Of a DNA stretch of 64,000 bases, positions 1 to 64,000 are shown piece by piece (the stretch's first letter is position 1; each line of letters opens with the position of its first letter). This stretch comes from Bacteroidaceae bacterium. GTDB lineage: Bacteria > Bacteroidota > Bacteroidia > Bacteroidales > Bacteroidaceae. The DNA lies in the NCBI GenBank assembly GCA_017534535.1, contig JAFXVZ010000010.1, forward strand, positions 1 to 64,000. Direction: 5' to 3'. A program made the translations under genes and the position numbers. The notes under the pieces are model-generated. The model did not search any database. It had not been told where the DNA came from and saw nothing but the letters and a program-made list of their open reading frames with translations.

Positions 1-791
1 GCGGAGATAAGAGTGATGCTTGGAAAGACTACTATACTTTTGGCGGTCTTCCGTTAATATTGTCCTTTACCACTGACCAAGAGAAAGCTGACTATTTACG
101 AAAGCTGTTCCAGACCGTATATATGGCAGACATATTGGAAAGATATAAGATCAAGAATGACAAGGAACTGCGTGAACTGGTCAACATCTTGGCCTCTTCT
201 ATAGGCTCTCCCAATAACCCTACAAAGATTGCGAATACATTCAAGAGTGTTGAGAACTCAAATATCACGAGCCAGACTATCGACAAGTATCTCCTTTATC
301 TTAAAGAGGCCTTTGTCATCAATAAAGCTGAGCGTTTTGATGTGAAGGGAAGGAAGTACATTGGTACGCTGTCGAAATACTACTTTGAGGACTTGGGCAT
401 CCGCAATGCGCTGATAAACTTCCGTCAGCAGGAAGAGAACCACATTATGGAGAATGTCATCTATAACGAACTCTGCATGCGTGGCTATCAGGTGGATGTC
501 GGTCAGGTGGAAATCCGGAAGAGAACCGAAGAAGGGAAGCAGGAGAGAGTACGTCTTGAAGTGGACTTCGTGGTCAATCAGGCAAGTCAGCGCTACTACA
601 TACAATCTGCCTTGCTTATTCCTGACAAGGAGAAAGAGGATCAGGAAACCCAATCGCTGGTTAATATTGATGACTCTTTCAAGAAGATTGTCATTGTGAA
701 AGACAACATCAAGCCCTGGCGTAATGAAAAGGGCATTTTGATGATGGGACTGATGGATTTCCTGCTGAATAAGAATAGTTTGGAGATATAA
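1..791 (+). CDS. C-terminal part of an AAA_14/DUF4143 ATPase (5' end outside window)
   Basis: The reading frame is open from the first complete codon at base 3, so the gene starts before the window. The visible 262 or so residues begin with a GGLP motif and continue into the DUF4143 region that follows the AAA_14 ATPase core. Near the C-terminus it shows the typical ENVIYNEL segment, then EVDFVVN and YYIQSALL, the pattern of the nuclease-like end of this family. The Walker motifs would lie upstream and cannot be checked. These ATPases are common and mobile in Bacteroidales, and their cellular role is unsettled. A TTG codon at 60 should not be taken as the start, because the family sequence continues upstream of it. 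Confidence 0.85.
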   Translation, partial: GDKSDAWKDYYTFGGLPLILSFTTDQEKADYLRKLFQTVYMADILERYKIKNDKELRELVNILASSIGSPNNPTKIANTFKSVENSNITSQTIDKYLLYLKEAFVINKAERFDVKGRKYIGTLSKYYFEDLGIRNALINFRQQEENHIMENVIYNELCMRGYQVDVGQVEIRKRTEEGKQERVRLEVDFVVNQASQRYYIQSALLIPDKEKEDQETQSLVNIDDSFKKIVIVKDNIKPWRNEKGILMMGLMDFLLNKNSLEI

Positions 792-863
792 GCATTATAA
801 TGTATCAAAGATATGACGAAACTTGAAAAGCATACGCGTAGGTATTCAGTAAGGCAAGCAGAG

Positions 864-887
864 GAGAAGTTGCTGCTCGGACTTCTC
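864..887 (+). terminator. Possible hairpin after the ATPase gene
   Basis: GAGAAGT (864-870) and ACTTCTC (881-887) form a 7 bp stem around a 10-base loop, about 75 bases after the ATPase stop. No T-run follows, so a terminator role is uncertain. Confidence 0.3.
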
Positions 888-897
888 TCACAGTAAA

Positions 898-957
898 CAT
901 ACCATAAGCATACTATAAGCATACTCAAAGGGTATGGTTGACTGAGCTTATGGTATG
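898..957. repeat. 11 bp tandem repeats inside a 12 bp inverted repeat
   Basis: Three head-to-tail 11-mers, ATACCATAAGC, ATACTATAAGC and ATACTCAAAGG, occupy 899-931. The first also forms a perfect 12 bp inverted repeat: CATACCATAAGC at 898-909 against GCTTATGGTATG at 946-957. It lies in a 457 bp gap without a convincing gene, apart from a short leader ORF. It could be a transcriptional end structure or a protein-binding array; the sequence does not decide. Confidence 0.6.
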
Positions 958-1051
958 CTAAGGGTGAGGCATATACTTGCGAAGGGTTTGCCTACACTAT
1001 GTTTGTCATGCAAGTCTTTTAAATGTATAATCTGACATTTTTCCACTTTTA

Positions 1052-1083
1052 TTTGCATTTATGTTTAAAATGCACTATCTTCG
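1052..1083 (+). promoter_or_regulatory. Bacteroidetes-type promoter for the transglutaminase-like gene
   Basis: TTTG at 1052-1055 is followed after 20 bp by TATCTTCG at 1076-1083, close to the TAnnTTTG consensus. It predicts a transcript start near 1090 and a leader of about 160 bases before the ATG at 1249. Confidence 0.6.
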
Positions 1084-1120
1084 CATAGACAATTAAGTCA
1101 GACATAAACAATAGCTCATT

Positions 1121-1218
1121 ATGAAAGGACCTTTTATCAGCCCTTTCACTGATGCTATAATTATCTATGTTAGGATGCCACTTGCTTGACCGTAGAGCAA
1201 GTCAAGACTTTATAAGTC
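1121..1218 (+). promoter_or_regulatory. Leader with a 22-codon ORF and competing hairpins
   Basis: An ATG at 1121 opens a 22-codon ORF that stops at 1187-1189. Its last codons lie in the left arm of a hairpin, ACTTGCT (1180-1186) with AGCAAGT (1196-1202). A second stem, CTTGAC (1185-1190) with GTCAAG (1201-1206), shares bases with the first, so the two exclude each other. A third small dyad, GACTT/AAGTC, spans 1206-1218. The layout resembles a leader-peptide attenuator, but translation and function are inferred only. Confidence 0.35.
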
Positions 1219-1248
1219 AAAAAGACTGGTGAGAAAAGAATTAATCAA

Positions 1249-3909
1249 ATGAACAAGTTACGAACTATAGGATGTGTATTGACAATGATGTTGGCAGGAT
1301 GCAGTTCTGGCAATCGTCATTTCTTGACAGATAACGCTTATAGAGAGCAAGTAAAGCAGGACTTTCTGGAGAAAGTGGAGTTGGTGGGAGGCCAGTTCTA
1401 TACCCCTTCAGAGGCCTTGACTACTGAAGAAGAGGAGGCTTTGCAATTTCTCTATGCCTATATGCCCATAGGCGATATGACGGATTATCAAACAGATTAT
1501 TACCTTGATAACGTCAGGATGTCTTTCCAAGCCCAAGCCGAGATGCCTTGGGGCAAGGACGTGCCCGAGTTGCTGTTCAGACATTTTGTATTGCCCATAA
1601 GGGTGAACAATGAGAACCTTGACTCCTTTCGACAGGATTGCTATGATGAGTTGAAGGAAAGGGTGAAAGGGCTCAGTATGCAGGAGGCTATCTTGGAGGT
1701 GAACCATTGGTGTCACGAACGAGTGACCTATCGACCTTCAGATGCCAGAACCACCTCACCTTTAGCTACTATCAGTGCGGCATACGGTAGATGTGGCGAG
1801 GAATCCACCTTTACCGTTTCGGCCTTGCGAGCTATTGGCATCCCTGCTCGTCAGGTTTATACGCCTCGTTGGGCACATACTGATGACAATCACGCATGGG
1901 TAGAGGCTTGGGCTGATGGAAAGTGGTGGTTTATGGGGGCTTGTGAGCCTGAGGCGGTGCTGAACCTGGGTTGGTTCAATAGCGCGGCAAGTAGGGCTAT
2001 GCTGATGCATACTCGGGTTTTCGGCAAATACAATGGTCCAGAGGAGAAGATGCTGGTAACAGACACATTCACAGAGATTAACCTCATTGATAACTATGCT
2101 GAGACGGCCCGCATCGACTTCCGCATCTTGGACGCACAAGGGAAGCCTGTGGGGGATGCCCGAGTGGATTTCATGATTTACAACTATGCCGAGTTTTGTC
2201 CAGTAGTAACGAAATATGCTGATCAAGAAGGTCGTGTATTCCTGACTGCTGGTAAAGGTGATATGCTGGTGTGGGCTTCCAGGAATGGGAAGTATGGCTA
2301 TGCAAAGGCATCGTTTGGCACAGATAGTGAGGTGACTTTAGTGATGAACAAGGTAAATCCTGTGAGCCTATCAGAGGTAGAGGAGATAGATGTGGTGCCT
2401 CCTGTGGAGCAATATACCTTGCCTGAGGTGTCGGATGAGCTAAGAGCAGGGAATGAGGCTCGAAAAGCGAAGGAGGACGAGATGCGAATGGCGTATATAC
2501 AGACCTTTATGGACGAGGCTTCGGCGCAGGAGTTCGTGGAGAAGAATAGATTACCCATAGAAGCAAAGGATTATTTAGTGAAGTCGAGTGGCAATCATGA
2601 AACTATCAAACAGTTTTTGGTGAAGAATAATAACAAGGTGATACCTATGCCTAAGCCTGGGGTGGATAGGCCTGTGATACTGAATCCTGTAGGTTTTCTG
2701 ATGTTGTTAAGCGACAAAGATTTACGTGATGTGAGCATGGAAGTGTTGGAGGATCAAATGACACAGGGTGCCATTATGAATATGAGGGTGGAAGATGAAA
2801 TGCTGGTGCCTTACAAACGCTTCTTCCAGGAGCAGATTCCAGAAGCTGACCAGAAGATGTATCGTAATGATCCAGCTAAGTTGGTGGAATGGTGCAGGCA
2901 GAACCTGAGAATGGTGGATGGACCTTATGCCACACGTATCGCGATGTCATCGCCTGGGGTATGGAAATCTCGTGTGGCTGACCTTCGTTCACGAGATATC
3001 TTCTTCGTGAATGTGGCTTGGAGTTTGGGCATCGAAGCCCACAAGGATGGGGTGACAGGCAAGGTGCAATACAGAAAGCTGAATGGCCAATGGGTGGACG
3101 TGAACTTCGAGGGAGGCGCTTTGGGAGTTACGCCTACAGGTACGTTGGTGTTGAATTATCAACCCACTGCTTCGTTGGAGAATCCAGAATACTATAGTCA
3201 TTTCACCATCAGTCGCATCATGGATGATGGAACGGTGAGTTTGCTGAGCTTCGATGAAGGACAGGTGGACATGGGTGGTGGTGTGAGTTGGGCGAATGTG
3301 TTCAAGAAAGGCACAAAGCTGGATGTGGGTTCTTACCTGCTTACTTGTGGAAGACGAATGGCGAGTGGGAAGGTCCTGTCTGCTATTCAGCGTTTTGAGA
3401 TTACTGAGGGCAAGACAACCACGCTCGATTTGCATCTACGTGAGCCACAAGGACAGGATATTGAGGTGATTGGGGCTTTTGATTCGGAAAGCAAGTACTT
3501 GAAGGAGGGAGTGGAAACTTCGGTGCTATCTACATCTGGGCGAGGATATTATATAATAGGTGTGTTGGGTGTGGGGCAGGAACCAACGAATCATGCCTTG
3601 AGAGATATTGCCAAACTGAAGTCCGATTTCGAGGCTTGGGGTAGGGCGATGGTGCTGCTTTTCCCTGATGAGGCTCAGCATGGTAAGTTCAATGCGAAGG
3701 AATATGGGGCTTTGCCAAGCACTGTGTCTTATGGCATTGATATCGATGGAGGTATTCAGCGTCAGATAGTTGAAAATATGCATCTGGATAACCCAAACCA
3801 ATTGCCATTGTTCATCATTGCCGATACCTTTAATCGGGTGGTGTTTGTGTCGCAAGGCTATACCATTGGACTTGGGGAGCAGTTGATGAATGTGATTAGA
3901 AAGTTGTGA
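1249..3909 (+). CDS. Transglutaminase-like domain lipoprotein
   Basis: An 886-residue protein with a lipoprotein signal peptide (lipobox LAGC, Cys18), so it is probably anchored in an envelope membrane. Residues about 140-240 form a transglutaminase/protease-like core with the nucleophile in YGRCGEES (Cys182) and the histidine in NHAWVEAW (His215). The third triad position falls in FMGACEPE, where an acidic residue near 233 could serve. A second region around 570-650 (ending KLNGQWVDVNF) looks like a degenerate repeat of the same fold without the cysteine. The last 120 residues resemble a thioredoxin-like fold lacking catalytic cysteines. This kind of protein usually acts as a peptidase or amidase on periplasmic or imported peptides; the substrate is unknown. 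Its stop overlaps the next start (TGATG). Confidence 0.8.
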   Translation: MNKLRTIGCVLTMMLAGCSSGNRHFLTDNAYREQVKQDFLEKVELVGGQFYTPSEALTTEEEEALQFLYAYMPIGDMTDYQTDYYLDNVRMSFQAQAEMPWGKDVPELLFRHFVLPIRVNNENLDSFRQDCYDELKERVKGLSMQEAILEVNHWCHERVTYRPSDARTTSPLATISAAYGRCGEESTFTVSALRAIGIPARQVYTPRWAHTDDNHAWVEAWADGKWWFMGACEPEAVLNLGWFNSAASRAMLMHTRVFGKYNGPEEKMLVTDTFTEINLIDNYAETARIDFRILDAQGKPVGDARVDFMIYNYAEFCPVVTKYADQEGRVFLTAGKGDMLVWASRNGKYGYAKASFGTDSEVTLVMNKVNPVSLSEVEEIDVVPPVEQYTLPEVSDELRAGNEARKAKEDEMRMAYIQTFMDEASAQEFVEKNRLPIEAKDYLVKSSGNHETIKQFLVKNNNKVIPMPKPGVDRPVILNPVGFLMLLSDKDLRDVSMEVLEDQMTQGAIMNMRVEDEMLVPYKRFFQEQIPEADQKMYRNDPAKLVEWCRQNLRMVDGPYATRIAMSSPGVWKSRVADLRSRDIFFVNVAWSLGIEAHKDGVTGKVQYRKLNGQWVDVNFEGGALGVTPTGTLVLNYQPTASLENPEYYSHFTISRIMDDGTVSLLSFDEGQVDMGGGVSWANVFKKGTKLDVGSYLLTCGRRMASGKVLSAIQRFEITEGKTTTLDLHLREPQGQDIEVIGAFDSESKYLKEGVETSVLSTSGRGYYIIGVLGVGQEPTNHALRDIAKLKSDFEAWGRAMVLLFPDEAQHGKFNAKEYGALPSTVSYGIDIDGGIQRQIVENMHLDNPNQLPLFIIADTFNRVVFVSQGYTIGLGEQLMNVIRKL

Positions 3910-4361
3910 TGGAAAAGGATATTAAGGAAAAGAAGTCGTATAAGCTGATAGAGGCCATTGCTAAGATAATGGACAACTATTATGTGGATCCGCTGTTGGG
4001 CTTGGTACCAACGGTGGGAGATGCTGTTACGTCATTTTTGACATTACCTTATCTATACTTCAGTATCTTCAAGCTGAAATCCATTCCCTTGACTTTGGCT
4101 TTACTCTGCAACATGCTGATAGACTTTGCGATGGGTGTGATTCCATTCTGGATTGGCGATGTCCTTGACTTCTTCAACCATAGCTATGTGAAGAACTACA
4201 AACTGATTACAGGTTATGTGGAGGGGGATGAGGAGATGATTAAAAAGGTGGATAGACGAGCTTGGTGGATGGCTTTCCTGATTGTGGTGCTTTGCCTACT
4301 TATTTGGCTATTGATCAAACTTGCTGTATGGGCATGGGATTGGCTCATCGGACTATTTTAA
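3909..4361 (+). CDS. DUF4112 family membrane protein
   Basis: A 150-residue protein that matches the DUF4112 pattern: a LGLVPTVGD segment, then the paired IPFWIGDVLD segment. It has hydrophobic stretches around residues 40-75 and a strong C-terminal membrane segment (about 118-140). The ATG at 3909 shares its A with the upstream TGA, so translation is probably coupled to the transglutaminase-like gene. A GTG one codon earlier is possible but would lengthen the overlap. Function is unknown. The TAA stop runs directly into a 7 bp repeat array. Confidence 0.8.
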   Translation: MEKDIKEKKSYKLIEAIAKIMDNYYVDPLLGLVPTVGDAVTSFLTLPYLYFSIFKLKSIPLTLALLCNMLIDFAMGVIPFWIGDVLDFFNHSYVKNYKLITGYVEGDEEMIKKVDRRAWWMAFLIVVLCLLIWLLIKLAVWAWDWLIGLF

Positions 4362-4434
4362 TTGACGATTGACGATTGACAATTGACGATTGACCATTGA
4401 CAATTTTTCATTGTTCATTATTCATTGTTCATTA
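4361..4434. repeat. Two 7 bp minisatellites (ATTGACN x6 and TTCATTR x4)
   Basis: Six consecutive ATTGACG/A/C heptamers fill 4361-4402. Four TTCATTG/TTCATTA heptamers fill 4407-4434. The array begins in the last base of the DUF4112 stop codon. It also contains the end of aroA on the other strand, whose last residues (MNNE) and TAA stop come from the repeat. Related heptamer arrays occur at five other gene borders in this window. Confidence 0.9.
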
Positions 4435-5662
4435 TCTTGAACCCTGCTTGGTGCAAATCGTTCCAAAAAAGTGGGTAAGATTTGCTTACAACCTCTGGGT
4501 GTTCTATCGTTATGTTAGGCAATCTTAGTGAAGTTGGAGCAAAGGCCATTGCCATACGATGGTCGTCATAGGTGGCAATGATGGGATTATTGACAGGCTC
4601 ACATCGTTCTCCGTTCCAGAGCAAGACATCATCGCCTTCTGCATATAGTACAAAGCCCAATTTGTGGAGCTCGTTCATCAAGGCACTGATGCGATCAGTC
4701 TCTTTAATACGTAAGGTGTGCAAGCCAGTATATCGGAAAGGTATGCCTAACAGACAACAAGTTACTACGAAGGTTTGAGCCAAATCAGGCATCTCTACAA
4801 AGTTTTCCTCCATACGCTCACAAACCTTACCTTGCTTATAAATACGGATGCCTTCTGGGGTAAACTCGGTTTGTACACTCAATGACTTGAACAAGTGAGC
4901 TACCTTGCTATCACCTTGTGAGCTTACTGGCTTCAAATGAGGCAAGGTAATCGAGGCTTCTTTGTCTTGAGAAAGTGCCACCATTTCATACCAATACGAC
5001 GCTGCACTCCAATCATTTTCCACAATGTAGGGAATGTCCCGATAGCCTCCTGCTTGGACAGATATTGTCATCGGGTTTGTGGCATTGTCTCGATGAGCAA
5101 CAGCCCCAAAGTCCTCCATCAGTTGGAGGGTCATATCAATATAAGGCAGGGAGGTGATGTTACCCATCAGCTTCAACGTCAATCCTTGTGGTAAAGTAGG
5201 ACCTATCATCAACAAAGCCGAGATGTATTGCGAACTCACATTGCCTGGTAATGATAATTCTTTGCTTTGCAGTTTTGCACCAGTGATGCGGAGTGGGGGA
5301 TAACCTTCTTGCGCTACATAGTCAATTCTGGCACCCAGGGCTCGTAAAGCATCCACTAAAATGCTGATGGGTCGTTGCTTCATGCGCTCAGTACCAGTCA
5401 TGATGTGAATGCCGGGTTGGGTGCTATAATATGCTGTGAGGAAGCGCATAGCCGTACCCGCCGCTTTGATATCTATAACTTCGTTATTATCTTTGAAAGC
5501 CTTGACGATAACCATTGTGTCATCACAATCTGCCAAGTTCTTGATAGGAGAAGTGCCCTGTGACAATGCTTGAAGTACCAATGCACGATTGCTGATGCTT
5601 TTGGATGCAGGCAAGTGGATGGTGTCACGCAAGATTTGGGGAGCTGATAAATGGTATTTCAT
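4418..5662 (-). CDS. aroA: 3-phosphoshikimate 1-carboxyvinyltransferase (EPSP synthase)
   Basis: A 414-residue enzyme of the shikimate pathway that joins shikimate-3-phosphate and phosphoenolpyruvate to make EPSP in the cytoplasm. Visible motifs are the substrate-binding ASKSISNR (residues 19-26), an AAGTAMRF loop, the GNVSSQYISALL segment, IKETDR and the C-terminal YDDHRMAMA. Length is normal for Bacteroidetes AroA, slightly shorter than the E. coli protein. It lies 11 bases after the AGCS symporter gene and probably shares its transcript. The last residues (KIMNNE) are encoded by a 7 bp repeat array, so the exact C-terminus may vary between strains. aroB of the same pathway lies about 26 kb away. 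Confidence 0.97.
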   Translation of the reverse strand: MKYHLSAPQILRDTIHLPASKSISNRALVLQALSQGTSPIKNLADCDDTMVIVKAFKDNNEVIDIKAAGTAMRFLTAYYSTQPGIHIMTGTERMKQRPISILVDALRALGARIDYVAQEGYPPLRITGAKLQSKELSLPGNVSSQYISALLMIGPTLPQGLTLKLMGNITSLPYIDMTLQLMEDFGAVAHRDNATNPMTISVQAGGYRDIPYIVENDWSAASYWYEMVALSQDKEASITLPHLKPVSSQGDSKVAHLFKSLSVQTEFTPEGIRIYKQGKVCERMEENFVEMPDLAQTFVVTCCLLGIPFRYTGLHTLRIKETDRISALMNELHKLGFVLYAEGDDVLLWNGERCEPVNNPIIATYDDHRMAMAFAPTSLRLPNITIEHPEVVSKSYPLFWNDLHQAGFKIMNNE

Positions 5663-5673
5663 AAGATTAGCAT

Positions 5674-7035
5674 TTAGGGTTCTTCTTCCATCTCTTTATC
5701 CAGCTGGCCGTTCCAAAGATATTTGCGGGTTTCCTGTACGATGATGCCACTCAGACATAATAACGAAATAAGGTTGGGAATGGCCATCAAGGCATTCATG
5801 CAATCGGCCAGATTCCATACGATAGCCAGGTTTGCCACACTGCCTAAGAACACAGCGATGATAAAGAGTACGCGATATATGGTCACCCAACGCTTGCCCT
5901 TAAGGTATTCTACGGCACGTTCGCCATAATAGCACCATCCCAAGATGGTAGAAAAGGCAAAGGTCATCAAGCCGAAGGTCAATAACGGTGTACCGATATA
6001 AGGTATTTTGGAAAATGCCATTTTGGTGAGCGTAGCACCATTGTCGAAACTGATATCAGGGTAGGCGATTACGCTACTTACAATCACTATGCCTGTTAAG
6101 GCACAGATAACCACTGTATCCCAGAATGTGCCTGATGACGAAACCAATGCCTGGCGAACAGGATTACGGGTTTGTGCAGCAGCTGCTACGATTGGGGCAG
6201 AACCCATACCTGACTCATTGGAGAACAAGCCTCTGGCAATACCGAAACGAGCAGCAGTCATTACAGTAGCACCTACAAATCCTCCACCGGCTGCAGTAGG
6301 GGTGAAAGCGGATACACATATAAGCTTTAGTGCCGGCCAAATATATGCAGCATTGAAATACAGAATGATGATGCAACCAATGACATAGAAAAATGCCATA
6401 AAGGGTACAAGCATGCCGCAAACCTTAGCGATGCTCTTTACTCCACCGATGACAACAAGGGCAACCAGAAAGCTGATGATGGCACCTGTGAGATAGGGAG
6501 ATACCTGATAGGATTCCTCCGTAACGGTTGAGATGGCATTGGCTTGCACCATATTACCAATGCCGAAGGAGGCTATGGCAGTAAAGAGGGCAAAGAGTAT
6601 TGCCAACCATTTCCAACCCAAGCCACGCTCCAAAGCATACATGGGACCTCCTTGCATCTTGCCGTCTGTGCCTTTTACTCTGTATTTTATCGCCAATAAG
6701 CCTTCAGCATATTTGGTAGAGATACCAAACACACCAGTAAGCCAACACCACAATACAGCACCTGGACCACCCAAGGCAATGGCTGTTGCCATACCCACGA
6801 TGTTGCCTGTACCAATGGTTGCGGCTAAGGCGGTGGCTAATGAATGGAATTGTGACACATCACCTGTAGCCCCCGGGTCTTTCTTTACAGAAAGCTTGAT
6901 GGCAGTTAAGATCATGCGTTGTGGGAATCGCAACCTGAACGTAAGGTACAGGTGCGTTCCCAGCAACATGATAATCATGGGCCAACCCCAAAGCCAACCA
7001 CTTACCTCGGCGAGTATGTTGTTCAGCTCATCCAC
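5674..7035 (-). CDS. Alanine/glycine:cation symporter (AGCS family)
   Basis: A 453-residue inner-membrane protein with about ten hydrophobic segments and AGCS signatures: SLATALAATIGTGNIVGMA near residue 65, KMQGGPMYALERGLG near 125 and FSNESGMGSAPIV in the middle. Members import alanine or glycine with sodium. The start is a GTG at 7033-7035 that directly abuts the TAA of the GH3 gene, so translation is probably coupled; the next in-frame ATG would cut off the first hydrophobic segment. It sits between a glycosidase and aroA, with no special functional link apparent. Confidence 0.93.
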   Translation of the reverse strand: MDELNNILAEVSGWLWGWPMIIMLLGTHLYLTFRLRFPQRMILTAIKLSVKKDPGATGDVSQFHSLATALAATIGTGNIVGMATAIALGGPGAVLWCWLTGVFGISTKYAEGLLAIKYRVKGTDGKMQGGPMYALERGLGWKWLAILFALFTAIASFGIGNMVQANAISTVTEESYQVSPYLTGAIISFLVALVVIGGVKSIAKVCGMLVPFMAFFYVIGCIIILYFNAAYIWPALKLICVSAFTPTAAGGGFVGATVMTAARFGIARGLFSNESGMGSAPIVAAAAQTRNPVRQALVSSSGTFWDTVVICALTGIVIVSSVIAYPDISFDNGATLTKMAFSKIPYIGTPLLTFGLMTFAFSTILGWCYYGERAVEYLKGKRWVTIYRVLFIIAVFLGSVANLAIVWNLADCMNALMAIPNLISLLCLSGIIVQETRKYLWNGQLDKEMEEEP

Positions 7036-9387
7036 TTATTTAACAGCAATCTCTTTGATCTCTTTCTGAGGTTTCAGAATATCCAAAGCCTTCCAAGTCT
7101 GCTCCTTAGCCAACTTGAATGGAGCGGTGCAACGGATATCCTCTACATTGGCACCAAACTTCACCACATAATTGCCAGCAGCAGTTTCCCACTGGTCAAT
7201 GTTTTCGTTGAATGAAGCCAATGAATAAAGGGTAACATCCATTGTCAATGTCTGGCTCTCGCCCGGCTGTAATTCCTTGGTTTTGGCAAAGCCTTTCAGC
7301 TCTTGCTGAGGCTTAACCAAATTGCCTGCAGGAGCAGATACATATAATTCTACAACTTCCTTACCAGCTACCTTGCCAGTATTCTTTACTGTTACAGTAG
7401 CACGGAAACCATCCTTGGTAGGGGTTACCTTTGGTGCGCTATACTCAAAGGTGGTGTAGCTCAAGCCATAACCAAACGGATAAGACACCTCTTTGCCAAT
7501 GGTGTTGAAGTAACGATAGCCTACCCAAATGCCTTCTTCGTAGTTAACATAGGATACATTCTTCACTTCACGCTGTGCGCCGCCCAAAGCAGCTCCCATA
7601 CCCATCATGCCATCAGACTTCTGGTCGAATGGAAAGTTCTTAGAAGATGGGTCATCCATATAGTTGTTGAGCCAAGTCATAGTAAGCTTGCCAGATGGCG
7701 TTACCTTCCCACTCAGAATGTCGGCTACAGAATAGCCACCTTCTTGACCAGGTTGCCAAGCCAACAGAATAGCATCTGGTAGGTTCTTCCAAGAAGCAGA
7801 TTCGATAGCACCACCGATATTCAGCACTGCCACCACTTTCTTGCCTGCCAAGTGGAATGCTTCAGTTACATCATTAAGCAACTGACGCTCTACCTCAGAA
7901 AGATTGAAATCATTAGGTACGTTACGGTCACCACCTTCACCAGCATTACGGCCAATGGTTACGATGGCGATATCGTTAGCAGCAACTTGCTTGTCGATAA
8001 TAGCACGCTCGATAGGCATTTCAGTCAAAGCTGCTTCACCCAAGCTCAACATCGCCATCATACCACCAACGGCAGGACGAGCTGCAGCTTGGCGTGCACG
8101 CTCATATTTAGTATAGGTCTCATACACGTTCTTCAACTCATCATTCACCTCATAACCAGCGCTCTTCAAACCCGTGAGCAGGTCGATGGTATAAGCCTTG
8201 TTCACGTTACCGGAACCGGTACCACCAGCAATGAAGTTATAGGAGGTGATACCAAACAAAGCCACTTTCTTGGCGTCCTTGATAGGCAGGGCATTGCCCT
8301 CGTTCTTCAGCAATACCATACCCTCAGCAGCAGAGTTGCGAGTTACTTGAGCATGTGCCTTCAAATCGGGGGCATCACTGTACTTGTAGCCCTTGAAACG
8401 AGGAGTGCGAACGATATATTGCAGAATGCGCTTTACACAAACATCTACATCTTCCATGCTAACCTTGCCCTCGTTTACCGCCTTGATGAGGTCGGTCTTC
8501 TGCTGAGGCATACCTGGTTCCATCAAGTCATTGCCTGCATGTACTTGGGCAGCAATATCGCGAACCATGGTCCAGTCGGTTACCACCAGACCTTTATAAC
8601 CCCACTCTGTACGAAGCAGATCAGTCAGCAGTTCACGATCTTGCTGAGTAAACTTACCATTAATCTTATTGTAAGAAGACATCACGGTCCATGGATTTGC
8701 ATCCTTTACTACCATCTCAAATGCCTTGAGATAGATTTCACGTAGCGCACGCTGGTTCAGACGAGAGTCAGCTGCCATACGGTTTGTTTCTTGTGAATTA
8801 GCAGCAAAGTGCTTCACACTTACGCCCACGCCATTGCTCTGGATTCCATTGGTATATGCCGTAGCAATCTTACCTGTCAAGAATGGATCCTCTGAATAAT
8901 ACTCGAAGTTACGACCATTCAGTGGGTTACGATGAATATTCATACCTGGAGCCAGCAATACGTCGATGCCATACTCCAGTACTTCGTTACCCATAGCCTT
9001 GCCTACTTGCTCCACCAATTCAGTGTTCCAGGTACTTGCCAATGAAGTGCCTACAGGGAAACCTGTGGCATAGAAAGTTTTGTCAGTACCCTTGCGGGTA
9101 GGAGAGATGCGAACACCTGCAGGACCGTCAGAGAGTACGGTAGCAGGAATACCCAGACGCTCGATAGGGTTAGTAGTGCCTGCAGCACCAGGTACCAAAA
9201 CCTCAGAAGAAGCAGTCATGGCACCTGCTGTCATGCTACCCCAGCCAGCACCTACAATCAGGTCTGCCTTCTCTTCTAAGGTCAATGCCTTTACAATCTC
9301 ATCCACATTATTGGGGCTCAGCTTCTGTGCTTGAGCTACACCAAATGACAATGCAGTTGCTACAAATAAAATCAGTTTCTTGTTCAT
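7036..9387 (-). CDS. Glycoside hydrolase family 3, beta-glucosidase-like
   Basis: A 783-residue exported enzyme. A signal peptide (about residues 1-20, ending AQAQ) precedes a GH3 N-terminal barrel with PGMNIHRNPLNGRNFEY near 147-163 and the KH motif at 192-193. The nucleophile is in VVTDW (Asp271). A C-terminal GH3 domain and a fibronectin III-like tail (YGLSYTTFEYS onwards) follow. Such enzymes release glucose or related sugars from beta-linked oligosaccharides in the periplasm. The exact sugar cannot be read from the sequence. No SusC/SusD pair is adjacent, so it is not part of an obvious polysaccharide locus. Confidence 0.93.
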   Translation of the reverse strand: MNKKLILFVATALSFGVAQAQKLSPNNVDEIVKALTLEEKADLIVGAGWGSMTAGAMTASSEVLVPGAAGTTNPIERLGIPATVLSDGPAGVRISPTRKGTDKTFYATGFPVGTSLASTWNTELVEQVGKAMGNEVLEYGIDVLLAPGMNIHRNPLNGRNFEYYSEDPFLTGKIATAYTNGIQSNGVGVSVKHFAANSQETNRMAADSRLNQRALREIYLKAFEMVVKDANPWTVMSSYNKINGKFTQQDRELLTDLLRTEWGYKGLVVTDWTMVRDIAAQVHAGNDLMEPGMPQQKTDLIKAVNEGKVSMEDVDVCVKRILQYIVRTPRFKGYKYSDAPDLKAHAQVTRNSAAEGMVLLKNEGNALPIKDAKKVALFGITSYNFIAGGTGSGNVNKAYTIDLLTGLKSAGYEVNDELKNVYETYTKYERARQAAARPAVGGMMAMLSLGEAALTEMPIERAIIDKQVAANDIAIVTIGRNAGEGGDRNVPNDFNLSEVERQLLNDVTEAFHLAGKKVVAVLNIGGAIESASWKNLPDAILLAWQPGQEGGYSVADILSGKVTPSGKLTMTWLNNYMDDPSSKNFPFDQKSDGMMGMGAALGGAQREVKNVSYVNYEEGIWVGYRYFNTIGKEVSYPFGYGLSYTTFEYSAPKVTPTKDGFRATVTVKNTGKVAGKEVVELYVSAPAGNLVKPQQELKGFAKTKELQPGESQTLTMDVTLYSLASFNENIDQWETAAGNYVVKFGANVEDIRCTAPFKLAKEQTWKALDILKPQKEIKEIAVK

Positions 9388-9407
9388 AATTCAACTATAA
9401 ATGTTTT

Positions 9408-10571
9408 TCATTCTTCAATTTTCATTATCTCCTTGGCAATAGTCCTTGCTTCGGCATCTGTGGCCAAATAGTCTTCCAGCGTAGGCTTGGCGACAAAAGT
9501 GGTACGTTTCATTGTCTTCTCTATTACCTCGCTCATGCCCAAGAAAGATACTTGGTCGTGCAGGAAACCTGCATTCACAACTTCGTTTGCTGCATTGACA
9601 ATACAAGGCATATTGCCCCCACGACGTATTGCCTCATAGGCTAATGCCAAGTTGCGGAATTTCTCTGTATCAGGCTTTTCGAAGGTGAGTTGAGCATATT
9701 TGCTGAAATCTATGCGAGGGAACGATGATTTCAAGCGCAAAGGGTAGGTGAACGCATATTGTATAGGTACACGCATATCGGGCATACCCAATTGTGCTAT
9801 GATGGCACCGTCTTCATATTGTACAGCAGAATGGATAATACTCTGTGGATGAACCAATACCTCAATTTGCTCAGGGTTCACACGGAAGAGCCATCTTGCT
9901 TCCATCACCTCAAAACCTTTGTTCATCATCGAAGCAGAGTCGATGGTGATTTTCGCTCCCATATTCCAATTAGGGTGCTTCAAGGCTTGCTCCTTGGTTA
10001 CCGTCTTGAGTTGCTCATGGGTAAAAGTACGGAAAGGCCCGCCAGATGCTGTGAGTAATATCTTCTCTATGCGGTTGTATTCATTGCCTTGCAGGCTCTG
10101 GAAGATAGCCGAATGCTCAGAATCTACAGGCAATAAAGGTACTCGGTTTTCATCGCAAAGTTGGTTGACTAACTCTCCTGCTACTACCATCGTTTCCTTG
10201 TTCGCTAATGCAATGGGTTTCTTGGCACGGATGGCACTGATGGTGGGTCGCAAGCCAGAGAAACCCACCAAAGCCGTAAGTACGATATCCACCTGGTCAT
10301 CTTGCACCACCTCTTCCAAAGCTTTGGCACCAGCATAAACCTTGATAGGGAGGTCTGCTAATGCATCTTTTAACGCTGGGTAGTGTTGCTCGTTGGCAAT
10401 CACTACTGCCTCTGGCTGGTATTTCTTAGCTTGTTCTATCAGCTTGTCCACCTGGTTGTTCGCTGTCAACACGTATGCCTCGTAAAGGTCGCTATGTTCC
10501 TCTATCACTTCCAAGGCTTGTGTACCAATCGAGCCTGTAGAGCCTAATATCGCAATTTTCTTTTTCTGCAT
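9408..10571 (-). CDS. dxr: 1-deoxy-D-xylulose 5-phosphate reductoisomerase
   Basis: A 387-residue cytoplasmic enzyme, the committed step of the MEP isoprenoid pathway: it converts DXP to MEP with NADPH. The NADPH-binding GSTGSIG is at residues 10-16. Further signatures are ALANKETMV, the metal-binding VDSEHSAIFQ and LTASGGPFR. Length is normal. The start ATG lies two bases after the stop of rimM, and the genes form a run DUF4290-murA-rimM-dxr on the minus strand. Confidence 0.97.
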   Translation of the reverse strand: MQKKKIAILGSTGSIGTQALEVIEEHSDLYEAYVLTANNQVDKLIEQAKKYQPEAVVIANEQHYPALKDALADLPIKVYAGAKALEEVVQDDQVDIVLTALVGFSGLRPTISAIRAKKPIALANKETMVVAGELVNQLCDENRVPLLPVDSEHSAIFQSLQGNEYNRIEKILLTASGGPFRTFTHEQLKTVTKEQALKHPNWNMGAKITIDSASMMNKGFEVMEARWLFRVNPEQIEVLVHPQSIIHSAVQYEDGAIIAQLGMPDMRVPIQYAFTYPLRLKSSFPRIDFSKYAQLTFEKPDTEKFRNLALAYEAIRRGGNMPCIVNAANEVVNAGFLHDQVSFLGMSEVIEKTMKRTTFVAKPTLEDYLATDAEARTIAKEIMKIEE

Positions 10572-10573
10572 GG

Positions 10574-11098
10574 TTAATTGTCAATTGTCAATAATCCGTT
10601 AGGTAAATCCATTGTAATGGTTTTGGTTTCTCGATTCAAATCCACGATCAAGTCTTCTTGTGCTGGTATTAGAAGTTCATTACCATCATGCTCTATTATA
10701 AATAAAGTGTTGATGGTAGAGTCGTCCACATCTATTACCTTGCCAATCTCACCCATCTTCACATCTTTAATCAGGAAGCCAACAAAGTAATTCCAAGTAA
10801 GTTCGTTATCTTCTAACGAATTAGCATGTTCCTTGGGAAAATAGACATCTACGTTTGTCATTCGCCTGGCTTGTTGTTCCGTATCGATTCCTTCCAGTTT
10901 GATGAGGGCAGTGGAATCACTACGAAAGCGATAGCTTTCAAGGAAGAAAGGCACTAAGATGCCGTCCATCATGCAAATAATATAATCGGCATCTACGCGG
11001 TCGAAGATGTCGTCATCGAATGTAAACGATAACTCACCATGTACGCCATGTGGCTTGTTGATGATACCAATCTTATATACGTCTTCCTCTCTGATCAT
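10574..11098 (-). CDS. rimM: 16S rRNA processing protein RimM
   Basis: A 174-residue maturation factor that binds ribosomal protein S19 and helps assemble the 30S head. The N-terminal RimM barrel covers about residues 6-90 ([16 protein letters not shown]) and a PRC-type barrel follows. Its start overlaps the murA stop by 4 bases, pointing to coupled translation. The last four residues (TIDN) and the TAA stop are encoded by a TTGTCAA heptamer repeat, an extension likely to be lineage-specific. Confidence 0.93.
10578..10591. repeat. TTGTCAA heptamer x2 at the rimM 3' end
   Basis: Two perfect TTGTCAA units on the plus strand encode the last residues of RimM on the minus strand. They match the array at the end of tsaB. 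Confidence 0.75.
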
Positions 11099-12399
11099 AT
11101 TCTTGTAATCCTGGCACCCAGCGCATTCAGTCGTCCTTCAATGTTTTGATAGCCTCGGTCTATCTGTTCAATATTATGGATACGACTAATACCATCTGCA
11201 CTCATGGCAGCAATCAACAGGGCAATACCAGCACGAATATCAGGTGATGTCATAGTACCACCCTTCAGACGAAGTTGTCGGTTATGCCCAATCACCACGG
11301 CACGGTGAGGGTCGCAAAGAATGATCTGAGCACCCATGTCAATCAACTTATCTACGAAGAACAGACGACTTTCAAACATCTTCTGATGAATCAGTACGCT
11401 ACCCTTGGCCTGTGTAGCCACCACTAACAACACGCTCAGCAAATCAGGTGTCAATCCAGGCCAAGGAGCATCGGCAATAGTCATGATTGAACCATCGATA
11501 AACGATTCAATCTGATAGTTCTCCTGTGCGGGGACAAAAATGTCATCGCCTTGTTGCTCCAACTGGATACCCAAACGGCTGAAACTGTTAGGAATAATGC
11601 CCAGGTTATCATATGATACATTCTTGATGGTAAGGTTACTCTGCGTCATAGCAGCCATGCCAATGAAACTTCCCACCTCAATCATATCTGGCAAAACCGT
11701 ATGCTCTGTACCATGTAGCTCCTTCACACCTTCAATGGTAAGCAAATTGGAGGCAATGCCACTAATATGGGCACCCATACGGTTCAGCATACGGCAAAGT
11801 TGTTGAATGTATGGTTCGCAGGCAGCATTGTAGATGGTAGTGGTACCCTCAGCCATGACAGCTGCCATCACGATATTGGCAGTACCTGTTACAGATGCCT
11901 CGTCTAATAACATATAGGTACCTTTCAGCTTCTTGGCAGTAATTTCATAGGTTCGGTTATTGGCATTGTATTTGAAATCGGCTCCCAAGTTCTGGATACC
12001 AATGAAGTGGGTATCCAATCTGCGACGACCAATCTTATCGCCACCTGGTTTGGGGGTAAATGCCTTGCCGAAGCGAGCTACCATCGGGCCTACCAGCATG
12101 ATGCTACCACGTAGTGACGCACTGCGCTTGATGAACTCCTCGCTCTGCAGATAGTTCAGGTCAATATTAGCAGCCTTGAAGCTATATGAGTCAATGCCAA
12201 TCTTCTTCACTACAGACCCCATGTCACGCATTAGTTGGATGAGGTTATTTACATCAAGAATATCTGGTACATGGTGTACTGTTACCTCTTCAGCTGTCAG
12301 AAGAGTGGCACAGATAATCTGCAGTACCTCGTTCTTGGCACCTTGCGGATAGATTTCCCCTTCCAGGCGATGTCCGCCTTCAATCACGAATGAAGCCAT
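11095..12399 (-). CDS. murA: UDP-N-acetylglucosamine 1-carboxyvinyltransferase
   Basis: A 434-residue enzyme that transfers enolpyruvate to UDP-GlcNAc, the first committed step of peptidoglycan synthesis. The start is taken at [14 protein letters not shown] because the family begins here; the frame stays open 33 codons further upstream but would overlap the end of the DUF4290 gene. Typical motifs are [10 protein letters not shown] and [14 protein letters not shown]. In the active-site loop the usual cysteine is replaced by aspartate: [12 protein letters not shown], Asp121. In MurA of other bacteria this change leaves the enzyme active but insensitive to fosfomycin. Confidence 0.96.
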
Positions 12400-12403
12400 G
12401 TTA

Positions 12404-13033
12404 TCAATGTTTCTTATTCTTGTTCTTATTCTGATTTTGATTCTGCCCGTTCTTGATGTTTGGACGTGGCTTGACGTAATTCTTTTCCATGCGCTCAACG
12501 ATCAGCGCACGAATTTCGTCATTCAGACGCAGTTTGCCATCCGACATTTCAACCAGGTCGTCGGCAATCTTCTGCTCATCCATCGAGTCCTTGTTGTAAG
12601 TAAGGTAATCTTTGCGCATATGGTTGCAGATTAAGGCAATGAGGTTGTTCTTTTCATCACCTTCTTCTATGTCGCAAGCCTTGACAATCAGGTTCTCCAA
12701 TAGTCTGCCATAGTGACGATAGCGCATTCTCTTTCCATTTGTTGGAATCGGATCGGGCTTCACGTTTAGGTTTTCTGGCTTTACAGTTTCAAACGGATAG
12801 TCGATATCCAGCTTGAAATCCGACATGATAGCCAGGTGGTCCCACAGCTTATGTTCAAAATCAGGCACATTCTTCAAATTAGGAAACATGCCCTCCATGA
12901 TGTGTATAATGGTTTCTGCACACCACTGTCGCTCTGCACGGTCTTCTATGGTAACCGCATAATCCACCATGTTTTGTACGCTGCGTCCGTATTCAGGCAG
13001 CGCCATTTTCTTCTGTTGAGTGTTATATTGCAT
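12404..13033 (-). CDS. DUF4290 family protein
   Basis: A 209-residue protein of a Bacteroidetes-restricted family, recognised by the N-terminal PEYGRSVQNMVDYA and the HLAIMSDFKLDIDYPFE segment, and by its position directly before murA. It is mostly helical with a low-complexity Asn/Lys/Gln tail (about residues 190-209). There is no signal peptide or membrane segment. Function is unknown; the constant neighbourhood suggests a link with cell-wall precursor synthesis or division, which is inference only. Confidence 0.85.
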   Translation of the reverse strand: MQYNTQQKKMALPEYGRSVQNMVDYAVTIEDRAERQWCAETIIHIMEGMFPNLKNVPDFEHKLWDHLAIMSDFKLDIDYPFETVKPENLNVKPDPIPTNGKRMRYRHYGRLLENLIVKACDIEEGDEKNNLIALICNHMRKDYLTYNKDSMDEQKIADDLVEMSDGKLRLNDEIRALIVERMEKNYVKPRPNIKNGQNQNQNKNKNKKH

Positions 13034-13044
13034 ACTTTTTATTT

Positions 13045-13161
13045 ATTGATCATTGACTATTGGCCATTGACCATTATCCATGCGGATGAAGTCAAGCTCA
13101 AAAATCAATGCTCGGTTATTATTCATTATTTAATTGTCAATCGTCAATTGTCAATTGTCAA
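13045..13161. repeat. Heptamer minisatellites between tsaB and DUF4290
   Basis: Five ATTGAYC-type heptamers lie at 13045-13079, just upstream of the DUF4290 start. Four TTGTCAA/TCGTCAA heptamers lie at 13134-13161. The second set contains the tsaB stop codon and its last residues. About 55 bases of ordinary-looking sequence separate them. Confidence 0.85.
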
Positions 13162-13855
13162 TCTTCAAAGGATTCTTTGCCACCGTCGCCACAAACTCCT
13201 TTAGGTAATATGGCTCGAAATACGCCACATCCTTGTAATCTTGCAGGGCGATAGCCTTCTCAGCCAAAGGGAACATCCATTTTGCTACGGGGTGGATGTT
13301 GTCTATGAAATGGGCATTAGGATGTAGGCTCAACACCTCTTTACATTTTGAGGAACCATTGCCGAAGAAATACACTGGACCTTCGTCCAGATAAGTCTTG
13401 TATGTATCAGCATTCACGATATCTGCTTGGGTTTGCCTTACTTCTCGTAAAGCACGATCATAGACAGCTGCATAGACCTCCATCCTGCGAGCATCAATCA
13501 TGGGGCAAAGAAGAGCGTCTTCCGGTAATTCCTGTCTTAGCAATACAGGAACACACAATACTTTCAGTGTAGGAATGCCAATCAGTTTTACATTCCTGCC
13601 ATAGCAAACACCTTTGGCCATAGATACCCCAATGCGCAAACCTGTATAAGAACCAGGACCACAACTCACAGCTACAGCGTCCAAAGGAATGGCATGGCTT
13701 TCAACGAACGAAAGGGCCTCATCGACATAGATTCCCAATTGAGTGTTGTGGTTTGGCCCACTGAAATCCTCCTCGTGCCAGATGTTGCGCCCGTTGTCAC
13801 TTACGGCTACAGAACAAACCTCTGTAGAGGTCTCGATATGTAAAATACACGACAT
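13151..13855 (-). CDS. tsaB: tRNA t6A37 biosynthesis protein TsaB
   Basis: A 234-residue protein of the ASKHA fold that pairs with TsaD (and TsaE) to install threonylcarbamoyl at A37 of ANN-decoding tRNAs. Seen motifs are the N-terminal ILHIETSTEVCSVAVS, NHNTQL and SCGPGSYTGLRIG. The C-terminus (LKIDN) and TGA stop come from a TTGTCAA repeat array, as in rimM. It is separated from DUF4290 by repeats, so common transcription with that operon is uncertain. Confidence 0.94.
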   Translation of the reverse strand: MSCILHIETSTEVCSVAVSDNGRNIWHEEDFSGPNHNTQLGIYVDEALSFVESHAIPLDAVAVSCGPGSYTGLRIGVSMAKGVCYGRNVKLIGIPTLKVLCVPVLLRQELPEDALLCPMIDARRMEVYAAVYDRALREVRQTQADIVNADTYKTYLDEGPVYFFGNGSSKCKEVLSLHPNAHFIDNIHPVAKWMFPLAEKAIALQDYKDVAYFEPYYLKEFVATVAKNPLKIDN

Positions 13856-13884
13856 ATTTCAGAATACTTTTCATTTTCAGCCAA

Positions 13885-13892
13885 CAAATTTA
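13885..13892 (-). promoter_or_regulatory. Candidate -7 element for tsaB
   Basis: On the minus strand this reads TAAATTTG, matching TAnnTTTG, about 30 bases before the tsaB start. No clear -33 box was seen. Confidence 0.4.
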
Positions 13893-13924
13893 GTCTTTTA
13901 TTTCCACATCTTAAAATATTCCGT

Positions 13925-13932
13925 TAATTTTG
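13925..13932 (+). promoter_or_regulatory. -7 element for the yicC-gmk-nadD run
   Basis: TAATTTTG fits the TAnnTTTG consensus 35 bases before the yicC start. A good TTTG at -33 is not evident. Confidence 0.5.
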
Positions 13933-13967
13933 CATCTGTTTAGATTAAAAAAAGTGATATTTCGACT

Positions 13968-14846
13968 ATGATTCTATCAATGACGGGCTATGGCAAAGTG
14001 GTTGTTGAACTGCCCGAAAAGAAAGTGAATATTGAGATCAAGTCGCTGAACAGTAAAGCGATGGATCTTTCAACCCGTATAGCTCCCCTCTATAGAGAGA
14101 AGGAGATGGAAGTGCGTAACCTCATTGCACAGCAGTTGGAGCGTGGCAAAGTGGATTTCTCGTTGTGGGTTGAGAAGAAGGATAATTCTGATATTACGGT
14201 GCCAGTAAATCAAGGCGCAATGGCAGCTTATTACAAACGTCTGAGTGAAATTGTGGAGGAAACAGGTATCCCTGCTCCTCAAGATTGGTTCAACACGCTG
14301 CTTCGTATGCCAGAAGTGATGGCTACTAAGGATGAGGCTGTAGAACTGACAGAAGAAGAGTGGAGCCAAGTGGCCGAGGGCATTCGGCAGGCTTTACAGC
14401 ATTTGATGGATTTCCGTAAGCAAGAAGGTGAGGCTTTGGATAAGAAATTCCGTGCCAATATTAATAAGATAGGTGAGCTATTGGCATCCGTTGAACCTTA
14501 TGAGAAGGAGCGCGTTCCTAAGATAAAGGAACGTATTCTTGATGCATTGCAGAAATTGCCTGTGGATTACGATAAGAATCGTTTGGAGCAGGAACTTATC
14601 TATTATATTGAAAAACTGGATATTAACGAGGAGAAGCAGCGCCTTTCTAACCACTTGGCTTACTTCATTTCTACGATGGAGGGTAAGCATGGCCAAGGTA
14701 AGAAACTGGGTTTCATAGCTCAAGAGATGGGGCGTGAAATCAATACCCTGGGTAGTAAGAGCAATCAGGCTGAGATGCAGAAGATAGTGGTGCAGATGAA
14801 GGATGAGTTGGAGCAGATTAAGGAACAGGTCTTGAATGTAATGTAA
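13968..14846 (+). CDS. yicC: YicC family endoribonuclease-like protein
   Basis: A 292-residue cytoplasmic protein. It opens with the family's MILSMTGYGK and the IEIKSLNSKAMDLSTRI segment, and ends with the DUF1732 region containing HLAYFISTMEGKHGQGKKLGF and a helical tail. E. coli YicC is reported to act as an endoribonuclease affecting small-RNA stability; whether this holds in Bacteroidales is not shown here. One base separates it from gmk, a gene order found widely in bacteria. Confidence 0.93.
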   Translation: MILSMTGYGKVVVELPEKKVNIEIKSLNSKAMDLSTRIAPLYREKEMEVRNLIAQQLERGKVDFSLWVEKKDNSDITVPVNQGAMAAYYKRLSEIVEETGIPAPQDWFNTLLRMPEVMATKDEAVELTEEEWSQVAEGIRQALQHLMDFRKQEGEALDKKFRANINKIGELLASVEPYEKERVPKIKERILDALQKLPVDYDKNRLEQELIYYIEKLDINEEKQRLSNHLAYFISTMEGKHGQGKKLGFIAQEMGREINTLGSKSNQAEMQKIVVQMKDELEQIKEQVLNVM

Positions 14847-14847
14847 T

Positions 14848-15423
14848 ATGGGAAAGTTAATCATTTTTAGTGCCCCAAGCGGCAGTGGAAAATCCACCAT
14901 CATCAACTATTTGCTGCAAGAGCATCCGGAGTTGAATTTGGCATTCTCCATTAGTGCTACCAGTCGTGCTCCTCGTGGTAGTGAACAGCACGGGGTGGAG
15001 TATTTCTTTTTGTCGCCAGAGGATTTCCGTCAACGCATTGAAAAAGAAGAATTTCTGGAGTATGAGGAGGTATATCCTGGGCGCTTTTATGGTACATTGA
15101 AGTCGCAGGTGGAGAAGCAATCGGAAGACGGCCAAAATGTTTTGTTTGATGTGGATGTGAAAGGTGGCATAAACATCAAGAAATACTATGGAGATCGCGC
15201 ATTGAGTGTCTTTATCCAACCACCTTCAATCGAAGTGCTTCGTCAACGTTTGGAAAAACGTGGAACGGAAACGCCAGAGGTCATCAACGATCGCATTGCC
15301 CGTGCCGAATTTGAACTTGGTTTTGCGCCTCAATTCGACAGGGTGGTGATTAATGATGATTTAGATATGGCCAAAGCAGAGACTCTGCAAGTTATTTCAG
15401 ACTTCCTGCAAGATGGGAAATAA
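14848..15423 (+). CDS. gmk: Guanylate kinase
   Basis: A 191-residue enzyme that phosphorylates GMP to GDP with ATP. The P-loop is in SAPSGSGKST (residues 8-17). The GMP-binding SATSRAPRGSEQHGVEYFF and the YPGRFYGT segment are present. Length is normal. It lies between yicC and a small membrane-protein gene, with nadD following. Confidence 0.97.
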   Translation: MGKLIIFSAPSGSGKSTIINYLLQEHPELNLAFSISATSRAPRGSEQHGVEYFFLSPEDFRQRIEKEEFLEYEEVYPGRFYGTLKSQVEKQSEDGQNVLFDVDVKGGINIKKYYGDRALSVFIQPPSIEVLRQRLEKRGTETPEVINDRIARAEFELGFAPQFDRVVINDDLDMAKAETLQVISDFLQDGK

Positions 15424-15426
15424 TTA

Positions 15427-15454
15427 ATCATTGTTCATTATTCATTGTTCATTA
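15427..15454. repeat. TTCATTR heptamer x4 after gmk
   Basis: ATCATTG, TTCATTA, TTCATTG and TTCATTA follow one another between the gmk stop and the next ATG. They are the same units as at 4407-4434. Confidence 0.85.
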
Positions 15455-15463
15455 TTCTTCAAT

Positions 15464-15673
15464 ATGGATTTTAACGGTAAAAACTTGTCAACAAAAGTTG
15501 TTCGTATTTTGTTTGGGATCAACATCTTTGCCATGTTGTGCTTTATCTTTATGGCTGTGTTCTTCTTCTATTACGGCATTAATGACCTTGGCATTATGTT
15601 GGTAGTCATTGCTTGCCTCAGTGCCTTGAATAACTGGAAGTTGTGGGGGAGGATAAAACAAGAGCTGAAGTAG
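15464..15673 (+). CDS. Small hypothetical membrane protein
   Basis: A 69-residue protein with two hydrophobic segments (about residues 13-34 and 38-54) and a basic C-terminus. The ATG at 15464 is preferred over an in-frame TTG at 15431, because the extra residues would be encoded by the 7 bp repeat array. No family was recognised. It lies in the yicC-gmk-nadD run on the same strand. Confidence 0.6.
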   Translation: MDFNGKNLSTKVVRILFGINIFAMLCFIFMAVFFFYYGINDLGIMLVVIACLSALNNWKLWGRIKQELK

Positions 15674-15706
15674 GAGATTGGATACGGAAAATAAGGATAT
15701 AGGATA

Positions 15707-16321
15707 ATGGTCAACGCTCAACGTTCAACGTTCAACGGAAAGAAGGTGGCACTCTATTTCGGCTCCTTTAACCCCATCCATGTAGGGCACCTTGCACTCG
15801 CTAATTATCTATGCGAATATGGCGAGATGGATGAACTGTGGTTTGTTGTCAGTCCCAGAAACCCTTTTAAGCAACAGGCTGATTTGATGGACGATGACTT
15901 TCGCCTTCAATTGGTTCAATTAGCGATTAAAGACTATTCTAAGTTCCAAGTTTGCGACGTGGAGTTCTCTATGCCTCGACCATCTTATACCTATCATACT
16001 TTATTGAAACTACGTGAACTCTATCCAAATTACGAGTTCTGTTTATTGATGGGAGCCGACAACTATCCCAACCTTAAGAGCTGGTATCATGGTGAGGATA
16101 TTTTGGCAGAATACCCCATTATCGTCTATCCTCGTCCAGGTTATCCATTGCCGGAGGAAGATCTGCCATCAAATGTCCACCTCGTCAATGCTCCTCAGTT
16201 TGAAGTTTCCTCTACTTTTATTAGAGAATCTTTGGCAACAGGCAAAGATGTTCGTTTCTTTCTGCATCCAGATGTGTGGTCAGTTATGGTAAAAAATAAT
16301 AATTCCTCGTTGGAGAAATAA
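15707..16321 (+). CDS. nadD: Nicotinate-nucleotide adenylyltransferase
   Basis: A 204-residue enzyme of NAD synthesis that adenylylates nicotinate mononucleotide. The nucleotidyltransferase signature GSFNPIHVGH is at residues 19-28, and the C-terminal SSTFIRES motif is present. The first eleven or so residues (MVNAQRSTFNG) are encoded by four 7 bp repeats and precede the point where the family normally begins, so the native start is uncertain. A GTG at residue 14 is the only nearer alternative seen. The last codons form the left arm of the terminator. Confidence 0.93.
   Translation: MVNAQRSTFNGKKVALYFGSFNPIHVGHLALANYLCEYGEMDELWFVVSPRNPFKQQADLMDDDFRLQLVQLAIKDYSKFQVCDVEFSMPRPSYTYHTLLKLRELYPNYEFCLLMGADNYPNLKSWYHGEDILAEYPIIVYPRPGYPLPEEDLPSNVHLVNAPQFEVSSTFIRESLATGKDVRFFLHPDVWSVMVKNNNSSLEK
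15709..15736. repeat. GTCAACG-type heptamer x4 at the nadD start
   Basis: GGTCAAC, GCTCAAC, GTTCAAC and GTTCAAC follow directly from the start codon and are translated as the NadD N-terminus. The minus-strand array in the mltD signal peptide yields similar residues. Confidence 0.85.
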
Positions 16322-16346
16322 TAATCTCTAACGAGGAATTAAAAAT
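16301..16346. terminator. Terminator overlapping the nadD stop
   Basis: AATTCCTCGTTGGAG (16301-16315) pairs with CTCTAACGAGGAATT (16326-16340), a 15 bp stem with one G-U pair. The nadD stop lies in the loop, and A-rich sequence follows. It can serve nadD and, from the other side, the converging operon. Confidence 0.75.
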
Positions 16347-16368
16347 ACTGCATTATCGCCATGCAAAA

Positions 16369-16617
16369 TCACCTGATAAACTTTTTTAGCTTCCGTAATA
16401 ACTTGTAGCCTATCAATACTCCGTCAAACACGATCATACTTTTATTGAATAGTCCCATCATGGCAGTATTCTTCTTGGTGGTGGGCTTTAACGGAGCAAT
16501 GAATCCTTGCGACAAGGTAGTCATCTTTCCCTTTTGCGTTCTGATTTGTTTGAGCAAAACGGCTTTTTTCCGGGCTATATCCTCTAACGTAATGTTATTC
16601 TGCTGGTTGTTCATCAC
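16369..16617 (-). CDS. Small hypothetical protein
   Basis: An 82-residue protein with an Asn/Gln-rich start, a basic middle (KKAVLLKQIRTQKGK) and a weakly hydrophobic stretch around 58-72. No family was recognised. Its start overlaps the end of the holin-like gene by 23 bases, and it is the last gene of a three-gene run with a YtxH protein, so it probably belongs to the same envelope-related unit. Confidence 0.55.
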   Translation of the reverse strand: MMNNQQNNITLEDIARKKAVLLKQIRTQKGKMTTLSQGFIAPLKPTTKKNTAMMGLFNKSMIVFDGVLIGYKLLRKLKKFIR

Positions 16618-16999
16618 TTACCTCCTCTTCCTTAAGTTGTTGGGTGTTGTCCCTAAGAAACAGGTTCGCCAGGAACTTCACCATAGGTTCAACAATTATT
16701 CTTTGTTTATAGCGATAAACCACCGCCATAAGTATCAGCAGAAATAGCGTTATAAGCGCAAAACTGTTCATCAGGCCTCCGATGTGAGGGGCCAGCACGT
16801 ATGCTATGGTAAATGAGAAATAGAATAGAGCCACCATACCCAGTATGATCAATACCAGTACCAGGATGAGGGTTGACAGTAGTATCGTCAGTTTCTCTGT
16901 CAGTTCCAGCTTGGCATACTCTGTTTGTAGTTCGAAGTATTTCTTCGATTCAGCAAACAGCTGCTGGATTTTCTCTATACTTTTTTCTGCGCCAAACAT
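16595..16999 (-). CDS. Holin-superfamily-like membrane protein
   Basis: A 134-residue protein with an N-terminal amphipathic helix, two strong membrane segments (about 38-65 and 76-97) and a charged C-terminus. The pattern fits the Bacteroidetes proteins usually labelled phage holin family (superfamily III), which occur next to ytxH and are not phage genes. Function is unknown. It starts three bases after the ytxH stop. Confidence 0.7.
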   Translation of the reverse strand: MFGAEKSIEKIQQLFAESKKYFELQTEYAKLELTEKLTILLSTLILVLVLIILGMVALFYFSFTIAYVLAPHIGGLMNSFALITLFLLILMAVVYRYKQRIIVEPMVKFLANLFLRDNTQQLKEEEVSDEQPAE

Positions 17000-17002
17000 A
17001 GT

Positions 17003-17209
17003 TTACTCAGCGTCTTCGTCTTTCACATCAGCGATCTCGTCAATCAGATTCTCCATCTCTACCTTGCTCAGACGGATACCCTTCTTACGTAGAATCTCTG
17101 CAATCTTGGTACGGGTGTCTTCACCTTTCTCTGGTGCAAACAATAAACCAACGGCTGTTCCTATGACTGCTCCTGATAAAAATGCTAACAAAACATTCAG
17201 TCCTTTCAT
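17003..17209 (-). CDS. YtxH domain protein
   Basis: A 68-residue protein with the YtxH pattern: one glycine-rich membrane segment (about residues 7-27, LLAFLSGAVIGTAVGLLFAP) followed by an acidic-basic helix. YtxH proteins are small stress-associated membrane proteins of unknown mechanism. It is the first gene of the ytxH/holin-like/hypothetical operon. Unusually for this genome it has a strong Shine-Dalgarno sequence. Confidence 0.85.
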   Translation of the reverse strand: MKGLNVLLAFLSGAVIGTAVGLLFAPEKGEDTRTKIAEILRKKGIRLSKVEMENLIDEIADVKDEDAE

Positions 17210-17217
17210 GATAAATT

Positions 17218-17224
17218 CCTCCTT
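17218..17224 (-). promoter_or_regulatory. Strong Shine-Dalgarno of ytxH
   Basis: The minus strand reads AAGGAGG, eight bases before the ATG. Bacteroidetes genes rarely use this signal, and few other starts in the window show it. Confidence 0.75.
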
Positions 17225-17252
17225 ATTTTAATTAAATTACTAACTTTTCAAG

Positions 17253-17260
17253 CAAAGATA
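17253..17260 (-). promoter_or_regulatory. -7 element for the ytxH operon
   Basis: The minus strand reads TATCTTTG, 44 bases before the ytxH start. The -33 region is A/T-rich without a clear TTTG at the usual distance. Confidence 0.5.
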
Positions 17261-17301
17261 GTAAACAAAATCGTATCTATAATCTTTTTTCACATATTTT
17301 T

Positions 17302-17333
17302 TTTGAATGATGCGATTTTTTCTATTATTTTTG
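17302..17333 (+). promoter_or_regulatory. Promoter of the SPOR lipoprotein gene
   Basis: TTTG (17302-17305), 20 bp, then TATTTTTG (17326-17333): a full match to the Bacteroidetes promoter, about 40 bases before the ATG. Confidence 0.7.
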
Positions 17334-17372
17334 CACAAACTTTATCGTATAACACTAAATGTAATTAGAAAA

Positions 17373-17879
17373 ATGAAGAAATTATTTGTTTTAGGATTAG
17401 GTATTTGTGTGGCATTTGCGTTTACATCCTGCAAGAGCAGCGAGAGCGCATATAAGAAAGCGTATGAGAAGGCAAAACAACAGGAAACCACTCAGCCTGC
17501 CACTACTCAACCAACAGAAGCTGTTACCCCAGTGGTAGCTGCTCCAGTGCAGACCAACAATCCATCACCAGCTTCTGCACCTGCTCAGGGTGCTCGCCAG
17601 GAAAGAGTATCTGTTGTTTCTGGAAGTGGATTGCAGGACTATAGCGTGGTTTGTGGCAGCTTTGGCGTAAAGACCAATGCAGACAATCTGAAGAAGTTCC
17701 TGGATGGTGAGGGCTACAACTCCATCGTGGTATTCAACGCAGACAACAATATGTATCGAGTTATCGTATCTTCTTTCACAGACTATGCGGCAGCTCAGCA
17801 GGCACGCGACGCTTTCAAGGCTAAGTATCCTAATCGCTCTGACTTCCAAGGTGCATGGCTACTTTATCGCTTGAATTAA
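17373..17879 (+). CDS. SPOR domain lipoprotein
   Basis: A 168-residue lipoprotein with lipobox FTSC (Cys20), a Pro/Ala/Thr/Gln-rich linker (about 40-80) and a C-terminal SPOR domain (about 86-160, from DYSVVCGSF to FQGAWLLY). SPOR domains bind denuded glycan strands of peptidoglycan, often at the septum. The start at 17373 is chosen because it gives a clean signal peptide and lies downstream of the promoter; an upstream in-frame ATG lies within the promoter region. It is followed by a terminator, so it is a single-gene unit. Confidence 0.9.
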   Translation: MKKLFVLGLGICVAFAFTSCKSSESAYKKAYEKAKQQETTQPATTQPTEAVTPVVAAPVQTNNPSPASAPAQGARQERVSVVSGSGLQDYSVVCGSFGVKTNADNLKKFLDGEGYNSIVVFNADNNMYRVIVSSFTDYAAAQQARDAFKAKYPNRSDFQGAWLLYRLN

Positions 17880-17911
17880 TTAATCTGCCCTTCTTTTATT
17901 ATAAATAAGGT

Positions 17912-17947
17912 GTAACAGCGGGTGAGTCTTCCCCGCTGTTACTTTTT
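17912..17947 (+). terminator. Rho-independent terminator of the SPOR gene
   Basis: GTAACAGCGGG (17912-17922) pairs perfectly with CCCGCTGTTAC (17932-17942), followed by TTTTT. Confidence 0.9.
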
Positions 17948-18017
17948 GCAAGTGAATACACATAAATGGTCTATTTTGAAAAAAAAACATATTAAAGCTA
18001 TTTTTTCTTAAAAAAAC

Positions 18018-18048
18018 TTTGTGATTTCTAAAATTGTGCCTACCTTTG
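18018..18048 (+). promoter_or_regulatory. Promoter of the YjbH/DUF3869/OmpA operon
   Basis: TTTG (18018-18021), 19 bp, then TACCTTTG (18041-18048), 56 bases before the first ATG. Confidence 0.7.
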
Positions 18049-18103
18049 CAAGGTATTTTGTAAGTATATAAGTTGATTTACGGCGTATATTGAAGGAACT
18101 GAC

Positions 18104-19333
18104 ATGAATAAAGGATTGAAATTCAGCATAAAAGCTGCTTTATTGCTGTTGCTGTTTGTGATTGCATTTCCAACTAAGGGGTGGTCGCAGACAGGTGAAA
18201 TGGCAGTTGAGGAGCTGATTAAGATGGGTTTTGAGAATGTCAGTTGCACAGATACGGACGATGAACGCGTATATGTAGTACAGAATACTGCTTACCGTCT
18301 TCAGGGAGTTGGTATGGCCAATGCTGTGGATGTGATTCAGAGGGTGGGTATGCCTGAAGATAGAGATTGCAGAATTGTGGTGTTGGATAACAATGTGCCT
18401 CAATATTCTCTTCTTTATCATTGGAAAACAGAAGATGGTGGTGATGCTGATGTTTCGAGGGCTGACTGGGAGCCTACTTATGATTTAGGTGACTCTTGGA
18501 AGATTGCCAGCAAAACAAAAAAGAAAAATCGCTCTTTGTACAAGGTTGATTTGGTGGTTTACCCGAAGTTGAACTTTAGGAACTATACCATTTTCAAGAT
18601 TTATACGTTCTTGATTACGCTGAACCCAACTATCGAGGTCTCTTTATGGGATGGCATGAAGTTTATGGGACAGATAATTGTACCTATCAAGAATGAATAT
18701 GGTCCTGACTATGATAAAGTGCAGCAAGGTTATATTACCCTTTCTCAGGATTTGAGAATTAAGGACTTATTCCTGACGGCAACGGTGGGGACATTTAATA
18801 ACTTCCGTTGGGGTGGTGACTTGCAGGCAAGGTATGTGTTTAAGGATCCGAGGTTTATGCTGGATGGTGAGATTGCCTATACAGGTATGTCTCATTTTGT
18901 GAATTGGCGTTGGAAACGTGGTGACTTGAAGCGCTTGACTTGGAGTGTGGGTGGCTCGTTCTTTTGGCCACAATACAACGTAAAGTTCGATTTGCACTTG
19001 CAGCAATATCTATTGCATGAGAAGGGAGTAAGATTATCAATGACGAGATATTTCAGGCATGCAGCTATCGGCTTCTATGCAATGAAGGTTCAGCATGCGG
19101 GTAATCACGGATTCAATGGTGGGTTCCAGTTTACGGTGAACCTCCCGCCTTATAAGTATAAGAGGCATGGATATGTACCTCGTGTACTGCCTTCACAGAA
19201 CATGGGTATCGTATATAATGCCGGTAACGAAAGAACTTATGGTAAATCGTTTGCCCCGAGAGCGGATAGGAATTTTGGTACAGAAAGTAATTTTAACCCA
19301 ATATTTATAAAATCGGAATTGTTGAATTATTAA
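18104..19333 (+). CDS. Outer-membrane protein resembling the C-terminal half of YjbH/GfcD
   Basis: A 409-residue exported protein with a signal peptide (about residues 1-29). Residues 35-110 contain IKMGFENVSC and VYVVQNTAYRLQGVG, which recall the domain between the two barrels of YjbH proteins (exopolysaccharide export). The remainder alternates aromatic and polar residues like a beta-barrel (for example TATVGTFNNFRWGGDLQARY). The gene two positions downstream resembles the N-terminal YjbH half, so the two may form one split system. The family assignment of this half is inference. It is first in a four-gene operon with one promoter and one terminator. Confidence 0.6.
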   Translation: MNKGLKFSIKAALLLLLFVIAFPTKGWSQTGEMAVEELIKMGFENVSCTDTDDERVYVVQNTAYRLQGVGMANAVDVIQRVGMPEDRDCRIVVLDNNVPQYSLLYHWKTEDGGDADVSRADWEPTYDLGDSWKIASKTKKKNRSLYKVDLVVYPKLNFRNYTIFKIYTFLITLNPTIEVSLWDGMKFMGQIIVPIKNEYGPDYDKVQQGYITLSQDLRIKDLFLTATVGTFNNFRWGGDLQARYVFKDPRFMLDGEIAYTGMSHFVNWRWKRGDLKRLTWSVGGSFFWPQYNVKFDLHLQQYLLHEKGVRLSMTRYFRHAAIGFYAMKVQHAGNHGFNGGFQFTVNLPPYKYKRHGYVPRVLPSQNMGIVYNAGNERTYGKSFAPRADRNFGTESNFNPIFIKSELLNY

Positions 19334-19347
19334 AATTTTAAAAGAAA

Positions 19348-20238
19348 ATGAAAAAGTTTTTTGGTTTGAAGATGGCTTTGGCCGTTTTGGCAGCTGGCGC
19401 TTTTGTAAGCTGCTCTGATTCTGAAGCAGGTGATATCTATATCCCTACTCCTGGTGGTGGTGGTTCAACTACAGTTGAGGTGAAATATCCTGCTGCTCAG
19501 TATGTTGTATCTGGTGTTGTTACTGACGCTGAAAATGGCACTGCAATTAATGAGGTAGCTGTAAGTGGTGCAATTACTGCTACTACCGATGCTAATGGTT
19601 ACTTCACTACAGGTATGAAGGCTGCTCCTATGAGTGGTGTTGTTACCTTTGCGAAGGAAGGTTATATTTCTGTAAACCGTACATTGGTTATGGCTGAGGC
19701 TTCAACTGGTGTTGTTTCTGAGTCAATGAATGTGGTGATGACTTCTGGTGTACCTGTTCCAGCTGGTGAAATCATTTATGATGGTGACCCTGCTATTAAC
19801 ATGGCTGAAGGTGTGGTAGTTCCTGCTGCAAAATTGGCTAATCTGGTTAATGAGTCAAATGAGGAAAAGGTGGTCTTTATTGAAGCTGACGGCTTAGATT
19901 TGCCTTATGGTGCTGTTTTTGCTCCAACTAAAGCTGATGCTACTGATGCTTATAATTATATTCTGTACTACTATGGTAATGACGCGACGGCTGGTTACGG
20001 AATATATAAAGGCGTGTTGGCTATTGTAATTCCTGCTAATTCAAAGGTTGTTAAGTTGATTATTTACCCATTGGTGCAGGATGGATGGTTTAAATTGGAC
20101 GACTTTGAAGCATTCCTGAATATTATTACACAGTATAATACTGGTCTGGGTGCTGAATTCGCTCCAATTGACGCTCACAATCCTCACGATGTTCACAACG
20201 GTTCTAACGTTGGTGGTGGTGCTGGTGAAGGTGCATAA
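19348..20238 (+). CDS. DUF3869-like lipoprotein
   Basis: A 296-residue lipoprotein (lipobox FVSC, Cys22) with a Gly-rich stretch after the signal peptide. A carboxypeptidase-regulatory-like beta domain (VVSGVVTDAENGTAINEVAV to DANGYFTTG, about 52-92) and a further domain about 140-260 follow. It ends in a His/Asn/Gly-rich tail (HNPHDVHNG). It fits the Bacteroides DUF3869 proteins, whose role is unknown. Its place between two YjbH-like genes suggests a periplasmic or surface partner of that system. Confidence 0.6.
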   Translation: MKKFFGLKMALAVLAAGAFVSCSDSEAGDIYIPTPGGGGSTTVEVKYPAAQYVVSGVVTDAENGTAINEVAVSGAITATTDANGYFTTGMKAAPMSGVVTFAKEGYISVNRTLVMAEASTGVVSESMNVVMTSGVPVPAGEIIYDGDPAINMAEGVVVPAAKLANLVNESNEEKVVFIEADGLDLPYGAVFAPTKADATDAYNYILYYYGNDATAGYGIYKGVLAIVIPANSKVVKLIIYPLVQDGWFKLDDFEAFLNIITQYNTGLGAEFAPIDAHNPHDVHNGSNVGGGAGEGA

Positions 20239-20289
20239 TTGAAACTGTCAATTAGTAGAGTTAAGTATTAACGAATTGAGTTTATAATA

Positions 20290-21042
20290 ATGGGTATGCG
20301 TCACAAAATTGGTCTTTTGATTGTTTTGTTGAGTTTTCCCATTATGCTATCGGCTCAGATGACCTACGGTGTCACAGGATTGCTTCACATGCCATCCGCT
20401 GAGATGCAGCGAGACAAGACTGTGATGCTGGGAGGTAACTTTCTGAATAAAGCGTTAACGCCGCCTACATGGAACTTTAACACGTATAACTATTACCTCA
20501 ACGTAACGATTTTTCCATTCTTGGAGGTAGCTTATACTTGTACGTTGTTTAACGCAGAGTCTTTGAATCTGAAGCGTTACGGTTATTCGGGTTTCATCAA
20601 CCAAGACAGATATTTCTCGTTCAGGTTGAGAGTATTGGAAGAAGGACAATTCTGGAAATATATGCCAGCTGTAGTTTTGGGAACTTCTGATCCTTTCACG
20701 ACTTCAGGTGGTGGAACTGTTGCAGGAGAGAAAGGTAATGGATATTTCAGCCGTTTCTTCATAGCTGCAACAAAACACATCCAGATTGGTACAGAAGAGG
20801 TAGGTGTTCATGCCGCTTATCTATACAATAGGCGCAAAGATTATAAATTGAACGGACCTGCATTGGGCGTTACATATAGTCCATCTTTTCATAAACCGTT
20901 GACCGTGATTGCAGAGTATGACTCTAAGGATTTCTCTATGGGCGCAACCTATTTGCTGTTGAATCATCTGCATATGCAGTTTGAAATGCAGCGAATGAAA
21001 TGGTTCTCTGGTGGACTCGCTTTTAAGATTTATCTCAAGTAA
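20290..21042 (+). CDS. Outer-membrane protein resembling the N-terminal half of YjbH/GfcD
   Basis: A 250-residue exported protein (signal peptide to about residue 22). It shows the YjbH opening pattern YGVTGLLHMPSAEMQRDKT, then barrel-like strands such as FNTYNYYLNVTIFPFLEVAY, and it ends FSGGLAFKIYL, with a hydrophobic residue at the C-terminus as in outer-membrane proteins. Full YjbH proteins are about 700 residues; this one covers only the first barrel. The companion half is probably the 409-residue gene at the head of the operon. Confidence 0.7.
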   Translation: MGMRHKIGLLIVLLSFPIMLSAQMTYGVTGLLHMPSAEMQRDKTVMLGGNFLNKALTPPTWNFNTYNYYLNVTIFPFLEVAYTCTLFNAESLNLKRYGYSGFINQDRYFSFRLRVLEEGQFWKYMPAVVLGTSDPFTTSGGGTVAGEKGNGYFSRFFIAATKHIQIGTEEVGVHAAYLYNRRKDYKLNGPALGVTYSPSFHKPLTVIAEYDSKDFSMGATYLLLNHLHMQFEMQRMKWFSGGLAFKIYLK

Positions 21043-21077
21043 GCAATTGAGTGATAGAAACAATTAAATTTATTAAG

Positions 21078-22250
21078 ATGAAAGCTAAATTAATATTATT
21101 ATCTTTGGCAGTGGCTGGTTTTGCAATGTCTGCATCAGCTCAAACCAGAGAGAAATACACAAGCAATGGTGCTGATAATATTTTTATCAGTGCTACGATT
21201 GGTGGTTCTACTACTTACTCTGGCAAGTCAGAAGGTGGCTTTGGTAAGATCGCTCCTCACGTGACTGTTTCTTTGGGTAAGTGGTTCAATCCAGTAATTG
21301 GTATCCGCGCTCAGGGAGGTTTGTGGAGAACTAATTACTATACCAACCATGCTTCTGGTGCAATCACTTCTGCTGGTCAGTTGGCTCGCAACAAGCAGGA
21401 GAACCACAAGAGTATGGGTGTTGTTCGTTTGGATGGTATCTATAATTTGACTAACGCTATTATGGGTTACGATCCAGATCGTCTGTTCACGCTGTCTGTA
21501 TTTGCAGGTCCTGGTTTGACTTTCACTAAGTCAGCTAATGGTATTTTCCGCGCAGATGGTCAGACTATGACTTACCAGCGTATCGTTCCTGGAAATAAGA
21601 CAGAGAAGATGCGTGCTCACATCAACGGTTCTGTTGGTTTGCTGGGTAAGTTCAATGTTTCTCCTGAACTGGATGTTGATGTTGAGGTTCGTGGTGAGGT
21701 TGCTGACTCTTATCTGGGTGCTAAGTCAACCGCTTCTTCAATTGGTGCTATTTATGCAGGCCTTGGTCTGACATACACCATTGGTGGCAAGAAGTTCGTG
21801 AAGATGACTCAGGTTGTTGACAATTCTGCTTTGAATGACGAGATCAACCGTCTGCGTCAGGAATTGGCTGATGCTCGTAATAAACCAGCTGAGGTTCGTA
21901 CTGTTACTGAGACTAAGACTGTTACTGAGACTAAGTTTAACAAGACTCCTATCTTCTTCAAGATTGGTAGCTCTAAGTTGGATGCTTATGCAAAGGCTGC
22001 TGTTAAGTTGGTGGCTGAAGGCATTAAGTCTAGCGGTGGTACATATAAGGTACAGGCTTATGCTGACAAGGGTACTGGTAGCGTAGCTACTAACCAGAAG
22101 TTGACAGATGCTCGTGCTAAGGCTGTTTACGATGCTCTGATTGCTGAAGGCGTTTCTGCTAACCAGCTGGAGATTGTATCTAACGGTGGTGTTGCTAATC
22201 TGTTCTCAGAACCAGAGACAACTCGCGTCGTAATCATGGGTGTTGAGTAA
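21078..22250 (+). CDS. OmpA family outer-membrane protein
   Basis: A 390-residue protein with a signal peptide (ending ASAQ, about residue 22), an N-terminal beta-barrel (to about 235) and a short coiled segment (NDEINRLRQELADARN). The C-terminal OmpA-like domain (about 285-385) keeps the peptidoglycan-contact pattern ADKGTGSVATNQKLTDARAK. It ties the outer membrane to peptidoglycan. The ATG at 21078 gives a clean signal peptide; an in-frame upstream start would add residues before it. Last gene of the YjbH-like operon. Confidence 0.92.
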   Translation: MKAKLILLSLAVAGFAMSASAQTREKYTSNGADNIFISATIGGSTTYSGKSEGGFGKIAPHVTVSLGKWFNPVIGIRAQGGLWRTNYYTNHASGAITSAGQLARNKQENHKSMGVVRLDGIYNLTNAIMGYDPDRLFTLSVFAGPGLTFTKSANGIFRADGQTMTYQRIVPGNKTEKMRAHINGSVGLLGKFNVSPELDVDVEVRGEVADSYLGAKSTASSIGAIYAGLGLTYTIGGKKFVKMTQVVDNSALNDEINRLRQELADARNKPAEVRTVTETKTVTETKFNKTPIFFKIGSSKLDAYAKAAVKLVAEGIKSSGGTYKVQAYADKGTGSVATNQKLTDARAKAVYDALIAEGVSANQLEIVSNGGVANLFSEPETTRVVIMGVE

Positions 22251-22280
22251 TCAATCACTTAATTGATATTATTTGAAAGA

Positions 22281-22308
22281 GGGTATTCGAGTTTCGAATA
22301 CCCTTTTT
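22281..22308 (+). terminator. Terminator of the OmpA operon
   Basis: GGGTATTCGA (22281-22290) and TCGAATACCC (22294-22303) form a 10 bp stem with a 3-base loop, followed by TTTTT. Confidence 0.93.
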
Positions 22309-22351
22309 CATATTATAAGGATTTTTCACTTCTATATTCAATTTTATTGAT

Positions 22352-22359
22352 TAATTTTG
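22352..22359 (+). promoter_or_regulatory. -7 element for ruvX
   Basis: TAATTTTG, 13 bases before the ruvX ATG, implies a very short leader for ruvX-def and the TPR gene. Confidence 0.5.
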
Positions 22360-22372
22360 CAGTCTGAATACT

Positions 22373-22795
22373 ATGGGAAGGATTATAGCTATAGACTATG
22401 GGCGTAAGCGTACGGGCATTGCCGTTACCGATCCGTTGCAAATTATTGCCAACGGTCTTACTACCGTTCAGACAGCTCAGTTGATGACATTCCTTACAGA
22501 CTATATAGGTAAGGAATCTGTAGAGAGGGTTGTCATTGGCTTACCTAAGCAAATGAATAATGCTTATTCCGAGAATATGGCGAACATAACGCCGTTTGTC
22601 AATCGGTTTAAGAAATTGTTCCCTGCTATACCTATAGAATACGTGGACGAGCGTTTTACCTCTGTTCTGGCGCATAGAGCTATGATTGATAGTGGCTTGA
22701 AAAAGAAAGACCGGCAGAATAAGGCCTTAGTTGATGAGATAAGTGCCACCATCATTTTGCAATCATATATGGAACAAATGAATTTGAAAAAATAA
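22373..22795 (+). CDS. ruvX: Putative pre-16S rRNA nuclease / Holliday junction resolvase-like YqgF
   Basis: A 140-residue RNase H-fold protein. Catalytic acidic residues lie in IIAIDYGRKRTGIAV (Asp8), in the YVDERFTS segment and near the C-terminal LVDEISA. E. coli YqgF matures the 5' end of 16S rRNA; other members were described as Holliday-junction resolvases. It is followed by def, a common neighbour in Bacteroidetes. Confidence 0.93.
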   Translation: MGRIIAIDYGRKRTGIAVTDPLQIIANGLTTVQTAQLMTFLTDYIGKESVERVVIGLPKQMNNAYSENMANITPFVNRFKKLFPAIPIEYVDERFTSVLAHRAMIDSGLKKKDRQNKALVDEISATIILQSYMEQMNLKK

Positions 22796-22806
22796 TATAG
22801 ACAGTT

Positions 22807-23364
22807 ATGATTTTACCGATTTATGTTTACGGACAACCTGTATTGAGAAAAGTGGCTGAGGATATCACACCCGATTACCCCAATTTGAAGGAGTTGATTG
22901 CTAACATGCACGAGACCATGGACAATGCCGAGGGAGTGGGGTTGGCAGCCCCTCAGATTGGTTTACCTATTCGTGTGGTAGTCGTTAATTTGGATGTGCT
23001 CTCTGATGAGTTTCCTGAATTCAAGGGCTATCGTAAGGTTTTCATCAATCCCCATATCCTTGAAACCAGTGGAGATTTGGAAGATATGGAAGAAGGTTGT
23101 TTGAGCTTGCCTGGTATCCATGAAAACGTAAAACGTGCAGGCAAAATTCATGTAAAGTATCTCGATGAAGATATGCAGCCCCATGATGAGATCGTTGAAG
23201 GCTATTTGGCTAGGGTTATGCAGCATGAGTTTGACCATCTGGATGGAAAGATGTTCATCGACCACATCTCTACTTTACGCAAGCAAATGATTAGGGGCAA
23301 ACTTAGTGCCATGCTGAAGGGTAAGGTCCGTTGTGCATATCGGGTGAAAGCTGTCAAGATTTAA
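22807..23364 (+). CDS. def: Peptide deformylase
   Basis: A 185-residue metalloenzyme that removes the N-formyl group from nascent proteins. All three motifs are intact: [10 protein letters not shown] (43-52), EEGCLSLPG (metal ligand Cys98) and QHEFDHLDG (His140, catalytic Glu141, His144). It lies between ruvX and a TPR gene. Confidence 0.97.
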
Positions 23365-23371
23365 AACAAAC

Positions 23372-25408
23372 ATGAAATTACGCAAACTACTATTACTATT
23401 ATCTTTTGTGCCAACTATGCTGATGGCTCAAATCAATACAGACCGGGTGATGTCTATCGCTCGGAATGCATTGTATTTTGAGGATTATGTGCTGTCTATT
23501 CAATACTTCAATCAAGTCATCAGTGCTAAGCCCTATCTCTATGAGCCTTTTTTTTACAGGGGCATGGCTAAGTTTTATCTCGATGACTATGTGGGCGCTG
23601 AAGCCGATTGCAACCAAGCCATTGAGAGAAATCCTTTTGTGGTAGGGGCATATCAGATTAGGGGATTGGCTCGTATCCGCCAACAGAAATACACTGATGC
23701 TATTCAAGACTATACCGCTGCGCTGCGATTAGATCCTGAGAATGTGGTGCTATGGCATAATCTTTCTCTCTGCCATATGCAACAGAAAGATTATGAACAA
23801 GCCAAGGATGATTTGGATAACTTACTTAGGGTATCCCCCCGTTATGCAACTGCTTATCTTATGCGAGGAGAGGTGTTGCTGAACGAGAAAGATACCGTAC
23901 AGGCATTGAATGATTTCGATAAGGCCATCGAGTTGGAGAAATTCGAGCCGGGTGGATGGAGTGCTCGAGCTATTGTTAAGCTCAAGCAAGCCAAGTATCA
24001 GGAGGCTGAAGCAGACTTCGACCAGGCAATTCGCTTAAGCGTTCGTAATGCAGGTAATTATATCAATCGTGCTTTGGCAAGATTTCACCAGAATAATTTG
24101 CGAGGTGCGATGAGTGATTACGACCTTGCCCTTGACATAGATCCAGGTAATTTTATGGGTCACTACAACCGTGGCTTGTTGCGAGCCCAGGTGGGGGATG
24201 ATAACAGGGCTATTGAAGACTTCGATTTCGTGTTGAATATAGACCCAGATGATATGATGGCCACCTACAACCGAGGTCTTCTTCGTTCTCAGACCGGTGA
24301 CTACCGTGGTGCTATCATGGATTTTTCTAAGGTACTTTCTGTTTATCCTGAATTTTTAGCAGGCTACTATCAGCGAGCTGAAGCCCGCAAGAAGATAGGG
24401 GATGCCAGAGGTGCCCAACAAGATGAGTTTGCCATCATGCGAGCACAGATTGATAGACTCAATCAAATTCCTAATACTCAGTCCCAGGGAAGTCCTTCTA
24501 CAAACAAGGAAGAGCATGAAGATGCTGCCAGCACTACCCGTAAACGTAGTGACAAGAATGTGGAGAACTATAATAAATTAGTCATTGCCGATGATACAGA
24601 GACGAACCGTACTTATGCCAACGATAGTAGAGGTAGGGTACAGAATCGCAACGTGACCATCAGGCCCGAGGGTATGTTTGTATTTACCTTCTATGAGAGA
24701 GCGTCAGATCTCAAACGTACTATGCATTTCTATCGTTACATTGAGGATCTGAATCGCAGTAAGACATTTTTCCTCGATTTGTTGATAACTAACAACGAAG
24801 CTCCTTTGAATGCCAATCAGGTGAATGTGCATTTTGCCCTTATTGATCAGCGTAGTGCCGATATCGTAGCCAATGAGCAAGATCCGATGATACGTTTCAA
24901 GCGTGGCTTGGATTTCTATTTGGTACAGGATTTCTCGAATTCTATTGATGATTTCACTCAATGTATCCTCATAGATGACACCTTCTTCCCTGCATACTTT
25001 ATGCGGGCTTTGGTGAGGTTTAAGCAGTTTGAGTATCAAACAGCTGAGAACCAGGCGCAGCAGGCCAGTAATCCGTTGGCAGGAACATTGAGGATGGATA
25101 AAGCCGATGCTATGGACTATACCTTAGTACGTCGTGACCTTGATAAGGTGATAGAATTAGTTCCCGATTTTGTCTATGGATATTATAACCGCGCTTGTTT
25201 GCTTACTCAAATGAAGGAATATCGCTCTGCTATTAGTGATTACGATAAGGCTATAGAGATGAAGCCTGACTTTGCTGAAGCTTATTACAATAGAGGCCTT
25301 ACTAATATCTTCTTGGGCAACAACCGTCTGGGTATAGCAGACTTGAGTAAGGCGGGTGAGCTCGGAATTGCATCTGCGTACAGTGTTATTAAGCGCTTTA
25401 CGGAATAG
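23372..25408 (+). CDS. Exported tetratricopeptide repeat protein
   Basis: A 678-residue protein with a signal peptide (to about residue 20, MLMAQ) followed by many TPR units (about 28-360 and again 520-670), for example AFYGYYNRACLL-type helices such as FVYGYYNRACLLTQ. A 150-residue non-TPR insert (about 370-520) carries a low-complexity charged linker. It is probably periplasmic or surface-associated and acts as a protein-interaction scaffold; partners are unknown. It starts seven bases after def. Confidence 0.88.
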   Translation: MKLRKLLLLLSFVPTMLMAQINTDRVMSIARNALYFEDYVLSIQYFNQVISAKPYLYEPFFYRGMAKFYLDDYVGAEADCNQAIERNPFVVGAYQIRGLARIRQQKYTDAIQDYTAALRLDPENVVLWHNLSLCHMQQKDYEQAKDDLDNLLRVSPRYATAYLMRGEVLLNEKDTVQALNDFDKAIELEKFEPGGWSARAIVKLKQAKYQEAEADFDQAIRLSVRNAGNYINRALARFHQNNLRGAMSDYDLALDIDPGNFMGHYNRGLLRAQVGDDNRAIEDFDFVLNIDPDDMMATYNRGLLRSQTGDYRGAIMDFSKVLSVYPEFLAGYYQRAEARKKIGDARGAQQDEFAIMRAQIDRLNQIPNTQSQGSPSTNKEEHEDAASTTRKRSDKNVENYNKLVIADDTETNRTYANDSRGRVQNRNVTIRPEGMFVFTFYERASDLKRTMHFYRYIEDLNRSKTFFLDLLITNNEAPLNANQVNVHFALIDQRSADIVANEQDPMIRFKRGLDFYLVQDFSNSIDDFTQCILIDDTFFPAYFMRALVRFKQFEYQTAENQAQQASNPLAGTLRMDKADAMDYTLVRRDLDKVIELVPDFVYGYYNRACLLTQMKEYRSAISDYDKAIEMKPDFAEAYYNRGLTNIFLGNNRLGIADLSKAGELGIASAYSVIKRFTE

Positions 25409-25433
25409 TTCTGTAAAAAAAGAATTAATTCAT

Positions 25434-25464
25434 TTTGTACTGCTCCTAAAAATATGTATCTTTG
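25434..25464 (+). promoter_or_regulatory. Promoter of thrS
   Basis: TTTG (25434-25437), 19 bp, TATCTTTG (25457-25464), 36 bases before the ATG. Confidence 0.75.
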
Positions 25465-25500
25465 CAGCTCGATTAATTTGAATAATAAGAAACTTGAAAT

Positions 25501-27447
25501 ATGATTAAGATTACATTTCCCGACGGCTCTGTTCGCGAATACGAAAGCGGAGTGACCGGTTTGCAGATTGCAGAGAGCATTAGTTCTCGATTGGCACAAG
25601 ATGTGTTATCTTGTGGCGTAAATGGTGAAACTTATGATTTGAGTCGTCCTATCAATGAGGATGCAAATGTGGTATTGTATAAATGGGATGATGAAGAAGG
25701 CAAGCATACCTTTTGGCATACCAGTGCTCATTTGCTGGCAGAGGCTTTACAGGAACTCTATCCAGGTATTCAGTTTGGCTTTGGTCCTGCTATTGAAAAC
25801 GGCTTCTTTTATGATGTGATGCCTAAAGAGGGTGTTGTCATCAAAGAAGGCGACCTGCCTGCTATAGAAAAGAAGATGCAGGAATTGGCAGCAAAAAAGG
25901 AACAGCTGGTACGTCGTGAGGTTTCAAAGGCTGATGCATTAGAGCAGTTCAAGGCTGATGGTCAGCTGTATAAGTGTGAACACATCGATCAGGACTTGGA
26001 AGATGGCACTATCTCTACTTACACCCAAGGCTCATTCACCGATCTGTGCCGTGGTCCTCATTTGATGAATACCGGTGCCATCAAGGCCATCAAGCTTACT
26101 AGTGTGTCGGCAGCCTTCTGGCGTGGTGATGCTAACCGAGAGCAGATGACGCGTATCTATGGAATCTCTTTCCCAAAGAAGAAACTGTTGGATGAGTATT
26201 TGGTGATGCTTGAAGAGGCCAAGAAACGTGACCATCGTAAGATTGGTAAGGAAATGGATCTGTTTATGTTCTCTGAGACTGTGGGTAAGGGACTGCCGAT
26301 GTGGTTGCCGAAGGGAGCTGCTTTGCGTTTACGTTTGCAGGAGTTCCTGCGCCGCATTCAGGCTCGTTATGATTACCAGGAGGTGATAACCCCGCCAATT
26401 GGCAATAAGTTGTTGTATATCACTTCTGGTCATTATGCACACTATGGCAAAGATTCATTCCAGCCTATCCATACACCAGAAGAGGGAGAGGAATACTTCT
26501 TGAAACCAATGAACTGTCCTCATCACTGCATGATGTACCGTAACTCACCTCGTTCATACAAGGACCTGCCTTTGCGCATTGCAGAATTCGGTACCGTATG
26601 TCGTTATGAGCAAAGTGGTGAACTGCACGGACTGACCCGTGTTCGTAGCTTCACCCAGGACGATGCGCATATCTTCTGTCGCCCAGACCAGGTTAAGGAT
26701 GAGTTTTTGCGTGTGATGGATATAATCTCTATTGTATTCAAATCAATGGACTTCCAGAACTTTGAGGCACAAATCTCTCTCCGAGACCCTAACGACCATG
26801 AGAAGTATATCGGCTCTGACGAGAATTGGGAGCGTGCTGAGCGTGCTATCGTGGAGGCTTGCCAGGAGAAGGGTTTGCCTGCTAAGATTGAATATGGTGA
26901 GGCTGCTTTCTACGGTCCCAAACTTGACTTTATGGTAAAGGATGCCATTGGTCGTCGTTGGCAGTTGGGTACCATCCAGGTGGATTACAACCTGCCGGAG
27001 CGTTTCGAGCTGGAATACACAGGTTCCGATAACCTTAAGCATCGCCCAGTGATGATTCACCGTGCACCATTTGGCTCTATGGAACGTTTTGTTGCTGTGC
27101 TGATTGAGCATACGGCTGGTAAGTTCCCTTTGTGGCTTACACCTGACCAGGTAGCCATCCTGCCTATTAGCGAGAAATTTAACGAATATGCTACTGAGGT
27201 GCAAAAGTATTTGAAGCAATTTGATATCCGTGCTTTGGTGGATGATCGTAATGAGAAGATTGGTCGTAAGATCCGCGATAATGAAATGAAGCGTATCCCA
27301 TACATGCTTATTGTTGGTGAGAAAGAGGCTGAAAATGCCGAGGTTTCAGTAAGAAAACAGGGCGCTGGCGACCAAGGTACGATGAAATTTGAAGATTTTG
27401 CTAAAAAAATTAGCGAAGAAGTTCATAATATGATAAATAAGTGGTAA
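25501..27447 (+). CDS. thrS: Threonine--tRNA ligase
   Basis: A 648-residue class II synthetase of the full-length type: TGS domain (1-60), editing domain with the metal-binding [11 protein letters not shown] (about 75-85), catalytic core with [10 protein letters not shown] (zinc cysteine) and [20 protein letters not shown], and a C-terminal anticodon-binding domain (about 545-640). It heads the thrS-infC-rpmI-rplT cluster, an order found across many bacteria. Confidence 0.98.
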
Positions 27448-27452
27448 CTTTG
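27445..27452 (+). promoter_or_regulatory. Possible internal promoter before infC
   Basis: TAACTTTG overlaps the thrS stop codon and lies 34 bases before infC. It fits the -7 consensus, but no -33 box was seen. Confidence 0.35.
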
Positions 27453-27486
27453 CGCCGCGTTTTTAGAAATAGATATTTTTTGTTGA

Positions 27487-28110
27487 ATGAAAGACGATAA
27501 CAAAGATCAATATCGGGTGAACGGCCAAATCAGAGCTAAGGAAGTTCGCATTGTAGGAGACAACATTGAGTCGAAGGTGTATCCTATAGCTCAGGCTTTG
27601 CGTATTGCAGAAGAGCACGAAGCTGATTTGGTGGAGATTTCTCCTAATGCACAACCCCCTGTTTGCCGCGTGATAGAGTATTCGAAATTCCTCTATCAAC
27701 TGAAAAAACGTCAGAAAGAAATGAAGGCTAAGCAGGTTAGGACCGAGGTGAAAGAAATACGTTTTGGTCCTCAGACTGATGATCATGACTTCAATTTCAA
27801 GAAGAATCATGCCATATCTTTCTTGAAAGATGGTAACAAGGTTCGAGCATATGTCTATTTCAAAGGACGTTCTATTCTCTTTAAGGAACAGGGTGAAGTG
27901 CTTTTGCTGCGTTTTGCCAATGATCTTGAGGAGTATGCCAAAGTTGAGATGATGCCTGTTTTGGAGAAAAAGAAGATGACCATCGTATTGGCTCCAAAAA
28001 AGGAAATCATAAAGAAAAAGAATGCTGATGCCAAGAATGTGCAGCCAAAACCGCAAAAGCCGGCAGCTGCTCCTGCTTCGGAACCAGCACAAGAACAGGA
28101 AAGTGAGTAA
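27487..28110 (+). CDS. infC: Translation initiation factor IF-3
   Basis: A 207-residue factor that keeps 30S subunits free and checks initiator tRNA. The N-domain ([18 protein letters not shown]) and C-domain ([18 protein letters not shown]) are intact. It carries a C-terminal extension of about 35 residues rich in Lys, then Pro/Ala/Gln/Glu, beyond the E. coli end; such tails are common in Bacteroidetes. The start is ATG, not the rare AUU used in E. coli. The leader hairpin for rpmI begins at its stop. Confidence 0.97.
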
Positions 28111-28132
28111 CGCCGTAGGTGTAGTGCGTTAC
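28107..28132 (+). promoter_or_regulatory. Hairpin between infC and rpmI
   Basis: GTAACGC (28107-28113) and GCGTTAC (28126-28132) form a 7 bp stem across the infC stop codon. It could be part of an L20-type translational control site; inference from the operon. Confidence 0.4.
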
Positions 28133-28166
28133 CATATATATTAATTAAATAAATTTAAACAGTAAG

Positions 28167-28364
28167 ATGCCAAAGATTAAGACTAACTCCGGTTCAAAAA
28201 AAAGATTCGTTCTTACCGGAACAGGTAAAATTAAGAGACAGCATGCTTATCATAGTCATATTCTGACTAAGAAGACTAAGAAGCAGAAGAGAAACTTGTG
28301 TTACTCAACCATCGTTGACCCGTCAAATGTTCGTCAGGTTCGCGAGCTTCTGGCTATCCGATAA
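28167..28364 (+). CDS. rpmI: 50S ribosomal protein L35
   Basis: A 65-residue basic protein with the L35 pattern [14 protein letters not shown] and [12 protein letters not shown]. It lies between infC and rplT as in most bacteria. Confidence 0.97.
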
Positions 28365-28456
28365 ACGTGCAAAAGAAATTTAGTTATTAACCGAATGCTT
28401 AGCCGTAAAGACCGTGGCAGTTGACCATGGCGCTAACGTTCAAAAAACAAAAAACT

Positions 28457-28807
28457 ATGCCAAGATCAGTAAATCATGTTGCTTCTAGAGCAAAGAGAAA
28501 GAAAATTTTGAAGTTAACCAGAGGTTACTTTGGTGCGAGAAAGAACGTGTGGACCGTTGCCAAGAATACTTGGGAGAAAGGTCTGTTGTATGCATTCCGC
28601 GACCGTAAGGCTAATAAGCGTAACTTCCGTGCCCTGTGGATCCAGCGTATCAACGCTGCTGCTCGTCTGGAAGGTCTGTCTTATTCTAAACTGATGGGAG
28701 CTTTGCATAAGGCTGGTATTGAAATTAACCGCAAGGTATTGGCAGACTTAGCAGTTTACCATCCAGAGGCTTTCAAGGCTATCGTAGCTAAGGCAAAGGC
28801 AGCTTAA
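28457..28807 (+). CDS. rplT: 50S ribosomal protein L20
   Basis: A 116-residue protein that binds 23S rRNA early in assembly. The start is set at [16 protein letters not shown], the universal N-terminus; an in-frame ATG 36 bases upstream would add residues not found in the family. The [20 protein letters not shown] segment is typical. In other bacteria L20 represses its own operon by binding leader RNA. The 92-base gap before it holds a stem, CCGTGG with CCATGG, that could serve this purpose. Confidence 0.97.
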
Positions 28808-28837
28808 CCAGCTGATTGAAAGAATATTGGGTTGTGA

Positions 28838-28870
28838 AGGCAAGCTCTTTTAAGGGCTTGCCTCTTTCTT
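28838..28870 (+). terminator. Terminator of the thrS-rplT cluster
   Basis: AGGCAAGC (28838-28845) pairs with GCTTGCCT (28856-28863), extended inward by further pairs and followed by a T-rich stretch. Confidence 0.8.
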
Positions 28871-28918
28871 TACCCTTAATGCCCTAAATGCACTTAAGTA
28901 AATTTTTTTCTCATATTA

Positions 28919-28950
28919 TTTGCAAATTAATAAACAATGTCCTATATTTG
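28919..28950 (+). promoter_or_regulatory. Promoter of the non-coding RNA
   Basis: TTTG (28919-28922), 20 bp, TATATTTG (28943-28950), with no coding sequence behind it: a strong sign of an independent RNA gene. Confidence 0.75.
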
Positions 28951-28956
28951 TAAACA

Positions 28957-29195
28957 GAAGATGAGAAATTAAGCCGCATTGATGCGATCGGGAAACTCAT
29001 CAAATTAAAAAGAAATACCGAGACAAGCTCCGTATCCCAATGGCGGGCCACGCCCTAATGGGTAACCTTGAGTCGGTGGATTACAAAGGGATCGGGCACT
29101 CAAATCATGTCATTCGGAGTTTCATCTTCATCAAAAATTCAGTGCGGCTACCTATATGGGCAGGTGTCTTTCACAAAAAGATACCTGTCTTTTTA
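28957..29195 (+). ncRNA. Structured non-coding RNA, probably Bacteroidales-1 or 6S-like
   Basis: A transcript of about 240 bases runs from its own promoter to its own terminator just after rplT. Its ends pair: AGCCGCATTGA near 28973 with TCAGTGCGGCT near 29140 (one G-U). Inside this, GAAACTC pairs with GAGTTTC, then ACCGA/CAAG with CTTG/TCGGT around an internal loop. A central CCCA..TGGG/GGCG..CGCC hairpin closes the structure, giving a long rod with an open middle like 6S RNA. The Bacteroidales-1 motif is known from Bacteroidales near L20 genes, which fits the position. Start and end are estimated from promoter and terminator. Confidence 0.7.
29160..29195 (+). terminator. Terminator of the non-coding RNA
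   Basis: GCAGGTGTCTT (29160-29170) pairs with AAGATACCTGT (29178-29188) with wobble pairs, followed by a T-run from 29190. Confidence 0.85.
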
Positions 29196-29227
29196 TTTGT
29201 TTATGTGCGTACCTTATATTAATTTTG
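29196..29227 (+). promoter_or_regulatory. Promoter of the metallo-hydrolase gene
   Basis: TTTG (29196-29199), 20 bp, TAATTTTG (29220-29227), starting right after the RNA terminator and 22 bases before the ATG. Confidence 0.7.
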
Positions 29228-29248
29228 CACACTAAAAGAAAACTAACT

Positions 29249-30052
29249 ATGAAGATACAATTTATGAGTCTGGCAAGCGGCAGTAGTGGCAACTGCTATT
29301 ACTTAGGCTGCGAGACCTATGGCATACTCATTGATGCGGGCATAGGTATCCGCACCATCAAGAAACGACTCAAGGATGTGGGTATCCCCATGGAGTCTAT
29401 CCTGGCTGTGTTCGTCACCCATGACCATGCCGATCATATCAAGTCTGTTGGTGTCTTGGGTGAAAATCTTTTCTTGCCCATCTATGCTACGGCGCAAGCC
29501 CATGTAGGCATCAACAAAAGCTATTGTATGACGCAGAAGTTGGGCATCAGTGCCAAGAAGTTGGAGAAATACCAACCTTTCCAGTTTCGTGACTTTACCA
29601 TCGAGGCTTTTGAGGTACCTCACGATGGTACTGATAATGTAGGTTATTGCATCGAGGTAGATGGAAAGACCTTCTGCTTTATTACAGATTTGGGTGAGAT
29701 TACACCCATTGTGGAGAAATACATCCTTAAGGCAAACTACCTGATTATTGAAGCTAATTACGATGAGGAGATGCTCAAGATGGGTACTTATCCACCTTAC
29801 TTGAAAGAACGCATTGCCAGCAAAACGGGGCACATGTGCAATACTCACACAGCAGAGTTTCTGGCAACTCATTGGCAGCCACATTTGCACAATATTTGGC
29901 TCTGCCACCTCAGTAAGGATAATAATCATCCTGATTTAGCTTATAAAACGGTGGAACTCAGGCTTAAAGCTGCAGGCATAATGGTAGGTAGAGATGTTGA
30001 ATTGTGTACATTGAAACGCTCTGCACCCTCCGAACTTTACACCTTTGAGTAA
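29249..30052 (+). CDS. MBL fold metallo-hydrolase (YycJ/WalJ-like)
   Basis: A 267-residue cytoplasmic protein with the metal-binding HDHADH at residues 58-63, preceded by FMSLASGSSGNCYYLG. Later metal ligands are in FITDLGE and the C-terminal LCHLSKDN. The arrangement fits YycJ/WalJ-type hydrolases, thought to act on nucleic acids. The start at 29249 is chosen because the longer frame would begin inside the RNA terminator. It is a single-gene unit followed by tRNA genes. Confidence 0.9.
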   Translation: MKIQFMSLASGSSGNCYYLGCETYGILIDAGIGIRTIKKRLKDVGIPMESILAVFVTHDHADHIKSVGVLGENLFLPIYATAQAHVGINKSYCMTQKLGISAKKLEKYQPFQFRDFTIEAFEVPHDGTDNVGYCIEVDGKTFCFITDLGEITPIVEKYILKANYLIIEANYDEEMLKMGTYPPYLKERIASKTGHMCNTHTAEFLATHWQPHLHNIWLCHLSKDNNHPDLAYKTVELRLKAAGIMVGRDVELCTLKRSAPSELYTFE

Positions 30053-30090
30053 TCATTTTTAGAAAAGATGAAAAAAAACCTTCCGAAAGT

Positions 30091-30121
30091 TTTGCAGATA
30101 TAAAAAAAGTTCCTACCTTTG
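30091..30121 (+). promoter_or_regulatory. Promoter of the tRNA-Lys/tRNA-Glu unit
   Basis: TTTG (30091-30094), 19 bp, TACCTTTG (30114-30121), 20 bases before tRNA-Lys. Confidence 0.75.
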
Positions 30122-30141
30122 CATCCGCAATTGAGAACGAT

Positions 30142-30214
30142 GCACCCTTAGCTCAGTTGGTAGAGCACCTGACTCTTAATCAGGGTGTCCAGGGTTCGAG
30201 CCCCTGAGGGTGTA
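30142..30214 (+). tRNA. tRNA-Lys (CTT)
   Basis: A 73-base cloverleaf: acceptor GCACCCT/AGGGTGT with a G-U first pair, D-arm AGCTCAGTTGGTAGAGC, anticodon arm CCTGA-CTCTTAA-TCAGG with anticodon CTT, T-arm with GTTCGAG. CCA is not encoded. Confidence 0.95.
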
Positions 30215-30245
30215 CTAAAGGGAACGGCGTTCTTGAAGTTAAAAA

Positions 30246-30317
30246 GGTGGAATCGTCTAAGGGCTAGGACACATGCCTCTCACGCATGTAATCGGGGTTC
30301 GAATCCCCGCTCCACTA
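30246..30317 (+). tRNA. tRNA-Glu (CTC)
   Basis: A cloverleaf with anticodon loop CTCTCAC (anticodon CTC) on the stem CATGC/GCATG and T-arm CGGGG-TTCGAAT-CCCCG. The acceptor stem GGTGGAA/CTCCACT has a G-U first pair and one A-C mismatch at its base, so the exact ends are slightly uncertain. CCA is not encoded. It lies 31 bases after tRNA-Lys. Confidence 0.93.
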
Positions 30318-30320
30318 CAA

Positions 30321-30356
30321 AGAAGACCGATTGTTGAAAAACGATCGGTCTTCTTT
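30321..30356 (+). terminator. Terminator of the tRNA unit
   Basis: AGAAGACCGATTGTT pairs with AACGATCGGTCTTCT around a short loop and runs into TTTT. Confidence 0.88.
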
Positions 30357-30391
30357 TGTTTTCAAATGTTGATAGGCTTTGTAATAAAATT

Positions 30392-30415
30392 GGGAGGATG
30401 CAAAAGCATCCTCCC
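30392..30415. terminator. Perfect 10 bp hairpin with AAAA loop
   Basis: GGGAGGATGC (30392-30401) and GCATCCTCCC (30406-30415) enclose AAAA. It lies beyond the end of aroB, and on the minus strand the stem is followed by AATTTTATT, so it could end aroB transcription. Confidence 0.55.
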
Positions 30416-30437
30416 TTCCAAAAATTCATAGCTTCTT

Positions 30438-30531
30438 TTGTTATGAATAAACCCAATGTATTGTTATGAATAAATTCTATCATCCCAACATCATTGGTAT
30501 GGGGCTAACAATGTTTATTGTCATGAATAAA
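30438..30531. repeat. Three copies of TTGTYATGAATAAA
   Basis: TTGTTATGAATAAA occurs at 30438-30451 and 30461-30474, 23 bp apart, and as TTGTCATGAATAAA at 30518-30531. Between the second and third copy lies CCCA..TGGG dyad sequence. The stretch from the tRNA terminator to aroB (about 290 bases) holds no gene. Confidence 0.7.
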
Positions 30532-30648
30532 TCAATGCAATGTTCTTTAAATTGTGCGGCAAAGTTAATGCAAGTTTTGGAATATGCAAACATCTACTTG
30601 TTTTTTTTCATAAATTTTTAGTGGATTATCAGAAAAGAGGCATTTCTC

Positions 30649-31710
30649 CTATATCCCCATACACTCGCGATAGAAGTCCAGAGTCTCGTAGATAAGGCTT
30701 TGGGTCGCAGTTTGGTTGAGGCGAAGATTGCCCACATCATTTAGCAGGGTGAAGTTGATGATGTTGCCTTGATTCTTCTTGTCGTGCATCATATAGGTAT
30801 AGAGTTGTTCATAGTCATCACAAGTAAAGGGGAAGGAGCCATAGTTCTCATGGATGAAATGAATGACACGACGCATCACGTCACGAGGAAACTGCACGTT
30901 GACATGAGACAGGTAGAGCTCACAAACCAAGCCCCATGCTACAGCGTAACCATGCAACACAGGACGGCTTTGCTTCATCGCCAACGACTCAAAGGCGTGA
31001 CCAACCGTATGTCCTAAATTCAGTGACTTACGTATGTTCTGCTCACGAGGGTCTTTTTTTACAATATCTTCTTTTACACTAACCGATTGTGCCACTAACT
31101 GTTTCAGTAAGCTAAAGTCGATGTTAACCGTGTCAAAAGCCAGCAGGCTGTTCAATATGTCGTAATTGCTGATGAGGCCGTGCTTCAGCATCTCCGCATA
31201 GCCGGAGAGCAGGTTGTGTGTATCGAGAGTACGCAGGAATTCGGTTTCCAGTAGTACCTTAAAGGCTGGTTGGAATACGCCGATTTCGTTTTTCAACCCA
31301 TTGAAATTGATGGCTGTCTTGCCACCTACAGCTGCGTCCACCATCGCCAATAGGGTGGTTGGAATGTTGATGTAAGGGATGCCACGTTTAAATGTGGAAG
31401 CCGCAAAACCGCCTAAATCGGTTACCATGCCACCGCCCAAACATATCATTAGAGAATGACGAGTGGCACCGCTGTTGCTCAATGCTAGCCACACATTGGC
31501 AAGTGTTTCCAGATTCTTATGTGTATCTCTCGCCCCAATCACAATATGCTTGGCGTTTGCCAAGATGGGGATACCACTCAGTAAGGGCAGGCACAACTCG
31601 TGCGTAGTCTCGTCAGTGAGGATATACACTTGGTCGTGTGTGTATTGGCTCACGGCTTCTGTGAGATCTTGTTGGAAATTCTGGCATATTATGACATCTG
31701 CATTGTTCAT
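30649..31710 (-). CDS. aroB: 3-dehydroquinate synthase
   Basis: A 353-residue NAD- and metal-dependent enzyme that cyclises DAHP to 3-dehydroquinate, second step of the shikimate pathway. NAD-binding ICLGGGMVTDLGGFAAS, then IPTTLLAMVDAAVGGKTAIN, and metal-ligand regions LNLGHTVGHAFES and VLHGYAVAWGL are all present. Length is normal. It stands alone between tRNA genes and a divergently read outer-membrane protein gene. Confidence 0.97.
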   Translation of the reverse strand: MNNADVIICQNFQQDLTEAVSQYTHDQVYILTDETTHELCLPLLSGIPILANAKHIVIGARDTHKNLETLANVWLALSNSGATRHSLMICLGGGMVTDLGGFAASTFKRGIPYINIPTTLLAMVDAAVGGKTAINFNGLKNEIGVFQPAFKVLLETEFLRTLDTHNLLSGYAEMLKHGLISNYDILNSLLAFDTVNIDFSLLKQLVAQSVSVKEDIVKKDPREQNIRKSLNLGHTVGHAFESLAMKQSRPVLHGYAVAWGLVCELYLSHVNVQFPRDVMRRVIHFIHENYGSFPFTCDDYEQLYTYMMHDKKNQGNIINFTLLNDVGNLRLNQTATQSLIYETLDFYRECMGI

Positions 31711-31741
31711 ATTAGACTGTTTTTATGATACTTTAAGACTG

Positions 31742-31749
31742 CAAAGATA
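31742..31749 (-). promoter_or_regulatory. -7 element of aroB
   Basis: The minus strand reads TATCTTTG, 31 bases before the aroB start. It forms an inverted repeat with the element at 31770. Confidence 0.6.
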
Positions 31750-31769
31750 AAACTTATCTATAAAAAATG

Positions 31770-31777
31770 TATCTTTG
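31770..31777 (+). promoter_or_regulatory. -7 element of the outer-membrane receptor gene
   Basis: TATCTTTG, 20 bp from the mirror-image aroB element, so each -33 region overlaps the other -7. It gives a leader of about 100 bases. Confidence 0.6.
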
Positions 31778-31883
31778 CGGGCGTAAAAAACTTAAAATAT
31801 TTTAAAAAGAGAACGAAGATATTAAACTTAGGTGGCAGATTGATGTCATAAAGCCGTATTTATTAACAATTGGATTGAAGTAG

Positions 31884-34835
31884 ATGAAAAAGCTATTATT
31901 CTGGTTATGCATGTCAATGATGGTGACAGTATCGGCTGTCGCACAGACAAGAAACATCACTGTAAAAGGAAAGGTGACTGATAAGGATTCAGGAGATCCT
32001 GTGGTACAAGCCACAGTTCAATTGATGACTATGCCCGACAGTACGTATGTTAACGGAGCCGCTACCTTAGACGATGGCTCATTTGAGTTGCCAAAAGTGG
32101 CTGCTGGCAAATATCTGATGAAAGTGTCCTTTATCGGATATAAGAATATTTTCCATAATCTTACACTGACAAACCAACGTACGACAGTGGATGTGGGCAA
32201 CCAAAAGATGGAGCTCGATGCCATTGCCTTACGTGAGGCCATCGTAACAGCTATGGCTTCTCAGGTGCAAGTAGTGGAGGACACTTTATTATATAATGCC
32301 AACGCTTACAGAACTCCAGAAGGAGCCATGCTGGAGGAATTGGTGAAGAAATTGCCTGGTGCTGAGGTGGATGATTCTGGTAACATCAAGATTAATGGTA
32401 AGGATATTAAAAAGCTGATGGTGAACGGTAAGGAGTTCTTCGGTGGCGATGTACAGACAGGTCTTAAGAACTTACCAGTAGATATGGTGGAGAATTTAAA
32501 GACCTATGACCGCCAGTCGGATATGGCTCGTGTAACTGGTATTGAAGATGGTGAAGAGGAAACAGTGCTCGACTTGACGGTAAAGAAAAATATGAATCAG
32601 GGCCTGTTCGGTAATGTTGACTTGGGAATTGGTACAGAGAAACGATATACTAGTCGTGGAATGATGAACTATTTCAATGGTTCTACACAATTGACATTCA
32701 TGGGAGGTGCAAACAACGTGAACGACCAGGGCTTCTCTGGTGGTGGAGGTGGTGGCGGTTTCCGCTTTGGCCGTAACAATGGTCTGACAGCCACCAAAAC
32801 ATTTGGAATGAGTTTCGCGACGGAAACAGACAAACTTGAATTAGGTGGTAGTATCCGATATAACTGGCGTGACAATGACGTGGTAAACTTGGGTTCCCAA
32901 GAGAACTTCCTGTTCGACGGTGGCAGTTCGTTCATGAACTCAAACTCGATGAACCGTAATAAGAACAATCAGTGGAATGCTAACATGCGTATCGAATGGA
33001 AACCTACCAAGATGACGAACATCTTGTTCCGACCAACGGTTTCGTGGGGTAAGACAAATAATGGCTCTGACTCAGAGTCGGGTACTTTTGGCAGTGATCC
33101 CTATCAAGTGGTGGATGATCCCAATGAATACTTGAGCTTCGATATCCTGGATGATTCTGACCCGTTGAAGGCTATCCGTAGGAATTTGACGGAGAGTGCT
33201 AACATGACCAAGCAGAACTCGTTGTCAGTGAACAGCTCATTACAAATAAACCAGAAGCTAAATGATGCGGGAAGGAATATTACTTTCAGAGGACAGTTCC
33301 GCTATGGAGATAATGACAATGACCAATATACGCAGTCGCTCACGCGCTACTATCAGTTGGTAAGCGTATTGGGTGGCGACTCAACGCTGATTCGCAATCA
33401 GTTTATCACCACGCCTGCGAAGAATACCACGTATTCAGCACAGGTTACTTATAGTGAACCAATTGCAAAGAATACATTCTTGCAGTTCAGTTATGAATTC
33501 CAATACGGCTTAAACAAGAATGATCGTAAAACATATAACCTGAACGACTTCCCTTGGACTTTGGGAAACTCCTTGCCAATTGGTTATCAAACTGCAGAGG
33601 TGGATAGCTTGAGCAAGTATGCTGAATACCGTACTTATAGCCATGAAGGTTCTGTGACTTTACGATTCAATCGTGAAAAGTATCAACTGAGTGCAGGTAT
33701 TAATTTGGAACCACAGCATACGGTGCTTTCTTATAAGCGAGCAGATTATATGATTGACACTACACGCAATGTGTTTAATTTTGCTCCTAACGTAGATTTC
33801 AGATATCGTTTCTCGAAGGTAAGTCAGTTGCGTTTCCAGTATCGAGGTAGAAGTTCACAGCCGAGCATGGAAAACCTGTTACCTATTTCTGATTATTCGA
33901 ACCCGTTGAATGTGCGCGTGGGTAATCCAGGCTTGAAGCCATCGTTCACACATACTGTTACTTTGTTCTACAATACGTATGACGCAGAAAGACAACGTGG
34001 TATTTCTGCCAATGCATTCTTCAATGCTTCACAAAATAGTGTCAGCAATAGTCGTATCTATAACGAGAAGACCGGCGGCTGGACCACGATGCCGAAGAAT
34101 ATCAATGGTAATTGGAACATTAATGGTATGTTCAACTACAACACAGCACTGAAGAACCAGAAATATACCATCAATACATTTACGCAGGTGGGCTATACCA
34201 ATAATGTGGGTTACTTGACGGATAATAAGACACATATTGAGCAGAAGAACACTACCACTAACCTGACATTAGGTGAAAGAGTGAATGGAGCTTACCGTAA
34301 TGATTGGTTTGAGTTTGGTATCAATGGTGCCATCAATTATAGCATTGAGCGTAACAAGTTGAATACGCAGAACAACCAGGAGCCTTACACTTATTCTTAT
34401 GGAGCGAATACTCAGATTATATTGCCTTGGAATATGACGATTTCAACAAATATCACAAACCAGGCTCGTCGTGGTTATAGCGACAAGAGTATGAATCGCG
34501 ATGAACTGATTTGGAATGCGCAGATTTCACAGACGTTGTTTAAGGGAGCAGCTTCGTTAAGTGTCGAGGCTTATGATATCCTGAAGAAACAGAGCACCAT
34601 CATGCGTTCGCTTTCGGCTAATGGACGTTCTGTGAACCAATACAATGCTATCAATAGCTATGTGATGGTGCACTTCATTTACCGTCTGAATATCTTTGGC
34701 GGAAGGAATGCTCGTGATCAGAGACGTGGTCCAGACGGTCCTGGTGGCTTCCAAGGCCCTCCTCCTGGAGGAGGTGGCTTCGGTGGTGGCCGTCCTGGAG
34801 GTGGCTTCGGTGGTGGCCGTAGGCCTGTTGAATAA
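31884..34835 (+). CDS. Outer-membrane beta-barrel family protein (TonB-dependent receptor-like)
   Basis: A 983-residue protein with a signal peptide (to about residue 21, SAVAQ), a carboxypeptidase-regulatory-like domain (about 23-105, ITVKGKVTDKDSGDPVVQAT) and a plug-like region (VEDTLLYNANAYRTPEGAM, KINGKDIKKLMVNGKEFFGG). A long barrel of the OMP_b-brl_3 type follows. It has a Gly-rich loop (GGGGGGGFRFGRNNG) and ends in a Pro/Gly-rich repetitive tail of about 40 residues rather than an aromatic barrel end. No SusD-like partner follows, so it is not a typical SusCD transporter; the ligand is unknown. Confidence 0.88.
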   Translation: MKKLLFWLCMSMMVTVSAVAQTRNITVKGKVTDKDSGDPVVQATVQLMTMPDSTYVNGAATLDDGSFELPKVAAGKYLMKVSFIGYKNIFHNLTLTNQRTTVDVGNQKMELDAIALREAIVTAMASQVQVVEDTLLYNANAYRTPEGAMLEELVKKLPGAEVDDSGNIKINGKDIKKLMVNGKEFFGGDVQTGLKNLPVDMVENLKTYDRQSDMARVTGIEDGEEETVLDLTVKKNMNQGLFGNVDLGIGTEKRYTSRGMMNYFNGSTQLTFMGGANNVNDQGFSGGGGGGGFRFGRNNGLTATKTFGMSFATETDKLELGGSIRYNWRDNDVVNLGSQENFLFDGGSSFMNSNSMNRNKNNQWNANMRIEWKPTKMTNILFRPTVSWGKTNNGSDSESGTFGSDPYQVVDDPNEYLSFDILDDSDPLKAIRRNLTESANMTKQNSLSVNSSLQINQKLNDAGRNITFRGQFRYGDNDNDQYTQSLTRYYQLVSVLGGDSTLIRNQFITTPAKNTTYSAQVTYSEPIAKNTFLQFSYEFQYGLNKNDRKTYNLNDFPWTLGNSLPIGYQTAEVDSLSKYAEYRTYSHEGSVTLRFNREKYQLSAGINLEPQHTVLSYKRADYMIDTTRNVFNFAPNVDFRYRFSKVSQLRFQYRGRSSQPSMENLLPISDYSNPLNVRVGNPGLKPSFTHTVTLFYNTYDAERQRGISANAFFNASQNSVSNSRIYNEKTGGWTTMPKNINGNWNINGMFNYNTALKNQKYTINTFTQVGYTNNVGYLTDNKTHIEQKNTTTNLTLGERVNGAYRNDWFEFGINGAINYSIERNKLNTQNNQEPYTYSYGANTQIILPWNMTISTNITNQARRGYSDKSMNRDELIWNAQISQTLFKGAASLSVEAYDILKKQSTIMRSLSANGRSVNQYNAINSYVMVHFIYRLNIFGGRNARDQRRGPDGPGGFQGPPPGGGGFGGGRPGGGFGGGRRPVE

Positions 34836-34868
34836 TGCCACATGCTCTGTCGTGCTATGCGACACTAC

Positions 34869-34889
34869 CCCCTCTTGCTTAGAGGGGGA
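34869..34889. terminator. CCCCCTCT/AGAGGGGG hairpin between receptor and cls
   Basis: An 8 bp perfect stem with a 5-base loop in the 63 bp gap. No T-run follows on the plus strand, so it may be an intergenic repeat rather than a terminator. Confidence 0.45.
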
Positions 34890-34898
34890 TAATAGGTT

Positions 34899-36338
34899 AT
34901 GATAGAGTGGAACCAAATAGTTAGATTGATTGCTTCGTGGTCAGTTTATCTGATTTACTTGGCGGTGATAGTCAGCACCATCTTGGTGGTGGTGCTGGAG
35001 AATCGCAATCCTGTGAAGACCATCGCCTGGGTTCTGGTGTTGGTCTTCTTGCCTGTCATAGGCCTAGTGTTTTACATCTTCTTTGGCAGAACACACAGGC
35101 GTGACAGTATTATCAGTAAACGTACTTTTAGCAAGCTGCATAAGCGGCCTGAAGCGGAGTATCTCTCTCAAACAACCAATGTCATTCCAGCTGGTTATGA
35201 GGGACTGGTTTCCTTGTTCCGATATACCAACCGTTCACTTCCTTTTGCAGGTAACTTTACTGAGATTTATACCACTGGTGCCGATTGGATTGCTGCTCTT
35301 GTCAGGGAATTACAGTTGGCTCAGGATCATATCCACTTGGAATCGTATATCTTTGCAGATGATTCCATTGGCCGACTGGTACGGGATGTGCTGATGGAAA
35401 AGTCACGACAAGGGGTGACCGTGAGGGTGATATATGACGATGTGGGCAGTTGGCAAACGCCTAACGCTTTCTTCAATGAAATGATGGAGGCTGGCATTGA
35501 GGTAAGAAGTTTCTTAAAAGTGAGGTTCCCATTGTTTACATATAAGGTGAATTATCGTAATCATCGTAAACTGGTGGTGATAGATGGTGATACTGGTTTT
35601 ATCGGGGGCATGAACTTGGCAGAACGATACGTGAATGGTGTGCCGTGGGGCATCTGGCGCGATACTCATATGCTGATTAAGGGCAGCGCGGTGCATGGTT
35701 TACAGACGTCCTTCCTGTTGGACTGGTACTTTACTGATCGTACCCTTCTTACATCAGCACATTATTTCCCTGTGATAGAGAATAAAGGAAGAGCAATGAT
35801 TCAGATTGTTACCAGCTCGCCTGCACAACCAGGGCAGGAGATTGTGAGGGGACTCATCAAGGCCATTAGTAATGCCAAACGCTATTTCTATGTGCAGACA
35901 CCTTATTTCTTACCTACCGAGACGATGTTGAATACCATGCAGACTGCAGCTATGGCTGGTGTTGATATACGATTGATGATGCCTGAGCGGGCTGATACTA
36001 GATTGGTGCAATGGGGCTCTTGGTCGTACGTGACAGATGTACTGCAGGCGGGGGTGAAGGTGTTTTTCTACCAAAAGGGTTTCCTGCATTCCAAGTTGAT
36101 GGTGAGTGATGATATGCTTACTACCATAGGTTCTACAAACATGGATTTCCGCAGTTTTGAACATAATTTCGAGGCTAATGCCTTTATCTATGATGAGCAA
36201 GTTGCTGTGCAGGCTCGGGAGATATTCCTGGCTGACCAGCGAGATTGTCGTCAGGTTATTTTGAAACAGTGGCAGAAACGTCCACGCCGTAACAAAATAC
36301 TCGAGAGCCTTATCCGATTATTGTCTCCGCTGCTTTGA
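34899..36338 (+). CDS. cls: Cardiolipin synthase
   Basis: A 479-residue phospholipase-D superfamily enzyme that condenses two phosphatidylglycerols to cardiolipin. Two N-terminal membrane segments (about 12-35 and 42-62) precede two HKD motifs, NHRKLVVIDGD and LHSKLMVSDD followed by GSTNMDFRS. Length is typical. A short G/C-rich hairpin (CCCCCTCT/AGAGGGGG) lies just before it. Its 3' end overlaps that of rsmD by 29 bases, tail to tail. Confidence 0.93.
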   Translation: MIEWNQIVRLIASWSVYLIYLAVIVSTILVVVLENRNPVKTIAWVLVLVFLPVIGLVFYIFFGRTHRRDSIISKRTFSKLHKRPEAEYLSQTTNVIPAGYEGLVSLFRYTNRSLPFAGNFTEIYTTGADWIAALVRELQLAQDHIHLESYIFADDSIGRLVRDVLMEKSRQGVTVRVIYDDVGSWQTPNAFFNEMMEAGIEVRSFLKVRFPLFTYKVNYRNHRKLVVIDGDTGFIGGMNLAERYVNGVPWGIWRDTHMLIKGSAVHGLQTSFLLDWYFTDRTLLTSAHYFPVIENKGRAMIQIVTSSPAQPGQEIVRGLIKAISNAKRYFYVQTPYFLPTETMLNTMQTAAMAGVDIRLMMPERADTRLVQWGSWSYVTDVLQAGVKVFFYQKGFLHSKLMVSDDMLTTIGSTNMDFRSFEHNFEANAFIYDEQVAVQAREIFLADQRDCRQVILKQWQKRPRRNKILESLIRLLSPLL

Positions 36339-36876
36339 CGGTAGGTTGGAAGAATGTGAAATTCACGGCGCCATACTTGCGGTGCTGCATGAAGTGTGGA
36401 TGTTGATTAAATTGATGATCCTTACCATGTTCTAGGATGAATAATCCATCGGGTTTCAATAGATTATGCTCAAATATAAGGTCGGGTAGTGATGCCAACT
36501 CTTTTAAGGCATAGGGTGGGTCGGCAAAAATCAGGTCGAATTGTTCGTTGCATCGACTGATAAACTTGAATACATCAGCTTTCAAGGGCAACCATGCAGG
36601 ATTGTCCAATTCTTTCATCACCTTACAAATAAAGATATAGTGCTCACGATCTTTCTCTATGCTTACCACCTGTTCACAACCTCGTGATAGCAATTCTAAA
36701 CTGATGCTGCCTGTTCCAGCGAAAAGGTCGAGGGCATGTACTTGATCATTGAAATCTAAGAGGTTGCCCAGTACGTTGAATAGATTCTCTTTGGCAAAAT
36801 CTGTGGTGGGGCGCGCCTTGAAAGAGTGAGGCACGTCGAAACGCCTGCCTTTGTATATGCCGCTGACTACCCTCAT
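36310..36876 (-). CDS. rsmD: 16S rRNA (guanine966-N2)-methyltransferase RsmD
   Basis: A 188-residue SAM-dependent enzyme with N-terminal MRVVSGIYKGRRF, SAM-binding LDLFAGTGSISLE (about 49-61) and the catalytic DPPY (119-122). Length is normal. Its start overlaps the stop of the DUF3822 gene by 4 bases, so the two are co-translated. Confidence 0.96.
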   Translation of the reverse strand: MRVVSGIYKGRRFDVPHSFKARPTTDFAKENLFNVLGNLLDFNDQVHALDLFAGTGSISLELLSRGCEQVVSIEKDREHYIFICKVMKELDNPAWLPLKADVFKFISRCNEQFDLIFADPPYALKELASLPDLIFEHNLLKPDGLFILEHGKDHQFNQHPHFMQHRKYGAVNFTFFQPTVKAAETIIG

Positions 36877-37625
36877 GCAATAACCGATTCAAGATCGAGA
36901 TAGGTGGAAGGTGAAATGACTGTTATCTGCTGGATGAACCTTGCTAACTCTTGCTTGAGTTCCCCAGATTCTGAGGTGTTGTCGGCCAACAATAGTTCAT
37001 CCGTAAGTTGATCCATACCCAATTGTTTCCAACAATAAAGAGCGTAATACAGGCGATCGGCTGTGCAGTTGCAAGAGAAGCTGTTGCAGAACAACAGGTT
37101 GCGATGCTCCATGGCTGCGATGGTAATATAGTCTTGTGCTACGAAACACAATAACTGCTTGTGTTTTTCCTGTCGTTTTTGGGAGGATAGGTATTCTAAT
37201 AAAGGGGCTGCCTGTACCTGTATCAGCGCTTGTGGGAACAACTCGTTGAGCAATGACTGTAATGCCTGGTCGAGGCCAAACAATAACACGGTATTGCTCT
37301 TTTGAAGTATATTATATCTTACCACTTCGTTGTCGATGGGCTGGAAGTTGTGGTAAAAAATGGTCTTCACCTGTTCGTCCTCGAAAAAATCGAGTGGCAT
37401 CAAGGTGAAGCGGTGGGTGGCTATAACAATGTGAACAGCCTGATAAGTATAGCTGAGCCAATCCAGCTGGGCAATAGCTTGCTTGAGATTGGCGGCTAAA
37501 GAAAGAGATTCGTCCACTTCATATATATAATAGGTGTACGAATCACTTTCCTCCTTAGCTTTGGGGTTAAGGATGACAAAATAAAATCCATCCGCTGAGA
37601 AGCGGATGGATAATATGTGCTGCAT
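36873..37625 (-). CDS. DUF3822 family protein
   Basis: A 250-residue protein of the Bacteroidetes family that precedes rsmD. It resembles the ASKHA/actin-like fold by repeated strands (ILSIRFSADGFYFVILN, CFVAQDYITIAAMEHRNLLFCNSF). The start at MQHILSIRFS is chosen; longer frames run into the upstream gene. Function is unknown; a role coupled to the ribosome is only suggested by the fixed neighbour. Confidence 0.85.
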   Translation of the reverse strand: MQHILSIRFSADGFYFVILNPKAKEESDSYTYYIYEVDESLSLAANLKQAIAQLDWLSYTYQAVHIVIATHRFTLMPLDFFEDEQVKTIFYHNFQPIDNEVVRYNILQKSNTVLLFGLDQALQSLLNELFPQALIQVQAAPLLEYLSSQKRQEKHKQLLCFVAQDYITIAAMEHRNLLFCNSFSCNCTADRLYYALYCWKQLGMDQLTDELLLADNTSESGELKQELARFIQQITVISPSTYLDLESVIA

Positions 37626-37629
37626 AGAA

Positions 37630-38316
37630 TTACTCCCAGTTACCTGCATTGTTGTTAGCAGTCTCCAGGTCACCGATCTTCAGACCGCAGTATTTGTTCA
37701 ACTGCTGCTGTTGGTCTTTCAGGTTGATGATTTCCTGCTTGTCGAGGTCGCCAAGGTAAGCTTCATACGGGGTCTTCACTTCGAGCAGACAGATAGGAGC
37801 GCCAGAACGAGCTACCTGGGTCAAGGTATCCATCTGGAACTGTGCGCCATTGCCGAAAGGTACATAGCGCAGAGAGTCTGCATTGAATCCCTTCGGGAAG
37901 ATGGTATCGATAACAGCCACCCAAGTGGTGTCACGAGAGAAGTTCTCAAGACCATTCTTCCTCACTTCATCGTACTTGCCAGTCTTCTTGGCCTTATTGA
38001 TGATAGCCATTGCCTTTGCTTCTGTCAGACCGCTTTCAAGCTGTGCGTCACTCAACACACCCTTCTTGAACACGAGAGGGAGCTTCTGGTTCTTTACGAA
38101 GTAAATCAGAGAATCAAAGTTGTTAGTGTACTGGCGGTCGTGAGTATTGCTATACTCAGCTTGCGCTTTACGGATGTCCAGCAAACGTGCCTGAACGGCT
38201 TTGTCTCTAATGTTTTTCTCATTTTCGAATCTGACAGGCCCCTGCACACTCTCATAGCAGATGTAGACCAAAAGTAATGCGATGGCCGCCAAAACAATGT
38301 TTAATACTGTCTTCAT
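37630..38316 (-). CDS. Hypothetical membrane-anchored protein
   Basis: A 228-residue protein with one N-terminal membrane segment (about residues 4-21), then a charged helix (RFENEKNIRDKAVQARLLDI) and a soluble domain with no motif I recognise. It is predicted to face the periplasm. It starts the run that continues with DUF3822 and rsmD (4-base gap), and has its own promoter. Confidence 0.7.
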   Translation of the reverse strand: MKTVLNIVLAAIALLLVYICYESVQGPVRFENEKNIRDKAVQARLLDIRKAQAEYSNTHDRQYTNNFDSLIYFVKNQKLPLVFKKGVLSDAQLESGLTEAKAMAIINKAKKTGKYDEVRKNGLENFSRDTTWVAVIDTIFPKGFNADSLRYVPFGNGAQFQMDTLTQVARSGAPICLLEVKTPYEAYLGDLDKQEIINLKDQQQQLNKYCGLKIGDLETANNNAGNWE

Positions 38317-38352
38317 GTTATTATTTTTTTTTAGTTATTATATTCTACCCTG

Positions 38353-38360
38353 CAAAATTA
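38353..38360 (-). promoter_or_regulatory. -7 element of the DUF3822-rsmD run
   Basis: The minus strand reads TAATTTTG, 37 bases before the start. It mirrors the element at 38375 on the other strand. Confidence 0.5.
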
Positions 38361-38374
38361 CAAAAAAAATTCTC

Positions 38375-38382
38375 TAATTTTG
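38375..38382 (+). promoter_or_regulatory. -7 element of the helicase gene
   Basis: TAATTTTG, 31 bases before the helicase ATG, 14 bp from the mirror-image element of the divergent gene. Confidence 0.5.
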
Positions 38383-38412
38383 CGTCTTGCAAACAATTTT
38401 TATTCATAAAAG

Positions 38413-39828
38413 ATGATAAAAAATCATTTGATGCAGCAAATTAAGCAAAATTTTCCTTATCAACCAACACTTGAGCAGGAAAAAGTGATGCAAAGACTGT
38501 CAGATTTTTTGTTTTTACCCAAAAACGACGCAATTTTCCTTTTAAAGGGTTATGCTGGCACGGGAAAGACATCTTTGTTCAGCGCATTGGTCAAGACTCT
38601 TGGTCAGTTGCAGCAAAAGTGCGTTCTCTTGGCGCCAACGGGTAGGGCAGCTAAGGTTTTTGCCTCGTATGCAGACCATCCTGCATATACCATTCATAAG
38701 AAAATATACCGCCAACATTCGGTGTCGGCAGATATGGGTAGTTTTTCACTCAACGATAACTTGGCTAAGCATACCTTGTTTATTGTTGATGAAGCATCGA
38801 TGATTTCCAACGAAGGGCTGGCAGGGTCTGTTTTTGGGTCTGGATACTTGTTGGACGACTTGGTGCAGTTTGTATATAGTGGTGAGGGTTGTCGCTTAAT
38901 GTTAATGGGTGATACGGCACAGTTACCACCCGTGGGAGAGGATTTGAGCCCTGCTCTTTCGGCTGAAGCGTTGAGAGGATATAGTTTGCAGGTTTTCGAA
39001 GAAACGCTTACTCAGGTGGTGAGACATGGGCAAGAGTCGGGTGTTTTGTGGAACGCCACAGTCCTGCGGCAGCTGATAGCTGCTGACAATTATTACGCCT
39101 TGCCGAAGATTAAGGTGAATGGATTTGCAGACGTTAGTATTATTTCAGGTGAGACATTAATAATGTCTTTAGAGGAATGTTACCAACGTGACGGGGAAGA
39201 CGATACTATTGTGATTTGTCGTTCGAATAAACGCGCTAATATATATAATAAAGGTATTCGTGCGCAGATCCTCTGGAGAGAGGAGGAGCTAGAAGGGGGA
39301 GATCGATTGATGGTAGCAAAGAATAATTACTTTTGGACACAACAGGAGAAGCAGCTTGATTTTATCGCCAACGGTGAGATGGCGGTGGTGCGGAGGATAC
39401 GCAATGAGCGTACCCTGTATGGTTTCCGTTTTGCCGATGTGACGCTGATGCTTCCCGATTGCGATGCAGAGATTGTGGCTACTGTTTTGTTGGATACCTT
39501 ACACAGTGAAGCTCCTGCTTTGACAAAGGAAGAGAATGAACGACTGTTCAATGAAGTGTTGGAAGATTATTCGGATATCCCTCATAAGCATGACCGACTG
39601 AAGAAGCTTAAGGAGGATCCCTATTACAATGCCCTGCAGATTAAATATGCGTATGCAGTTACTTGTCACAAAGCACAAGGTGGACAATGGAAGAATGTCT
39701 TCATCGATCAGGGGTATATGCCAGAAGATGCACTTACCCCAGATTACTTCCGTTGGTTGTACACTGCATTCACACGAGCCACAGGCACCCTTTACTTGGT
39801 GAACTATCCAAAGGAGCAGGTTGAATAG
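38413..39828 (+). CDS. RecD-like ATP-dependent helicase
   Basis: A 471-residue SF1B-type helicase: Walker A GYAGTGKT (46-53), LAPTGRAAKVFAS (motif Ia), Walker B FIVDEASMI, MGDTAQLPPVGE (motif III) and the C-terminal YAVTCHKAQGGQWKNVFID of UvrD_C_2. It lacks the N-terminal RecD2 domains, so it is the short exonuclease-V-like form common in Bacteroidetes. The exact role in repair or replication is unknown. A second in-frame ATG lies seven codons on. Confidence 0.9.
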   Translation: MIKNHLMQQIKQNFPYQPTLEQEKVMQRLSDFLFLPKNDAIFLLKGYAGTGKTSLFSALVKTLGQLQQKCVLLAPTGRAAKVFASYADHPAYTIHKKIYRQHSVSADMGSFSLNDNLAKHTLFIVDEASMISNEGLAGSVFGSGYLLDDLVQFVYSGEGCRLMLMGDTAQLPPVGEDLSPALSAEALRGYSLQVFEETLTQVVRHGQESGVLWNATVLRQLIAADNYYALPKIKVNGFADVSIISGETLIMSLEECYQRDGEDDTIVICRSNKRANIYNKGIRAQILWREEELEGGDRLMVAKNNYFWTQQEKQLDFIANGEMAVVRRIRNERTLYGFRFADVTLMLPDCDAEIVATVLLDTLHSEAPALTKEENERLFNEVLEDYSDIPHKHDRLKKLKEDPYYNALQIKYAYAVTCHKAQGGQWKNVFIDQGYMPEDALTPDYFRWLYTAFTRATGTLYLVNYPKEQVE

Positions 39829-39854
39829 TTAGTCTTCGTTTCTAACTCAATTCT

Positions 39855-39935
39855 TCTTACGAACTTACGAATTTTCAAGATAATGTATGTATATTATTCG
39901 CTATCTCTTCGTAAGAAATTCGTAAGTTCGTAAGA
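39855..39935. repeat. 20 bp perfect inverted repeat (left flank of array)
   Basis: The arm at 39855-39874, built from TTACGAA units, pairs with 39916-39935 without mismatch around a 41-base loop. The same core sequence recurs 440 bp to the right. Confidence 0.9.
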
Positions 39936-40056
39936 TAATCGTGAAAAAAGGCAGAAATTAGGCATTTGATTACCTGCTACCATGCATCTTTCTGTAAGTT
40001 TATTAGCAATGCTGAAGATAGTCTTAAACATAATGCTCGTTGTTCTGATGAGATTT

Positions 40057-40210
40057 GACTATCAGTCAGTTGGTGTAGGATTGGCAGGCGGTTGGTGTCT
40101 GACCGACGGTCAGTTGATGTCTGACCAGCAGTCTTACAGCATCAGACCGGCAGTCTGATACCATTGGACAGGAGTGGACTCAACTTATACTGATAATCAG
40201 TATTATGGCA
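40057..40210. repeat. Array of seven 22 bp units with 13 bp dyads
   Basis: Units start at 40057, 40079, 40101, 40123, 40145, 40167 and 40189, without gaps. Consensus is roughly GACCNNCAGTCNGTTGNTGTCT. Several contain an inverted repeat of 13 bp, such as TGACTATCAGTCA, TGACCGACGGTCA and ACTGATAATCAGT. The spacers between dyads are 9 bp. The array is in a convergent gap of 654 bp that has no gene. Confidence 0.85.
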
Positions 40211-40295
40211 TAAGCTGCCACAACTTGCTATAGTGTGTGAACAGACATAATGCATTTGCACCGAATAAACCTGTTTTTTTTACTCTTCCGGCACT

Positions 40296-40383
40296 TTATC
40301 TTACGAACTTACGAATATCTTACGAATGCATTAGACTATGATATTCATTGTCTATCTATGATTATTCGTAATTCGTAAGATAA
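40296..40383. repeat. Inverted repeat (right flank of array)
   Basis: TTATCTTACGAACTTACGAATA (40296-40317, here split as TTATCTTACGAA and CTTACGAATA) pairs with 40363-40383 with a one-base bulge. It shares the TCTTACGAACTTACGAA core with the left flank. Confidence 0.85.
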
Positions 40384-40413
40384 ATTAAAAATGATAAAGG
40401 TCGCAAATAAACG

Positions 40414-40452
40414 ACGAGGACGATTCTCATGCTCGTTGAGAACCGTCCTCGT
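40414..40452 (-). terminator. Terminator of alaS
   Basis: A 15 bp stem, ACGAGGACGATTCTC (40414-40428) with GAGAACCGTCCTCGT (40438-40452). The single mismatch becomes a G-U pair on the minus strand, in the alaS direction. Confidence 0.75.
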
Positions 40453-40482
40453 TAGTGGTTAGATACTTTATTGTATTAATGC

Positions 40483-43104
40483 TTATAGCTTTGCCAATTC
40501 AATCACCTTGTTGACTGCTGCACGAAGACCATCGGCATTCTTGCCACCAGCAGTAGCATAGTGGGGCTGTCCACCGCCACCGCCCTGAATTAGTTTGCCA
40601 GCTTCACGAACCAAGGCTCCAGCATTTAGGTTGTGCTCTTTTACCAAATCGTCACTTATCATCACACTGATGAGTGGGCGATTGCCTTCAATGGTACCAA
40701 TCACACAAAACAGATTCTCTGGTACAGCTGCACGAATTTTAAATACCAAATCTTTGGCGCCGTTGGCAGACATAGGGAATACAGAATTTACTACAGTCAC
40801 TCCATTGATTGTTTCTGCATGAGCCAACAACCTTTCTTTAACGTTCTCTACGGCCTGGGCTTGGAACTTCTCTATTTCCTTCTTCATTCCATCGTGTTCA
40901 CCGATGAACTTCTGAATGGTGCCCATCAGGTCAGGTGCATTGTTGAATAAAGAGCGCAGACCCTTGAGTGTGTCTTCCATCGTGTAGATAACATCTTCTA
41001 ATCTCTTGCCTGTAATGGCCTCAATACGGCGAACGCCAGCAGCTACACTGCTTTCGCTCACAATCTTGAACATGCCGATATGACCTGTTGACTTCACATG
41101 GATACCACCGCAGAACTCAACACTTTCAGCAAATTGCACCACGCGAACCTTGTCACCATATTTCTCACCAAACAGAGCGATGGCTCCCATCTTCTTAGCT
41201 TCTTCCAAAGGGGTGTCACGATGTTCCTGCAATGGGATATCTTCACGGATCTTGGCATTCACGATACGCTCTACCTGACGCAACTCTTCATCGGTTACCT
41301 TTTGGAAGTGAGAGAAGTCAAAGCGCAGGGTTTCAGGAGAAACGAATGAACCTTTCTGCTCAACATGAGTTCCTAACACCTGACGCAAAGCTGCATCCAG
41401 CAGGTGGGTGGCTGAGTGGTTAGCTGCACTGGCAGCACGTTTTTCCAAATCAACACAAGCCATGAAGTTGGCTTCTGGATGTTCTGGCAGTTTGTTGGCA
41501 ATGTGTACGGTCATACCGTTTTCATGCTTGGCATCCACTATTTCAATGGTTTCGAACTCACTGCATATCACACCACATTCGCCTACCTGACCACCCATCT
41601 CACCATAGAATGGAGTATAGTCAAGCACAATCTGATAGAATGTCTGTTTTTTCTGAGTAATCTTGCGGTAACGAAGTATGTGACATTCGTATTCGCTATA
41701 GTCGTAACCAACAAACTCTGTTTCACCCTCACGCAGTGTTACCCAGTCACCTGTTTCAACAGCGGCAGCATTACGGGCACGGGCTTTCTGCTTTTCCATC
41801 TCCTCGCCAAACTGCTTCTCATCTACAGTCAGACCGTTCTCACGGCAAATCAGTTCGGTTAGGTCGAGTGGGAATCCGTATGTATCAAACAATGTGAATG
41901 CTTGAACCCCATCGAGTTCTGTCTTACCTTTAGCCTTCACCTCATCCATTGCCTTGTTAAGCAAGTTGATTCCATTGTCTAAGGTACGTAAGAAAGAATC
42001 TTCCTCTTCTTTCATCACCTTAGCAATGAGTTCACGCTGAGCATCCAGTTCGGGATAGGTAGCACCCATCTCACGAATCAGAACAGGCAACAACTTGTAT
42101 ATAAATGCTTCTTTTTGCCCTAAGAAAGTATAGGCGTAACGGATGGCACGACGTAAAATACGACGAATCACATAACCTGCCTTGGCGTTGCTTGGCAGCT
42201 GCCCGTCAGCAATAGAGAAAGCAATAGTGCGCAGGTGGTCTGCTACCACACGCATTGCCACATCTATTTTCTCGTCTTTGCCATACTGAAGGCCTGAAAG
42301 ACGACCAATTTCCTGAATGATAGGTTGGAAGATGTCGGTGTCATAGTTTGACTGCTTACCTTGCAAGGAGCGCACCAGACGCTCAAAGCCCATACCGGTA
42401 TCAATTACTTTAGCTGGCAGTGGCTCCAGACTTTGGTCGGCCTTACGGTTATATTGCATGAAAACCAAGTTCCAGATTTCAATTACCTGTGGGTGATCTT
42501 TATTCACCAACTCATAGCCAGGTACAGCTGCTTTTTCAGCTGCAGAGCGTGAGTCAAGATGAATCTCAGAACATGGACCGCAAGGTCCTGTGTCACCCAT
42601 CTCCCAGAAGTTGTCGTGCTTATTACCATTGATAATGTGGCTTTTAGGCAGGAACTGTTCCCAGTAGCCTGCTGCCTCATTATCACGCTCCAAACCTTCC
42701 TCAGGAGAACCCTCGAAAACGGTAGCATAAAGGTCTTCTGGATTGAGCTTTAGCACATCCACCAGAAATTCCCATGCCCAGCTGATGGCCTCTTTCTTGA
42801 AATAGTCGCCGAAAGACCAGTTGCCCAACATCTCAAACATGGTGTGGTGGTAGGTGTCGTGACCTACCTCTTCCAAGTCGTTGTGCTTACCGCTTACGCG
42901 CAAACACTTCTGCGAGTCAGTTACTCGTTTCCATTGCGCTGGGCGGTTGCCCAATATTATGTCCTTGAACTGATTCATGCCTGCGTTGGTAAACATCAGC
43001 GTAGGGTCATCCTTGATTACCATTGGAGCCGATGGCACCTTGTGGTGTCCTTTGCTCTCGAAGAAACCTGTAAAAGCGTCTCTTATCTCATTAGCTGTCA
43101 ACAT
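40483..43104 (-). CDS. alaS: Alanine--tRNA ligase
   Basis: An 873-residue class II synthetase with all domains: catalytic core ([27 protein letters not shown]), the editing domain with [12 protein letters not shown] and [10 protein letters not shown] (zinc ligands), and the C-Ala domain ending [15 protein letters not shown]. Length is normal. It is read alone from a good promoter and ends at its own hairpin next to the repeat-rich gap. Confidence 0.98.
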
Positions 43105-43142
43105 AACGAACGTTTTTTTTAACTTTTTTCTAAATTTGGTTG

Positions 43143-43174
43143 CAAAGATACAGCTTTTTTATTAGTTTTACAAA
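43143..43174 (-). promoter_or_regulatory. Promoter of alaS
   Basis: Minus strand: TTTG at 43174-43171, 20 bp, TATCTTTG at 43150-43143, 39 bases before the ATG. Confidence 0.75.
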
Positions 43175-43185
43175 AAAATCTGAGT

Positions 43186-43590
43186 ATGCTGAATAAAGAG
43201 AATGAATTAAAGCTGTTTTACTCCATCAGTGAGGTGGCAGAAATGTTTAATGTGAATGAATCTACTCTTCGTTTCTGGGAGAAAGAGTTTCCTGCTTTGA
43301 CTCCTAAGAAGGCTGGTCGTGGCATTCGTCAGTATCAGCAAAAGGATATCGATTTGCTGAAGCTTATCCATCATTTGGTGAAAGAGGAGGGAATGACTAT
43401 CCCTGGTGCCCGTCAACGTCTGAAGGTAAACAAGGACAACACTGATAAGAAGGTGGAAGTGCTAGAACGACTGAAACAGATACGCCAGGAATTGGCTGGC
43501 ATGCGTGATGCCCTCGATGCTTTTACATACGATCAGGTAGAAGAGCTGCAGGAAAATATTGGAGGAGATTGCGGGGCAAGCCCACAATGA
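43186..43590 (+). CDS. MerR family transcriptional regulator
   Basis: A 134-residue protein with an N-terminal MerR-type winged helix (YSISEVAEMFNVNESTLRFWEKEF, written as YSISEVAEMFNV and STLRFWEKEF, about 11-36; then RGIRQYQQKDIDLLKLI) and a C-terminal coiled coil (about 86-125). There is no metal- or drug-binding domain, so the signal sensed is unknown. A possible -7, TAAATTTG at 43131-43138, overlaps the alaS promoter. It ends 14 bases from the relA/spoT stop. Confidence 0.9.
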   Translation: MLNKENELKLFYSISEVAEMFNVNESTLRFWEKEFPALTPKKAGRGIRQYQQKDIDLLKLIHHLVKEEGMTIPGARQRLKVNKDNTDKKVEVLERLKQIRQELAGMRDALDAFTYDQVEELQENIGGDCGASPQ

Positions 43591-43604
43591 AAGGGCTCTT
43601 TTGC

Positions 43605-45872
43605 TTATTCTCGATTCACTTCTTGGATATTATCGATGCGCTTGAGCTCAGCGATGATGGCATGTACATCGTCCACATCATGAACATATAGTTGGATGTT
43701 GCCCTCGAAGATTCCTTCAACGGTTTCGATAGTGACCTTGCGGATGTTCACATTCATTTGATGAGAGATAACCTGCGTGACATCGTTTAATAGTCCAAGA
43801 CGGTCAAGTCCCTTGATAACGATGGTCACCAAAAAGGTGAGCTGCTTGTGTGTATCCCATTGTGTGGCAATAATGCGATTGCCATAACTACTTTTCAGCT
43901 TGGAAGCTATTGGACACTGGCGCTTATGGATGGTTATCTTGCCATTGATGTCGATGTAACCTAATACATCGTCACCAGGGATAGGCTGGCAACAGTCAGC
44001 TATGGCATAGTTATTCTGAATGGTTTCTTCAGTCAGCTTCAGAATCTGCTTAGTAATCTTCTTTACCTCTTTTTTCTCTACTATTGGCTTATCTTCAGAC
44101 TGGTCGGTAGGTAATTTCACATTCTTGTCTTTGTTGCCAAACGGCAGTTTTAGGAACCTGCGCCAAGAAGAGCTATTTTTCCCCTTCAAAATGTTGACAT
44201 CGTCTTCTCCCAACGAGATAGCATGTGAGCCAATGGCTTCCAATAAGCTTTCGTGACTGGATTTCTCATGTAAACGGGTAAGCTTGTTGAGCACTATTTC
44301 ATCCAAATAGATGCCTTCGGCCTTGAGAAAATCATTTAGAATATCCATGCCTTTCTGTTGGGTAGCTTTGGCTTCCTTACGTAAAATGGATGCTATCTTA
44401 GCACGAGCCTTGGCTGTAGCTGCAATGTTCTCCCATTCAGGTTGTACCTTCTGAGAACGAGAGGTTAGAATCTCTACCTGATCACCACTGTTCAGCTTGT
44501 GACTCAATGGCACCAGCTTATGGTTCACTTTGGCACCGATGCAGTGAGCTCCCAGTTCGGTGTGGAGTGAGAAACCAAAGTCTAATACTGTGGAGTTCTG
44601 TGGCAGGGTTCTGATGTCTCCTTTTGGAGTAAACACAAAAATCTCTTGTGCAAAAAGATTCAGCTTGATGGTATCCAGGAAATCCAAGGCATCTGGCTCT
44701 GGGTCTTCCAGAATTTCCTTGATAGTAACCAGCCATTTGTTCAGCTCAGGATCGTCATCGGTAGGAGAAATGTCGTCTGCCTGTGCAGCTCCCTCCTTAT
44801 ATTTCCAATGCGCAGCAAAGCCCTGCTCGGCAATGTCATTCATGCGCTCACTTCGAATCTGAACTTCTATCCATTGACCATTGTTTGCCATTAAGGTGAC
44901 GTGTAGCGCTTGATATCCATTGGCTTTTGGATGGCTCACCCAGTCGCGTATGCGATCTGGATGTGGCTTATAAATCTGAGACAGCTTTACATAAATGTCA
45001 AAGCAGTTGTTCATTTCATCATCTATTGATACAGGCTCAAAGATGATACGTACCGCTAAGATGTCATAAACTTCATCGAAGGTCACATGTTTGGTCTGCA
45101 TCTTGTTCCAAATGGAATAGACTGCCTTCACACGTGCCATGATGCGGTATTTAAGTCCCATCTTGTCAAGTTGCTGACGGATGGGAGCGGTAAACTCCTT
45201 GAACACCTTGTCTCGTTCTGCAGCTGTTTCTTGCAACTTGATTTCTATCTCGTGATATTCTTCGGGATGTTCGTACTTGAAACTCAGGTTTTCCAGCTCC
45301 GTCTTAATCTTGTTCAAGCCCAAGCGGTATGCAAGGGGAGCATAAAGGTAGAGTGTTTCGCCAGCAATCTTATATTGTTTGTTTGGAGTCTGTGACTCCA
45401 AGGTGCGCATATTGTGCAGACGGTCAGCTATCTTAATGAGGATGACACGGATGTCATCATTCATGGTTAGCAACAGTTTCTTGAAGTTCTCTGCTTGAGC
45501 AGAAGCATGCTCGCCAAAGATACCACCAGATATTTTAGTTAGTCCATCAACAATCTGTGCAATTTTAGGACCAAAGATATTCTCAATATCTTCAACGGTA
45601 TAATCGGTATCTTCCACCACATCATGCAAGAGAGCGGCACAAATGGAGGTGGAGCCGAGACCTATTTCATTACAGGCTATTTTGGCTACGCTAATGGGAT
45701 GTAGGATGTAAGGCTCACCTGAAAGGCGTTTGATGCCTTTATGAGCCTGGTTGGCGAAATTGAACGCTTTCGTAATGATTTCCACACGTTTGCGATGCTT
45801 TGTTGCCAAATAGTCATTCAGCAGTTCCTGAAATGCTTGCTGAATCATAATATCCTCATTCTCAATCTGCAT
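43605..45872 (-). CDS. Bifunctional (p)ppGpp synthetase/hydrolase (RelA/SpoT)
   Basis: A 755-residue stringent-response enzyme. HD hydrolase domain with LLHDVVEDTDYTVEDI and IKIADRLHNMRTL (about 83-170), synthetase domain (YDILAVRIIFEP, GYQALHVTLM, WIEVQIRS), TGS domain (DIRTLPQNSTVLDFGFSLH) and a C-terminal ACT domain. The intact HD residues suggest that it can hydrolyse as well as make (p)ppGpp. It is last in the parA-parB-DUF5683-mltD operon, 10 bases after mltD. Confidence 0.96.
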   Translation of the reverse strand: MQIENEDIMIQQAFQELLNDYLATKHRKRVEIITKAFNFANQAHKGIKRLSGEPYILHPISVAKIACNEIGLGSTSICAALLHDVVEDTDYTVEDIENIFGPKIAQIVDGLTKISGGIFGEHASAQAENFKKLLLTMNDDIRVILIKIADRLHNMRTLESQTPNKQYKIAGETLYLYAPLAYRLGLNKIKTELENLSFKYEHPEEYHEIEIKLQETAAERDKVFKEFTAPIRQQLDKMGLKYRIMARVKAVYSIWNKMQTKHVTFDEVYDILAVRIIFEPVSIDDEMNNCFDIYVKLSQIYKPHPDRIRDWVSHPKANGYQALHVTLMANNGQWIEVQIRSERMNDIAEQGFAAHWKYKEGAAQADDISPTDDDPELNKWLVTIKEILEDPEPDALDFLDTIKLNLFAQEIFVFTPKGDIRTLPQNSTVLDFGFSLHTELGAHCIGAKVNHKLVPLSHKLNSGDQVEILTSRSQKVQPEWENIAATAKARAKIASILRKEAKATQQKGMDILNDFLKAEGIYLDEIVLNKLTRLHEKSSHESLLEAIGSHAISLGEDDVNILKGKNSSSWRRFLKLPFGNKDKNVKLPTDQSEDKPIVEKKEVKKITKQILKLTEETIQNNYAIADCCQPIPGDDVLGYIDINGKITIHKRQCPIASKLKSSYGNRIIATQWDTHKQLTFLVTIVIKGLDRLGLLNDVTQVISHQMNVNIRKVTIETVEGIFEGNIQLYVHDVDDVHAIIAELKRIDNIQEVNRE

Positions 45873-45882
45873 AGCAAAAGAT

Positions 45883-47229
45883 TTATTTGTATATCTTCAA
45901 GGTTTGGCCTGCATTGATGCGGGTACCGCTAATGCCATTCCAACTCTTCAACTGGTTTACCGTTACGCCATATCGTGAGGCAATGCCTGACAACGTTTCA
46001 CCACTCTTTATCTTATGGGTGGTAGCGGTGCCGCTGGCAGGTGTTGCAGCAGTGGTACGCTGTGTGCTGGTGCGTTGCTGACGAGCATTCTGCTGTGGTA
46101 CAGCTACGACTTTGCGATTACGGAAGAATTCGTTGGCACGATGCGCATAGATAGTATCTTGCTTTTCTATGAACATGCCTATGTAGTTCTGTGGTAATCG
46201 TAACGTCTGAGGTTTTGAGTCGCCAGGGATGATACTGCGCTTATATTGTGGGTTCAAACTCTTTATCATGTCGATGTCAACGCCACAGATGTCGGCTATC
46301 TGCTGAAAATGAACATTATGATTAACTTGAATGGTATCGGTAGCCTCTGGCATGTTCGTCTCCATCGGACAGATATTGTGGTTGCAATAATAAGTCATTA
46401 CATAATTGGCTGCGATGAAAGAGGGTACGTAACCTCTTGTTTCTTTTGGGAGGTAGTTATAAATCTCCCAATAGTCACGTTTACCTGAACGACTGATGGC
46501 CTTGTTCACATTGCCAGGACCGCAGTTGTAAGCAGCAATGGCTAAGTTCCAGTCTTTGTAAATGTCGTACATGTCTTTAAGGTAGCGTACCGCAGCCCAG
46601 GTGGATTTGATAGGATCCTGACGCTCATCTACATAGCTATTGTTCTCCAGTCCATATAACTTACCTGTGCCTAGCATAAATTGCCACAAGCCACTGGCTC
46701 CAGCACGAGATATGGCGTTGGGGTTGAGAGCAGATTCGATGATAGGTAGGTATTTCAACTCCAGAGGCAGGTCGTAAGCGTAAAGGGCTTCTTCAAACAT
46801 AGGGATGTAGAAATTGCTAAGGCTCAGCATCAGTGACATGCGCTGACGCAATCGACCAGAGGTGTACTTCTCGATAAATTCACGAACCACCTCGTTGTAA
46901 GGCATCTCAATGATGGCTGGTATGCGGCTTAAACGGTCAATGTAAATGGAATCGCTGAACAAGGGATTCTCATCACTCGTGCTGCAGTCCTTGCCTAAGT
47001 CAATGAAATTCTTCGCTTTCCAGTCAGCTAACAGGCTGTCGATGGGGTAGGTCATACTCAATGGTAACTCAAAACTCTCTGTATGAGTGCCCCCATTGCT
47101 GTCGTGAATGGTCACATTGAAAGTCTCCGGTTCTTGACCGTAAACCGTTGACCGTTGACCATTGACCGTTATCAACGCCAACGCCAACGCCAGCTTTATT
47201 CCTATTTTATTCAGATTCTCCATAATCAT
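45883..47229 (-). CDS. mltD: Lytic transglycosylase with LysM domain (MltD-like)
   Basis: A 448-residue exported enzyme that cleaves peptidoglycan glycan strands. The catalytic glutamate is Glu165 in LPIIESALNP, followed by SRAGASGLWQFM. A LysM peptidoglycan-binding domain closes the protein (about 402-447, IKSGETLSGIASRYGVT). The signal peptide and the residues after it (LALALALITVNGQRSTVYG) are encoded by 6 bp and 7 bp repeats, so its length may vary. It lacks a lipobox. A second ATG two codons on is an equally good start. Confidence 0.93.
   Translation of the reverse strand: MIMENLNKIGIKLALALALITVNGQRSTVYGQEPETFNVTIHDSNGGTHTESFELPLSMTYPIDSLLADWKAKNFIDLGKDCSTSDENPLFSDSIYIDRLSRIPAIIEMPYNEVVREFIEKYTSGRLRQRMSLMLSLSNFYIPMFEEALYAYDLPLELKYLPIIESALNPNAISRAGASGLWQFMLGTGKLYGLENNSYVDERQDPIKSTWAAVRYLKDMYDIYKDWNLAIAAYNCGPGNVNKAISRSGKRDYWEIYNYLPKETRGYVPSFIAANYVMTYYCNHNICPMETNMPEATDTIQVNHNVHFQQIADICGVDIDMIKSLNPQYKRSIIPGDSKPQTLRLPQNYIGMFIEKQDTIYAHRANEFFRNRKVVAVPQQNARQQRTSTQRTTAATPASGTATTHKIKSGETLSGIASRYGVTVNQLKSWNGISGTRINAGQTLKIYK
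47134..47190. repeat. 7 bp and 6 bp repeats inside the mltD signal peptide
   Basis: Five TTGACCG-type heptamers (47134-47168) and three CAACGC hexamers (47173-47190). On the minus strand they encode the signal peptide core (LALALA) and the adjoining VNGQRSTVYG. Confidence 0.85.
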
Positions 47230-47276
47230 ATATATTGCAAGTTTAGCTCCTTAAAATCTTCTGAATTAACGGTCAC

Positions 47277-48041
47277 TCAAAATTTGAGGCTGCACTGAAC
47301 TCCAACGGATTGGTTATTCAGTCCTTTGCCATTTAACAATCCGTTATCCATTACTGCCGGCTCCACCCGCATACTCAAGTCGGGTGAGATATCGAAGTTC
47401 GACAGTTCGGCATCCACATATGCGTCAATTACCGACAATGCATAGACGGCAATAAAAGCAAATACGCTAATGTCACGATAACGTCGATAAGTATCCTTGC
47501 GCTTTCGCAACAACTCTGTCACCTGATTGGCAGAAGTCCTTTCCAAATATCGTTTGGGTATCAGCTCTGTAATACTCTTTGCTGTCCAGTTGTTGTTCAC
47601 CGCATCCTTGTATGCAGAAGAGTAATCCTTGTACATGCGGTTGTTCCATGTCAGTGCATACGCACAGCCTGCAAACCCTGCATAGAAAATGGGCAGTTTC
47701 CAATATTTCTTATTATAAATCTGTCCTCCGCCAGGAAACACTAACGCCATCCATGTGGCCTTTGTAGGATTGGGTATCCATTGTTTGGGCAATTGTATGC
47801 TGTCGGCATTCTTCACGTCAATCACTATAGGTGATTCCAATTGCATAAGTTGCTGTTGGTTAACAGCATCAATGCTATCGGGCGTTGCCAATAGAGTACT
47901 ATCGTTTGCTTGCATACCTCTCCTACGTCGAGAAGCCCTCGAATCATTGTTCTGTGCCTCTGCAACACTGGAAAAGGCAAAAAGCAGAAGGGTTAGCATC
48001 ACCCACATGAAACGATATGTCGGATATCTTCTCCTCTGCAT
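47277..48041 (-). CDS. DUF5683 family protein
   Basis: A 254-residue exported or membrane protein. An N-terminal hydrophobic segment (about 11-29) is followed by the DUF5683 pattern PNPTKATWMALVFPGGGQIYNKKYWKLP (split: PNPTKATWMALVFPGG, GQIYNKKYWKLP) and further hydrophobic stretches (FYAGFAGCAYALTW; ISVFAFIAVYALSVID). Function is unknown. It always sits near parAB and the transglycosylase in Bacteroidetes, here 3 bases after parB. Confidence 0.88.
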   Translation of the reverse strand: MQRRRYPTYRFMWVMLTLLLFAFSSVAEAQNNDSRASRRRRGMQANDSTLLATPDSIDAVNQQQLMQLESPIVIDVKNADSIQLPKQWIPNPTKATWMALVFPGGGQIYNKKYWKLPIFYAGFAGCAYALTWNNRMYKDYSSAYKDAVNNNWTAKSITELIPKRYLERTSANQVTELLRKRKDTYRRYRDISVFAFIAVYALSVIDAYVDAELSNFDISPDLSMRVEPAVMDNGLLNGKGLNNQSVGVQCSLKF

Positions 48042-48044
48042 AAC

Positions 48045-48923
48045 TTATTTCATCATATCAAACAATGCCATGATACGCTCCAAGTCTTCTTCATTATTGA
48101 ACGGGATGCTGATTTTGCCCTTACCTTTAGGAGAGCAGGTCAGTTGTACTTTGGCATTGAAGAAACCGGAGAGTTGCTGCGTCAGCAGGTTGTATTCTTC
48201 TGGTAACTTCGTGCGTTTGGGGGTGAGTTTCTTGCCACCCACATTCACAGCTTCACCTTGAGTTAGCGATTTCACCATCTCTTCTACACGCCGAACAGAA
48301 TAACCGTTCTCCACGATTTCTCGATACATTTTTACCTGCAGCTTAGGATCGGAAAGCGATAGCAATGCACGAGCATGCGCCATCTCTATCTGTTTGTTCT
48401 GCAACCCCATTTGTATCTCGGCAGGTAACTTCAATAGTCGCAAATAGTTAGCTATAGTAGCTCTATTCTTGCCTACACGCTCACTTAGCCTTTCCTGCGT
48501 CAAATTATACTGGTCCAAAAGGTGCTGATATGCTAAAGCAATCTCCACGGAGTTTAGGTCTTCGCGCTGAATGTTTTCGATCAATGCCATTTCCATGACA
48601 TTTTCGTCATTGGCTGTACGGATGTAAGCTGGAATGGTCTTTAAACCTGCCATCTGTGAAGCTCGGAAGCGGCGCTCGCCAGCAATGATTTGGTACTCGT
48701 CTTCGGCAGTTTCACGTAAGGTGATGGGCTGAATGATACCAATCTCTTTGATGGATTCAGCCAACTCCTGCAATGCTTCTGGGTTGAATTCACGGCGAGG
48801 CTGATTGGGATTGACCTTAATTTTGTTGAGGTCAATCTCATTGATGGAAGATGAGCCTTCCGTTTGTATATCACTAATATCAAGCAGGGCGTCGAGGCCT
48901 CTGCCCAAAGCTTTCTTCTTCAT
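48045..48923 (-). CDS. parB: Chromosome partitioning protein ParB
   Basis: A 292-residue DNA-binding CTP-switch protein. The N-terminal ParB/Srx domain has QIIAGERRFRASQMAG; the helix-turn-helix region (LTQERLSERVGKNRATIANY) binds parS, and a C-terminal dimer domain follows. It overlaps parA by 4 bases. No parS (TGTTnCACGTGnAACA type) was seen in the window. Confidence 0.96.
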   Translation of the reverse strand: MKKKALGRGLDALLDISDIQTEGSSSINEIDLNKIKVNPNQPRREFNPEALQELAESIKEIGIIQPITLRETAEDEYQIIAGERRFRASQMAGLKTIPAYIRTANDENVMEMALIENIQREDLNSVEIALAYQHLLDQYNLTQERLSERVGKNRATIANYLRLLKLPAEIQMGLQNKQIEMAHARALLSLSDPKLQVKMYREIVENGYSVRRVEEMVKSLTQGEAVNVGGKKLTPKRTKLPEEYNLLTQQLSGFFNAKVQLTCSPKGKGKISIPFNNEEDLERIMALFDMMK

Positions 48924-49687
48924 CGTTTATTTCTTTCTATTAATTCTTTCGCCAACTCCATATGGTTGCGTGCACCTTTTGAGTCAGCATCATACAGGAT
49001 AGCTGGTAAACCATAGCTTGGAGCCTCACTCAGCTTCACATTTCGCTGTATCACCGTCTTGAACACCAGTTCTTGGAAATGCTTTTTCACTTCATCGTAA
49101 ATCTGGTTAGCTTGACACAAACGAGAGTCGTACATGGTCAACAAAAAGCCTTCAATCTCCAAACCGGAATTCAACTTTGTCTTAATAATCTTAATGGTGT
49201 TCAGTAACTTACTGATACCCTCTAATGCAAAATACTCGGCCTGAACGGGTATAATCACTGAATCGGCCGCAGTAAGTGCATTCACTGTAATCAAGCCCAA
49301 CGAAGGAGAGCAGTCAATCAAAATGTAGTCGAACTCATCTTTTAGTGGAGAGAGCACCTTCTTCATGATTCGTTCGCGTCCCTTCATGTTCAGCATCTCA
49401 ATCTCTGCACCTACCAGGTTGATGTGAGAAGGGATAACTTTCAAAGAGTCTAATTCTGTATCTTGTATGGCGGTACGCACATCTGCGTTGTCAATCAAAC
49501 ATTCGTAGATGGAGCAATCGATTTGCTTGATGTCGATACCCAGTCCCGACGAAGCATTGGCCTGTGGGTCAGCATCCACCACCAGTACTTTCTTTTCCAG
49601 AGTGGCCAGTGATGCTGCCAGGTTAATGGTGGTTGTGGTTTTGCCCACACCTCCTTTTTGATTAGCTAAAGCAATTATTTTCCCCAT
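48920..49687 (-). CDS. parA: Chromosome partitioning ATPase ParA
   Basis: A 255-residue Walker-type ATPase. Deviant Walker A KGGVGKTT (11-18), DADPQANASSGLG and IDCSPSLGLITVNAL are intact. The start at MGKIIALANQKG is chosen; 15 further upstream codons are open but precede the conserved start. It heads the operon and drives origin segregation with ParB. Confidence 0.96.
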   Translation of the reverse strand: MGKIIALANQKGGVGKTTTTINLAASLATLEKKVLVVDADPQANASSGLGIDIKQIDCSIYECLIDNADVRTAIQDTELDSLKVIPSHINLVGAEIEMLNMKGRERIMKKVLSPLKDEFDYILIDCSPSLGLITVNALTAADSVIIPVQAEYFALEGISKLLNTIKIIKTKLNSGLEIEGFLLTMYDSRLCQANQIYDEVKKHFQELVFKTVIQRNVKLSEAPSYGLPAILYDADSKGARNHMELAKELIERNKR

Positions 49688-49707
49688 AATCTTAGCAATT
49701 AATTCTG

Positions 49708-49715
49708 CAAATATA
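49708..49715 (-). promoter_or_regulatory. -7 element of the parAB operon
   Basis: Minus strand TATATTTG, 20 bases before parA. No clear -33 box. Confidence 0.45.
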
Positions 49716-49798
49716 GGTAAAATATCCCACATAACGATTAAATCGGTGTTAATTCCTTAAAATTTTATAATATGTTGGCAAAAAAGAATGTTTATGCT

Positions 49799-49806
49799 TA
49801 CCTTTG
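49799..49806 (+). promoter_or_regulatory. -7 element of surE-lpxB
   Basis: TACCTTTG, 25 bases before surE, with a weak TGTTGG around 49773 at about the right distance. Confidence 0.5.
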
Positions 49807-49831
49807 CAACCGAATTTATAAGTGAAGAAAT

Positions 49832-50596
49832 ATGGAGAACAACAAACCGCTTATCTTAATTTCAAATGATGATGGCGTAATTTCAAAAGGTATTAGTGCA
49901 TTGATTCGTTTCCTGCGTCCCTTGGGTGACATCGTGGTCATGGCTCCCGATGCTCCTCGCTCTGGTGTAGGCTGTGGCGTTTCCATCCATGAGCCTGTAC
50001 TGTATCAGATGGTACGCAAGGATGTGGGGCTTTCTGTATATAAATGCTCAGGAACCCCCGTAGATTGCATCAAATTGTCTTTCTATACAGTGCTCGACCG
50101 TCAGCCCGATATAATTATTGGCGGTATCAATCATGGTGATAATTCTTCGGTGAATGTTCATTATTCAGGCACAATGGGCGCCGTAATAGAGGGGGCTATT
50201 CGTGGTATTCCATCGGTGGCTTTCTCACTTTGTGACCACGATGCTGATGCTGACTTTGAACCAGCTGGTCCTTTTGTGCGCGATATGGTGGAGAAAATTT
50301 TGGAGCGTGGATTGCCTGCCCATACCTGTCTGAATGTAAATTTCCCCAAGGTGAAAGATCTTAAAGGTGTACGTATCTGCGAACAAACAAAGGGCATTTG
50401 GGTGAATGAGTGGGAGAGTTTCGCTCACAGAGGTGACTCACAGTTCTTTTGGATGGCTGGAGAGTACCAGAATAATGATCCTGAGAACGAAAATAATGAC
50501 CAGTGGGCATTGAACAATGGCTATGTGGCAATTACACCTATCCAAGTGGATATGACTGCCCGTGAACTGATGAGTGAGTTGAAGAACTGGTTCTGA
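49832..50596 (+). CDS. surE: 5'/3'-nucleotidase SurE
   Basis: A 254-residue metal-dependent phosphatase for nucleoside monophosphates and some polyphosphates. The metal-binding SNDDG (11-15, Asp13/Asp14), [30 protein letters not shown] (split: [17 protein letters not shown]) and LNVNFP are present. One base separates it from lpxB, a typical Bacteroidetes pairing. Confidence 0.96.
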
Positions 50597-50597
50597 T

Positions 50598-51734
50598 ATG
50601 AAATATTACCTGATAGTTGGCGAAGCATCGGGTGACCTGCATGCATCTCACCTGATGTCGGCTCTTCAGGAGGCCGATTCACAAGCTCAGTTCCGTTTTT
50701 ATGGTGGTGACCTGATGGCTGCTGTGGGGGGCACATTGGTAAAGCATTACCGTGAGTTGGCATATATGGGATTTATTCCTGTGTTGCTGCATTTGAAGAC
50801 AATTTTTGCCAATATGCGTTTTTGCAAACGCGACATCGTGGAGTGGCAACCTGATGTGCTTATACTCGTCGATTATCCTGGTTTCAATTTAGATATTGCC
50901 AAATATATCCATAGTAATACGCATATACCTGTGTATTACTATATTTCACCTAAGATTTGGGCATGGAAGGAATACCGTATCAAGAATATCAAACGTGATG
51001 TGGATGAATTGTTTTCCATCTTGCCTTTCGAGGTGGATTTCTTTGAAAGGAAGCATCATTATCCTATTCATTATGTGGGCAATCCTTCGTTCGACGAAGT
51101 GATGGCTTACGAAGCTGCACACCCCCGCGATTTCTCTACCTTTGTGGCAAATAACGGACTGACAGATCAACCGATTATTGCGCTGTTGGCAGGAAGTCGT
51201 AAGCAAGAAATAAAGGACAATTTGCCTCAGATGATTGAGGCTGCAAAGGAATTCCCTGATTATCAGTTGGTGCTGGCAGGTGCTCCTGGTATAGATCCTT
51301 TGTACTATCAGTCATTCTTACATGGAGCTAATGTAAAGGTGCTGTTCAATCAGACTTACCCTTTACTACAACATGCTGAGGCCGCGTTGGTTACTTCAGG
51401 TACCGCCACCTTAGAAACGGCATTGTTCCGAGTACCACAGGTGGTGTGTTATTATTTAAGCTTTGGTAAGATTGTGAGCTTCCTGAAGAAAATGGTGCTA
51501 TCGGTAAAGTACATCTCTTTAGTGAATCTCATTGCCAGCAAGGAAGTGGTTCAAGAATTGGTGGCCGATCGTATGACGGTGGAAAATGTCCGAGCCGAAT
51601 TATCAAAGCTTCTGACTGACAAAGTTTATCGTCAACAGATGTTGGATGGCTATACTGAGATTGCCCATAGGTTAGGGAATCCAGGGGCACCTCGCAAAGC
51701 GGCAGAAATCATCGTTCAAAAGCTAAACAGATAA
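50598..51734 (+). CDS. lpxB: Lipid-A-disaccharide synthase
   Basis: A 378-residue GT19 enzyme that joins lipid X and UDP-diacylglucosamine into the lipid A disaccharide at the inner membrane. VGEASGDLHASHL at the N-terminus, DYPGFNLDIAK, YYISPKIWAWKEYR, LLAGSRKQEIKDNLP and SGTATLETAL are all visible. Its 3' end overlaps cdsA by 12 bases, tail to tail. Confidence 0.97.
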   Translation: MKYYLIVGEASGDLHASHLMSALQEADSQAQFRFYGGDLMAAVGGTLVKHYRELAYMGFIPVLLHLKTIFANMRFCKRDIVEWQPDVLILVDYPGFNLDIAKYIHSNTHIPVYYYISPKIWAWKEYRIKNIKRDVDELFSILPFEVDFFERKHHYPIHYVGNPSFDEVMAYEAAHPRDFSTFVANNGLTDQPIIALLAGSRKQEIKDNLPQMIEAAKEFPDYQLVLAGAPGIDPLYYQSFLHGANVKVLFNQTYPLLQHAEAALVTSGTATLETALFRVPQVVCYYLSFGKIVSFLKKMVLSVKYISLVNLIASKEVVQELVADRMTVENVRAELSKLLTDKVYRQQMLDGYTEIAHRLGNPGAPRKAAEIIVQKLNR

Positions 51735-52556
51735 CAAATAAAGATATACCGTAGCTGCTGGTATTGCCATTAAAGCACTATCAAAACGGTCGAGCATACC
51801 GCCGTGTCCAGGCAGTATATGTCCAGAATCTTTGATACCCAACTGACGTTTGAACAGTGATTCCGTTAAATCACCCCACGTGCCAAATACTACAATGGTC
51901 AGTGCCAATCCTATCCACTCCCATATGTTGAGGATAGGGAAGAAATGTGCCAAGACCACTGCGGCAATGATAGCTACCACTGTTCCGCCAATGCTGCCTT
52001 CCCAAGACTTCTTAGGAGAAATCCTCTCAAATAACCTATGCTTGCCAAAAAGAGTTCCAATACAATAGGCACCAGTGTCACTCATCCACAAAAAGATAAA
52101 AATAGAGAGTGGCAATACCGGATTATAGGTAACTTCTGATGAAGTAAAGTCGTTTTGGAATGAAATGACATTCAGCAAAGCGAAAGGTAAGGCGACATAC
52201 ACCTGACTAAGCATAGTATGTGCCCAGTTGCCAATGGGATTCTCTCGCTTGAGATATAATTCTGATATCATCATGTAAAGTAATAGCAAGAGGTAGGGTA
52301 GGAAAACGCTGGCAAGTGCCATGTTAGTGCAATAGCCCATGAATGCCATAAACAGGTAGCCGGCACCAAGTGCAGTAATGTAGATATTCACATGCGAGTC
52401 GGTGTGTACATTGATGAGCTGGCCATATTCAATAACGGTCATTGCACTAATTATCAGGAACAACACACCGAATGAGAGTGGGTTAAATAAAATGCAACCC
52501 ACCAGCACTGCTACAAATAGGACACCTGTTAACGCTCTTGTTATAAAGTTCTTCAT
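51723..52556 (-). CDS. cdsA: Phosphatidate cytidylyltransferase (CDP-diglyceride synthase)
   Basis: A 277-residue inner-membrane enzyme with about eight hydrophobic segments. It makes CDP-diacylglycerol from phosphatidate and CTP. The family signature near the C-terminus is intact: SLFKRQLGIKDSGHILPGHG followed by GMLDRFDS. It overlaps ftsH by 4 bases. Together with cls it covers phospholipid head-group synthesis in this window. Confidence 0.96.
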   Translation of the reverse strand: MKNFITRALTGVLFVAVLVGCILFNPLSFGVLFLIISAMTVIEYGQLINVHTDSHVNIYITALGAGYLFMAFMGYCTNMALASVFLPYLLLLLYMMISELYLKRENPIGNWAHTMLSQVYVALPFALLNVISFQNDFTSSEVTYNPVLPLSIFIFLWMSDTGAYCIGTLFGKHRLFERISPKKSWEGSIGGTVVAIIAAVVLAHFFPILNIWEWIGLALTIVVFGTWGDLTESLFKRQLGIKDSGHILPGHGGMLDRFDSALMAIPAATVYLYLLSV

Positions 52557-54637
52557 GACTCTTGCTCTCCTTTATTGGCAGCTTCTTCTGCAGCTTGTTC
52601 ACCTCTTTTCTTAGCTTCCTCCTCAGCCTGCTTCAGTTCGTTGGAAATCTTGTTGGCAGAGAAAATCTCTTCTGAGCGTGATGCCCATGGACGAGGACCA
52701 AAGATTTCTTCTACGTCTTCGGCAAAGATTACCTCACGTTCTACCAGTCGTTGTGCCAACTGATTGTGCTTCTCCTTGTTTTCTTTTAAGATGCGTTTAG
52801 CTCGCTCATATTGCTCATTCACCATACGTTTCACCTCAGTGTCAATCAGTTCAGCTGTATGTTCACTATAAGGTTTATTAAAGCCAAACTCATCACCAGC
52901 ATTGTAGTAGCACAGGTTAGGCAGTTCGTCACTCATACCCATATAAGCAATCATGCCGTATGCCTGTTTGGTTACTCGCTCCAGGTCGTTCATGGCACCC
53001 GATGAAATCCTGCCGATAAACAAATCCTCAGCTGCTCGTCCACCTAAAGTGGCACACATCTCATCGAGCATTTGTTCTTTCGTTGTAATTTGTCTCTCTT
53101 CTGGCAGATACCATGCTGCCCCCAAGGCTCTGCCTCGTGGCACGATGGTTACCTTAATCAATGGGTTTGCATATTCCAACAACCAAGAGATAGACGCATG
53201 TCCTGCTTCATGGATGGCAATGGATTTGCGTTCCTCTTCAGTGGTAATCTTATTCTTCTTTTCCAAACCGCCAATGATACGATCTACAGCGTCTAAGAAA
53301 TCTTGTTTGGTCACCGCTTTTTTGCCATGTCGAGCTGCGATGAGGGCAGCTTCATTACAAACGTTGGCAATGTCGGCACCCGAGAAACCTGGTGTCTGAC
53401 GAGCCAGCAAGTCAATGTCAAGTGATTGATCCACCTTAATAGGACGAAGGTGAACACCAAATATCTCCTTGCGTTCGTTCAGGTCTGGTAAATCTACATG
53501 TATCTGACGGTCAAAGCGTCCAGCTCGCAATAGGGCCTGGTCAAGCACATCCACACGGTTGGTAGCTGCCAGGATAATAATACCACTGTTGGATCCGAAA
53601 CCGTCCATCTCAGTCAATAACTGGTTCAATGTGCTTTCACGCTCGTCATTGCCCCCCATCGCCGCACGGCTTGAACGGGCACGGCCCACAGCATCAATTT
53701 CGTCGATGAACACAATACAAGGGGTCTTTTCTTTAGCCTGACGGAAAAGATCGCGCACACGTGATGCACCTACACCCACAAACATCTCCACCAAGTCGGA
53801 GCCTGCCAATGAGAAAAATGGTACATCAGCCTCACCTGCTACAGCCTTGGCAAGCAATGTCTTACCAGTTCCAGGAGGGCCTACCAGAAGAGCACCCTTA
53901 GGGATCTTACCTCCCAGGTCAGTGTATTTCTTGGGATCTTTCAGGAATTCCACAATCTCCTCTACCTCTTGCTTTGCTTCAGCCAAGCCAGCCACATCCT
54001 TGAAAGTGACTTTTTCTTTGGAGTCTTTCTCGAATAGCTGTGCCTTCGACTTGCCCACATTGAAGATGCCACCACCTAAGCCGCCAGCTCCCCCTGACAT
54101 GCGTCGTGAGAGGTAGATCATAAAGGCAATGAAGAACACCAGTGGCAGGATTTGCCACATAATGGCCCAGAAATAATTCTGGCGTTTCTTATATTGGATG
54201 GTGCCATCGAAATGCGATTGCTGCATCTCGGAATCGATAAACTCGCCCAAACTATGTCGTGAAGGTGCTTCAGTAATCACGAAAGGCTTCTTTCCCACCT
54301 TGTTAGAGTCTTGCTTAAATACTTGTTGCACATGCTGTTGCTTGATGTATGCCTCCACCGTATTGTCATCGTATCCAATCACACGGTTTACGTATCCATT
54401 GCGAACAAACTGCTGGAACTCACCATAGGTGACTTCGCGCTGTGTGCTGCTATCATCATTGAAGAACATCAGTCCTAACAACAACATACCTATCAGAAGG
54501 TAGAGGATATTCAGGTTGAACCTGAGGGTGATTGGTTTCTGTTCCTTCTTATCACCCTTTTTCTCGTTCTGCCTTTTCTGCTCTTGAGGCTGTTCTGGAT
54601 TCTGTTCTTTTTTCTTATTGTCGTTATTTTCGCTCAT
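52553..54637 (-). CDS. ftsH: ATP-dependent zinc metalloprotease FtsH
   Basis: A 694-residue membrane-bound AAA protease. Two membrane segments (about 43-59 and 155-175) flank a periplasmic domain. Walker A GPPGTGKT (253-260), Walker [12 protein letters not shown], the SRH region RAGRFDRQI and the zinc motif HEAGH (476-480) are present. Both ends are low-complexity charged tails. It lies in the rsfS-ftsH-cdsA run and degrades membrane and regulatory proteins. Confidence 0.98.
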
Positions 54638-54650
54638 TGTTCTAATTCTT

Positions 54651-55010
54651 TTAATCTAAATCAGGAATGTTCGTCAGTTTAGCATCGGCCCACAGGTGTT
54701 CCAAGTTATAAAACTCCCTGGCTTCGGGCAGGAATACATGAACCATCACATTGGCATAGTCCATAGCTATCCAAGTAGCGTTTCTCTGTCCATCGATGCC
54801 TACAGGCTTTACATGGCTCCTCTTGATGGTGAAATCCTCGATGGAGTCAGCTATAGCAGACACCTGCATGGGTGAGTTACCTTGGCAAACCACAAAATAC
54901 TGGCAGATGGTGTCGTCAATATCTGTGAGGTCAGCTATCACTATCTGCTTGCCTTTTTTCTCTTGTATTCCTTCTGTAATGTCTAATAAAAGTTTTTTCG
55001 TATCGTCCAT
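54651..55010 (-). CDS. rsfS: Ribosomal silencing factor RsfS
   Basis: A 119-residue protein that binds L14 and blocks subunit joining when nutrients are scarce. The pattern DLTDIDDTICQYFVVCQGNS and WIAMDYANVMVHVFLPEARE is typical. The start at MDDTKKLLLDI is preferred; an in-frame ATG 24 codons upstream lies beyond the candidate promoter at 55039. It is the first gene of the run with ftsH and cdsA. Confidence 0.95.
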   Translation of the reverse strand: MDDTKKLLLDITEGIQEKKGKQIVIADLTDIDDTICQYFVVCQGNSPMQVSAIADSIEDFTIKRSHVKPVGIDGQRNATWIAMDYANVMVHVFLPEAREFYNLEHLWADAKLTNIPDLD

Positions 55011-55038
55011 TCTTAATCTTATGGGTTGTTTAATGATG

Positions 55039-55046
55039 CAAAGATA
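55039..55046 (-). promoter_or_regulatory. -7 element of rsfS-ftsH-cdsA
   Basis: Minus strand TATCTTTG, 28 bases before the chosen rsfS ATG. Confidence 0.55.
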
Positions 55047-55129
55047 GTTGTATTTCTCTGATAAACCACCTAAAAATGGCATAGACTTTCAAAAAAAGTC
55101 GTTTTTTTTGATTTTTTTTCAAAAGATTG

Positions 55130-55159
55130 TTTGTATTTCAGCAAAAGTTCGTATCTTTG
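55130..55159 (+). promoter_or_regulatory. Promoter of tRNA-Gln
   Basis: TTTG (55130-55133), 18 bp, TATCTTTG (55152-55159), 28 bases before the tRNA. Confidence 0.7.
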
Positions 55160-55187
55160 CAACCGCAAAACAGAAATGTTGGGGCAT

Positions 55188-55261
55188 TGGAGTATGGTGT
55201 AATGGTAACACTACAGATTCTGGTCCTGTCATTCCAGGTTCGAATCCTGGTACTCCAACCA
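55188..55261 (+). tRNA. tRNA-Gln (CTG)
   Basis: Acceptor TGGAGTA/TACTCCA pairs perfectly. Anticodon loop TTCTGGT gives anticodon CTG, and the T-arm is CCAGG-TTCGAAT-CCTGG. Unlike tRNA-Lys and tRNA-Glu in this window, the CCA end is encoded (55259-55261). Confidence 0.95.
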
Positions 55262-55295
55262 AGAAGCCGCTGGTCAATTACCAACGGCTTCTTTT
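55262..55295 (+). terminator. Terminator of tRNA-Gln
   Basis: GAAGCCG and TGGT on the left pair with ACCA and CGGCTTC on the right, followed by TTTT. Confidence 0.85.
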
Positions 55296-55395
55296 CTATA
55301 TATAGCCAATGGCTTCCCTTTCTTATAACTATATAACGAGAAGGGGAACTTCTCAGTCCCCTCCCTCTCAAATATCCATATTAAAAACATTTTTT

Positions 55396-57291
55396 TTATT
55401 CAGCTTTCTCTTCGTCCTTCTGGAAACTATCGTCAATCTGGCGAATCTTCTCTTTGGCCACCTCGATTTCAGCCTTCAGCTTATCCATCTTCTTGTTCAG
55501 TTCAGTCAGCAGGCTGTTACCGCTTTTAGAAGTAGCATTCAGGAAGCCCAAGTTGTTTTCATAGGTATGTAATTCATTGAGCAGGTTCTCGTAATTGCGT
55601 ACCAACTTCTCGCGTTCACGATAAGCAGCCTGTATGCCAGTTTCCTGAACTTTGCCTACAGCAGCACGGAACTTGCTTACTTTCTTTGCCATGCTCAGGT
55701 TGAATGTCTTGTACAGTTTATCTACCAACGCACGATACTGTTCGTAAACCTTGTCTTTTTCTTTGAATGGCACATGACCAATCTCATTCCACTCAGCCAT
55801 CAGCGCATGAATCTTTTGGTTGTTCTCATCGCTCTCCACCTGTTCCTTCAGTTCCTGAAGTTGTGCAATGATTCCCTTCTTGCGTTTCAGGTTTTCACTC
55901 TCAATAGAACGCTGAGAAGAAGTGGCAGCACCCTTCTGCTCGAAGAAATAGTCGCAAGCAGCAATGAAACGTTTCCAAAGCGTGTCAGAATAGCGTTTAG
56001 CCACAGGGCCGATGTTCTTCCATTCTTTCTGAAGCTTCACCAGTTCTTCTGTTGTCTCCTTCCATTCCTTACTGTTCTTCAGCGCCTCCACACGTTCCAC
56101 CAAAGCACGCTTCTTTTCCAGGTTCTCGTTCATGCGAGCCTTAGCCTGCTTGAAATAGTCGCTCTTCTTCTGGAAGAACTCATCGCAAGCCTTACGGAAA
56201 CGCTCGAATATCTTTACATTCAGCTTCTGTGGAGCATAGCCTATGGTTTTCCACTTGTTCTGCAGGGCAATCACTTCCTGAGTTTTTTTCTCCCAAGCTT
56301 GGAAGCCAGTCAACTTCTGGTAGTCAATGCCTTCTACAATCTCGCAGATAACAGTCTTCTTATCCAAATTTTCTTGTTCTACCTTCTTCTGCTCCTCAAA
56401 ATACTGCTGGTGTTTCTTGTTCAGCAGGGTAGAGGCGGCTTTGAAGCGAGCCCATATCTCATCACGCAACTCCTTAGCCACAGGGCCAGTGTCGCGATAT
56501 TCCTGGTGCAATTTTTGCAGGTGATGGAATGCAGCCACCACATCCTCTTCTTCAGCCAGTTTCTCAGCGGCTTCGCAGAGGCGAGTCTTAATCTCCAGAT
56601 TCTTTTTGAAGTCGTATTCACGGAACTCGTTGTTCAGCTTCAGCAGGTCATAGAATTTCTCCACATAAAGCTGATAATTTTTCCACAATTCGTTAGTCTT
56701 ATTCTGTGGAACCAACGTCACATCATGCCACTGTTGCTGCAACTTCTTGAACTCGTTGTAGTTCTTATTGGGGTCTTCTGGTGATTCGATGAGTTCCTTG
56801 AGCTCTTCGATAATGGCCAGCTTCACCTGATAGTTCTTCTCGCGCAGCTTCTCCTCCTCGGCATTCAGCTGATTTCTTTTCTCTTTGACAATGGTCATCA
56901 CTTGTTTAAACTCATCTTCTTCTGCATCGGGTGCTGGCACAAAGTCCTCCTCGTTGCCACCACCTTCAATGAAGGCCCGTTTGGCAGCTTCCACCTCGGC
57001 GTTGTGCAGCCTGTAGAAATTCTGTTTCAAGGTGTCGATCACTGTCTTAGACGCTTGTTCCACGTCTTCGGCAATCTCTTTCATCTTGGCCAGAATCTCT
57101 GGCTTGGTTAACTTACGTGCAGATTCATCCCCGGCAGCTGCTTCGAGGGTTTCCTGAACCTCTTCAACCACCTCTTCTGGTGCTGTTAGTTCCTGAGCTG
57201 CTGGCTCTGGAGCTTCCACCGTTTGCTTTACATCTTCTAATCCTTCTTCCATTTTTGGCAGATTAGTGTCCTGAGTGTCCGTCATTGTCAA
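55396..57291 (-). CDS. DUF349 repeat protein
   Basis: A 631-residue acidic and basic, largely helical cytoplasmic protein. The C-terminal two thirds carry about five DUF349 units, each with a pattern like KWKTIGYAPQKLNVKIFERF or EWKNIGPVAKRYSDTLWKRF. The N-terminal 60 residues are Glu/Pro/Val-rich and disordered in appearance. Function in Bacteroidetes is unknown. It is transcribed alone. Confidence 0.92.
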   Translation of the reverse strand: MTMTDTQDTNLPKMEEGLEDVKQTVEAPEPAAQELTAPEEVVEEVQETLEAAAGDESARKLTKPEILAKMKEIAEDVEQASKTVIDTLKQNFYRLHNAEVEAAKRAFIEGGGNEEDFVPAPDAEEDEFKQVMTIVKEKRNQLNAEEEKLREKNYQVKLAIIEELKELIESPEDPNKNYNEFKKLQQQWHDVTLVPQNKTNELWKNYQLYVEKFYDLLKLNNEFREYDFKKNLEIKTRLCEAAEKLAEEEDVVAAFHHLQKLHQEYRDTGPVAKELRDEIWARFKAASTLLNKKHQQYFEEQKKVEQENLDKKTVICEIVEGIDYQKLTGFQAWEKKTQEVIALQNKWKTIGYAPQKLNVKIFERFRKACDEFFQKKSDYFKQAKARMNENLEKKRALVERVEALKNSKEWKETTEELVKLQKEWKNIGPVAKRYSDTLWKRFIAACDYFFEQKGAATSSQRSIESENLKRKKGIIAQLQELKEQVESDENNQKIHALMAEWNEIGHVPFKEKDKVYEQYRALVDKLYKTFNLSMAKKVSKFRAAVGKVQETGIQAAYREREKLVRNYENLLNELHTYENNLGFLNATSKSGNSLLTELNKKMDKLKAEIEVAKEKIRQIDDSFQKDEEKAE

Positions 57292-57458
57292 TAGATATTT
57301 AAGTTTGCGGTAACCCGCTTTCTACGTTATCAAGCTACAAATTAATGAATAAAAAAAGAGATTTCATATTTTTTTGCATCTTTTTTTTATTCTTAGTGTT
57401 ATTTTTTGCCCAAAATCGCTTTTAAGAAGGGTGTTTTAACATAAAATCGGCCTCTTTT
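57292..57458. other. A/T-rich gap between DUF349 and mgtE
   Basis: No gene or strong promoter is visible. A short GCGGGTTACCCGC-like dyad lies near 57309 and several T-runs near 57370-57390 may end mgtE transcription. Confidence 0.4.
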
Positions 57459-58805
57459 TCATGTTAATGCCACCGTAATGACCATATAAATCAGCATACC
57501 CATGATGTCACTAATAATAGTGATGAAGGGACCTGTTGCGATAGCTGGGTCAATTTTCAGCTTATCGAAGGTCATTGGCACGATAGTTCCAAAGATAGAG
57601 GCGAACATCACAACAGCAAACAGACTCAAGCTCACCGAATAGGTGATGGTGGCTGTTCCTCCATAAACGATGAAATTGTAAATATAGACCAGCATAGAGA
57701 TGATGGTGGCATTGATGGAAGCCACCACAGCCTCCTTGCCGATGTGCTTGACCATGTCTTTCGACTCCAGCGAGCTGTTGGCGAGACCTTGCACAACGAT
57801 AGCTGATGATTGGGTACCTACGTTACCACCCGTACCACCCACCAGCGGAATGAACAATGCCATCTCGGGATGAGCTGCAAAGGTGGAATCGAAATTACCC
57901 AATATCATAGAGTTGCCGATACCACCCAAAATACCAATCAACAACCAAGGCATGCGGGCACGGGTTTGCTGAAATACACTATCGTCGGTCTCGATATCCT
58001 GCGAGATACCAGATGCCAACTGATAGTCACGTTCGCTATGCTCACGCACCTGATCCATCACGTCATCGACAGTGATTTGTCCCACCAGCCTGCCGATACT
58101 ATCCACCACAGGTAGCGCCACCAAGTCGTATTTCTCAATTGCCTGAACCACTTCATCCAAAGGCGTATCAACTCGCACAGAAACAGGGTCGCGATGCATC
58201 ACATGTTTCACTTTTGAGACGGAGGGAGATGAAATCATCTTCTTCAAAGGGAAAGTGCCCAGCAATCGCTCGTCGTCATCCACCACATATACATAGTAGA
58301 TTTCGTCCATCTGCTCGGCCTGCATACGCATCTCCTTGAGGCACTCGGGCATACTCCAGTTCTCGTTAACAATCACCATCTCAGTGCCCATGATACCACC
58401 GGCAGTATCTTCGTCGTACTTCAACAGATCCACGATGTCGCCTGCCTGCTCAATGTCGCCCATGTGGCTCAGCACCTCTTCCTGTTTTTCCTCGTCGAGG
58501 TCACGAATCAGGTCAACCGCATCATCCGTGTCCATATTGTCCACGAAGCGCTTGGCGATGATTTCAGGATCCAACCCTTCCAGCAGTTCGTTACGTTCGT
58601 CGTCATCCATCTCAGAGAGCACATCGGCAGCTTTCTCGTTATCGAGCAACTGATAGATGTAGCGAGCCTCTTCCAGGTTCAGCTCCTTACACAGCTCGGC
58701 TATGTCGGCCGGGTGCATGTTCCAGATGATGGTCCTCACATTCTCACCGTCCTTGTGCGCAATCAATTCTTTCACGTTGTCAACATACTTCTCATCGATT
58801 TCCAT
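57459..58805 (-). CDS. mgtE: Magnesium transporter MgtE
   Basis: A 448-residue channel protein: N-terminal helical MgtE-N domain (ELLEGLDPEIIAKRFVDNMD), two CBS domains (about 130-255, gating by cytosolic Mg2+), and five C-terminal membrane helices with the conserved PLVGGTGGNVGTQSSA. Length is normal. It starts 5 bases after the ksgA stop and is probably co-transcribed with it. Confidence 0.96.
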   Translation of the reverse strand: MEIDEKYVDNVKELIAHKDGENVRTIIWNMHPADIAELCKELNLEEARYIYQLLDNEKAADVLSEMDDDERNELLEGLDPEIIAKRFVDNMDTDDAVDLIRDLDEEKQEEVLSHMGDIEQAGDIVDLLKYDEDTAGGIMGTEMVIVNENWSMPECLKEMRMQAEQMDEIYYVYVVDDDERLLGTFPLKKMISSPSVSKVKHVMHRDPVSVRVDTPLDEVVQAIEKYDLVALPVVDSIGRLVGQITVDDVMDQVREHSERDYQLASGISQDIETDDSVFQQTRARMPWLLIGILGGIGNSMILGNFDSTFAAHPEMALFIPLVGGTGGNVGTQSSAIVVQGLANSSLESKDMVKHIGKEAVVASINATIISMLVYIYNFIVYGGTATITYSVSLSLFAVVMFASIFGTIVPMTFDKLKIDPAIATGPFITIISDIMGMLIYMVITVALT

Positions 58806-58810
58806 AACGT

Positions 58811-59602
58811 TCAGTTTTCAGGGTTAACATATTCTTTTACTCTGTTCGTCAGGCTGATGAACTCTGCCACGCTCAGTTGTTCTGGGCGACGGTTGAAAAG
58901 CTCGTCAGTCAGTAAGGGGCAATCAGGTCCCACGATGGGCTTGATTGAGTTACGCAGGGTCTTCCTTCGCTGGTTGAAGGTGGTCTTCACCACCTGCTTG
59001 AACAAGGTTTCATCACATCCCAGCTCCTGGGTGTCATTGCGAGTCATCCGAATCACGGCACTCTTCACTTTAGGAGGAGGGTTGAACACATGTTCATGTA
59101 CGGTAAACAGATACTCCACGCTATACCAAGCCTGCATCAGTACGCTCAAGATGCCGTAAGTCTTACTGCCTGGTCCTGCCGCCATTCGCTCAGCCACCTC
59201 CTTCTGTATCATGCCTGTGCAGCAGGGAATGAGGTTCTTGTTGTCCAGCATCTTGAAGAATATCTGCGATGAGATGTTATAGGGATAGTTGCCTGTCAGC
59301 ACAAAGGGTTGTCCGCCAAACACCTGCTGCAGGTCCATCTTCAGGAAATCGCCCTCTATGATGTTGCCCTCCAGCGTGGGGAAGTTGGCATGCAGGTAGG
59401 CAATGGACTCTCTGTCGAGCTCCACCACCTTCAGCGACCTTTCCTTCTGCAACAGGAATTGCGTCAGCACACCCATGCCTGGACCTACCTCCAATACGGG
59501 AAGGGTAGGGCATGCATCTATCGTATCGGCAATGTCCTTGGCAATGCCCAGATCGGTCAGGAAATGCTGTCCCAAAAACTTTTTAGGTCTAACCTGTCTC
59601 AT
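58811..59602 (-). CDS. rsmA: 16S rRNA dimethyladenosine transferase
   Basis: A 263-residue enzyme (KsgA) that dimethylates A1518 and A1519 of 16S rRNA late in 30S assembly. KKFLGQHFL (7-15), SAM motif LEVGPGMGVLT (37-47) and catalytic NYPYNISS (105-112) are present. Length is normal. Confidence 0.97.
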   Translation of the reverse strand: MRQVRPKKFLGQHFLTDLGIAKDIADTIDACPTLPVLEVGPGMGVLTQFLLQKERSLKVVELDRESIAYLHANFPTLEGNIIEGDFLKMDLQQVFGGQPFVLTGNYPYNISSQIFFKMLDNKNLIPCCTGMIQKEVAERMAAGPGSKTYGILSVLMQAWYSVEYLFTVHEHVFNPPPKVKSAVIRMTRNDTQELGCDETLFKQVVKTTFNQRRKTLRNSIKPIVGPDCPLLTDELFNRRPEQLSVAEFISLTNRVKEYVNPEN

Positions 59603-59617
59603 CTCAAAATTAATTCA

Positions 59618-59625
59618 TATCTTTG
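59618..59625 (+). promoter_or_regulatory. -7 element of the flippase-like gene
   Basis: TATCTTTG, 34 bases before the ATG. A minus-strand TATTTTTG for rsmA lies at 59633-59640, so the two promoters face each other and overlap. Confidence 0.5.
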
Positions 59626-59659
59626 CAAACTGCAAAAATAAACATTTTAATTAAAAAAG

Positions 59660-60628
59660 ATGAACAAAAGGCTGAAAAAATCACTCAAAGCCCTCTTACC
59701 AATCGTTTTGGGAGTCTTTGTGCTGTATTTTGTCTATCGTGACTACGATTTTTCACGCTTAGGCGAAGTGCTGGCACACCAAGTCGCTTGGGATTGGATG
59801 GCATTGTCTCTGCTCTTTGGCGTATTGAGCCACGTGTTTCGTGGCTTGCGTTGGAAGCAGACGCTTCAGCCTTTGGGTGAGCATCCCAAGAGTGCCAACT
59901 GCATCAATGCCATCTTCGTTTCATACGCTGCCAACCTTATTATTCCCCGAATGGGCGAGCTTACCCGTTGTGGGGTGTTGTACAAGACGGATGGTGTCAA
60001 CTTCAGCAAAGCTTTGGGCACAGTAGTCACTGAGCGCATCATCGATGGCGTTTGCATCCTGCTCATTACTGCTTTCACCTTCTTGCTTCAGATGTCCGTC
60101 TTTATGCGGTTCTTCAGCGAGACAGGTACCAAAATACCATCGTTTGCTCATTTGGTGGCCTCTCCTTGGTTCTATGTGAGCCTGTTTTGTGTGATTGGGG
60201 TATGTGTACTCCTCTATTATATAATAAAGGTGTTCGGTTTGCCCAGAAAAGTGCGTGCTCTGTTGTTGGGCATCTGGAAGGGCATACTTTCCGTGCGTCA
60301 GGTAGATAATCCTCCCTTGTTTGTGGGCTACACCATATTAATATGGTTATCCTACCTCCTGCATTTCTATTTTACCTTCTTCTGCTTCGACTTTTCAGCC
60401 GATTTAGGTCTTTTGGCAGGCTTGGTTATGTTCGTAGGAGGCACCTTTGCTGTGATAGTGCCCACACCTAATGGTGCAGGACCTTGGCACTTTGCTGTTA
60501 TCACCATGATGATGCTCTATGGTGTTAGCAATGCTGATGCAGCTACTTTCGCTCTCATAGTTCATGCCATCCAAACCCTCTTGGTGATTATTTTAGGCAT
60601 CTGGGGATGGCTCTTTGGGAATTTGTGA
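59660..60628 (+). CDS. Flippase-like integral membrane protein (LPG_synthase_TM family)
   Basis: A 322-residue protein with about eight membrane segments and family marks VSYAANLIIPRMGELTRCGV, ALGTVVTERIIDG and the C-terminal GGTFAVIVPTPNGAGPWHF. It matches the membrane domain of lysylphosphatidylglycerol synthase without the soluble transferase domain, so a lipid-handling role is likely but the substrate is unknown. After its stop comes a repeat-filled gap of 335 bp. Confidence 0.88.
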   Translation: MNKRLKKSLKALLPIVLGVFVLYFVYRDYDFSRLGEVLAHQVAWDWMALSLLFGVLSHVFRGLRWKQTLQPLGEHPKSANCINAIFVSYAANLIIPRMGELTRCGVLYKTDGVNFSKALGTVVTERIIDGVCILLITAFTFLLQMSVFMRFFSETGTKIPSFAHLVASPWFYVSLFCVIGVCVLLYYIIKVFGLPRKVRALLLGIWKGILSVRQVDNPPLFVGYTILIWLSYLLHFYFTFFCFDFSADLGLLAGLVMFVGGTFAVIVPTPNGAGPWHFAVITMMMLYGVSNADAATFALIVHAIQTLLVIILGIWGWLFGNL

Positions 60629-60672
60629 TAAAGTCACATAATAGCTCCGAGCGGATGCTTCATTTAGTCGGA

Positions 60673-60760
60673 GTAAGCGATCCTTCCTCCCGAAGTAAAC
60701 GAGCCTTCCTCCCGAAGTAAGCGGGCTTTCCTTCCGAAGTAAACGGGCCTTCCTCCCGAA
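60673..60760. repeat. 22 bp array, family A (four units)
   Basis: Units at 60673, 60695, 60717 and 60739 follow GTAARCGRGCYTTCCTYCCGAA without gaps. Each holds CTTCCTCCCGAAG or CTTCCTTCCGAAG at the unit junction, a 13 bp sequence with inverted CTTC/GAAG ends. Confidence 0.9.
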
Positions 60761-60782
60761 GCGGGCATTTGCTTCAACTAAT

Positions 60783-60826
60783 TGCCCCGATTGCTTGAAG
60801 CAAATGGCTCGATTGCTTGAAGCAAT
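60783..60826. repeat. 22 bp array, family B (two clear units)
   Basis: Units at 60783 and 60805 each contain the perfect 13 bp dyad TTGCTTGAAGCAA. The 22 bases before (60761-60782) contain a degenerate copy (ATTTGCTT..AA) and keep the register with family A. Confidence 0.85.
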
Positions 60827-60883
60827 TGAACCCATAGACTTATGCCATCTTAGGGAAGCAATGTATCTTAGTCACGAAGGAAT

Positions 60884-60949
60884 GAGAACGGTGCTCAAAG
60901 GCGATGAGGACGGAGTTCAAGGCAAGCGAGAACGGTGCTCAAAAGCTAA
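60884..60949. repeat. 22 bp array, family C (three units)
   Basis: Units at 60884, 60906 and 60928 begin GAGRACGG. The first and third carry GAGAACGGTGCTC, a 13 bp dyad with one mismatch. The first and second units differ at about a third of positions, so the copies are old. Confidence 0.85.
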
Positions 60950-60963
60950 CAAGAATAGGGTAA

Positions 60964-61446
60964 TTAGTCCTCTTTCGGTTGAATAAATCCAATAGGCTTC
61001 CGTTCTTTCTTAATTGGCTCTTTAGCTTGCAGTTCCGCCAATGCCAAGCTGATGGCGTCCAATTGGGCACGAGTATCCTCATTGATATCGTTTTGGTCAG
61101 CAAGTATTTCGTTTACCTCAGTTCTAACGGCCTCTATTTCCTTGCGAAGTTCAATATAGGTGGCTGCGATTGGAAGTTCAGACAATTGTTGATAAGTCAC
61201 GAAAGCTCGCATGATTTTGCGATTAGTCTGAATAGCAGTTTCTGAACGTAATACGCTACTCAGCATAGCTGTTCCAAGCATTGTGAAAGCATAAGGCATA
61301 TATTGAGATGCTTTCCTTGTGCTTCGTTTAAGGTCACAATGTGACCTTAAACACTCTTCTTTTGTGAGTTGAAACATAAAATTTTCAGGAAAACGTTCCT
61401 TATTACGTTTCACTGCCTGATTTAGACTACGTGAGTGCCAAATCAT
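60964..61446 (-). pseudogene. ORF6N-domain protein fragment (5' end missing)
   Basis: The 160-residue frame begins inside the ORF6N domain at LNQAVKRNKERFPENFMFQLT (split: LNQAVKRN, ERFPENFMFQLT) and continues with YAFTMLGTAMLSSVLRSETAI and a coiled tail. Complete family members have about 35 more residues at the N-terminus. Here an in-frame TGA lies directly before the ATG, so those residues are lost. ORF6N proteins are phage- or mobile-element-associated DNA-binding proteins. The ATG lies inside the hairpin that follows the BspA-like gene. It may still be expressed, but a function is doubtful. Confidence 0.75.
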
Positions 61447-61476
61447 TCAGGCAGATTATCTAAATCCGCCTGAATG
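61444..61476 (-). terminator. Hairpin after the BspA-like gene
   Basis: CATTCAGGCAGATT (61444-61457) pairs with AATCCGCCTGAATG (61463-61476) with one mismatch. The T-run is weak on the minus strand. The ATG of the ORF6N fragment is in its left arm. Confidence 0.55.
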
Positions 61477-61533
61477 GAGCTTGGAAATTATCAATTCCCA
61501 ACCACATCTCTTCTCTATGTGCGATAGTAGTGC

Positions 61534-64000
61534 TTATTCTGGGATTGCCTGGATTTGGCTTGCATATTGCTTCCATCCATTAGCTGCCTTATAAGCATTT
61601 ACAGAGGCTGCTGGGACATAGATGGTACCAGGCACATTAGTTAATGCATAATTACCCAATGAAGGAGGATTTGTTGCCATGCATGTGATGCTGGTCAGGT
61701 TGCTGCAATTATAAAAAGCATAATATCCAATTGATGTCACACCCTCGGGTATCTCAACGTTGGTCAAGCTGCTGCAATTCTTAAAAGCAGATCCTTCAAT
61801 GGATTTCACTCCCTTTGGTATCACAATGCTAATTAAACTGCTGCAACCAGAAAAAGCAGAACTACCAATTGACGTTACTCCCTCAGGTATCTCAATGCTG
61901 TTCAGGCTGCTACAACCAGCAAAAGCATAATATCCAATGGATTTCATCACCTCTGGTATTATGATGCTATTTAAACTGCTGCATTCATAAAATGCATAAT
62001 TACCAATGGATGTCACCCCCTCTTGAATCACTAAGCTAGTCAGACTGCTGCAATACTCAAAAGCATATTCACCAATAGACGTCACTCCTTCTGGTATCAC
62101 TATGCTATTCAAATTACAACCAGAAAAAGCATAATCTCCAATGGATGATACAAGAATAGGTAACTCTATATTGCTCAAACTGCTGCAACCACTAAAAGCA
62201 TAAACACCAATGGATCTCACGCTCAAGGGTATTTCGATCTTAGTCAAGCTACTGCAATATCTAAAAGATTCTTTACCAATGGATGTTACACCCATAGGTA
62301 TTAATATATTGATCAGGCTGTTGCAACCAGAAAAAGCAGAATTACCAATTGATGTCACACCCTCGGGAATCTCAATGCTTGTCAGGCTGCTGCAACCAGA
62401 AAAAGCAGAATTACCAATTGATGTCACACCCTCAGGTATCACAATGCTTGTCAGGCTGCTGCAACCAGAAAAAGCAGAATTACCAATTGATGTCACACCC
62501 TCTGGTATCTCTATGTTGGTCAGGTTGTAGCAACTAAAAAAGCAATAACTATCAATGGATGTTAAACCATCGAGAATCGTGACGCTTTTCAGGCTGGTGC
62601 AACCATAAAAGCTAATTGAAGTCACACCTTCGGGTATTTCAACACTGGTCAGGCTGCTGCAACCATAAAAACTAATTGATGTTACTCCCTTGGGTATATC
62701 AACACTAGTAAGGCTGCTGCAACCATCTAAACTAATGGATGTTACGCCCTTTGGAATCGTGATACTGGTTAAGTTGAAGCAACCATTCAGAAAATTAATT
62801 GTTTCTATTCCTTTAGGAATCGTAAAGCAGGTTAGGCTGCAGCAATTCTCAAAAGCAGATCCACCAATTAATGTCACGCCCTCAGGTATCACAATACTGG
62901 TCAGGCCGCTGCAATTATAAAAAGCATAATCATAAATAGATGTCACCTCCTCGGGTAACACTATGCTGAACAGGCTGCTGCATTCATAAAAAGCATAATA
63001 TCCAATAGATGTCACCCCCTCGGGTAACACTATGCTAGTCAGGCTACTGCAATTCTGAAACGCATAATTTCCAATGGATATTAATCCCGAAAAATATTTG
63101 AACTCTGGAAATTTTTTAATATTAGTACTTTTAAAAATTTCGCTTATGTCAGTTACAGCTGCAGCTTCTTTATAACTCAGTTCTTCATCATTATTCGCAT
63201 CAAAATTCAATACACAAAGAGCTTTTACAATAGGATCTTCAAAGACAATTATTTCATCGGACGAGGTTCCCTCACCCGATTCTTGCGAATTATCTTTCTC
63301 AAAAGACTGTTCTATTATATACTGTTTTCCTGCTTCCAAATCATGACCTGTAAGTGTTTTTGAATAATAGGAAGAACCATACAATGATAATTTGAGACTT
63401 CCTTGAGACAAATCAACAGGTAAAACCATCATATAAGCATTTAAAATAGAAAGATCAGATGATAAATCAATTTTGTCTAATTTAAGTGTTATATGGTCTT
63501 TTGTTTCAACAGCTTTTAGTACGGGTTCATTGCCAGAGATATCCAACTCGGCTTTAGTGACAAATACCTTCTCTGTGGAGGTCAAAGTCAGTGAGGTATA
63601 AGTACCTGCTTTGGGAACAGTAAGTTGGAACACCATCAAAGCTCCGAGGTGCTTGAACTGGAAGTTCAGATAACCTGAGCTATTGGTGGTTACGCCACTT
63701 GTAGCTTGATAATCATATTGACCTAAATGTGCAGTATTACCATTAGCCGTTTGCTTCTGACCCGTAAAATCCACCTGAATAGTCTTGTTGGTGTAATAAC
63801 TGTTATTGGCACTATAAGGATAATAAGCCGCATAAGTACTATTTGATTTCAAAGCCCATCCTCCGCCATCGAAAGTGGCTTGGTTGCTGGCTGTGCCTGC
63901 CTCTATGGGAAACTCCACCTGTCCACCCACATTCGGGAAGATACCAATGGTGTCATTAGATGCCCAAGTAACCTTTACGCCACCATCAGTAGCAGAATAA
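61534..64000 (-). CDS. Fimbrillin-like/BspA-type leucine-rich repeat surface protein (5' end outside window)
   Basis: The frame is open to the window edge, so the N-terminus is missing; about 822 residues are visible. The first 240 resemble Bacteroidetes fimbrillin (Mfa-like) domains: TWASNDTIGIFPNVGG, YAAYYPYSANNSYY, FKHLGALMVFQL. A short FDANNDEELSYKEAA segment looks like an EF-hand or dockerin-type loop. Then about 20 BspA-type repeats of 20-23 residues follow, with the pattern SLTSIVIPEGVTSIGNSAF. The end, NPPSLGNYALTNVPGTIYVP, is the usual BspA cap. A surface adhesin role is likely. A GTG at 63930 is not the start. Confidence 0.9.
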   Translation of the reverse strand, partial: YSATDGGVKVTWASNDTIGIFPNVGGQVEFPIEAGTASNQATFDGGGWALKSNSTYAAYYPYSANNSYYTNKTIQVDFTGQKQTANGNTAHLGQYDYQATSGVTTNSSGYLNFQFKHLGALMVFQLTVPKAGTYTSLTLTSTEKVFVTKAELDISGNEPVLKAVETKDHITLKLDKIDLSSDLSILNAYMMVLPVDLSQGSLKLSLYGSSYYSKTLTGHDLEAGKQYIIEQSFEKDNSQESGEGTSSDEIIVFEDPIVKALCVLNFDANNDEELSYKEAAAVTDISEIFKSTNIKKFPEFKYFSGLISIGNYAFQNCSSLTSIVLPEGVTSIGYYAFYECSSLFSIVLPEEVTSIYDYAFYNCSGLTSIVIPEGVTLIGGSAFENCCSLTCFTIPKGIETINFLNGCFNLTSITIPKGVTSISLDGCSSLTSVDIPKGVTSISFYGCSSLTSVEIPEGVTSISFYGCTSLKSVTILDGLTSIDSYCFFSCYNLTNIEIPEGVTSIGNSAFSGCSSLTSIVIPEGVTSIGNSAFSGCSSLTSIEIPEGVTSIGNSAFSGCNSLINILIPMGVTSIGKESFRYCSSLTKIEIPLSVRSIGVYAFSGCSSLSNIELPILVSSIGDYAFSGCNLNSIVIPEGVTSIGEYAFEYCSSLTSLVIQEGVTSIGNYAFYECSSLNSIIIPEVMKSIGYYAFAGCSSLNSIEIPEGVTSIGSSAFSGCSSLISIVIPKGVKSIEGSAFKNCSSLTNVEIPEGVTSIGYYAFYNCSNLTSITCMATNPPSLGNYALTNVPGTIYVPAASVNAYKAANGWKQYASQIQAIPE
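62324..62530. repeat. Three near-identical 69 bp units in the BspA-like gene
   Basis: The stretch beginning CAACCAGAAAAAGCAG recurs at 62324, 62393 and 62462, exactly 69 bp (23 codons) apart, nearly unchanged for about 40 bases. Other repeats in the gene differ more, so these three are recent duplications or have been homogenised. Confidence 0.9.

Follow-up and report, generated by a model that had tools for sequence, protein, structure and literature searches.

How can tandem units of dissimilar sequence come to stand on one and the same 22-bp period within a single intergenic gap? The question is raised by the window (the whole stretch of 64,000 nucleotides analysed here, from a Bacteroidaceae bacterium), in which the gap at 60629-60963, between a flippase-like gene and an ORF6N gene, holds ten cores in three blocks, A, B and C (Table 1). 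The step between cores is 22 bp throughout A, B and C, and the best lag-22 identity of the gap (39/44) lies far above the maximum of 27 reached by 500 dinucleotide shuffles, each allowed the best of all lags from 12 to 40. Taken singly (lags 15-30), each block was equalled by 0/300 shuffles. The observation on which the original prediction was built is confirmed, and its argument that 22, being indivisible by three, excludes a coding origin of the period is sound. The step from A to B is 20 bp and that from B to C 71 bp, so the three blocks are not in common phase.

Table 1. Positions in the window of the array gap, its neighbouring genes and the second array
Feature	Position	Strand	Remarks
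LPG_synthase_TM (PF03706) flippase-like gene	59660..60628	+	upstream of the array gap
Leader and first unit of the dispersed four-unit element	60644..60676	+	core TTAGTCGGAGTAA at 60664-60676; omitted from the count in the original prediction
Four type-A 22-bp units, an amplification of the element's second unit	60677..60764	+	cores at 60683, 60705, 60727, 60749
Three type-B units, representing places three and four of the element	60765..60834	+	cores at 60769, 60791, 60813
Three type-C units, GAGAACGGTGCTC-like	60884..60940	+	cores at 60884, 60906, 60928; 22-bp steps; separate family
ORF6N-domain gene (PF10543)	60964..61446	-	converges on the array gap from the right
Second lag-22 array of the window, GTCAGTTGGTGTCTGACC-like	40060..40166	+	scan span 40060-40134; more similar units by eye

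The prediction had counted four A, two clear B and three C units and had given a 13-bp dyad to all of them. The counts for A and C stand, while B has three cores, the first of which, TTGCTTCAACTAA, is a half-site hybrid with 4/6 pairs. The dyad is complete (6/6 pairs) only in the other two B units; A shows 4/6 pairs, with 3/6 in one copy, and C shows 5/6, with 3/6 in the middle copy. Over the whole 22-mer, A agrees with its own reverse complement at 10/22 positions (p 0.975, no excess over chance) and B at 16/22 (p 0.025). Block B retains the 22-bp steps although its two inter-core spacers are inverted relative to A.

The three blocks had been described as unrelated families, which holds for C, whereas A and B are units of one dispersed element. 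They had been kept apart because the consensus alone makes them look unrelated, with 11/22 matches at the best rotation against a null mean of 10.2. In the genome to which the window belongs, a mismatch search found CATCCTCCCGAAG at eight places besides the window, and a ninth place, with one further mismatch, was also found by BLAST. Nine loci (L230-L238, out of 26 distinct loci printed) have four units in the order TTAGTC-type or similar, A-type CCTCCCGAAGTAA, TTGCTTCAACTAA-type and TTGCTTSAAGCAA-type, with some variation; the A-type unit is single-copy there and holds the second place. In the window, the leader and first unit of the element are followed by four A units, and these by units of the third and fourth types. 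The window thus contains a copy with amplified units and, judging by the other copies, a small deletion at the A/B junction. Its leader and first unit recur at L230 and in the equivalent gap of L038, a locus of the closest relative. With up to one mismatch, the unit pattern has 109 matches in its own genome against 4 for the reversed control (both strands; some cores count twice). Without mismatch it has 33 in its own genome, 10 in G194, 8 in G123, and at most 1 in each of the other 146 of 149 sampled genomes of the genus. Family C gave 14 sites against 8 for the reversed pattern in 464 kb of the same genome, and its dispersal is not established.

Other gaps of this genome do have lag-22 structure, the lack of which had been named as grounds for giving up the claim: an array is visible at 25/26 of the distinct loci printed, window included, and the one that shows none (L250) is cut by a contig end. 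The array noted earlier at 40 kb is real as well, with an identity of 0.705 in the scan, just above the threshold, and a related array lies at L125 in the same genome. Inverted pairs CTTACGAA/TTCGTAAG at 39856-39934 and 40297-40378 flank the 40-kb array, like two bracketing hairpins.

The period is not a peculiarity of one genome. A sequence-blind scan for arrays, which masked short periods and asked for at least 3 copies at 70% identity, was written after a looser scan had already revealed the lag-22 excess, and was then kept fixed for all chromosomal surveys, plasmids being scanned at 68%. It returned 39 period-22 arrays in 151 Bacteroides-type pieces (1,973,553 bp), a set to which the window itself belongs, its three arrays having been the reason for the search, along with flippase loci labelled Phocaeicola or Prevotellaceae; two loci are counted twice in it (L058 in L193, L093 in L195), neither of them carrying an array. 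The next most frequent periods in the same set were 15 (8 arrays), 24 (6), and 14 and 21 (4 each), none exceeding 8, and lag 23 occurred once. The control set, 51 pieces (1,038,164 bp) of other Bacteroidota, mainly stretches around ksgA, together with 50 kb of E. coli, gave 2 lag-22 arrays (L219:5986 and L336:14709). One shuffle of the own-genome pieces gave zero arrays at any lag. Both control arrays have CGTCATTGCGAG in common, a REP-like repeat that recalls the CGTC-tagged REPs. Repeats of the CGTC-tagged type are reported in Bacteroidetes, and the passages of that report on them do not contain the string CGTCATTGCGAG itself (PMC3733652).

At a limit of 16/22 matches (the 99.9% point of the null being 15), the 39 arrays fall into 25 clusters, which is an overcount by at least one, since window A and B, parts of one element, sit in two of them. 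A constant 22-bp geometry with free sequence, as originally proposed, is thus found in 1.97 Mb and is broader than could be seen from the window. A full-unit dyad at p 0.05 was reached by 18/39 period-22 arrays (6 of the 18 belonging to one family of G120), as against 1/56 arrays of other periods; the 21/39 that miss this level include window A. Because such arrays have their geometry in common and not their sequence, the usual motif search from one species to another would fail to find them. One of the 22-bp arrays (L109:5558-5642) lies near a tmRNA gene (5715-6110, minus strand).

The gap after the flippase can be compared between loci. In 7/80 flippase loci (L038, L041, L042, L045, L066, L076 and L087) a 22-bp array follows the flippase match at a distance of 18 to 205 bp. 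The consensus units of these seven agree with one another and with the window at 8-13/22 positions, within the null (99% at 14), with the exception of L038 against window A (18/22). L038 comes from the closest relative (flippase 93% identical) and has the same leader and first unit, followed by about six units of an altered A type; unit number and core have thus changed together while the period was held. L031-L037 (flippase identity 83-89%) have no lag-22 array in that gap, and their sequence past the flippase looks different; an array at this place is thus not a general trait of close relatives. Of the two grounds named for giving up the claim, neither applies as worded: periodicity of the same gap in related strains is borne out by L038, though not by L031-L037. 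In another of these loci (L087:5779-6011), two dissimilar cores, GAAGTGCCACTTC and CCACCCGGGTGG, are adjacent and the first returns after the second, a mixing habit as in the window. At L065, after position 3954, 22-bp repeats recur, by eye, in inverted orientation beyond a long hairpin-like stretch.

Conservation could be followed in another dispersed family, TGTACAAAAGAATGCATTCTTC (TGTACA), of genome G120. Its pattern has 353 matches in G120, 336 in G276, 325 in G154, 275 in G229, 257 in G178, 253 in G202 and 153 in G216 (both strands; the number of places is about half), against 1 in G150 and 0 in the other 141 of the 149 sampled genomes of the genus, with 0-2 for the reversed control. TGTACA arrays were absent from all 80 flippase loci. 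The number of TGTACA hexamers standing at 22-bp steps is exactly four in 27/29 G120 arrays, which derive from the 30 best BLAST loci and are thus the best-scoring copies, and in 10/10 pieces fetched from G276, good copies by choice.

The gaps after leuB and mntH were chosen by gene orthology and are the sole two for which TGTACA in the other genomes played no part in the choice. At leuB the array is retained in 7/7 genomes of the clade, G154 having lost exactly 22 bp, that is, one whole unit. The mean pairwise mismatch there is 0.000 in the TGTACA columns, 0.190 between hexamers, and 0.274 and 0.338 in the flanks. At mntH, 5/7 genomes have four TGTACA, G202 has two and G216 has no array, which indicates that the array is dispensable at this gap. 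With 5 of the 7 genomes aligned, the mntH mismatch is 0.000 in the hexamers, 0.100 between them, and 0.298 and 0.199 in the flanks; the flanks used, of 45 and 60 columns, include some gene-end sequence. Where the array is kept, both hexamer and spacing are conserved. Three other genomes per gap had no TGTACA array in the stretch printed and no lag-22 array in the 600 bases fetched. Two further pairs, L400/L359 and L404/L343, gave 0/24 hexamer mismatches, a figure biased to conservation because the pairs were found through the motif; they represent 2 of the 10 G276 pieces, the other 8 having no clear two-sided partner.

These arrays may be a phased platform for a putative dimeric DNA-binding protein, a reading drawn from sequence comparison to which we assign a probability of about one half. 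An array of this class has a few dyads (four in the TGTACA family, the best studied), whose centres stand 22 bp apart, and lies in a gap between genes of a Bacteroides-type genome; a repeated palindromic 22-mer amounts to 11-bp half-sites of alternating orientation. A dimer would sit on each dyad, and the spacing of 22 bp, about two helical turns, would bring successive dimers to nearly the same face of the DNA, where they could bind together. That 22 bp is an inexact multiple of 10.5 weighs against this helical phasing. The 21/39 arrays short of a significant dyad, the concentration of 6 of the 18 dyad arrays in one family and the dispensable mntH array weigh against the platform reading, while the lag-22 excess, the dyad symmetry, the high copy number of the two families and the invariant hexamer speak for it. 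A specificity of the protein that differs between clades would produce turnover of sequence under constant geometry. The effect might be architectural or exerted at transcript ends, as the arrays are somewhat commoner between convergent genes, and an array probably moves to new places as a whole, in some cases within a MITE-like element. The original prediction had offered either a set of binding proteins or a unit-copying process under which the core is free to evolve. Its interpretation is partly supported: binding proteins fit better, because the core is precisely what the orthologous arrays of the TGTACA clade conserve.

A common gut genus appears, then, to maintain arrays between its genes that lineages share in geometry and not in sequence; in those lineages where they were counted, a genome has dozens. 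If a protein of changing specificity binds them, the arrays would represent an architectural or regulatory layer of Bacteroides chromosomes that we did not find described in the literature searched. A bolder proposal, which we regard as speculative and hold with considerable doubt, is a genus-wide chromosomal binding system that would keep its layout constant, with a dyad at every 22 bp, a few dyads at each site and dozens of such sites in a genome, and would change its sequence specificity from one lineage to the next. Protein and site arrays would change together, a bacterial counterpart of the co-evolution of satellites and their binders, and the many sequenced species would in that case form a natural experiment in the co-evolution of a DNA-binding protein and its sites.

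The arrays could instead be non-autonomous selfish repeats, minisatellites carried in MITE-like elements, with no host function and with a period of 22 that stems from the mode of copying. We consider this a serious alternative, though an unlikely one. Six copies in the window's own genome (L230-L233, L238 and L241) do lie inside MITE-like elements, about 167-179 bp long, whose inverted ends are alike and of the kind TGCATAAATATGCG and CGTATTTATATGCA. In G120, 16 copies, one of them the query, have in common an outer element that surrounds the core and measures about 155 bp. High copy number in one clade with absence elsewhere, and a unit number that varies between the window and L038, would also be expected of such repeats. 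However, many of the printed G120 loci (L359-L371) hold the core without the outer element, and at two orthologous gaps the flanks change but the hexamer does not. A dyad number nearly constant at four in the copies examined, and one period common to dissimilar families, likewise argue against selfish repeats. Selfish or not, arrays that set some 25 dissimilar unit sequences to one fixed 22-bp ruler call for an explanation. A second kind of context was seen by eye at L234, L236 and L237, where one end of the array, or each of them, has a TTCTAAAT-like sequence (GTTCTAAAT, GTTCTATAT) close by.

A published precedent for such selfish repeats is BrickBuilt, a minisatellite-MITE of Porphyromonas gingivalis with a 23-nt period, 1 to 22.8 units and 19 copies of one sequence family, according to the parts of its description consulted (PMC4596501). 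The same parts make the likeness clear: BrickBuilt belongs to the same bacterial order, is intergenic and consists of dispersed short tandem units, often within a leader and tail with inverted ends, and its authors predicted stem-loops (PMC4596501). The arrays described here differ in that the unit is 22 bp rather than 23 nt, the units are few, the sequences fall into about 25 dissimilar clusters, and a hexamer is conserved at two orthologous gaps. Inverted ends are present around the six own-genome arrays, and part of the G120 copies have a larger outer element that others lack. The literature searched, judged mostly from listings, yielded no description of 22-bp arrays of this kind, and BrickBuilt was the closest published relative in it (PMC4596501).

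It is also conceivable, if improbable, that the arrays work in RNA, as 3'-UTR hairpins that process or stabilise transcripts or aid termination. Gene context lends some weight to this: 11 arrays lie between convergent, 14 between co-directional and 5 between divergent genes, against 19%, 53% and 28% of gap length, for the 30 arrays whose orientation could be taken from a simple ORF caller (9/39 were excluded, 5 inside a called ORF and 4 at an edge). The 29 G120 arrays gave 10, 14 and 5 against 18%, 52% and 30%. The convergent lean (one-sided binomial p 0.02 for the 30 arrays and 0.03 for G120) is as expected of a role at 3' ends, but the 5/30 and 5/29 arrays between divergent genes are not. 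An inverted repeat followed by T residues just past the leuB array of G120, and a G120 core that is quasi-palindromic as a whole, with both strands matching, would suit hairpins too. The window gap, however, folds no better than its shuffles (z -0.34 and -0.32), and a scan of the window and 8 array loci against Rfam, at the gathering threshold, placed no RNA family over an array. FopS sRNAs were considered and set aside, having a conserved single-stranded seed and a terminator rather than arrays in the parts of their description consulted (PMC11697453).

Covariation bears on both hairpin and protein. Both arms of the own-genome cores draw their half-sites from one set (TTACTT, TTGCTT, TTAGTT and variants). 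Positions 3/11 of the core covary, with 25 complementary pairs against 17.9 in shuffles (p 0.018), which counts against the protein reading and would also be produced by a hairpin. Positions 4/10, in contrast, gave 25 complementary pairs against 24.8 expected (16 arrays, 37 cores), that is, no compensation; an earlier, looser collection had 35/71 complementary at these positions, without an expectation computed. Pairing between units of the own genome was at or below chance (12 against 13.7 and 11 against 11.5). In G120 complementarity fell below chance (33 against 40.5, 30 against 44.4 and 7 against 25.0), in copies that share descent. The common half-sites and the lack of compensation at positions 4/10 count for the protein reading; the lack of covariation at 4/10 and between units, and the G120 result, count against RNA.

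Plasmid replication offers another source of short tandem units. Iteron arrays are tandem units of about 17-22 bp, several per array, and the window and survey arrays fall within this unit size. In Bacteroidota plasmids, units of 22 bp (pBF9343), 21/22 bp (pBFY46) and 22 bp (pB3-10), at least three per array, stand beside a replication initiator gene (Rep_3 by Pfam in pBF9343, and by similarity to the pBF9343 Rep in the other two), which gives the period a precedent among initiator-binding sites. Chromosomal copies of such initiator sites that titrate or handcuff incoming plasmids would account for many dissimilar sequences with one geometry, but we regard this as very unlikely. The iterons of the three plasmids adjoin the rep gene and have no dyad beyond chance (p 0.35-1.0), whereas the chromosomal arrays are dispersed. 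Rep3_N is absent from 11/14 genomes searched, including the window's own genome (G000) and all 7 genomes of the TGTACA clade, and present in G118, G129 and G130; a resident Rep_3 initiator is thereby rejected for the own genome and for that clade. At the 68% threshold, p5482, which has Rep_3, and pBI143 lack such iterons, and CP103360 has a weak one. At E 1e-5, neither the window gap nor the G120 core matched any of 72,556 plasmids; at E 10 the same two queries gave weak matches only, the best (E 0.01) in Vibrio plasmids. Spread of these two queries by sequenced plasmids or phages was likewise rejected, with zero matches at E 1e-5.

REP/BIME elements are dispersed extragenic palindromes in mosaic groups, with lineage-specific families. 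The idea that the arrays, which are themselves dispersed, intergenic, palindromic and lineage-specific, are such elements moved by a RAYT (Y1 transposase) can practically be dismissed, as they stand on a strict 22-bp lattice, 5/6 Bacteroides genomes lack Y1_Tnp (PF01797), which was found in 1/6, and its absence from the own genome (89% complete) and from G120 rejects RAYT mobilisation for both.

The window has other features besides its 22-bp arrays. Runs of 7-bp units of the ATTGACC/ATTGTTC type are present at 4360-4435, 13045-13168, 15423-15457 and 47134-47170, some of them with a higher order of 14 or 21 bp. Beside the ORF6N gene, on the minus strand at 61534-64000, lies a large gene built of 60-69-bp (20-23-residue) repeats, which we take from its appearance to be BspA-like. 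Finally, positions 28972-29155 match the Bacteroidales-1 RNA, a suggested 6S RNA.
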